From assembly GCA_016744575.1 (NCBI GenBank), contig JADGEC010000028.1:1-32574 (forward strand): a stretch of 32,574 nt of DNA, written 5' to 3'. The position numbers and the translations under genes are program-made. Source of the stretch: Sulfurimonadaceae bacterium. GTDB taxonomy: Bacteria > Campylobacterota > Campylobacteria > Campylobacterales > Sulfurimonadaceae. Below, one piece after another: positions 1 to 32,574 of the stretch; positions within the stretch are counted from its first letter, which is position 1, and every line of letters begins with the position of its first letter. Under the pieces are notes generated by a model, which did no database searches, had not been told where the DNA came from, and was given only the letters and a program-made list of their open reading frames with translations.

Positions 1-195
1 CTATTACGAAATAATCTAGATTTTGATGAAAATAAAGGTGCCTTAGAGTTTACCTATTCATACCCCTTATTTAGCTCACCAAATACAAATCTATACTTTA
101 AAGCTTTTAACGGTTATGGTGAGAGCTTAATTGACTATAACGAGGATGTGACTAAAGTGTCTTTTGGATTCTCTTTCTCTAATGGACTCTTTTAA
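1..195 (+). CDS. pldA: Outer-membrane phospholipase A, C-terminal end (partial)
   Basis: Reading frame 1 is open from the first base to TAA at 193-195 and gives the last 64 residues of a protein. It carries YGESLIDYN near the end, which matches the conserved C-terminal strand region of outer-membrane phospholipase A (OMPLA), a beta-barrel that hydrolyses membrane phospholipids. The alternating hydrophobic pattern (FTYSYPLF, LYFKAF, VSFGFSFS) and a terminal Phe fit outer-membrane beta strands and the BAM recognition signal. The catalytic His/Ser region lies upstream of the window and cannot be checked. The gene overlaps the convergent AraC remnant by 17 bp. Identification rests on recalled family motifs; the 5' end is missing only because the window starts here. 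Confidence 0.75.
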   Translation, partial: LLRNNLDFDENKGALEFTYSYPLFSSPNTNLYFKAFNGYGESLIDYNEDVTKVSFGFSFSNGLF

Positions 196-364
196 ATGTT
201 TCAGAAGGGAGTTCACCAAAAACATTTTGATAACTTTTAGAAAATCTTCCAAAATCAGTAAATCCCCATTTTATGGCTATTTCTGATATATTTAAATATT
301 GAAATGTTTTAGATTGTAAATCTTCATACTCTTTATTTATCTTTATCATCTGAAACATTGTCAT
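179..364 (-). pseudogene. AraC-family regulator remnant (second HTH only)
   Basis: The 61-codon minus-strand frame contains ISEIAIKWGFTDFGRFS and an ending of the FGELPSETFKR type. This is the second helix-turn-helix and C-terminal signature of AraC/XylS-family regulators. Family members are usually 250-330 residues with an effector domain and two HTH motifs. Here only about 45 residues match, and the frame reaches a TAG a few codons upstream of the first ATG, so the effector domain and first HTH are gone. The 160 bp further upstream (365-526) are AT-rich and show no continuation in another frame. I read this as a 5'-truncated pseudogene. It converges on and slightly overlaps the pldA end. 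Confidence 0.65.
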
Positions 365-526
365 GTTTTTATTGGCTACTAAAATTATACTACCACAAAA
401 AATACAGACAGCGATTTGAGCGGCTATCTTCCTAAATGTTAAATCTCTTATATTTGAAACTTTAGGGTCAGACTGTAATACTCCTGTTATGCTATATAGT
501 CAACATACAAAAAAGAGAGACAATAG

Positions 527-669
527 ATGAGAATAAGCCCGAATGTCATAGAACAGGACAAGAATTATTCCTCTTAAACTGCTCCATGTTTAGGAGAGGC
601 CTACACTCTCAAGTAAAGAAAAAACCAATAGATCACACAAATGATCTTTATGGCAATGCGGGTCAATAG
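527..669 (+). pseudogene. Internally deleted duplicate of the PHP-hydrolase gene
   Basis: The start at 527 encodes MRISPNVIEQDK, almost the same as MRISPNVVEQNK at the start of the intact gene at 1265, with a similar purine-rich leader. The frame stops at 575-577 after 16 codons. The last stretch (about 615-669) in another frame encodes HTNDLYG and ends in TAG at 667-669. It corresponds to HTNDFYG and the stop region of the intact gene. Everything between codons ~12 and ~400, including the whole metal-binding PHP core, is missing. It cannot make a functional enzyme. It is listed because it shows where the duplication and deletion occurred. Confidence 0.75.
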
Positions 670-795
670 TTGCCATTAATAATATTTTTTTACAGAGAAG
701 CGAAAAGCGTAAGAACAAACCTTTACTCAAGCGTTTATTTTAAAGTATTTCGATGCGACCCAAGAGATCGTCACCATGCTACACTTGTGGTGTAT

Positions 796-819
796 ATCCC
801 CAAATATGACTTTGGGGAT
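796..819. terminator. Perfect 9-bp hairpin beyond the gltD remnant
   Basis: ATCCCCAAA, a six-base loop, and TTTGGGGAT form a perfect 9-bp stem 16 bp past the stop of the gltD duplicate. The matching hairpin in the intact copy (2549-2567) has only a 6-bp core stem. It lies between convergent frames, as expected for a bidirectional terminator, but there is no strong T-run on either side, so termination is inferred. Confidence 0.45.
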
Positions 820-835
820 GAGGGGAAAGACTCGA

Positions 836-1135
836 CTAACGTTTTTCGTAGAGAGACTCGCTTCTTGCGTTTAGCATCGTCGGCTTTTTGGATAAGAACT
901 CATCGACAGCGATGGCACATTCACGTCCCTCATGGATAGCCCAGACGACCAGAGATTGACCTCTGCGCATATTTCCGGCACTAAAGACACCCTCGACTGA
1001 TGTCGCATAGTCCTTTGTCAATACATTGTTTCTGGCATCGGTCTCAAGAGACAACTCTTCGACCACACCACCCAGCTCAGGCCCAAGAAATCTCATCGCT
1101 AACGAGACAAGGTCAGCTTTTAGGACAAACTCCGC
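836..1135 (-). pseudogene. Duplicated 3' fragment of gltD (glutamate synthase small subunit)
   Basis: The last 99 codons match the last 99 codons of the intact gltD at 2586-2885 with about 11 differences by eye (roughly 89% identity). The open frame runs to 1168, but similarity stops near 1135; the extra N-terminal residues are unrelated. The 5' four fifths of the gene, with the Fe-S cysteines and both N-terminal nucleotide-binding segments, are absent. Two substitutions hit conserved positions: the Asp of the SAGD flavin-binding motif is Asn, and the Gly of AMGF is Arg. It is a decayed fragment with no expected function, although its frame is still open. Confidence 0.85.
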
Positions 1136-1264
1136 GCAAACTATAGAGTCTGCTGATAATCTTAACACTTTATATTTTTATACGTGTTAGATGGTGTCAG
1201 ACCCTACCTTGTAATAATCCTGTTATACTTGATAGTTAGAATACAAGAAAGAGAGAAATAAGAG

Positions 1265-2521
1265 ATGAGAATAAGTCCTAATGTCGTAGAACAGAACAAA
1301 GTCATAGATTATCATCTTACTTTAAAAAACACATCAAATATACAATCCATAGAAGTTCTCTCAAGGGGCGATTTCTATCATAAAGATACTCTAGAATATA
1401 AGATTGAAAACAATACTATACAATTCTCATACAAGATGCCATATCTTGGAGAATTTGTCATAAAAGTAAATTTTACTTATAAAGAGTCAAAGACAGTCTT
1501 TTTATATTGTCTCGATGAAGTGATGATCAGACTAAGACCTTTAAAGGGTGATCTGCATATGCACTCCATCTACTCAGATGGTAAGACTACACCATTTGCT
1601 CTTGTCTTGGCTTCTTTAGGCGCTGGTATGGATTTTATCAGTATTTCAGACCATGATAGTTATGAGGGCTCATTAGATGCCATACAAAAAGCAAAACAGA
1701 ACAACATCGACCTTGTGGTATTAGCAGGTGAAGAGGTAAGTGTTGGCGGGAAAAAAGATATGTCTATCGCACAGGGAAATGGACATATCTTATCTGTTAA
1801 TGCAAATAGGTCTATAGAAGAACAGAGAAGAGATACCAAAAAATATGAGAAAGAGCTCCAAGAGATCACTGAGATCTTAAAAAAAGAGGATATTGATAAA
1901 AACATCGACCCTGTCCATTATGCAAAAAATGTTTGGGTCATAGACAAAATAAAAGAGGCAAAAGGTATTTCCATCCTGGCTCATCCAAATTGGATCTATA
2001 GAGATGAGAAATATCACCTTCATCAAGCTTTTTATAAAGAGATGTTAAAGAGTTCCCATCTTGATGGCGTTGAAGTCTTTGGAGAAGAGCAGATCAAAGA
2101 GCATAATAATATGACACACTTGACCGCGCTTCAAACAAAGAACAAGCATAAATATCTAGCACCATTTGCCAACTCTGATGCACATGACAGCGACCATGAG
2201 ATAGGAGAGAGATTTACCATTATTTTTGTAAAAGAGAGCTCAGCTTCGAGTCTAATGGATGCTATGAAAGAGGGTCTCACCTGTGCTATTCATAAAAGAG
2301 AGAACAATGAGCATCAATTTATAGGTAAAGATGATCTGGCTCAATATGTCTATTTTTTACTCAAAGAGTACTACCCTAAACATTCCAGTCTAAAAAGTAG
2401 ATTAGCGAAACTTTATATTGACCAACTGATCAATGGTGAGAGTTTTGAGAAAAAGATAAATAGAGTGAAGAGAAAACTAATAGCTCACACAAATGATTTT
2501 TATGGCTTAAAAGATCGATAG
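1265..2521 (+). CDS. PHP-domain metal-dependent hydrolase (CehA/McbA-like)
   Basis: A 418-residue protein with a beta-rich N-terminal ~90 residues and then a PHP domain starting at DLHMHS (His98, His100). Further metal-binding motifs follow: SDHDS, the Glu of AGEEVS, ILAHPNW and NSDAHD. The order of the H-x-H, D-H-D, E, H and D-x-H motifs is that of PHP phosphoesterases. The N-terminal extension and the ISDHDS context recall the CehA/McbA group. Such proteins bind two or three metal ions and hydrolyse phosphoesters or related bonds; the substrate here is unknown. There is no signal peptide, so it is probably cytoplasmic. The ATG at 1265 follows a purine-rich AAGAAAGAGAGAA stretch. The gene is clearly more AT-rich than gltBD, which suggests a separate origin. 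It converges with gltD. Confidence 0.8.
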   Translation: MRISPNVVEQNKVIDYHLTLKNTSNIQSIEVLSRGDFYHKDTLEYKIENNTIQFSYKMPYLGEFVIKVNFTYKESKTVFLYCLDEVMIRLRPLKGDLHMHSIYSDGKTTPFALVLASLGAGMDFISISDHDSYEGSLDAIQKAKQNNIDLVVLAGEEVSVGGKKDMSIAQGNGHILSVNANRSIEEQRRDTKKYEKELQEITEILKKEDIDKNIDPVHYAKNVWVIDKIKEAKGISILAHPNWIYRDEKYHLHQAFYKEMLKSSHLDGVEVFGEEQIKEHNNMTHLTALQTKNKHKYLAPFANSDAHDSDHEIGERFTIIFVKESSASSLMDAMKEGLTCAIHKRENNEHQFIGKDDLAQYVYFLLKEYYPKHSSLKSRLAKLYIDQLINGESFEKKINRVKRKLIAHTNDFYGLKDR

Positions 2522-2548
2522 TCACGATGCAGCTCTTGCAGGATATAT

Positions 2549-2567
2549 CCCCAAATAGGCTTTGGGA
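2549..2567. terminator. Hairpin between convergent PHP gene and gltD
   Basis: CCCAAA, a five-base loop and TTTGGG form a short stem between the stop codons at 2521 (plus) and 2586 (minus). The position suits a shared terminator. The U-tract is poor in both directions, so this is a weak call supported mainly by its conservation in the duplicate at 796-819. Confidence 0.4.
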
Positions 2568-2585
2568 ATAAGGGGAAAGACTTGA

Positions 2586-4049
2586 CTAGCGTTTTTCGTA
2601 GAGAGATTCACTTCTCGCGTTTAGCATAGTCGGCTTTTGAGATAGATACTCATCAACGGCAATGGCACACTCACGTCCCTCATGGATAGCCCAGACAACC
2701 AGAGACTGGCCTCTGCGCATATCTCCAGCACTAAAGACACCCTCGACTGATGTCGCATAGTCCTTTGTCAGTACATTACTTCTGGCATCGGTCTCAAGAG
2801 ACAACTCTTCGACCACACCACTCTGTTCAGGCCCAAGGAATCCCATCGCTAAAAAGACATAGTCAGCTTTGAGGATAAACTCAGTACCCTCTATCTCTTT
2901 AAAGCCTTTGGCACCCCACTCTATTCTGGCACAGTTGATACCTTTGACATCACCGTTCTCATCTTTGATGAATGATTTTGAAAGGATGTTGAAGTCCATC
3001 TCACAGCCCTCTTCTTGCGAAGAAGAGAGTTTGAAGACTCTCGGGTAAAGCGGCCATGGCATAGCGTCCGTGCGCTCAAGTGGCGCTTTAGGCATCAGCT
3101 CTATCTGTGTGATGGAAGCAGCACCTTGACGTACTGAGTTCCCTACACAGTCACTACCCGTGTCACCACCACCAATGACAACGATGTGTTTGTCAGTCGC
3201 CAAGATCTCTTTCTCTTTAGGGATGACTTCACCCTCGATGCGCGAGTTACACTGCGACAGAAACTCCATAGCAAAATGAACACCCTTAGCATCTCGGTTC
3301 TCTACAGGCAGGTCTCTAGGAAGTGAAGCACCGCCACATAAGACTACCGCGTCATTTTTATCCTGAAGCGTCTTAAGTGGGATATCCACACCTATGTGCG
3401 CACTCGTGATGAACTCTACGCCCTCTTCCATCATGATGTCTAGACGACGCTGGACCACCTTCTTCTTATCTAGCTTGAAGTTAGGGATACCATAACGCAC
3501 TAGTCCACCAATACGTTTATCACGCTCATAGACAGTCACAGTATGCCCGGCTTTATTGAGCTGGTTGGCGACACTGAGACCGGCTGGGCCTGAGCCTACA
3601 ATGGCGATCTTCTTGCCCGTACGGCTTTTAGGGATCTGCGGCTTCATCCACCCTTTTTTATAAGCTTTCTCGATGATGGAGTACTCGATGCCTTTGATAC
3701 TGACTGCGTCATCATTCATACCAAGTACACACGCCGTCTCACAAGTCGCCGGACAGATGCGACCCGTAAACTCTGGGAAGTTGTTCGTACTCATCAGCGT
3801 ACGAAATGCGTTCTCCCACTGCCCTCTATAGATCTGGTCGTTGAACTGAGGGATGTTATTGCCTACCGGACAGCCATAATTACTGTGACAAAAAGGTATG
3901 CCGCACTCCATACATCTGGCAGCCTGCACCTCCAGCTCATCTTTACTTGGCGCAGTAGTGAACTCGTTGGTATGTTTGATGCGGTTCTCGACTGGTTCCA
4001 GTGTGAAGTTCTGGCGTTTATACTCTTTAAAGCCTGTTACTTTTCCCAT
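2586..4049 (-). CDS. gltD: Glutamate synthase (NADPH) small subunit
   Basis: The 487-residue beta subunit of bacterial glutamate synthase passes electrons from NAD(P)H through FAD to the large subunit for glutamine-dependent glutamate formation. Residues 46-60 carry CMECGIPFC and GCPVG. Residues 99-107 carry CPATCETAC, the second set of cysteines for the low-potential [4Fe-4S] clusters. The FAD-binding motif VGSGPAG lies near residue 152, the NAD(P)H-binding motif IGGGDTG in the middle, and the AMGFLGPE and [10 protein letters not shown] flavin motifs near the C-terminus. Length is normal for GltD. The ATG is 1 nt after the gltB stop and its Shine-Dalgarno AGGAGG lies within the gltB end, so translation is probably coupled. 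A damaged copy of its last 300 bp lies at 836-1135. Confidence 0.97.
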
Positions 4050-4050
4050 C

Positions 4051-7000
4051 TTACACCTCCTCCTTTTGCTGCGCCTGCTCTAGTAAGACACGCTTATAAT
4101 CGACCGGCATGACTTTGATAAAGTCTTTTTTGGACGTCTCCCAGTCGGCTAAGATCACACTTGCCTCTTTTGAGTCAGTATGGCTAATATATTTTTCGAT
4201 CATCGTCTTCAGCTCTGCCTCATCAGCAGCATCTTCCACTCTATCTAGATCGACACTACCTCTGTTTATGCGTTTAGAAAGCTCGTTGTCTTTATCGTAG
4301 ATATATGCGATACCGCCACTCATACCTGCTGCAAAGTTCTTTCCGATCTCACCAAGGATGACGACTCGGCCGCCAGTCATGTATTCACAACCGTGATCAC
4401 CAATAGCTCCGACAACGACATTGGCCCCAGAGTTACGTACACAAAAACGCTCACCCGCAAGGCCATAGATGTAAGACTCACCACTCGTAGCACCATAGAA
4501 AGCGACATTACCCAAGATGACGTTCTCATTTGCCTCATAAGTAGCATCGCGTGGAGGATAGAGTATCAGTTTACCGCCGCAAAGCCCTTTACCAAAGTAA
4601 TCATTAGCGTCGCCCTCTATCTCAAAGGTGATCCCGCTGTTGACAAAAGCACTAAAACTTTGACCACAACTTCCTGTAGCCTTGAAGTAGATGGTGTCAT
4701 CACTTAGCCCTTTCTCACCATGCTTTCGCGTGATCTCGGCTGAGAGCATCGTCCCGACCGTACGGTTGATGTTTCGGACCTTTATCTCTTCTCTGATAGG
4801 CGTACCATCTTTAAGCGCTGGTCCTGCCAATTCGATGAGCTTATTGTCCAGGGCGATCTCAAGTGAGTGGTCCTGTTTAGTCGTATTGTAAGCAGTATCA
4901 TCAGACCTTAGGTGGACTTTATGGAGCAGTCTGTCAAGTCGCAGATGCTTCGCTTTCCAGTGTTCGACACCTTCGCGGGCTTTGAGTTTGTCGGTACGAC
5001 CGACCATCTCATCGATCGTCCTGAACCCAAGCTCAGCCATCACTTCACGTAACTCAGTAGCGATGAACTTCACATAGTTCACGACATGCTCAGGCTTACC
5101 GTTATATTTAGCTCGTAACTCCTTGTCTTGTGTCGCGATACCTACAGGACAGGTGTTCAGATGGCACTTACGCATCATCACACAGCCCTCGACGATGAGT
5201 GCAGCCGTTGCGATACCCCACTCCTCTGCGCCAAGCAGTGTCGCCATAGCGATGTCACGACCCGTACGCAACTGGCCATCTGTCTGTACGACGATCCGTG
5301 AACGTAGTCCGTTCTTCACAAGTGTCTGATGCGTCTCAGCCAGACCCAGTTCCCAAGGCAGACCGGCATGTTTGATAGAGGTCTGTGGAGAAGCACCTGT
5401 CCCGCCATCAAATCCAGAGATCAAGACGACGTCAGAGTGCGCTTTTGCCACACCCGAAGCAATAGTACCGACGCCTACTTCGGAGACCAGCTTAGTGTTT
5501 ATCCGCGCTTTGTTATTGGCATTTTTAAGGTCATGGATCAACTGCTTAAGATCTTCGATCGAGTAGATGTCATGGTGTGGAGGTGGAGAGATAAGGCCTA
5601 CTCCCGGAGTGGAATGCCTTGTCTTTCCGATGATGGCATCGACTTTATGTCCTGGCAGCTGACCACCTTCACCCGGTTTCGCCCCTTGGGCCAATTTGAT
5701 CTGGATCTCTTCCGAGTTCACAAGGTAGTTTGCCGTCACACCGAAACGACCGGACGCGACCTGTTTGATCTTTGAGTTCTTATTGGTACCAAATCTTGAT
5801 GCGTCCTCGCCACCTTCACCCGTATTACTACGTGCGCCAATGGTGTTCATCGCTATCGCCAGTGTAGTGTGTGCCTCCTCAGAGATAGAGCCATAAGACA
5901 TCGCACCTGTCGCAAAACGTGTGATGATAGAATCCACAGACTCTACCTCATCGATATCAATAGGATCAAGACGGTCGAAATCCAGCAGTGACCGCAAGGT
6001 GATATAGGCTTCCTGAGGCTCATTGATCAGCTGCGCATACTTCTTGTAGGTCCCATAGTCATTATTTCTTGTGGACTCCTGCAATAAGAAGATGGTCTCC
6101 GGCGTAAAGAGATGGTTCTCACCATTTTGACGGTAAGCATAGTGACCACCGACAGGCAGGTCATTAGACTCAATGATCTCCTGAGGATAAGCGATGGCAT
6201 GACACATCAGTGTCTCTTCTTCGATGGTATTGACATCGATGCCTTCAAGACGGGTCGGTGTCCCCGAGAAATAGTCATTGACAAACTCTTGTGAGAGCCC
6301 AACCGCTTCAAATATCTGCGCTCCCGTATAAGACCGGATGGTAGAGATACCCATCTTGGACATGACCTTGAAGATCCCTTTTCCAACAGCAGTGATATAG
6401 TTCGCTATAGCCTGCTCATGTGTGATGGACTCATCGATCATTTTGCGCCTGCGCATGTCTTCGATGGTCTCAAATGCCAGATAAGGGTTGATGGCATTAG
6501 CTCCATAACCGATGAGTGTCGCGAAATGGTGGATCTCTCTTGCCTCACCTGTCTCTATGACCAGACCACAATTAGTCCGAATACCCTCATCAGTGAGATG
6601 ATGATGCACAGCACTGGTCGCTAAAAGAGAAGGGATCGCAGCTTTTTTCTTATTGGTACCTCTGGTCGAGAGGATGATGACACCAAATCCTTCTCTTACG
6701 GCATCGCTCGCCTCTTTGACGACCTTGTCAAGTGCACTCTTCATCGAACCATTTTTTCTCGCATCAAACAAGAGACTGATGGTCTTCGCACGGAAATTGA
6801 ACTCGTTGATTCCGCTGAGTTTCTCAAACTGTTCGTTCGTCAAGATAGGTGTCTTGAGTTTGATGAACTTTCGGTCCTCATCGACTTCCTGGAACAGGTT
6901 ACCCTGCGGTCCGATGTAAGAGGTCAGTGACATCACAGACTCTTCTCTTATAGGGTCGATAGGAGGGTTCGTCACCTGCGCGAAAAGCTGGTGAAAGTAG

Positions 7001-8562
7001 TTGTAAAGGTTGATGGAGGCATTCGACAATACCGATAGTGAAGCGTCATTACCCATCGATCCTGTTGCTTCATAGGCAGTATTTGCCATCGGTGTCAAGA
7101 TGATCTTCAAGTCTTCCTGCGTATACCCAAAACATTTTTGACGCACAAGCACACTCTTGTGATTAGGTTGTCTTATCTCATGGTTGAGCGTCAGGTCATC
7201 GAGGTCTATCTTCTGTTTTTTTATCCACGAACCATAATCATGGACTCCAGAGATATTGCTCTTGATCTCATCATCGCTGATGATACGGCCCTCTTCAAGG
7301 TCGGCCAAGAACATCTTACCGGGCTGTAGTCGTCCTTTGAGAACGATCTCATCAGAAGGGAACTCCAAGGCACCCTGTTCAGAAGCCATGACCAGGATGT
7401 TGTCTTTAGTCAGTGAGTAGCGTGAAGGACGCAGCCCATTTCTATCTAGTGTCGCACCGACATATCTTCCATCCGTGAAAGCTACAGAAGCAGGACCATC
7501 CCACGGCTCCATGAACGTAGCATGATACTCATAGAAAGCCCGGCGTTGCTCGTCCATCTCCTCGTCTTTCCAGGCTTCAGGGATCATCATCATCAAGACG
7601 TGAGGCAGAGGACGACCGGCTAATGTCAACAGTTCGATGACATTATCGAGCACCGAAGAGTCTGAGCCTTTGGCTTCATTGATGAGATAAGGGTAGATCA
7701 TCTCAAGCTCTTCGTCACTGAAGAGTTTTGAGCTGAGCATCGATTGACGTGCCCGCATCCAGTTGACATTACCGCGCAGGGTATTGATCTCACCATTATG
7801 TGCTATATAGCGAAAAGGCTGTGCCAGCGGCCACGATGGGAATGTGTTTGTCGAGAAACGACTATGTACCAAAGCGATAGCGGACTCATAATCGTGCTCA
7901 ATAAGGTCTGGGAAATAGCGCGGCAATTGGTCGGTGATGAGCTGACCCTTATAGGAGAGCGTCTTATAAGACATGGAAGGCATATAAAAATATGCAGTGC
8001 CGGGTATTTCCGAAGCACTTACCTGCGAATGTATATATTTACGGATGACAAAGAGTTTACGTTCAAACGCCTCGGCATCTTCGAGCTCAGGGTCACGTTT
8101 TATGATGACTTGCTGGATATAAGGTTCTACCACCTTGACCGACTCACCCAGCATCTCATTTGAGGTCGGGATCCGTCTCCAGCCCAGGAACTTCTGTCCA
8201 AGCTTCTCAATACCGTTCTCGATGATCGTCTTACACTCTGCATAAGCCTCTGGATCCTTTGGCAAGAAGACGACACCAACGCCATAATGACCAAATTCTG
8301 GAAGGTCGATTCCATCATCTTTAAGGACCCTGCGTAGGAATCGGTCTGGCATCTGTGTCAGTATCCCCGCCCCATCACCAGAGTTCTTCTCAGCACCAAC
8401 AGCACCACGATGTTCAAGGTTCATCAAAAGCTGGATGCCTTTTTCTACGACATCATGAGACTTCTCACCTTTAAGATGAGCGACGAAACCTATACCACAG
8501 GCATCATGTTCGAATTCCGGATCATAAAGACCGTCTTCTTTTGGTAAATATTCTGCTTTCAC
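4051..8562 (-). CDS. gltB: Glutamate synthase (NADPH) large subunit
   Basis: The 1503-residue alpha subunit makes two glutamates from glutamine and 2-oxoglutarate in the cytoplasm. The N-terminal class-II amidotransferase domain starts at Cys22 in HDACGIGF, so a 21-residue propeptide is expected to be removed to expose the nucleophile. GDGAGIL and the GRPLPH region follow. The FMN/2-oxoglutarate-binding synthase domain contains PPPHHDIYSIEDL, SGFDGGTGAS and the [3Fe-4S] motif CVMMRKCHLNTC (C-x5-C-x4-C). The C-terminal GXGXG beta-helix carries GGxVVILG-type repeats. The start is GTG at 8562, preceded by GGGAG. The gene is first in the gltB-gltD operon. Length and all motifs are intact. Confidence 0.97.
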   Translation of the reverse strand: MKAEYLPKEDGLYDPEFEHDACGIGFVAHLKGEKSHDVVEKGIQLLMNLEHRGAVGAEKNSGDGAGILTQMPDRFLRRVLKDDGIDLPEFGHYGVGVVFLPKDPEAYAECKTIIENGIEKLGQKFLGWRRIPTSNEMLGESVKVVEPYIQQVIIKRDPELEDAEAFERKLFVIRKYIHSQVSASEIPGTAYFYMPSMSYKTLSYKGQLITDQLPRYFPDLIEHDYESAIALVHSRFSTNTFPSWPLAQPFRYIAHNGEINTLRGNVNWMRARQSMLSSKLFSDEELEMIYPYLINEAKGSDSSVLDNVIELLTLAGRPLPHVLMMMIPEAWKDEEMDEQRRAFYEYHATFMEPWDGPASVAFTDGRYVGATLDRNGLRPSRYSLTKDNILVMASEQGALEFPSDEIVLKGRLQPGKMFLADLEEGRIISDDEIKSNISGVHDYGSWIKKQKIDLDDLTLNHEIRQPNHKSVLVRQKCFGYTQEDLKIILTPMANTAYEATGSMGNDASLSVLSNASINLYNYFHQLFAQVTNPPIDPIREESVMSLTSYIGPQGNLFQEVDEDRKFIKLKTPILTNEQFEKLSGINEFNFRAKTISLLFDARKNGSMKSALDKVVKEASDAVREGFGVIILSTRGTNKKKAAIPSLLATSAVHHHLTDEGIRTNCGLVIETGEAREIHHFATLIGYGANAINPYLAFETIEDMRRRKMIDESITHEQAIANYITAVGKGIFKVMSKMGISTIRSYTGAQIFEAVGLSQEFVNDYFSGTPTRLEGIDVNTIEEETLMCHAIAYPQEIIESNDLPVGGHYAYRQNGENHLFTPETIFLLQESTRNNDYGTYKKYAQLINEPQEAYITLRSLLDFDRLDPIDIDEVESVDSIITRFATGAMSYGSISEEAHTTLAIAMNTIGARSNTGEGGEDASRFGTNKNSKIKQVASGRFGVTANYLVNSEEIQIKLAQGAKPGEGGQLPGHKVDAIIGKTRHSTPGVGLISPPPHHDIYSIEDLKQLIHDLKNANNKARINTKLVSEVGVGTIASGVAKAHSDVVLISGFDGGTGASPQTSIKHAGLPWELGLAETHQTLVKNGLRSRIVVQTDGQLRTGRDIAMATLLGAEEWGIATAALIVEGCVMMRKCHLNTCPVGIATQDKELRAKYNGKPEHVVNYVKFIATELREVMAELGFRTIDEMVGRTDKLKAREGVEHWKAKHLRLDRLLHKVHLRSDDTAYNTTKQDHSLEIALDNKLIELAGPALKDGTPIREEIKVRNINRTVGTMLSAEITRKHGEKGLSDDTIYFKATGSCGQSFSAFVNSGITFEIEGDANDYFGKGLCGGKLILYPPRDATYEANENVILGNVAFYGATSGESYIYGLAGERFCVRNSGANVVVGAIGDHGCEYMTGGRVVILGEIGKNFAAGMSGGIAYIYDKDNELSKRINRGSVDLDRVEDAADEAELKTMIEKYISHTDSKEASVILADWETSKKDFIKVMPVDYKRVLLEQAQQKEEV

Positions 8563-8886
8563 AGTTCTCCCTTAGATCATTTGTATCATCAAGCCTTGCA
8601 TATAGATCCACAAGCTAAAATGCGGAATAACGCCCCGTAAACAGGCCTCTTATATACTGCCATAAATAGTTCCGCGATTATATAGAAACTGCCATGAAGA
8701 GTGTGTTAAAGAACCCCCATAGATGAACGCTCTAAGGGCTTAAAACATCAAGAGCAGAAAGAGCTGCTCATATGATAAGTCGTACGCAGTTCCATCATGT
8801 CTCAATGAGTCAGTATCATCGTGATAGGTAACTTGCACTGTGCATTCCAAAGGATGGATCTAAAAGTGAGGACTCAGATCTGTAGA
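8563..8886. promoter_or_regulatory. gltBD upstream region, no gene
   Basis: These 324 bp lie between gltB and the 3' end of the hydrolase gene, both on the minus strand. On the minus strand a TATAAT at 8677-8682 could be a -10 box for gltBD; I see no clear -35, which is common for Campylobacterota promoters. A second TATATAAG-like element lies nearer the gene. GAGCAG, six bases and CTGCTC (about 8751-8768) form a small hairpin that might terminate the hydrolase transcript. No protein or RNA gene is recognisable. Confidence 0.35.
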
Positions 8887-9723
8887 CTACCTCATAAACT
8901 CGATGATATCCTGCTCATAATCAGGATGTAGATGTATGGTATTGTGCCCTACTTCACTAAGCGATTTGAGCTGCAAGCGAGCTTTTGTAAACGCCTTTGC
9001 AAGCTTCAATGTGTTCTCATAGGGAATGATCTCGTCATCTTCTGTCGCGATGATCAATGTCTCAGCCACTATCTCATCAGCTCTTCCAGCCGAATCCAAT
9101 CGCTCCTGTAAGATAAGGTCTATCGGGAAGATGCCATAGCGCTTTTTTCCGATACTTACCGCACTGTCAAAAGGGGTGATAAGGATGAGCTTATCGACAT
9201 GACGTTTCGAGGCCAGATAGGTCGCGACTGCTGAACCGATGCTGCGGCCCATCACCGAGAGTGAGGCATGCTCTTTTGCAAAATGGTCGTAAGCCAGTAG
9301 CGCGTCACTGTACAGTCCCTTCTCATTAGGAGAACCACTACTACCCCCATAACCACGATAGTTGACTAGGTAGAGCGTGTACTCGGGGAAAAGTCCTCTG
9401 AAGACATCGATGTTATAAGCGACGTTCTCCGCATTACCACCGAAATAAAGAAGGGCCCTCTCTTTACCTCTGTTAAGTGTCCAGATCTTGATGCGTTCTT
9501 TACCAGAAACAAGTACGGTGCTAGCCACACCCGGGACATCTACCTCAGGCCTGGGGAAATAGATGATCTGGCGTTGAAACGCAAAGAGTAAAAAAGAGAG
9601 AAACAGATAGATACTCAATGATGTGACTATTATGGTGATCATACTTTTACCACTTTTTGAGAGCTTCATGGGAACATTATGCCTGATATCGACTGTACTC
9701 ATCACGACGACTATCCTGCACAT
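8887..9723 (-). CDS. Membrane-anchored alpha/beta hydrolase
   Basis: Up to 278 residues. A hydrophobic segment at about residues 28-49 (IVTSLSIYLFLSFLLFAF) is a likely N-terminal membrane anchor. An alpha/beta-hydrolase fold follows: YFGGNAEN (oxyanion region), NYRGYGGSSGSP, the nucleophile elbow GRSIGS (Ser161), an acid at TEDDEIIP (Asp229/230) and the catalytic His260 in VGHNTI. The pattern resembles the YqkD/FrsA/ABHD13-like serine hydrolases. The substrate is unknown, and the catalytic domain may face the periplasm. The start is uncertain: ATG at 9723, 9702 (AGGA upstream) or 9669 are all possible. It is divergent from ppsA with about 90 bp between them. Confidence 0.75.
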   Translation of the reverse strand: MCRIVVVMSTVDIRHNVPMKLSKSGKSMITIIVTSLSIYLFLSFLLFAFQRQIIYFPRPEVDVPGVASTVLVSGKERIKIWTLNRGKERALLYFGGNAENVAYNIDVFRGLFPEYTLYLVNYRGYGGSSGSPNEKGLYSDALLAYDHFAKEHASLSVMGRSIGSAVATYLASKRHVDKLILITPFDSAVSIGKKRYGIFPIDLILQERLDSAGRADEIVAETLIIATEDDEIIPYENTLKLAKAFTKARLQLKSLSEVGHNTIHLHPDYEQDIIEFMR

Positions 9724-9811
9724 GATCGACGATCTTCATCTATAGTGAAGAAATCTAAGATTTTCTGGAGTATCATCTAAAGATCACTGCATTGGCAAGA
9801 AGGAGCCCGGG

Positions 9812-12226
9812 ATGTCACTAAGATATATCCGTTTCTATGATGAGATAACCAACGATGATGTTGCCCTGATCGGCGGAAAGAACGCCAGCCTGGGAGAGAT
9901 GTATCAGAACCTTCTACATAAAGGGATCGATGTCCCTTTCGGTTTTGCCACGACCAGCGAAGCCTATTTCTACTTTATGGAAGAGGCTGGACTCACTACA
10001 TCCATCGATGATGTGATAGCTACTTTGGATACGACCGACATGACTCAGCTTGCCGCAGCCGGAGAACGCATCAGAGATGCATTTCTTCAAGCCGAGATGC
10101 CAAAAATACTCTCCAAAGAGATAAAAGAGGCCTACTCCCGGCTCAATGCTTTTTACAATACCCAGACACTCGATGTAGCCGTACGCTCCTCTGCGACAGC
10201 AGAGGACCTTCCTGATGCCAGTTTTGCCGGACAGCAGGAGACCTTTTTGAACATCTCCGGTGAAGAGAGGGTCATAGAGCATATCCAACGCTGCTATGCT
10301 TCACTCTTTACCGACCGTGCCATCAGCTACCGCCACTCACATGGGTTCGAGCATGCCCAAGTCGCCTTATGTACCGGAGTCCAGAAGATGGTCCGTAGTG
10401 ACCTTGCATCAAGCGGAGTGATGTTCACCATCGACCCTGACACCGGTTCAGACAGACTCATAGTCATCAATGCCATCTGGGGACTTGGTGAGAACATCGT
10501 CGGGGGTACTACCAACCCCGATGAGTTCAATGTCTTTAAACCGACTCTTAAAGATGGTTTTGCGACCATCTTGAAACATGGACTCGGGAGCAAAGCACTT
10601 ACCATGACCTATGACCCCGACGACCTTTCGCAGATCATCAACACCGACACTGCACTTAAGCAGCAGCAGCACTACTCTATCTCCGACGATGATGTCACTA
10701 GCCTTGCACGCTACGGCGTAGTGATCGAAGAGCACTATAGTAAACGTGCAGGCCATACGACTCCGATGGATATAGAGTGGGCAAAAGATGGCATAGATGG
10801 AAAGATCTACATAGTCCAGGCAAGGCCTGAGACTGTCCACAGTAAAAAGGTACAGGGGCGTTCACTCGTACTCAAAGACCATGTACTTGAAACAGGGCAG
10901 GAGAAGAAGGTACTGCTTACCGGGACCGCTGTAGGCGAGAAGATCGCTACAGGAGTCGTCCAGCTTATTCGTGACAAGGCTGAGTTCAAAGCATTTCAAA
11001 GCGGCAATATTCTCGTAACGGACAATACAGACCCAGACTGGGAGCCAGTCATGAAAAAAGCGGCCGCTGTCGTCACGAACCGGGGAGGACGCACCTGTCA
11101 TGCGGCCATCGTGACCAGAGAGATAGGTATACCTGCCATTGTCGGAAGTACCACTGCCACTGATATACTTACTGACGGTATGGCTGTGACAGTCAGCTGT
11201 GCAGAGGGAAGTACCGGCTTTGTCTACGAAGGTGAACTTCACCACAGTGTCAAGATGATGGACCTCGGAATACTCACGGAACCCAGAACCCACCTTTATA
11301 TGAACGTCGGTGACCCGCAAAAGGCATTTGCTTTTTCAAAGTTCCCCAATCACGGAGTCGGACTCGCACGGATGGAGTTCATCATCAACAGTGCCATCAG
11401 AGCACACCCCAATGCGCTAATAGACCTCTATGAAGGTAAAAAGATCGACGATCAAGAAGCGATCGAACTCCTCACCCAAGAGTACGATGACCCTAAAAGC
11501 TTCTTCATCGACCGACTCTCTGAAGGGGTCGCCACCATCGCCGCTGCGTTCTATCCTAAGCCTGTGATCGTCCGTACCTCTGACTTTAAATCCAATGAGT
11601 ACAGATATATGCTCGGCGGTGAACGCTACGAGCCCGATGAAGAGAACCCGATGATCGGTTACAGAGGAGCAAGCCGTTACTACTCTCCAGGCTATAAAGA
11701 GGCCTTTGAGTGGGAGTGTCAAGCCCTTAAACGTGTCCGAGATGAGATGGGCTTGACAAACATGATAGTCATGATCCCTTTTGTCCGTACACCCCAAGAG
11801 GGAAAGAACGTCATAGAGATCATGGCGTCACAGGGCTTGATACAGGGAGTCAACGGCCTCAAAGTCTATGCCATGTGCGAGATACCGGCCAATGTCATCC
11901 TTGCTGACGAGTTCTTAAAGGTCTTTGACGGCTACAGCATCGGCTCAAACGATCTGACTCAGTTGACACTGGGTGTAGATCGTGACAGCGAACTCATCGC
12001 CCATGTCTTTGATGAACGAAATGAAGCGGTCACACGGATGATAAAGATGGCTATCGATGCCTGTAAAAAAGCAGACAAATACATCGGTATCTGCGGCCAG
12101 GCCCCTTCTGACTACCCTGAGATCACCGAGTTTCTGATCAAAAACGGCATCGACTCCATCTCACTTAACCCTGACTCGATCGTCAAGACCTGGAAACTGG
12201 TAACGGAACTCGAGTCCAAAAGATGA
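9812..12226 (+). CDS. ppsA: Phosphoenolpyruvate synthase
   Basis: An 804-residue enzyme that converts pyruvate and ATP to PEP, AMP and phosphate, the entry step of gluconeogenesis. The N-terminal ATP-binding domain begins with GGKNASLGEM and contains VRSSATAEDLPDASFAGQQE. The swivelling phosphohistidine domain has GGRTCHAAIVTRE with the catalytic His430. The C-terminal TIM-barrel PEP/pyruvate domain has GIGSNDLTQ-like SIGSNDLTQL and CGQAPSD with Cys761. The length (about 800) and these motifs favour PEP synthase over pyruvate phosphate dikinase (about 880). ATG is preceded by AGGAG. The stop overlaps the ATG of an alanine-dehydrogenase remnant (ATGA), so the two once formed an operon. Confidence 0.95.
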   Translation: MSLRYIRFYDEITNDDVALIGGKNASLGEMYQNLLHKGIDVPFGFATTSEAYFYFMEEAGLTTSIDDVIATLDTTDMTQLAAAGERIRDAFLQAEMPKILSKEIKEAYSRLNAFYNTQTLDVAVRSSATAEDLPDASFAGQQETFLNISGEERVIEHIQRCYASLFTDRAISYRHSHGFEHAQVALCTGVQKMVRSDLASSGVMFTIDPDTGSDRLIVINAIWGLGENIVGGTTNPDEFNVFKPTLKDGFATILKHGLGSKALTMTYDPDDLSQIINTDTALKQQQHYSISDDDVTSLARYGVVIEEHYSKRAGHTTPMDIEWAKDGIDGKIYIVQARPETVHSKKVQGRSLVLKDHVLETGQEKKVLLTGTAVGEKIATGVVQLIRDKAEFKAFQSGNILVTDNTDPDWEPVMKKAAAVVTNRGGRTCHAAIVTREIGIPAIVGSTTATDILTDGMAVTVSCAEGSTGFVYEGELHHSVKMMDLGILTEPRTHLYMNVGDPQKAFAFSKFPNHGVGLARMEFIINSAIRAHPNALIDLYEGKKIDDQEAIELLTQEYDDPKSFFIDRLSEGVATIAAAFYPKPVIVRTSDFKSNEYRYMLGGERYEPDEENPMIGYRGASRYYSPGYKEAFEWECQALKRVRDEMGLTNMIVMIPFVRTPQEGKNVIEIMASQGLIQGVNGLKVYAMCEIPANVILADEFLKVFDGYSIGSNDLTQLTLGVDRDSELIAHVFDERNEAVTRMIKMAIDACKKADKYIGICGQAPSDYPEITEFLIKNGIDSISLNPDSIVKTWKLVTELESKR

Positions 12227-12377
12227 CCATCGGTATTCCCAAGGAGGTAAAGACCGACGAGTTTCGCGTCAGTGCCACAGCCTCTGATGTGGCACAGCTC
12301 ATCAAAGATGGTCATAGAGTCCTTGTCCAAAGCGGTGCCGGAGTGGGGAGTGGTCTTAGTGATGCACTCTACTATGA
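12223..12377 (+). pseudogene. ald: Alanine dehydrogenase, N-terminal remnant
   Basis: The first ~51 codons read MTIGIPKEVKTDEFRVS and QSGAGVGSGLSDALY, the typical N-terminus of alanine dehydrogenase (normally ~370 residues; NAD-dependent alanine to pyruvate). Similarity ends at about 12377. The frame then continues with unrelated residues to a stop at 12418-12420, because the following DNA is the antisense of a truncated permease gene. The pyruvate-binding and NAD-binding parts are missing, so the product is not functional. The ATG overlaps the ppsA stop. The preserved sequence suggests a recent loss. Alanine to pyruvate to PEP would have been a sensible pair of steps. Confidence 0.8.
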
Positions 12378-12379
12378 AA

Positions 12380-12553
12380 AGGATACCGGGCACTCAGCTC
12401 GGCATGACTCAAGGCCGTAAAGAGTACAACGACACTGGCAAGCATAAAAGCGGCAGGTACATAGGCCCCAGTTATCGCCGCCATCTTAGCGATGAGTACA
12501 TAGATGCCAGCACCAAAGATATTTCCCAATCCGAAAAAGATCAGCATAGGCAA
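12380..12553 (-). pseudogene. Amino-acid permease (APC family), N-terminal remnant
   Basis: Minus-strand codons encode FFGLGNIFGAGIYVLI, GAYVPAAFML and ALSHAELSARYP. This is the first and second transmembrane region of APC-superfamily amino-acid permeases, which normally have 12 segments and 430-480 residues. Similarity stops at about 12380, where it meets the truncated alanine-dehydrogenase gene head-on. The first in-frame start is TTG (12553) or ATG (12547), with no good ribosome-binding site, so the true original start is unclear. About 85% of the gene is lost. A role in alanine uptake would fit the neighbour but is speculation. Confidence 0.75.
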
Positions 12554-12566
12554 CGTGACATCACGC

Positions 12567-12595
12567 TTGACACAAATTGACTAAAGCACTATAAT
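12567..12595 (+). promoter_or_regulatory. Perfect-consensus sigma70 promoter
   Basis: TTGACA at 12567-12572, exactly 17 bp, then TATAAT at 12590-12595. Both hexamers match the sigma70 consensus at all positions with the optimal spacer. It points to the AMMECR1 gene, whose coding start lies 66-87 bp downstream. A GACAC/GTGTC hairpin lies in the predicted 5' leader around 12628-12643. Such a full match is rare in Campylobacterota, which usually lack a -35 box. Confidence 0.75.
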
Positions 12596-12681
12596 TAAAG
12601 TTGAGTCAGATAGACTAATATCAAAGACACAAACAAGTGTCATAGTAAGAGAAGACTCAAATGATGATCGGGAGTAAAGAG

Positions 12682-13224
12682 ATGGATGATGTACTTTTAG
12701 AAGTGGCAAAAAAAGCCATAGCAGATAAGTTAGATGGTACACAAAGTATTGATAAAGAAGCCTTATTGGCTCAGTATCCACGACTCAGTGATCATCGGGC
12801 GACCTTTGTCACCTTGAACGAGCGTGGCATGCTTCGCGGCTGCATCGGTTCGCTTGTAGCACACCGTAGCCTGCTCGATGATATCATCGCCAATGCAAAA
12901 GCGGCAGCCTTCAGTGATCCACGATTTCCTCCGCTAAGCCGATCAGAACTTGTAAGCATTGACCTGGAGGTCTCGCTTTTAAGTCTCCCGGAGACTCTAG
13001 AGTACAGCTCTGTTGAGGAGTTACGGTCGATAGTAAAGAGCGGAGAGGATGGCATAGTACTGAGACTTAATGGCCGTCAGGCGACCTTTTTACCTCAGGT
13101 ATGGGAACAGCTTCCTAGCTTTGAGCTCTTTTTTGAGCATCTCTGTCAGAAAGCAGGACTTAGCGGTAACTGCCTTCAGAAACATCCGGAGATACAGCGA
13201 TATCATGTAGAGAAGATAAGCTAG
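12682..13224 (+). CDS. amrA: AMMECR1-domain protein (AmmeMemoRadiSam system protein A)
   Basis: About 180 residues with the AMMECR1 hallmark LRGCIGS and the surrounding ATFVTLN and DPRFPPLS motifs, giving almost full-length coverage of the domain. In many bacteria and archaea AMMECR1 proteins are encoded with a Memo-family dioxygenase-like protein and a radical-SAM enzyme. The biochemical role of the A component is not settled. Neither partner is in this window. I prefer the ATG at 12682, which has GGGAG seven bases upstream, over the in-frame ATGs at 12661 and 12664. The gene stands alone, behind a perfect sigma70 promoter, and converges with the GGDEF-EAL gene. Confidence 0.85.
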   Translation: MDDVLLEVAKKAIADKLDGTQSIDKEALLAQYPRLSDHRATFVTLNERGMLRGCIGSLVAHRSLLDDIIANAKAAAFSDPRFPPLSRSELVSIDLEVSLLSLPETLEYSSVEELRSIVKSGEDGIVLRLNGRQATFLPQVWEQLPSFELFFEHLCQKAGLSGNCLQKHPEIQRYHVEKIS

Positions 13225-13256
13225 TACAGCGAAAGAGAAATTAATATTTTATAATA

Positions 13257-15164
13257 TCAATACTTATCTATTGCCAAGAGAGCATTTTCATTCAGGTACT
13301 CTATATACTCCTCTTCTCTTACCGAGTGGGAGAAAAGATAACCCTGATAGAAGAGGCAGCCCTGCTTGATGAGGTAGTCACGTTGGTACTCCTCTTCAAC
13401 ACCTTCGGCGATGACCGCTATACCCAGGGTCCTTCCCATCGCGACGATCGTATCTAACAAGATGGCTTTTCTCCCATCTTTGGGAATCGCATCGACAAAA
13501 CTCTTATCGATCTTGATCGCATCTATTGGTAGACGGTGCAGGTAAGCAAGCGATGAGTACCCTGTCCCAAAATCATCAAGACAGATGTGTACACCCAGCT
13601 CTCTGATCTTCTCAAGTCTTCTGATCATCTCATCACTGTTCTCCATCATCACGCTTTCTGTGATCTCTATCGTAAACTGTTTGGGATCGATATCATTCTC
13701 GTCCAAAGCATCTTTGATGGTCTTAAAGAGATCTCCGTGCTGAAACTGCCTTGTCGAGATGTTGATAGAGAGGTGTACATGTGTGTTCGTCGTCCTGTTT
13801 ATCCTGGCTATGGCTCGACACCCCTCTTCGATTATCCAGGCTCCAAGCCTTAAGATGAAACCGGTATTTTCCGCTAGGGCGATGAACTTATCCGGAAGTA
13901 TCATGCCCATCTGCGGATGATCCCATTTTATAAGGGCTTCAGCCCCTATGATCCTATCGGTGGCAAGTTCCATCTTGGGTTGATAAAAAAGTTTAAACTG
14001 ATGCGTCCGCAGTGCCTGCGCCATATCCTGTTCAAGCCGCATCTCCTCATGAACGATCTGGTTTAGCTCATCTGTAAAGAAACTAAAGTTGTCACGTCCC
14101 AGCTCTTTGGCACGATACATCGCGATATCGGCATTTTTCATCAGTTCGATCATCGTCTTACCATCTTGAGGGTAAAGCGAGATCCCCATACTGGTCGAGA
14201 CCTTCAACTCATAATCATCCATTATCCAGATCTGGCGCATCAACTCCATGATCTTGCCGATAGTCACTGCCAGATAGGCCTCATCGACATTGGTAAGCAC
14301 GATGATGAACTCATCGCCGCCTATGCGTGCAAAGATATCCTCTTCACGTATGTTCGGACTGATACGTGCTACGACCTGCTGCAGAAGTCGGTCACCTACA
14401 TCATGCCCCAACGTATCGTTGATCTGTTTGAAGTGGTCCAGATCTAGAAAGAGCATCGCAAAACTCTTCTCATGGCGTTTGGCACTTGCAAGCAGTGTCT
14501 GTAGCTGTTCATCCAGGTAAAACCTGTTAGATATCCCTGTCAGATCATCATGTTTTGCCAGATGAAAGATCTTCTCCTGCGCTGCATACTGCTTTGTTAT
14601 GTCCCTTGCTATCCCCTCTAAGGCTTCCACCTCTCCTGTGGCACTTAGCAGAGGTAGCTCCGTTATCTCAAGATATCGGACAGAGCCATCTTTATGGTAG
14701 ATACTGAGTTCATAAGGAGGCTGTCGTTCACTCGAGAGTGCTCTCTGCGTATACTCGTACACTTTTGCGTTCATGGGATCATCACTCAGAAAATCGCCAT
14801 AGTATTGCATAAACTCCTCTTTGGTGTAGCCAAGGATATTAGTGATAGAGTCACTCAGATCTGTAAAGACACCTTCTGTGTCATGCACATAAAAGAAGTA
14901 GTGGTTTTGAAGGTTCTCGATCAGTCGATGGAACCTCTCCTCACTTTTGGCAAGTTCTTTTTGCGATTTGCGTTCAAGCTCCTGATAAAGTCCCTGCATC
15001 TCTTTCGATGAGATGGTCAAGGTGTTTTCCAGAAGCAGACGGTCATCATCACCATCACGGTATGTCTGATCGACTAAGCGTAGAAGACGCTTGATCTGTG
15101 CACTAGTGCATTCGACATCACCACAACCGATCTTTTTGATCTGACGTTTAAGAAGTCGGTGCAT
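13257..15164 (-). CDS. PAS-GGDEF-EAL c-di-GMP turnover protein
   Basis: A 635-residue cytoplasmic protein with no membrane segment. A coiled-coil-like N-terminus (to ~95) is followed by a PAS domain (~95-215), then GGDEF (~225-380) and EAL (~390-630). The diguanylate cyclase active site is ARIGGDEF, with a preceding RxxD inhibitory site (REED). The phosphodiesterase side keeps EALIKW, NIS, TES, DDFGTGYS, KIDKSF, AEGVEE and YQGYLFS. Both activities could therefore be functional. ATG at 15164 has GGGAG just upstream; a GTG one codon earlier is the alternative. Its start overlaps the end of the FIST gene by 17 bp, so it is co-translated with that sensor, which probably controls the direction of c-di-GMP turnover. 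Confidence 0.93.
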   Translation of the reverse strand: MHRLLKRQIKKIGCGDVECTSAQIKRLLRLVDQTYRDGDDDRLLLENTLTISSKEMQGLYQELERKSQKELAKSEERFHRLIENLQNHYFFYVHDTEGVFTDLSDSITNILGYTKEEFMQYYGDFLSDDPMNAKVYEYTQRALSSERQPPYELSIYHKDGSVRYLEITELPLLSATGEVEALEGIARDITKQYAAQEKIFHLAKHDDLTGISNRFYLDEQLQTLLASAKRHEKSFAMLFLDLDHFKQINDTLGHDVGDRLLQQVVARISPNIREEDIFARIGGDEFIIVLTNVDEAYLAVTIGKIMELMRQIWIMDDYELKVSTSMGISLYPQDGKTMIELMKNADIAMYRAKELGRDNFSFFTDELNQIVHEEMRLEQDMAQALRTHQFKLFYQPKMELATDRIIGAEALIKWDHPQMGMILPDKFIALAENTGFILRLGAWIIEEGCRAIARINRTTNTHVHLSINISTRQFQHGDLFKTIKDALDENDIDPKQFTIEITESVMMENSDEMIRRLEKIRELGVHICLDDFGTGYSSLAYLHRLPIDAIKIDKSFVDAIPKDGRKAILLDTIVAMGRTLGIAVIAEGVEEEYQRDYLIKQGCLFYQGYLFSHSVREEEYIEYLNENALLAIDKY

Positions 15165-16299
15165 CACTCTCCCATATCACGGTAAGTGTCATCGTCTGAT
15201 TATGCAGATCACATATTCCCGAGGCAAGCGGAGATATCTCACCATAAGAGTAGAAGCCTATCTGTTTTGTCTGAACAGGCAAGACATCCAGCGTGGCTTC
15301 AAGCTCCTCCTCGATACGCTGTTTCAACACTAATCTACGCCCTACACAGCTAATGGCAATACTGACTATCGGCTCGTCGGTATGACCATCGAGTCGTATC
15401 ATCTCAGCCGCATCAGATGCCCCATCTATCAAACGATCATAATTGGCTTTCATCAGCATCACAAAACTTCCCTCAGGCACATCTCCAGCGAAAGTGATGG
15501 ATTGGGTAGCTTCATCGATCGCCAGTATCGTACGGACTTTACTCTCTGCTGCATCTGATGTGGCTTTTAGTTCCAAAGGAAAGAGCAAGCCGGTCGCAGG
15601 AAGCCCATCGGCCTTATCAGCGAGATAACGTTTGTAGATCTCCAGAGCCGGCTGCCCATCAAGTTCATAGAGGATGTTGTCTGTAGCTCTTGTCACTACA
15701 CGCTCGATACCCAGACGGTCCCAGCCCCCTTTGGAACCATGACTGATATGAATAGCATCTCCATAAAAACCGACAGCCGTTATAAATCCCGTAGTCGCCT
15801 TACCATCAATGAGGACCCAGGTCTCTTCAAAACGGTCATCATCCCCGGCAAGTCCTCCTGTGACGATGACATCCTGAGGAAGTACGGAAGCGATACCTCG
15901 TGTCAACTGTGAGCCGTTGACATGCAGACCATCTGATAAAACGAAGATCGCTTTAAGCTCATCATCAAAAAGCTCATTGGCCAAGAGCACACCATCCGCA
16001 TAAGAGTCCACAGTAGAAGCGAGCAGTTCAGCTACAGCGCGAATACGGGTAGTAGCGAAATGCATCACCGAGACGACCAGACTATCTTCTCGGAGTTCAT
16101 CCTGGACGATCTCGCCTGCAGTAGATGCACCGATGATAGTAGATAAGGGAAATGAGGCTTGGAGGTCGGACAAAGGCTTTTCGATCAGTGCTTTTTTAGC
16201 CGTCCCAAAAACCAGGACCACTGTCTTTTCTGAGTCAAGTGAAGGGTCTATCGGTCTGTCCCAATCATCTTTGTAGGTATAAATCTCCGATAACATCAT
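15148..16299 (-). CDS. FIST-domain sensor protein (NosP-like candidate)
   Basis: A 383-residue soluble protein with an N-terminal FIST domain (LVFGTAK, IIGASTAGEI, FVLSDGL, VTGGLAGDD, AVGFYGDAIHISHGSKGGW) and a C-terminal FIST_C domain ending in FYSYGEISP and LHNQTMTLTV. Length and motif order are typical. FIST proteins are sensory input modules encoded next to signalling enzymes. NosP proteins of this family bind haem and sense nitric oxide for partner kinases or c-di-GMP enzymes. The His in HISHGSKGGW is a possible haem ligand, but I cannot confirm haem binding from sequence. ATG at 16299 (or 16296) follows AAAGG. It overlaps and probably regulates the downstream PAS-GGDEF-EAL protein. Confidence 0.85.
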   Translation of the reverse strand: MMLSEIYTYKDDWDRPIDPSLDSEKTVVLVFGTAKKALIEKPLSDLQASFPLSTIIGASTAGEIVQDELREDSLVVSVMHFATTRIRAVAELLASTVDSYADGVLLANELFDDELKAIFVLSDGLHVNGSQLTRGIASVLPQDVIVTGGLAGDDDRFEETWVLIDGKATTGFITAVGFYGDAIHISHGSKGGWDRLGIERVVTRATDNILYELDGQPALEIYKRYLADKADGLPATGLLFPLELKATSDAAESKVRTILAIDEATQSITFAGDVPEGSFVMLMKANYDRLIDGASDAAEMIRLDGHTDEPIVSIAISCVGRRLVLKQRIEEELEATLDVLPVQTKQIGFYSYGEISPLASGICDLHNQTMTLTVIWESDAPTS

Positions 16300-16812
16300 A
16301 CGTGCCTTTCAGCCAAGATCATACAAATAAGGATCACTGACCCCTGTTAAAACGTAGTATAGTACAATCTGAACAGAAATCACCTTATAATGTTAGAATT
16401 GTGTGATATTTCATCATCACTATATCAAAGCTTTTTCCAATAACCACTCCCGGCTAATATTTACAAGTCACATAGTCGATTTTGGCTTTTTAGGATGTGT
16501 ATGTCCTTCATCAAGTAAGACGATGTTCTTGAGTTCAGATGTAGACTATGGTCCGGGGATATACTGTAGATGCCGTACGGGTCAGGAAAGATGGCGGTGG
16601 AGACTAAAAAGTATAATGGTGATCATAGCTTTTTTCTAAGGTTTGAGCATAGAAGCGCATAGATATCTACTCCACCATAAGTCATAATAGAGCTATAAAG
16701 ATGGTGTATGCCGGGCAAGAGATGGTACCAAGAATTGACGCAAGAGTCTAATCATCAGACTCTACCATCCTATCAAGACCGGTAACGCGATCTGTAGGGA
16801 TAACGAAAGTCT
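16300..16812. other. 513-bp gene-free interval with stem-loop
   Basis: This lies between the end of the ligase gene and the start of the FIST gene. A 78-codon plus-strand frame (16403-16639) has no recognisable motif and low-complexity content, so I do not call it. The only clear structure is AGAGTCT, seven bases, AGACTCT at 16743-16763, 50 bp after the ligase stop. It is a plausible terminator for the mutase operon, but without a T-run. TATAATG near 16396 may belong to a promoter on the plus strand with no gene behind it. The interval may be eroded coding DNA. Confidence 0.4.
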
Positions 16813-18387
16813 CTAGATGATCTCCAAAAACTCTTTTTTCAGTGCATCTTTATCGATCTGCTTATCATGTAGTGACTTGAGCGGCATGTTCTTTCTGTAG
16901 ACGATCTGCTCAGGCAGCATATAGTTTGGCATATGCTTCTTTAGCTCGAAGAGGATCTCATTACGGGCCAACTCTGTGGAAGCGCCATAGACCAGGACTA
17001 TCTCCTCTTCTATATCTGCATTGGGAACAGAGAAGACAGCACACGCTTTGATAGCTGGTATGTTATTAGCGACCACACTCTCTATCTCATGGGGACTGAC
17101 GCGATAACCCTGAGTCTTGATCATATCATCTTTTCTCGATACGAAATAGATATAGTCCTCTTCATCCTTATAGACATAATCCCCACTAGCGACGACCAGT
17201 TCATCGGTGAGTTGTCCTTCTGGCTTTAGGACTTTATCTAGTATTTTGATGCTTTTGAAGCGTTGCGCTGTCTCCTCCGGAGAGTTCCAGTAACCCTTGT
17301 AGATAGAAGCACCCCGATGGATGAGTTCACCGACTTCTCGAGGCTTACAAGCTTCACCTTCTTCGTTGATGATGTAGAGCTCCACATCAGGTATGGCTTT
17401 TCCTATGGAGTTGGGGCGGATATGGATCTGCTGAGGATCAAGATAGGCGGAACGGAAAGCCTCCGTGAGTCCATGCATAGAGTAAAACTGTGCATCTTTG
17501 TAATGCGTCGTGATGTTCTTGACCATAAGCGGTGTGATGTTCCCGCCTGAAGAGGTGATGATCCTGATAGCTTTGAGATGTTCAGGACTTGGGATACGAT
17601 GCGGGTCCTCATCAAACATCTGAGTGATATGGATCGGCATCAATGGAAGCACCGTCACTCTATCATTGATAAGATGCGTAAAGAAGTCTGAAGGCAGTAC
17701 GAACTTATGTATGGCTAGTGTCGCTTTTCTGTAAAGCGTGACAAAGATCTGGTTGAGTCCATAATCAAGGTTGAACGAGAGTAGACCTGAGATGACATCA
17801 TCACTCTGTACATCAAGATATTTTGAGACGATCCTTGCGCCATCGATCAGAGCACGATGGGTGATGACAATGCCTTTAGGATTACCCGTTGAGCCAAAAC
17901 TGTAGGTGATAGCGGCATTGTCATGACCTTTAAGATCACAGACGATATCACCGACAAAGAACTTGGAGATCTCCTCAAATGAGACATCAGCACCCTCAGT
18001 CGCTTCATAAGTAATGATCTTTCCATCAAAATCGATTGCTTTGATAGTATCTATCTTCATCTTGTCGGTGATGATGCAGGAGATATCACAGTCATTGATG
18101 ATGTGCTCGACCTGCTCGTTCTTAAGTAGCCGCGTGATCGGGACGAGGACATACTCGGTAGAGAGCAGTGCCAAGATCGCGATGACCTGTTCGATACTTT
18201 TGTTCGAGTAGATACCGACACGACTCCCTTTTGGAAGGTTCAGCGTATCAAGGTATTGAGCGACCTGATTGACTTTGACCAGCAGTTGGGCATAAGTCAG
18301 TTGCTTAGCATCAAGCTTAAGTGCGACCTTATCAGGATGACTTGCACTGGCGATTTCCAACAGGTTTCGTATACTGTTTACTGACAT
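16813..18387 (-). CDS. AMP-forming acyl/aminoacyl ligase linked to B12 mutase genes
   Basis: A 524-residue member of the ANL adenylating superfamily, which activates a carboxylate as acyl-AMP and transfers it to CoA or a carrier thiol. Core motifs: YSFGSTGNPKG (phosphate loop), HGLTEAF (A5), SGDYVYKDEEDY (A7), SRKDDMIKTQGYRVSP (hinge and A8), and HDKQIDKDALK holding the A10 lysine. The region around GYWNSPEETAQRF and IKTQGYRVSPHEIE reminds me of the ligase family linked to exosortase-A systems, which usually sits with a PLP decarboxylase, absent here. Last gene of the operon. Its ATG is 1 nt after the MutL stop, with AAGGAG in the MutL end. The substrate is unknown; a mutase product such as 3-methylaspartate is an inference. 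Confidence 0.8.
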   Translation of the reverse strand: MSVNSIRNLLEIASASHPDKVALKLDAKQLTYAQLLVKVNQVAQYLDTLNLPKGSRVGIYSNKSIEQVIAILALLSTEYVLVPITRLLKNEQVEHIINDCDISCIITDKMKIDTIKAIDFDGKIITYEATEGADVSFEEISKFFVGDIVCDLKGHDNAAITYSFGSTGNPKGIVITHRALIDGARIVSKYLDVQSDDVISGLLSFNLDYGLNQIFVTLYRKATLAIHKFVLPSDFFTHLINDRVTVLPLMPIHITQMFDEDPHRIPSPEHLKAIRIITSSGGNITPLMVKNITTHYKDAQFYSMHGLTEAFRSAYLDPQQIHIRPNSIGKAIPDVELYIINEEGEACKPREVGELIHRGASIYKGYWNSPEETAQRFKSIKILDKVLKPEGQLTDELVVASGDYVYKDEEDYIYFVSRKDDMIKTQGYRVSPHEIESVVANNIPAIKACAVFSVPNADIEEEIVLVYGASTELARNEILFELKKHMPNYMLPEQIVYRKNMPLKSLHDKQIDKDALKKEFLEII

Positions 18388-18388
18388 C

Positions 18389-19564
18389 TTAACTCCTTAG
18401 TCCATATGTCCAGATCTCATAATCGCTATCGAGAAGGATCGTCGGTGTGTGATGAAAGTGAAGGATCTTCTTATAGAAAAAGAGAATGATCTCATGCACT
18501 TCATCAAAACTCAGCACCTTCGTGATCCCACCGGTAAGGACAATACTGTTTAGTCTCTCCAACGCCAGTTCTACATAAGCGTTATGGTGTTTCGATACCT
18601 TATAGAGTACCAGAAAAATAGAGAGCTGCATCAAAATACGGGTAGCTTTCTCACTGTTCTCTTCAAGGATGTTCTCTGTCACGTTCAAAAAGGCCAACAG
18701 TTCATAGACAAACTCATTGTTCTTGGCACTAAAGACTAGGCTCTCGCGTGATTTATAGACGCCCAGTTTTTTAAAGACGAGCCGGTCATATCCACTTTCG
18801 GTCAGGATATTATCATTGACGAGATCTCGGCTATAGTGGATGTCTGTCGTAGCCCCACCGATATCGACCAAGATAAAAGGATCAGCGACATCGAGTCGCT
18901 CATTCAGAAGTGGCAGCGCCTGATTAACGATGTAAGGAGTCGAGAAGATCTGATTAGAAGTGATCTCATAAAGACTCTTTATCTCCTCTTTGCCCATGAT
19001 ATCTGCCTGATAGAGATCGGTCAGATAACCTTTTAGCTCCTCTTCACGTATCTGGAGTTTATCGGAGATGATATTGCCGAGCACTTTTAGTGAAGGCAAC
19101 TGCTCTTGTAAAAAGGTACTGTTTCTCTTACTGCCGACATAAACAACGTTCTGATAGCTTACTTCTTGCAGATACGCTATAAGGTTCTCATCAAAGATAT
19201 TCTCCACACTATCTATACCACCGACGATGATGACTACATCGATCATCTCACGCGGAGGTACGGCTTCCTTTATCTTTGGATAGAGCACGGTGTCGATGAT
19301 GTTGATCCCCGCGTTAAAAGCGATGTTCACTGCATATTTGAGACTAAAAGAGTTGGTCAATCCAATGATCAGCGTACTAAGCCCGCCATTAGCAGAACTG
19401 CAGATATGGATGTCTTCTTTCGCATAACGTCCTATGACACTACTACATTCACGTTTTAAGTCATCGATGATGTCTATATCGAAATTGCGAAAGTGCTGAC
19501 CGATGTTACCATCTTCACTGATCTTAAAGTAGGTACTCCCAACATCTATGAGAAGTTTACTCAT
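18389..19564 (-). CDS. glmL: MutL/GlmL-like actin-fold ATPase, mutase partner
   Basis: A 391-residue protein of the ASKHA fold: phosphate-1 loop IDVGSTYFK at the N-terminus, phosphate-2 DIGGATTDIH in the middle, and adenosine motif VLTGGITKV near the C-terminus. This pattern is that of GlmL/MutL, encoded between or beside glutamate-mutase subunits and thought to help reactivate or assemble the B12 enzyme. The clostridial protein is around 460 residues, so this one is shorter. It overlaps the preceding mutase E gene by 4 nt (ATGA), and the ligase follows after 1 nt. It is not the DNA mismatch-repair MutL, which has a GHKL ATPase fold. Confidence 0.85.
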   Translation of the reverse strand: MSKLLIDVGSTYFKISEDGNIGQHFRNFDIDIIDDLKRECSSVIGRYAKEDIHICSSANGGLSTLIIGLTNSFSLKYAVNIAFNAGINIIDTVLYPKIKEAVPPREMIDVVIIVGGIDSVENIFDENLIAYLQEVSYQNVVYVGSKRNSTFLQEQLPSLKVLGNIISDKLQIREEELKGYLTDLYQADIMGKEEIKSLYEITSNQIFSTPYIVNQALPLLNERLDVADPFILVDIGGATTDIHYSRDLVNDNILTESGYDRLVFKKLGVYKSRESLVFSAKNNEFVYELLAFLNVTENILEENSEKATRILMQLSIFLVLYKVSKHHNAYVELALERLNSIVLTGGITKVLSFDEVHEIILFFYKKILHFHHTPTILLDSDYEIWTYGLRS

Positions 19565-20922
19565 AACATCACCCCAATATCTCTGATTATCTTGTCGACG
19601 ACTTTCTCACCTTCGGCAAGTCTTATCTTTGAGCGTTCATACGCAAAACTTTTATCGGAGATAGGGACCTTCCCTCTTTTATAGATACGGATGTTGCTGT
19701 CGTCGTCGCGCACCGTGATCATCTCGTTGGCATTGATGATATGCGGCGAGAAAGGGATCTCAATATAACCGTTTTTGATGGAGTTGAAGACCTGTCGCCA
19801 CATCGTATCTGCCCCATCATTGAAGACCGCTTCGAGGATCTCATGGACTTCGTTCGTGAGATTCTCTTCTTCCTCTTCATCACTCACCTGCGGCACACCT
19901 TTGAGCATGTTCAGCGTATATTTCACACTCGCCACTGCCAGAGCATTCGCCTCTTTAGTCGGGATACCAAACGCCTCATTGCGCGTTTTAGTGATGATCT
20001 TATCCGCACCGACCATAGCCGCGATGACCGTGCTGGTAGTGATCAGTGAGTCCGAATAGGATTTGTTATACGGAAATGCACCCATCCACTGATGATAGAC
20101 AAGGTTGATAGTCGCATCGTGATGGCCAAACTTGTCGGCATAGTGCCTGGAGAGTCTTTTGATGACATTCGAGGAGACGATGTCTTGCATCATGGAACCC
20201 GTCTGCGAGAAACTGACGGAGAAAGACTTGACACCCTCTTCGAGCGAAAGCAGCATCTCGATGATCTGGATGACGATGACAATAGCCGGTGGTTGCATAG
20301 TCGCGCTGAGCGGTCCAAAAGACTCCCGGTTTATGGGCTCGTTAAGTTCAGAGTACTTCGCCGTGACACGCTCGACGTATTTCCAGTACAAAAAGGCTTT
20401 GTCCATCGGAAAGTTCTTGGAGTATGGCAATAGATAGGTGATAGGACCACCCTCTATCTCAAAGATACCCGAAGCGAGGGCCATCTCGACAAGTAGTCTG
20501 GCATCAGGTGTCCCGTGACGCAGACTGACTGGGGTGTTATAGTGTGTGATCATCTTTCGTGTAGTACGATAACCGTGATTGACCAATGGATAGCCGTTTA
20601 ACATGTCCACATCGTTCTCTTCAGAGAGTGCCAGCATCTTCTTCGCACTGGCATAGTCGTTCAGGCGGGTATTACTGTCAATAGTCAGCGGCAGGACATC
20701 GACATCTGACTCTTTGAACTCACGATAGAGCTCGAAGACTTTGTCATAAGTCGGAAAGCCACCACGGGGCTGGACCAGCATATGCTCCGCATGTTTGAAC
20801 TTATGAGAGATAAAGAGGTCTTTACTGGCCCCTTTTATAAAGGCTTCGACCTCATCAAAGTCAAAGTTGTCGATATACTCGTTCTTAACGATGATCTCGC
20901 GTTCACGCTGTAGCAGACTCAT
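19561..20922 (-). CDS. glmE: Glutamate-mutase-like catalytic subunit E
   Basis: A 453-residue TIM-barrel subunit of an adenosylcobalamin-dependent carbon-skeleton mutase (glutamate to 3-methylaspartate in the known enzyme, EC 5.4.99.1). Comparing from memory with Clostridium GlmE, the arginine claw that holds the two carboxylates is kept: Arg53 (QPRGG), Arg86 (DSNTRLN), Arg135 (LRHGTPD). Glu157 (EGGPITY), Tyr163, Tyr167, Lys312 and Glu316 (KTRNEAFGIPTKEAN) are also kept. Spacing between most of these residues is the same as in the clostridial enzyme. That supports a glutamate-like dicarboxylic substrate. It is about 30 residues shorter. It overlaps the S gene and the MutL gene by 4 nt each. 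Confidence 0.9.
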   Translation of the reverse strand: MSLLQREREIIVKNEYIDNFDFDEVEAFIKGASKDLFISHKFKHAEHMLVQPRGGFPTYDKVFELYREFKESDVDVLPLTIDSNTRLNDYASAKKMLALSEENDVDMLNGYPLVNHGYRTTRKMITHYNTPVSLRHGTPDARLLVEMALASGIFEIEGGPITYLLPYSKNFPMDKAFLYWKYVERVTAKYSELNEPINRESFGPLSATMQPPAIVIVIQIIEMLLSLEEGVKSFSVSFSQTGSMMQDIVSSNVIKRLSRHYADKFGHHDATINLVYHQWMGAFPYNKSYSDSLITTSTVIAAMVGADKIITKTRNEAFGIPTKEANALAVASVKYTLNMLKGVPQVSDEEEEENLTNEVHEILEAVFNDGADTMWRQVFNSIKNGYIEIPFSPHIINANEMITVRDDDSNIRIYKRGKVPISDKSFAYERSKIRLAEGEKVVDKIIRDIGVML

Positions 20923-21323
20923 CGTCTCTCCTTCAAGTGTGCTTCGAGCATGTCAAGACCCTCATTAAGGTCGATCTGATGAAAGACAAGATCAAATCCG
21001 TAAGCACGATATCTTGGCCCGATCTCTTCAGCATCCATCTCACCGACACCCAGGTTGCCACCTATCATAAAGACGACTTTACTGAGGTCATACTGACTCT
21101 TTATCAGACTCAGATCACGACACCATCCTTCTGCTTCTCCGTTAAGAGAAGAGATGAGAAGGACATCTGCATCCGTCTCTATGACCGCATCCATAAACTC
21201 TTCGAGATAGGTGTTCACCCCCAGATTAAAGACCTCAAAACCTCGTTCTTGCAGGGAGATGTCTATCAATCTGTTGGCGACGACATGGATATCGTTTCCG
21301 ACGACACCTGTTACTACTTTCAT
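20919..21323 (-). CDS. glmS: Glutamate-mutase-like B12-binding subunit S
   Basis: A 134-residue flavodoxin-like cobalamin-binding protein (known subunit about 137). His13 in GNDIH is the expected lower axial cobalt ligand, followed by SSLNGE (S-x-L) and IGGNLGVG (GG), the other elements of the B12 signature. The usual D-x-H-x-x-G motif reads D-x-H-x-x-A here (Ala16). Together with subunit E it should form the active mutase at their interface. It is the first gene of the operon. The ATG at 21323 has no strong ribosome-binding site. A TAGAAT at 21350-21355 (minus strand) could be the -10 box. No cobalamin riboswitch is seen upstream. This is not glucosamine-6-phosphate synthase, which shares the symbol. 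Confidence 0.88.
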   Translation of the reverse strand: MKVVTGVVGNDIHVVANRLIDISLQERGFEVFNLGVNTYLEEFMDAVIETDADVLLISSLNGEAEGWCRDLSLIKSQYDLSKVVFMIGGNLGVGEMDAEEIGPRYRAYGFDLVFHQIDLNEGLDMLEAHLKERR

Positions 21324-21570
21324 GCATCTGCTTTATGTAAAATTGCGTGATTCTATCTAATAGTAGTTTAAGAGTAGTGTAGACTATCCATCCAGACCAC
21401 AACAGCCAGCAGATACGCTTTGTAACAATCCAAACAGTTTATACTTAATATACACAAGAAAAAGTCTGTTTTAAATGTGATCCTTAAGGTAGATTAGTTA
21501 CTATAAGTTAAGTTTAATTAAGTTCAGTGTATGAATGTGATCTTTGCCTATTGACTAAGGAGCGTTAATC
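21324..21570. promoter_or_regulatory. Divergent promoter region with 60-bp-spaced direct repeat
   Basis: This 247-bp, AT-rich region separates the mutase operon (minus) from the chemoreceptor operon (plus). AATGTGATC-C/T-TT occurs at 21474-21485 and again at 21534-21545, exactly 60 bp apart. An AAGTTAAGTTTAATTAAGTT stretch lies between them. The repeats precede the chemoreceptor start and its AAGGAG site, so they could be operator half-sites or a remnant of a local duplication. No riboswitch or RNA gene is recognised. Confidence 0.35.
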
Positions 21571-23550
21571 ATGACGATCAAACAAAAGCTCAACCTGTTA
21601 GTCCTACTGACGACTATCTTTATAGTCATGAGCATCACCAAGACTATCAATGACACCGTGATCGAGAAGCAGAGTCTCTCAGAGGTCAGTGTACTCAACG
21701 GTCTCTCTAAGAAGCTGAGTCTGCTGATCCATGAGACCCAAAAAGAGCGTGGTGCCAGTGCCGGTTTTATTGGCTCAAAAGGCAAGAAGTTTGTCGATAT
21801 CCTTCCCAAGCAACGCAGCAGTACTGATGAGCGCAGTAACGAATATAAGACCTATCTGGCCACAATAGACCTGGATGACTACGATGATGGACTTCGCAAA
21901 GAGATAGATAATGTGAACCATTACCTCTCCAAAGTCCAGACGATGCGGTCTAAAGTCAGTTCACTCAACACCTCAGTCAAAGAGAGTGTAGGTTTTTATA
22001 CCACATTAAATCGTCATATCCTTAATGTAGCAGGCCTCAATGCCAAACTAAGTCATAATGCCAAACTTGTGAAATCACTCTCAGCCTATACCAATTTCCT
22101 AAAATCTAAAGAGCGAGCGGGAATAGAACGTGCTGTACTCAGCGGTACCTTTGCCAATGATGCCTTTCTGCCAGGTATGTTTGCCAAGTGGATCACACTT
22201 GTAGCCGAACAGGTCAGTTATGCCGATTCCTTTACCGCTCTGGCAGATGAGCAGATGCTTACCGCTTTTAGCAAAGGTATGCAGGACCCTTCAGTCGATG
22301 CAGTACAGTCGATGCGCGATATCGCAGCTAAGCATGCCAGCACTGGTGGTTTTGATGTCGATGCAGTCCACTGGTTCAAGACTATCACCAAAAAGATCAA
22401 TGTGCTAAAGAGCATCGATGATACTATCGCAAAGATCAATGATGATACTATCGAAAGAGCCAATACAGAAGCTACTATCGAAGCGAGCAAGATGCTCTTT
22501 TTCTCTATAGTATTTGGTCTTGCATTGATCGGGCTACTTCTGTGGGTACGAAAAGGTATTAATAGTTCAGTCGCAGTCAGTCTGAAGCAGATACAGACTA
22601 TCGCATCGACTAAAGATCTCTCCAGCCCTATCGATGTCCATGATGCCAAAGATGAACTGGCCCAGATCTCGCTTGCTATCAATGAGATGATAGAAGCTTT
22701 TCATCAGAGTATACAGACATCCAGTACAGTATCTAGTACCACTGCCGACCAAAGCAGTCAGCTCGATAAAGTCATCGAGCACCTTGTAGCCAACATCGAT
22801 GCACAAAAGAAAGAGATCTCCAGTGTCGACACGCTTGTCAGTGATGTCAGCTCCCACCTTGACGGTGTTGAGGAGGCCTCAATCTCGACCGTTGAGGATC
22901 TCGAAAGCACACTTGCTACACTCGACAGTTTCGTTTTGGAATTAGACAGTGTCGTCAATAACATCGAAGAGGGAAGTAATCGTCAACATGACCTTGTCGA
23001 CAAAGTGAACGCTCTGACCGAACAGGCCAAAAACATCCAGGAAGTCCTTACTATCATAGGAGATATCGCTGACCAGACCAACCTACTCGCGCTTAATGCT
23101 GCTATAGAAGCAGCCCGTGCGGGTGAACATGGACGCGGCTTTGCTGTTGTCGCCGATGAAGTCAGAAAACTGGCTGAACGGACACAAAAAAGCCTGGGTG
23201 AGATCAGTTCCAACGTCAACCTTATCACACAAAACATCCATGATATCTCAAGTGATACCGAGCATACCTCCGCAGATATGGGTCATATATCATCCGCTGC
23301 CCAGCTACTCAGTGACAATGCACTTGATACAAAAGAGAAGCTAGCACTCACCAGTGAGAAGTCAATGGAGGTGATGAGTCAGAGTACCTACATCGCAACA
23401 CGGACGAAGAGTCTGATAAATGCCATGGAGACGATCGTCGATGCTGCATCAAACAATGAGGAGCTGGGTGAGACTGTCGAAAGGATCTCTTCTGAGCTAG
23501 CCAATGCAGCCCGTGATCTCCAACACGAATTAAACCAGTTCAAGGTGTGA
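21571..23550 (+). CDS. Methyl-accepting chemotaxis protein with NIT sensor domain
   Basis: A 659-residue inner-membrane chemoreceptor. TM1 is at about residues 7-25. The periplasmic region (~35-305) has the NIT-domain signature [19 protein letters not shown] with GSKG and QRSSTDE. TM2 is at about 308-328. A HAMP segment follows, then a cytoplasmic coiled coil with the conserved tip [19 protein letters not shown] (~505-525). NIT domains are proposed to sense nitrate and nitrite. ATG has AAGGAG upstream. There is no NWETF-like C-terminal tether. The next gene, a receiver-PAS-phosphatase protein, begins 4 bp after the stop, so this receptor may signal to that pathway as well as, or in place of, the flagellar chemotaxis kinase. 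Confidence 0.9.
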
Positions 23551-23554
23551 TAGT

Positions 23555-25603
23555 TTGGAATCCTTCACATCAACACAACGCTCTTCACTAAATAGACTGA
23601 CACTGCTCTATGTCGAAGATGACCTCAAGATACAGAACAGTACTTCGCGACTACTCAAACGTCTTTTCAAAAAGCTTTATCTTGCATCAGATGGAGAAGA
23701 AGGCCTCGAGATCTATAAGCACCATCATCCCGATATAGTCCTCACTGATGTTCAGATGCCAAAGATGGATGGACTGAGCATGAGCCGAAATATCCATTCG
23801 ATCGACCCAGATACTCCCATCATCATCACCTCTGCCTATCATGACAGTGAGTATCTGCTCGAGGCTATCAAAAATAAGATCCATCACTACCTCTTGAAAC
23901 CTATAGAGTATGATGATCTGAAACAGGCACTGCTGGAAGTCAGTGAGAAGATCATTCTCAAAAGAGAGCTTAAAGAGAGTCTGCATATCCTTAACGAATA
24001 CAAAGAGGCCGTCGATACCAGTGCCTTGCTCACCAAGACAGATGCTCAAGGGATCATCACCTATACAAATGATGCTTTTTGTACCGCCAGCGGGTATGCA
24101 CACGATGAGCTACTGGGGAAAGATCATAGTATCTTCCGACATCCCGATACGCCCATAGAGACCTTTCAGTCACTATGGGCCAATATCACAAAAAAGGTAC
24201 GCTGGAGAGGCATCGTCAGGAACCTGGCCAAAGATGGCTCTGATTTTATCTCCGATACCACGATCATCCCCGTACTCGATACCGATGGGGACATCATCGA
24301 GATCATCGCTATCCGTTATAATCTTACCGAGCATAAGATGAGCCAGGAGCGTATGGAGAGACGCGCAGACTATAATAATTACCAAGAAGAGCTCGCCTTT
24401 AGAAAGCAGCTAAACATCATCCGAAACGACTATTACTATAAACTTGATGATGAGGAGATCACTGACAATACCTGTCTCATCGACTCCTACTACAGACCAC
24501 TAGATATCATGTCCGGTGACAGCTATAGTATTCGCCGCCTGGGAGGTGATGTCAACTTCTTTCTAGTCGTAGATGGTATGGGCAAGGGGCTCTCTGCTTC
24601 CTTAAGCGCAATGCTGTTTAGCACCTATATCAACCATCTTATCGATGAGTCACTTCAGTATAAGAAGCCTTTGACACTGCGAACCATCACCGAACGGGCT
24701 ATCGCCTATATTAAGCCCATCTTACTTGAGGACGAAGTCCTCTCTGCACATCTCATCAGAGCAGATACCAAAAAAGAGTTTTTTGAACATGCCAGTTTTG
24801 CTATGCCTGCCATCTTGACACTAGACTATAAAGGAGAGGTCAATAAGATCCCTTCCAATAATCCGCCTATCAGTAAATATGGTAACACTGTCAAGATAGA
24901 TGGAGCTTCGAACAAAGATATCCGACAGACACTTCTCTACAGTGATGGACTGGTCGAGAACAGTGTCAAAGACTCTGATGAGCTCTACATGAGTCATATA
25001 GAAGAGGACTTTGCCAAAGCCCTGACCCGCGACGATATGCATCAGGCCATTCAGGAACGTCTCGGCCCGCAAGAAGATGATATCACTTTTATCTACCTCA
25101 GTAAGCTCGAATTCGAAAAGTATCATATCGCAAGTAGACGGGTCTCGTGTTCCATTCTTGCCCTGGGTGAAGCGGATGAGTGGTATACCCAACAACTCAC
25201 CAGACACTACCATGATCAAGAGTTCCTTGATCACGCAGGATACGCGTTCACCGAACTGATGCTCAATGCCTATGAACATGGTAATCTTGGTATTACCGGT
25301 AAGCAGAAACATCGTATGATCGAAGAGGGAGAGTATTGGGATATCTTACCGCAAAAAGAGCAAAGGTGCTTCAAAGAGACCCTTGTCGATCTTTATGACA
25401 TCCATCATCTTGATCATCGTTATCTTATCACGATGATCACGGATGAGGGGGAAGGTTTTGATACCGCCATCTTTCGTGATATCTTTTACCGTGCGAACAA
25501 TTTCAATGGAAGAGGTGTCTTTATTAGTAAAAGATCTACCAACGGTATCTATTATAATGCCAAAGGCAACACCGTCTTTACTATCAAGAAAACAAGGAAA
25601 TAG
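23555..25603 (+). CDS. Response regulator with PAS, PP2C phosphatase and HATPase domains (HsbR/RsbU-W-like)
   Basis: A 682-residue cytoplasmic protein. The receiver domain has EDD, the phospho-acceptor Asp65 in LTDVQMP and the Lys of LLKPIEY. PAS covers ~150-270 (TYTNDAFCTASGY). The SpoIIE/RsbU PP2C phosphatase covers ~310-515 (GDSYSIRR, VVDGMGKG, LYSDGLVEN, EDDITF). A C-terminal RsbW-like HATPase (~550-680) has the N-box ELMLNAYEHG, G1 DEGEGFD and G2 GRGVF. Phosphatase and anti-sigma-type kinase in one chain, next to a STAS antagonist, resemble Pseudomonas HsbR-HsbA. TTG at 23555 is the likely start, with AAGGTG 7 bases upstream; the first in-frame ATG would delete part of the receiver. It is the middle gene of the chemoreceptor operon. 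Confidence 0.87.
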   Translation: MESFTSTQRSSLNRLTLLYVEDDLKIQNSTSRLLKRLFKKLYLASDGEEGLEIYKHHHPDIVLTDVQMPKMDGLSMSRNIHSIDPDTPIIITSAYHDSEYLLEAIKNKIHHYLLKPIEYDDLKQALLEVSEKIILKRELKESLHILNEYKEAVDTSALLTKTDAQGIITYTNDAFCTASGYAHDELLGKDHSIFRHPDTPIETFQSLWANITKKVRWRGIVRNLAKDGSDFISDTTIIPVLDTDGDIIEIIAIRYNLTEHKMSQERMERRADYNNYQEELAFRKQLNIIRNDYYYKLDDEEITDNTCLIDSYYRPLDIMSGDSYSIRRLGGDVNFFLVVDGMGKGLSASLSAMLFSTYINHLIDESLQYKKPLTLRTITERAIAYIKPILLEDEVLSAHLIRADTKKEFFEHASFAMPAILTLDYKGEVNKIPSNNPPISKYGNTVKIDGASNKDIRQTLLYSDGLVENSVKDSDELYMSHIEEDFAKALTRDDMHQAIQERLGPQEDDITFIYLSKLEFEKYHIASRRVSCSILALGEADEWYTQQLTRHYHDQEFLDHAGYAFTELMLNAYEHGNLGITGKQKHRMIEEGEYWDILPQKEQRCFKETLVDLYDIHHLDHRYLITMITDEGEGFDTAIFRDIFYRANNFNGRGVFISKRSTNGIYYNAKGNTVFTIKKTRK

Positions 25604-25606
25604 ATC

Positions 25607-25894
25607 ATGACACTTACTACACAGGGCTCAAACATCACTATAGAAGGTAACATCAAGAGTATCGATGACTTTCAGCGGATCAAAAGTGCTTTAGATACTA
25701 TGACGGACTCTCATAAGAAAATTGACATTCTTATCAGAGACTCTTTTTCCATGACCTCTTCTGTCATCGGTTATCTCAATAAGATCATTCAAAAAGACGG
25801 TATTATCCTCTCAATGAGAGTAGGCGATGATCGTCTTTACAACATACTCAAAGACTTGGCGCTTATGAGTGTCTTTAACGTCAAGAAGCTCTAA
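25607..25894 (+). CDS. STAS-domain anti-sigma-factor-antagonist-like protein
   Basis: A 95-residue single STAS domain. The strand-loop-helix IDILIRDSFSMTSSVIGYL carries Ser residues at the usual phosphorylation site, and the length is right for a free-standing SpoIIAA/RsbV/HsbA-type antagonist. It begins 3 bp after the phosphatase/kinase gene, with AAGGA upstream. The upstream protein is thus expected to phosphorylate it through its HATPase domain and dephosphorylate it through its PP2C domain. No cognate sigma factor is nearby, so the output is unknown. In Pseudomonas the analogous HsbA acts on FlgM and a diguanylate cyclase, and two GGDEF proteins are encoded within 10 kb here. Sequence divergence from RsbV is high. 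Confidence 0.75.
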   Translation: MTLTTQGSNITIEGNIKSIDDFQRIKSALDTMTDSHKKIDILIRDSFSMTSSVIGYLNKIIQKDGIILSMRVGDDRLYNILKDLALMSVFNVKKL

Positions 25895-25906
25895 AGAAGG
25901 CCTGCT

Positions 25907-27679
25907 TCATCGCTTTCGCTGCTCTTTGACAAAGTCATGATAATGTCCTTTTTGTCCCAGAAGCTCGGCCGGCGACCCTGACTCGATGATCTCTCCCTCT
26001 TTTAGTACATAGATAAGATCTGCATGTTCTATGGTACTTAGACGATGTGCGATGATCAGCATGGTCTTGCCTTCGAGAAAAGTCCGAAGTGAATGAAAAA
26101 GATCGTTCTCAGTATGGATATCAAGTGCTGACGTGGACTCATCAAGGATGATGATATTTGGTTCAGAGACTAGCATCCGTGCGATGGCAAGACGTTGACG
26201 TTCACCACCGGAGAGGCGGATACCCTCTTTACCAATACGGGTATCAAGACCTTCTGTCAGTTTTCCCACCACCTCACCAAGCTGTGCTACATGAAGTGCC
26301 TCAAACAGTGACGCATCAGGGATATCACGTCCCAGCGTCAGATTATGACGAAGGGTGTCATTAAACATCCTCGGTGTCTGAAGGACAAGAGAGATATGCT
26401 CGCGAAGCTGGTCAAGACCGATCTCAGTGATAGGGACACCATCGATCTTGATCTCACCTGATGATGTCGCATAAAGTCCCAGGATGACATGTGCCAGTGT
26501 TGTCTTACCACTACCGCTTGGTCCCAGTAGAGCCACGGTCTTACCTTTTGGGATGTTCATAGTGATATCATGTAGGACCTCTTTCTCCTGATAGGAGAAG
26601 CAGATAGCTTCAAGATCGATGGTATTGGTATCGGCATCAGCAAAGGGGTTGGAGAGATGCGGATACTCCGGCTCACGCTTTAGAGCCAGCAAGGCATTGA
26701 GACGTTCCAGGGCACTTGTAGCATTCTGATAAGAGAAGACGATCTGCAAGATATCCTGAAGCGGTGTCACCATGAACCAAAGATAACCCATCACTGCGAA
26801 CATCTCTCCGATGCTTAGAGAAGAGAAGAGCACCATTATCATCGCCGAAGCTCGAAAAAGCTCGAAACCCGATAAGAAGATAAAACCGGAGAACTGCCCT
26901 GCTGCCTCACTTTTCCAACTAAAATCGCTTGATGCTCTTTTGATGGAGTCGGCATTATCTATCATGGAGGCGATGTAACGCTCCTCCTGGTTGTGTGTAC
27001 GGATCTGCACAAAAAGGTCAAGCGTCTCGGCAAGCTGATTTTGAAACTCTTCGATCTTACGGTTCTCTTTACGTTTGAGCTTACGTATACGTCGTCCCAG
27101 TATCACGGTCAACGTCACGACAATAGGATTGATGATGAGTATCATCAGGCCTAATTTCCAATTGATGACCAGCAGTATCGTAGCTATCCCGATCATAGAG
27201 AGTGACGAGACGATAAAACGTCCTATACTCACCCCGATAAAAGCATCGACGGTATCAATATCGGTCACCAGTTTTGAACTGACCCCTCCTCCACCAAGCG
27301 CCTCGTATTCGGCTACGGAGACCCGTTTAAGATGATTTAGGATCTTTTTTCGAATAGTGAAGATGACCGTCTTGGAGATGATGGTAAAGAGTCTAGCCTG
27401 TACGACATTAAGTGAAAAGAAACTAAATCTCAGAAGCAGTGTCGTCAGTAAGATGATCAGTATGTAGATATAAGGCTCATCCGGATGAAAAAGCTGCTCC
27501 ATCGTACCGACCAACCACGCAGGCTTCTCCAGCAGGACTTGATCGATAAGCAGTGGGAACATCAACGGGATAGGCAAGCTTATCAACACGGCAAGTAGTG
27601 CGATCAGCTGGCCGGTGATTATTTTTTTACGAAAAGGTCTTGTCTCTTCTAAAAGCGAACGCCAGGTTATCTGTTGCAT
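25907..27679 (-). CDS. ABC transporter, fused permease-ATPase (MsbA/LmrA-like exporter)
   Basis: A 590-residue half-transporter. The six-segment membrane domain (~1-320) starts with two clear hydrophobic spans (LIALLAVLISLPIPLMFPLLI and one near residue 75). The C-terminal nucleotide-binding domain has Walker A GPSGSGKTT (~380), Q-loop LVLQTPR, signature LSGGERQR, Walker B IIILDESTSALD and the H-loop IAHRLST. It functions as a dimer exporting lipid or drug-like compounds; the substrate cannot be deduced. It begins 80 bp after the PerR-like gene, and the bases just before its ATG are six Ts with no ribosome-binding site, which is unusual. It converges with the STAS gene. Confidence 0.9.
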   Translation of the reverse strand: MQQITWRSLLEETRPFRKKIITGQLIALLAVLISLPIPLMFPLLIDQVLLEKPAWLVGTMEQLFHPDEPYIYILIILLTTLLLRFSFFSLNVVQARLFTIISKTVIFTIRKKILNHLKRVSVAEYEALGGGGVSSKLVTDIDTVDAFIGVSIGRFIVSSLSMIGIATILLVINWKLGLMILIINPIVVTLTVILGRRIRKLKRKENRKIEEFQNQLAETLDLFVQIRTHNQEERYIASMIDNADSIKRASSDFSWKSEAAGQFSGFIFLSGFELFRASAMIMVLFSSLSIGEMFAVMGYLWFMVTPLQDILQIVFSYQNATSALERLNALLALKREPEYPHLSNPFADADTNTIDLEAICFSYQEKEVLHDITMNIPKGKTVALLGPSGSGKTTLAHVILGLYATSSGEIKIDGVPITEIGLDQLREHISLVLQTPRMFNDTLRHNLTLGRDIPDASLFEALHVAQLGEVVGKLTEGLDTRIGKEGIRLSGGERQRLAIARMLVSEPNIIILDESTSALDIHTENDLFHSLRTFLEGKTMLIIAHRLSTIEHADLIYVLKEGEIIESGSPAELLGQKGHYHDFVKEQRKR

Positions 27680-27701
27680 AAAAAAGGTCGATCTACGATC
27701 G
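27680..27701 (-). terminator. Short hairpin plus U-run directly before the ABC gene start
   Basis: On the minus strand CGATC, GTA and GATCG form a 5-bp stem, then ACC and six Ts that end at the ATG of the ABC transporter. The arrangement resembles a small intrinsic terminator for the upstream perR-like gene. The stem is short, so efficiency would be low. Confidence 0.35.
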
Positions 27702-27759
27702 GGTCATAGAGCATAAAAGACATCGTGCAATAGAGTCGTTTGAAAGCAAAGAGCTAAGC

Positions 27760-28176
27760 TTATGCACTCTGTTTGACCACACACTCCGGACAGAGTCCGG
27801 TAAAGATCAGATCATCTCTATTTATACGGTAGTGACTGACATCTTTTACCTCATCGAGTATTGTCTTTGTACTGACTACGACATCTTCGACCTTTTTACA
27901 CTCTTGACAGACGACATGGGCATGATGAGCCTTCGTCAGTTCATATTTTGATTTTTGCTCAGGTATCTTTACTTCCTGAACAAACTCTTTCTCTTCCATG
28001 GCATTGATGTTCTTATAGACTGTTGCCAATGAGATCGTTGGGAAACGCTCAAGTAGACCCTGATAAAGATCTTCAATACTTAGGTGCCCATGACTGGCCA
28101 ACTCTTCGACGATGGCGATGCGTTGTGGCGTTATCTTTAGCTGATAAGATTTTAGTAGTTCCAGATTGTCTTTCAT
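27760..28176 (-). CDS. perR: Fur-family peroxide-type regulator (PerR-like)
   Basis: 138 residues. The N-terminal winged helix (LKITPQRIAIVEEL, ISLATVYKNINAM) is followed by the dimerisation/metal domain with KAHHAHVVCQECKK and LCPEC, which supply regulatory His residues and a CxxC...CxxC structural zinc site. The Fur family covers iron, zinc and peroxide sensors. PerR is favoured because the gene is divergent from a desulforubrerythrin and near a cytochrome c peroxidase, as with PerR control of rrc in Campylobacter jejuni. ATG at 28176 has AGGTG six bases upstream; GTG at 28185 and ATG at 28182 are less likely. It probably represses itself and the divergent gene. Confidence 0.85.
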   Translation of the reverse strand: MKDNLELLKSYQLKITPQRIAIVEELASHGHLSIEDLYQGLLERFPTISLATVYKNINAMEEKEFVQEVKIPEQKSKYELTKAHHAHVVCQECKKVEDVVVSTKTILDEVKDVSHYRINRDDLIFTGLCPECVVKQSA

Positions 28177-28229
28177 GATCATCACCTGTTTCTCTGACTC
28201 TCATATAGAGAGAAAGTCATCTAATATTC

Positions 28230-28240
28230 TTATAATTATA
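28230..28240. promoter_or_regulatory. Candidate PerR operator
   Basis: TTATAATTATA contains a perfect 10-bp palindrome (TATAATTATA). It resembles half or more of the PerR-box pattern TTATAATNATTATAA. It lies 54 bp upstream of the perR-like start and 108 bp upstream of the desulforubrerythrin start. A second related element, TTATAATTTTCTATAG, is at 28305-28320. Identification is by pattern only, and the region is AT-rich, so chance matches are possible. Confidence 0.4.
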
Positions 28241-28305
28241 GTGTGTTGTGATTAAATAGTAGTCTTGGATAGAAGATAATTATTTTCCTTTAAGTATATA
28301 TTACT

Positions 28306-28311
28306 TATAAT
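28306..28311 (+). promoter_or_regulatory. -10 box of the desulforubrerythrin gene
   Basis: TATAAT lies about 37 bp upstream of the preferred start at 28348, within the second PerR-like element. No good -35 is present; the upstream 35 bp are T-rich, as often seen in Campylobacterota promoters. Overlap of operator and -10 would give direct repression. Confidence 0.5.
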
Positions 28312-28347
28312 TTTCTATAGATAAAAATTTTCCATATGGAGAGAACG

Positions 28348-29001
28348 ATGAAGCAGTATCAGACTTACCGCTGTAATAAGTGCGGAAACGAAGTAGAAGT
28401 ACAAAATGTAGGTGGTGGTGAACTACACTGTTGTGGTCAAGCGATGGAGTGTATTACGGATAACCTTACCGCTGTCAACCTACTTAAAGCCTTTGCCGGA
28501 GAGTCACAGGCTCGTAACAAATATGAGTACTTTGCCAAGATAGCCCAAAAAGAGGGCTTTCGTGATATTGCCGAACATTTTCAGCGCGCTGCAAACAACG
28601 AGAAGGTCCATGCCAAACTCGAACTCGCACTGCACAACACGATGATGGAAGGCAAAGCATTTGGTGATACTGCCGAAAACCTTCAAGATGCGATGGATGG
28701 CGAAAGCTATGAGAACATCACTATGTACCCGGATTTCTCTGCGATCGCAAAAGAGGAAGGTCATAATGAAGCTGCTGCACTCTTTAAAAACATAGGCAAG
28801 ATCGAAGTCGAACATGAGAACATGTTCAAAGAGCTCCTGCGTCGTTTGGAAGCCGGTGAAGAGCATCTTAGTGAAGATGCCGATGAAGAGTGGATCTGTG
28901 AAGTGTGCGGCCATGTCCATCGTGGGAAAAAGCCACCAAAGACATGTCCAGTCTGTAAACATCCACAAGAATACCAGTCCAGACTCAACAGTAAGAAATA
29001 G
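28348..29001 (+). CDS. rrc: Desulforubrerythrin (Rrc-type peroxide reductase)
   Basis: About 217 residues in three parts. The N-terminal desulforedoxin-like FeS4 domain has YRCNKCGN and HCCGQAM. The central rubrerythrin four-helix domain has two Glu/His di-iron half-sites (FAGESQARNKYEYF, NNEKVHA, and KIEVEHENMF). The C-terminal rubredoxin domain has WICEVCGHVH and CPVCKHPQ. This exact architecture is that of Campylobacter jejuni Rrc, which reduces hydrogen peroxide with electrons from NADH-linked partners. It acts in the cytoplasm. I prefer ATG at 28348: GGAG at 28338-28341 is then a ribosome-binding site. Starting at the in-frame ATG at 28336 would place that motif inside the coding region. 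It is divergent from the PerR-like gene. Confidence 0.93.
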   Translation: MKQYQTYRCNKCGNEVEVQNVGGGELHCCGQAMECITDNLTAVNLLKAFAGESQARNKYEYFAKIAQKEGFRDIAEHFQRAANNEKVHAKLELALHNTMMEGKAFGDTAENLQDAMDGESYENITMYPDFSAIAKEEGHNEAAALFKNIGKIEVEHENMFKELLRRLEAGEEHLSEDADEEWICEVCGHVHRGKKPPKTCPVCKHPQEYQSRLNSKK

Positions 29002-29013
29002 ACTACTAGCTCT

Positions 29014-29040
29014 TGCAGATACGCAAATGCGTTATCTGCA
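29014..29040 (+). terminator. Stem-loop after the desulforubrerythrin gene
   Basis: TGCAGATA, CGC, AAAT, GCG, a bulged T and TATCTGCA form an 11-bp interrupted stem that starts 12 bp after the stop codon. It is the strongest hairpin in this spacer. It lacks a clean T-run afterwards (CCTATCTAAATATAAAT), so it may stabilise the mRNA end as much as terminate it. Confidence 0.5.
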
Positions 29041-29167
29041 CCTATCTAAATATAAATAAACTATTCCTAGCATATTATTCACAGATTATTAGTATATAAT
29101 GTCTTATTATCAGGACTACTTCCAACTGACTACAGCGCTCCTCTAAAAACAATGTGAAAAGGTAAGG

Positions 29168-30085
29168 ATGTATCGTTTATCAGTAACTGCTCTTCTAATC
29201 ACCCTGCCCCTTTTACTCTTTGCTTCTGAGCCCATAATACCGCTACCTCAGGTCGTCTCTGTAGATATGAAGAAGGTCCGCCTGGGTAAAGCACTTTTCT
29301 TTGACCCCATCCTCTCACAAGACGGCACGATCTCATGTTCGACCTGCCACCACCTTGAAGAGGGTGGTGATGATGGTCTACAGTTCTCTTTTGGTATCAA
29401 AGGACAAAAGGGCATCATCAATACTCCAACGGTCTATAACGCTGTTTTCAACTTTCGTCAGTTTTGGGATGGTCGAGCCAAAGACCTTCATGAGCAAGCT
29501 GAAGGTCCTATCATCAACCCGATCGAGATGGGAAACGACTTTGAGACGATCATTGCTACGTTAAAGCAGAGTAGTTATGAGCAATCATTTGAACTAAACT
29601 ATGAAGATGGTGTGACCAAGGCAAATATCCTCGATGCCATCGCAGAGTTTGAGAAGACACTCATCACCCCAGATGCCCCTTTCGACAGGTACCTTCGCGG
29701 TGATAAAGCTGCTATCTCTCTCGAAGTCAAAGAGGGTTATGCCCTTTTTAGATCCAAAGGCTGTATCGCCTGCCATCACGGGATGAACGTTGGTGGAAAC
29801 CTTTATAACAAGTTTGGAGTGATGGAGTCGACCAACAGTGCCGATCTCGGCCGTTTCAATGTGACAAAGAAGGAGCATGACAAACACTTCTTTAAGGTCC
29901 CTTCTCTACGTAATGTCGCACATACCGCTCCCTATTTTCATGATGGTAGAAGTGAGACGCTCGCTGATGCAGTCCGAGTCATGGCAAAGTATCAACTTGG
30001 ACGTACGCTCAGTGAACATGATGTGGATAAGATCGTCCTCTTTCTACACTCGCTCAGCGGCGAACTGCCCGAAAGCATAAAGTAA
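29168..30085 (+). CDS. ccp: Di-heme cytochrome c peroxidase
   Basis: A 305-residue periplasmic enzyme that reduces hydrogen peroxide to water with electrons from cytochrome c. A signal peptide (MYRLSVTALLITLPLLLFA, cleavage near residue 19) is followed by the low-potential haem motif CSTCH (Cys57, Cys60, His61) and the high-potential motif CIACH (Cys199, Cys202, His203). The family-typical GKALFFDP, FWDGRA and VPSLRNVAHTAPYFHDG are present. Length is typical for the CcpA/MauG-type family. ATG is preceded by AAGGTAAGG. It follows desulforubrerythrin by 166 bp and may be PerR-controlled with it, giving periplasmic and cytoplasmic peroxide removal. The next gene starts 4 bp after its stop. Confidence 0.93.
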   Translation: MYRLSVTALLITLPLLLFASEPIIPLPQVVSVDMKKVRLGKALFFDPILSQDGTISCSTCHHLEEGGDDGLQFSFGIKGQKGIINTPTVYNAVFNFRQFWDGRAKDLHEQAEGPIINPIEMGNDFETIIATLKQSSYEQSFELNYEDGVTKANILDAIAEFEKTLITPDAPFDRYLRGDKAAISLEVKEGYALFRSKGCIACHHGMNVGGNLYNKFGVMESTNSADLGRFNVTKKEHDKHFFKVPSLRNVAHTAPYFHDGRSETLADAVRVMAKYQLGRTLSEHDVDKIVLFLHSLSGELPESIK

Positions 30086-30089
30086 GCTC

Positions 30090-32574
30090 ATGCAGCAAAA
30101 GCTCTTTGACAGCATCACCCTCTTACTGATCGGTTCTGGCATGACCCTTGCTCTGCTGTATCTCTATCTACTCAAGATCGACAACAGTATTGAGAACCAT
30201 ACCACCTACCACCATAGTATCACCAAGCTCAAGATCCTGGATAAAGAGTTCAATAACTTTCTACTGCATCAACTGACATTTGCTAACTTTGACACGATCA
30301 CTGCTGATACCGGAGAGTTCTCCGAGGTCTTTGACTCACTACGCCAGAGTGATCTGACAGAGAAGTATGGCGAGACCTTTAAAAGGAACCTGCAGCAGGT
30401 CAATCATCTTTATCAGAAAAAACTGGACAATATAGAGCGTTTTAAATCCAGCAATGCCAGTACGGTCAACTCACTTAACTATCTGTTCGATCTAAACAAA
30501 GCCATCTTGAAAGATCAGACGATAGCCCGTTCTACCGGTGAACTGACTAATGGACTACTCTTCATCCTTCTACATATGTTTACCCGATCAAACAGTGATG
30601 ACTCACTCATCAAACAGCCTTTGCTACTGTTACAGGCTCTGGTAGAGGATGATAACAGTGGCGATCTGTTATATTTCTATAGACATACGAATGTCGCACA
30701 AGAGAGCCTACGTTCCCTAAAGGTACTCACCTCCTCAAGTGACAATAGCGCACTTTTTGAGGTACTCGACAAGTTTCACCGTGACCTTGACAGAGTCTAC
30801 GACAAAAAACTCTTTACCCATAAAGTCATCACTTCACTCTTCTTCGCATCATCTTTTATGATCTTGATCTTACTTATCATCATGTATCGTCTCTCATTAC
30901 GTGCGAAACAGGAGCTCCAGGCATTTAAATTTGCGGTCGAACATAGTGATAACTCTATAGTCATGACTACTCCAGATAGAAAGATAGTCTATGCCAATGA
31001 GGTCTTTGAGCGAGATTCCGGCTATAGCAGAGAAGAGTTCATGGGGGAGAACCCAAGGCTCTTGAAATCTGACAGACAAGACCAAAAGTTCTATGATGAT
31101 ATGAACAAAGTACTTGATAGCGGAATAAAATGGGAGGGCGAGTTCATCAACAAACGCAAGGATGGGTCACTGTTCTATGAGAAAGCTTCTATCGTCCCTA
31201 TCTTCTTGAACAGTAAACTTATCAACTATCTTGCCATCAAACTTGACGTCACAAAATACATCCTGCAAAACCAGCAGCTCGAGCAATCAGCAGCTGTCTT
31301 TGATAATACCGAAGACGCGATCACCATCACTGACAGGAATAACAACATCGTCTCTATCAACAAAGCCTATGAGAAGATGACCGGTTATACAGAACAGGAG
31401 GTCATCGGCAAAAATCCAAGTATTCTCAGATCTGGAAAGCAAGGTAAACACTTTTACAAGATGATGTGGGACAGTATCTTGAACATCGGTGTCTGGAAAG
31501 GTAAGATCTACAACAAGACAAAAAATGGCAACATAGTCCCTGTCTGGTTGACTATCAAAGCCATCAAGGGTACCCGCGGACAGATCGACAGCTTCATCTC
31601 CATACATACCGATCTGCAAGATATCATCAAGACACAAGAACGCGCTGATTTCCTTGCTTTTCATGACAGTCTGACCGGCCTGCCAAACCGCATACATTTC
31701 GAAGAGCATCTAAATCATGCACTCGACCTTGCAATGCGTAACAAGACCAATATTGCTGTACTCTTCATAGACCTCGACCGCTTTAAAGTCATCAATGACA
31801 CCCTTGGTCATCAAGTCGGTGACGAGATGCTTAAGATCGTGGGACTCAGGATAAGAAAAGTCCTTAGAGAGACTGACCTGCTTGCCCGGATAGGCGGTGA
31901 TGAGTTCGTCGTCATCCTCGAGAGCTTTCAACAAGAGAGTGATCCGGCCCATATAAGTAAAAAGATCCTTGATACTGTCAAGCAGCCCATCAAGATCGAG
32001 CACAACTCACTAAACACAACGGCCAGCATCGGTATCGCCCTCTATCCTGAAGATGGAGAGGATTGTAACACCATCATCAAACATGCTGACAGTGCCATGT
32101 ATCATGCTAAAGACCTTGGCAAGAACAACTATCAGTATTACACAGCACAACTCTCCCATGCGGTCCACCAGCGTCTGGATATCGAACAGGCACTGCAAAG
32201 TGCACTTAAAGAGAAGGAGTTCTTCCTCTTCTATCAGCCTCAATATGACCTAAACACACATAAGATCACTGGTATTGAGGCTCTTATCCGTTGGCAAAGT
32301 AAGCGACTTGGTACTATCTCACCTGCCGAGTTCATCCCGATCTCCGAAGATAACGGTATGATAATCGAAATAGGCGAATTTGTCTTTGAAAGTGCTTGTA
32401 AAGCTTTTAAGAAGGTCCAGTCGCATAGCCCTGATATGGAGAGGGTCGCTATCAATGTGTCCAGCATCCAGTTTCGTGAACCAGACCTGCTGGAGAGATT
32501 TTTAGCGATAGCCACTCGATGCGATGTGTCTCCGCACAATATTGAGATCGAGATCACTGAACGCTATATCATGG
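30090..32574 (+). CDS. DAHL-PAS-PAS-GGDEF-EAL membrane c-di-GMP protein (partial)
   Basis: The frame stays open from ATG at 30090 to the window end (828 complete codons, 3' end missing). TM1 is at about residues 8-28. The periplasmic helical region (~30-245) carries LDKEFNNFLLHQLTFANFD and ERFKSSNASTVNSLNYL, matching the DAHL (double all-helical ligand-binding) sensor pattern. TM2 is at about 246-268. PAS1 is ~280-395 and PAS2 ~400-515. GGDEF is at 602-606, with the inhibitory RETD site five residues before it. The EAL motif starts at Glu730 (EALIRW), with NVS and TE also visible. Both catalytic sites look intact as far as can be seen. It begins 4 bp after the peroxidase stop, so they are probably one operon. 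Confidence 0.9.
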   Translation, partial: MQQKLFDSITLLLIGSGMTLALLYLYLLKIDNSIENHTTYHHSITKLKILDKEFNNFLLHQLTFANFDTITADTGEFSEVFDSLRQSDLTEKYGETFKRNLQQVNHLYQKKLDNIERFKSSNASTVNSLNYLFDLNKAILKDQTIARSTGELTNGLLFILLHMFTRSNSDDSLIKQPLLLLQALVEDDNSGDLLYFYRHTNVAQESLRSLKVLTSSSDNSALFEVLDKFHRDLDRVYDKKLFTHKVITSLFFASSFMILILLIIMYRLSLRAKQELQAFKFAVEHSDNSIVMTTPDRKIVYANEVFERDSGYSREEFMGENPRLLKSDRQDQKFYDDMNKVLDSGIKWEGEFINKRKDGSLFYEKASIVPIFLNSKLINYLAIKLDVTKYILQNQQLEQSAAVFDNTEDAITITDRNNNIVSINKAYEKMTGYTEQEVIGKNPSILRSGKQGKHFYKMMWDSILNIGVWKGKIYNKTKNGNIVPVWLTIKAIKGTRGQIDSFISIHTDLQDIIKTQERADFLAFHDSLTGLPNRIHFEEHLNHALDLAMRNKTNIAVLFIDLDRFKVINDTLGHQVGDEMLKIVGLRIRKVLRETDLLARIGGDEFVVILESFQQESDPAHISKKILDTVKQPIKIEHNSLNTTASIGIALYPEDGEDCNTIIKHADSAMYHAKDLGKNNYQYYTAQLSHAVHQRLDIEQALQSALKEKEFFLFYQPQYDLNTHKITGIEALIRWQSKRLGTISPAEFIPISEDNGMIIEIGEFVFESACKAFKKVQSHSPDMERVAINVSSIQFREPDLLERFLAIATRCDVSPHNIEIEITERYIM

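Follow-up and report, generated by a model that had tools for sequence, protein, structure and literature searches.

A conserved operon encoding the glutamate mutase subunits GlmS and GlmE, the reactivating ATPase GlmL, and an ANL-superfamily ligase-like protein (hereafter LIG) co-occurs with a gene for an RraA-like protein. We read these genes as a five-component module that converts glutamate to 3-methylaspartate, which would be bound by LIG and possibly activated, and we hold the chances of this reading being right or wrong to be about equal. Pairs of a mutase and a 3-methylaspartate ligase are known from antibiotic clusters; for the version seen here, we found no earlier description. The computed results comprise gene content and order, their conservation and co-occurrence, the residues of the active site and pocket, and the absence of methylaspartase.

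A four-gene operon with glutamate mutase features

The window, by which we mean the whole 32,574-nucleotide stretch of DNA analyzed, contains by ORF reading a GlmS-GlmE-GlmL-ligase operon on its minus strand (21323-16813):

20919..21323, minus strand: GlmS-like cobalamin-binding subunit, 134 aa (PF02310, NF002612, 1be1 match)
19561..20922, minus strand: GlmE-like catalytic subunit, 453 aa (PF06368; alignment to 6h9e/1cb7, residue mapping)
18389..19564, minus strand: GlmL/MutL-like reactivating ATPase, 391 aa (PF13941)
16813..18387, minus strand: LIG, ANL-superfamily ligase-like protein, 524 aa (PF00501; TIGR03098 sister; VinN-like pocket)

Exactly as the original prediction had it, the four genes are locked together by ATGA overlaps at the GlmS/GlmE (GACGATGAGT) and GlmE/GlmL (GTTATGAGT) junctions and by a TAA stop, one nucleotide, and an ATG start at the GlmL/LIG junction (GGAGTTAAGATG). 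No cobalamin riboswitch was matched by Rfam models in the window or in four loci.

Glutamate mutase has been described in fermentation, in the methylaspartate cycle of haloarchaea, and for a few antibiotics. In profile searches, GlmS scored 162.6 bits against NF002612 (cut-off 110) and also exceeded the PF02310 cut-off, and it matched the methylaspartate mutase S chain 1be1 with 81.5 bits. Its B12 motif, N-D-I-H-V-V-A, keeps the cobalt-ligating histidine (His13), with Ala in place of the Gly of the usual DxHxxG. GlmE matched PF06368 (E=5.5e-118) and reached 98% of the TIGR01503 cut-off, falling just under it (382.9 versus 390.1 bits). Alignment to 6h9e/1cb7 equates its R53, R86, and R135 with R66, R100, and R149 of the Clostridium cochlearium enzyme, H136, E157, Y163, and Y167 with H150, E171, Y177, and Y181, and K312 and E316 with K326 and E330; all glutamate mutase active-site residues checked are kept, among them the substrate-binding Arg triad and the Glu and Tyr residues of the active site. 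GlmL, which has the phosphate-binding motifs DVGSTYFK and DIGGATTD, matched PF13941 (E=6e-26) but scored far under the NCBIfam GlmL cut-offs (NF040745/TIGR01319), whose models span 456-459 positions against its 391 aa. From the kept active site, GlmS and GlmE are predicted to convert glutamate to 3-methylaspartate with adenosylcobalamin.

LIG has a VinN-like pocket and drifted adenylation motifs

LIG belongs to the ANL superfamily (PF00501, E=5e-63). Its nearest NCBIfam family is TIGR03098, to which it scored 464.7 bits, under the cut-off of 592.35, and by sequence it is a sister to these exosortase-A-associated ligases. Plasmid copies were limited to TIGR03098-type sisters with at most about 34% identity, and the search for viral copies returned a single insignificant fragment. 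Four regions of LIG bear on its substrate and chemistry:

17872..17907, minus strand: motif A3 (P-loop), aa 161-172; degenerate family-wide, Y-S-F-[GAS]-x-x-G-x-[PQ]-[KRN]-G
17749..17781, minus strand: motif A4 pocket, aa 203-213, LSFNLDYGLNQ; D208 and Y209 correspond to VinN D230 and F231, both invariant (59/59)
17434..17481, minus strand: motif A5 and beta13-beta14 loop, aa 303-318, SMHGLTEAFRSAYLDP; R312 corresponds to VinN R331, invariant
16843..16875, minus strand: motif A10 region, aa 505-515, SLHDKQIDKDA; Gln at position 510, where the adenylation lysine canonically stands

The best PDB match of the pocket segment is VinN (E=1.5e-10; next protein, 2e-5), and the alignment runs gap-free through the beta13-beta14 loop, which is short in both proteins. 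Of the VinN recognition positions, whose roles are as given in a review (D230, F231, S299, K330, and R331), four of five are identical or conservatively changed in LIG: F231 becomes Y209, S299 is the invariant S280, and only K330 is replaced nonconservatively, by Phe (F311). The pocket thus looks like that of the 3-methylaspartate ligase VinN and not like a fatty-acyl pocket, in keeping with the earlier proposal that the ligase activates the branched amino acid or a related C5 acid.

The same protein had been called an AMP-forming, adenylating ligase, of which the family assignment stands while two adenylation motifs proved degenerate. The family alignment shows the pocket, A5, A7, and A8 (K424, R429, and E309) to be invariant and A3 and A10 relaxed; the A10 lysine is present in 30/59 members, many others having Q, E, V, S, or L. 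The degenerate P-loop and the non-conserved A10 lysine argue against ordinary adenylation, leaving "adenylating" as a family-level label for this sequence, and for the same reason neither adenylation nor the originally proposed CoA or carrier loading is assured.

It is unlikely, in our estimation, that LIG has lost adenylation altogether and serves as a sink or sensor for 3-methylaspartate, or carries out the thioester/acyl-transfer half reaction only, possibly as a partner of GlmL. The relaxation of A3 and A10 beside an invariant pocket and invariant A5, A7, and A8 points this way, as do the retention of both motifs in the sister family TIGR03098, the GlmL-LIG pairing, which is among the tightest (57/59), and the fit of the AlphaFold model to thiolation-state over adenylation-state structures (its superpositions on several ANL structures, CoA-bound or in the thiolation state, lie at 3-4 A). 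Against this, the window's copy retains S-T-G-N-P-K-G in its P-loop and has K509 one residue from the canonical A10 lysine position, half of the family keeps that lysine, and AlphaFold's choice of conformation is no evidence of mechanism.

The module is conserved and co-occurring, with signs of horizontal transfer

GlmE and LIG are carried by the identical 11 of 101 related genomes (Fisher p=6e-15). Of 59 informative loci, 57 place GlmL next to LIG; GlmS and GlmE are adjacent in 75/76, and GlmE and GlmL in 60/69, bearing out the predicted conservation of linkage across relatives. Retention of order and linkage over about 80 independent contigs indicates an operon beyond chance. Gammaproteobacterial copies nest within those of Campylobacterota, which indicates horizontal transfer; the module appears to be inherited, and occasionally transferred, in some sulfur-oxidizing and related bacteria.

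All four predicted genes hold up, but the set was incomplete: it missed a fifth component lying outside the window, a homologue of RraA-type pyruvate aldolases/decarboxylases. In 49 of 71 loci, gammaproteobacterial ones among them, this gene is the divergently oriented neighbor of GlmS; it is unlinked to the operon in the window's genome and four others. It occurs in all 11 carriers and in one incomplete genome of the same genus (p=5e-13), whereas Campylobacterota relatives lacking the module mostly lack it too. Linked and unlinked copies alike score above the RraA cut-off (NF006875), and all 48 copies have a [D/E]-X20-R-D motif (24 D, 24 E), the metal/catalytic motif of pyruvate aldolases/oxaloacetate decarboxylases. 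An AspC/TyrB-type aminotransferase gene adjoins the RraA-like gene in five loci, and such linkage was seen only in gammaproteobacteria; as a sixth component it is unsupported for Campylobacterota, a search run without a positive control having returned no close homologue in Campylobacterota relatives.

Fate of 3-methylaspartate

Methylaspartase had been noted as lacking from the window, and we found no match in the window's own genome (PF07476) or in 14 other carriers (TIGR01502); TIGR01502 matches in other relatives were short, C-terminal, and of enolase-superfamily type. Neither outcome that had been named as counting against the prediction, a methylaspartase combined with non-conserved linkage or a fatty-acid-specific ligase, was observed. 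Inspection and ORF clustering of about 80 neighborhoods revealed no linked carrier protein, PLP (VinO-like) decarboxylase, synthetase, or transporter. The genome does encode three carrier-protein homologues, of which one lies next to genes of fatty-acid synthesis and the other two within glycan-type clusters, none of them linked to the operon; with these looking fatty-acid or glycan related, a dedicated carrier was rejected. Known cobalamin adenosyltransferases, present in only 2/11 carriers, found no support as a co-selected partner.

In the pathway we propose, GlmS and GlmE, kept active by GlmL, would convert L-glutamate to (2S,3S)-3-methylaspartate with adenosylcobalamin, and LIG would bind this product (or aspartate) as a beta-amino acid in its VinN-like pocket, draining an unfavorable equilibrium. 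As the most likely next step, its C4 carboxylate might be activated and transferred to CoA, the acyl carrier protein of housekeeping metabolism, or a different acceptor, perhaps yielding a branched beta-amino-acyl building block. The RraA-like protein, which is transcribed separately, would, given its co-occurrence, act on a 2-oxo acid of the same pathway. It is not evident, though, that RraA, whose substrates are 2-oxo acids, and LIG, which would take an amino acid, catalyze successive reactions. In favor of this explanation are the active site, co-occurrence, linkage, pocket, lack of methylaspartase, VinH/VinI/VinN precedent, and model superposition; against it stand the degenerate P-loop and A10, the change of K330 to Phe, and the lack of linked partner genes, and on balance we regard it as an even call.

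Ordinary glutamate catabolism, in which, as in the methylaspartate cycle, the ligase would make the CoA thioester of mesaconate or a similar C5 acid further along the pathway, is disfavored and in our judgment highly improbable. Although glutamate mutase normally feeds the methylaspartate pathway (PMC4682846) and CoA ligases belong to the superfamily of LIG, the 15 carriers lack methylaspartase by family model, no mesaconase or lyase genes lie near the operon, and the pocket retains an amino-group-binding Asp that would be superfluous for an amine-free acid. A quite unlikely alternative makes isoleucine the end point: transamination of 3-methylaspartate would give 3-methyloxaloacetate, and its decarboxylation by the RraA-like protein 2-oxobutyrate, with LIG as an accessory binding or regulatory protein. 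Strict co-occurrence of the RraA-like protein, its aldolase/decarboxylase motif, and the neighboring aminotransferase gene in the five gammaproteobacterial loci are consistent with this route, and the literature lists a route to 2-ketobutyrate under the name "glutamate mutase pathway", in a passage that traces it to Abramsky 1962 and gives the post-mutase steps without gene names (PMC7476758); no gene was found assigned to the conversion of 3-methyloxaloacetate to 2-oxobutyrate. However, homologues of the IlvA-type threonine deaminase occur in 96/100 relatives and 11/11 carriers, making the route dispensable, and the need to bypass IlvA was rejected as an explanation for the module; no close homologue of the aminotransferase was found in Campylobacterota relatives, and the invariant VinN-like pocket would be left without a role.

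Production of 3-methylaspartate without methylaspartase would imply a new use of this compound in respiring aquatic bacteria. A bolder and rather doubtful extension is a B12-dependent pathway, so far undescribed and separate from antibiotic biosynthesis, in which 3-methylaspartate, held by an ANL-fold protein independent of the canonical adenylation lysine, would feed into a primary or structural metabolite via an RraA-type 2-oxo-acid decarboxylase/aldolase (for example, 3-methyloxaloacetate to 2-oxobutyrate); if true, an ANL protein that has lost its catalytic lysine and the RraA selected along with it would each be assigned a metabolic role. The transferred, widespread module offers a strict co-selection test for the metabolic role of an RraA homologue, and LIG represents a naturally occurring ANL family whose adenylation motifs have drifted around an unchanging substrate pocket. 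Some of the loci belong to cultured carriers (Sulfurospirillum diekertiae, S. cavolei, Malaciobacter halophilus, and Arcobacter caeni), in which knock-outs and labeling are feasible.

Comparison with known systems

The original prediction spoke of an undescribed route, but for the pairing of mutase and ligase vicenistatin biosynthesis supplies a precedent in the VinH/VinI glutamate mutase and the 3-methylaspartate:ACP ligase VinN (PMC11284099). Both sets group glutamate mutase S and E genes with an ANL enzyme; unlike the vicenistatin set, the window's operon is without a dedicated carrier (VinL), decarboxylase (VinO), second ligase, acyltransferase, or PKS, and it includes GlmL and co-occurs with the RraA-like gene. 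LIG differs from VinN in the Phe at the K330 position and in its degenerate A3 and A10, and its hosts are respiring Campylobacterota and a few gammaproteobacteria. Exosortase-A-associated acyl-CoA ligases (TIGR03098) have YGLTEAFRSTYLDP and FD.GL.Q-like motifs in common with LIG but keep TSGSTGKPKG and NGKxDR intact, and their neighbors, unlike those of LIG, are a PLP decarboxylase and/or small carrier protein in polysaccharide-type loci. The module's RraA-like protein has the score and motif of the RraA/HMG-CHA aldolase family and departs from it in a distribution among relatives that is tied to glutamate mutase. With the fermentative GlmS/GlmE/GlmL of Clostridium and the E. coli O157:H7 cluster, finally, the operon has in common the S, E, and L subunits and the conserved active site, whereas in place of methylaspartase, mesaconase, citramalate lyase, and CobA it is accompanied by a ligase and RraA.

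A conserved, probable glutamate mutase operon with a linked ligase-like gene

Four genes on the minus strand at 21323-16813 are joined by ATGA, ATGA and 1-nt junctions, just as the original prediction had described them. By domain search they encode a B12-binding subunit of GlmS type, a catalytic subunit of GlmE type, a short ATPase of GlmL/MutL type and a ligase-like member of the ANL (AMP-binding) superfamily, hereafter LIG. The genome comprises 3.59 Mb in 228 contigs, and its closest GlmE sequences belong to Sulfurovum and Sulfurovaceae. The S subunit scored above the NF002612 cut-off, and the E subunit, at 382.9, fell just short of the 390.1 that TIGR01503 requires. In an alignment with the Clostridium cochlearium structure, all checked active-site positions of GlmE were identical (R66, R100, R149, H150, E171, Y177, Y181, K326 and E330); we take the roles of these residues to be those generally assigned in the glutamate mutase structure. 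At the sequence level, this is strong evidence that S and E constitute a glutamate mutase.

Among 101 genomes (our own plus 100 relatives as the tool counts them), GlmE occurred in 11 and LIG, at E < 1e-60, in exactly those 11 (Fisher p=6e-15). Across 80 loci from the GTDB collection, adjacency among loci with room on the contig was 75/76 for S-E, 60/69 for E-L and 57/59 for L-LIG. The shared distribution and the L-LIG adjacency show that the mutase-ligase linkage is conserved; no conserved genes were found 3' of LIG across the compared loci. In both the GlmE and LIG trees (midpoint rooting), gammaproteobacterial copies, including those of Vibrio, Alteromonadaceae, HTCC2143 and Litorilituus, fall with good support inside Campylobacterota, beside Arcobacter/Malaciobacter. 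Because of this nesting, and because only 4 of 369 sampled gammaproteobacteria encode LIG, the gene set has probably moved horizontally. In both trees, one copy on a contig labelled Sulfurimonas (L091, JAQIBW010000191.1) groups within the gammaproteobacterial clade, reflecting either secondary transfer or misbinning.

Nine of the 11 mutase carriers (G000, G003, G012, G020, G065, G071, G079, G081 and G096) lack both CobA/BtuR (PF02572) and PduO/EutT-type (PF01923) cobalamin adenosyltransferases; these include our own genome (G000), estimated 100% complete. Module-free relatives mostly lack both types too. Either AdoCbl is imported, or members of the phylum make it with an adenosyltransferase that is not yet recognised. 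Elsewhere in the window, the translations at 12223-12580 look like the remains of genes. A 65-aa stretch resembling the N-terminus of alanine dehydrogenase comes directly after a PEP-synthase-like gene, and the opposite strand has a short piece resembling an amino-acid permease.

An RraA-like gene accompanies the operon

An RraA-type gene lies divergently just upstream of GlmS in 49 of the 71 loci with room, an arrangement also seen in gammaproteobacteria. Among the relatives, the RraA-like gene was present in 11/11 carriers (p=5e-13). An incomplete genome from the same genus as the window had it too; two non-carriers had distant RraA homologues only. It occupies a separate contig in our own genome and four other carriers, and its co-occurrence is therefore independent of linkage. 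The copy in our own genome is:

G000:C47:15697-16164 (locus L104:9698-10168), + strand, RraA-like gene unlinked to the operon

The RraA-like sequences scored above the RraA model NF006875, and [D/E]-X20-R-D is conserved in 48/48 of them. This is the motif type of class II pyruvate aldolases/oxaloacetate decarboxylases. Background on the RraA/pyruvate aldolase family is given in PMC5065237.

As side observations, a FIST-domain-like gene lies 3' of LIG on the same strand (window 15148-16299, minus), and a gene resembling it lies directly 3' of the unlinked RraA-like gene in the carrier G071 (L108:7664-8809); this may be coincidence. In a module-free relative (G067, L114:6018-7810), translation reads as an isocitrate-lyase-like gene with a distant RraA homologue directly 3'.

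The LIG pocket resembles a 3-methylaspartate ligase

LIG's closest named family is TIGR03098 (exosortase-A-associated ligases), at 465 bits against a cut-off of 592. Plasmid-borne relatives of this type have a PLP decarboxylase, a small carrier protein or both next to them; on Aureimonas plasmid pAU20a (L116:7989-10789), the gene after the ligase encodes a PLP decarboxylase, and a small acyl carrier protein is encoded close by. This resembles a VinN/VinO/VinL-type set inside polysaccharide loci, an analogy suggesting that such systems make an amino-acyl modification. Among the genes linked to our operon, none was found for a carrier protein, a decarboxylase, a synthetase or a transporter. Of three carrier-protein homologues in the genome, one lies beside fatty-acid synthesis genes and two in glycan-type clusters.

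When the pocket segment A4-A6 was compared with the PDB, the top match was VinN (E=1.5e-10; second protein 2e-5), which serves as (2S,3S)-3-methylaspartate ligase in vicenistatin biosynthesis. LIG aligns gap-free through the shortened beta13-beta14 loop that is the VinN hallmark. In place of VinN D230, F231, S299 and R331, LIG has D208, Y209, S280 and R312, none of which varies among 59 family members, whereas VinN K330 is replaced by Phe. The comparison supports a pocket that would bind an amino dicarboxylate, most simply 3-methylaspartate, as a beta-amino acid.

The catalytic motifs are less orthodox. TIGR03098-type sisters carry YTSGSTGKPKG and NGKxDR, whereas the LIG family P-loop reads Y-S-F-G-x-x-G-x-P-[KRN]-G and the A10 position holds Lys in only 30/59 members, being otherwise Gln (as in the window copy), Glu, Val, Ser or Leu. 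Invariance across the 59 members extends to the A8 lysine K424, A5 Glu E309 and A8 Arg R429 of the thiolation switch (role described in PMC11253843). An AlphaFold model (pLDDT 81.5, pTM 0.80) superposed at 3-4 Å on several thiolation-state/CoA-bound structures and at ~10-12 Å on many adenylation-state ones. Together, motifs and model warn, without proving, that LIG may be other than an ordinary adenylating enzyme.

Proposed pathway and comparison with known systems

Most likely, S, E and L together would convert glutamate to 3-methylaspartate; LIG would capture this product in the manner of a beta-amino acid and pass it on to some acceptor, and the RraA-like protein would act on a 2-oxo acid of the same pathway. 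The lack of methylaspartase noted for the window extends to its genome, which has no PF07476 match, and no TIGR01502 match was found in 14 other carriers; PF07476 matches in other relatives are short, C-terminal and of the enolase-superfamily kind.

One main rival would make the module a route to 2-oxobutyrate via 3-methyloxaloacetate, reminiscent of the isoleucine-forming 'glutamate mutase pathway' that PMC7476758 mentions in citing 1962 work. All carriers, however, have IlvA homologues, so an isoleucine route is not required. The other would make LIG a non-adenylating protein. The prediction that the ligase activates the branched amino acid, or a related C5 acid, is partly supported by the VinN-like pocket but weakened by the drifted A3/A10 adenylation motifs.

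With capture and transfer of 3-methylaspartate as the favored reading, the claim of an undescribed route needs narrowing, since a mutase paired with a 3-methylaspartate ligase is known from macrolactam clusters (PMC11284099). The present version was absent from the open-access literature searched: compared with those clusters, the module adds GlmL and a co-selected RraA-like gene, occurs without secondary-metabolite machinery and has relaxed adenylation motifs.
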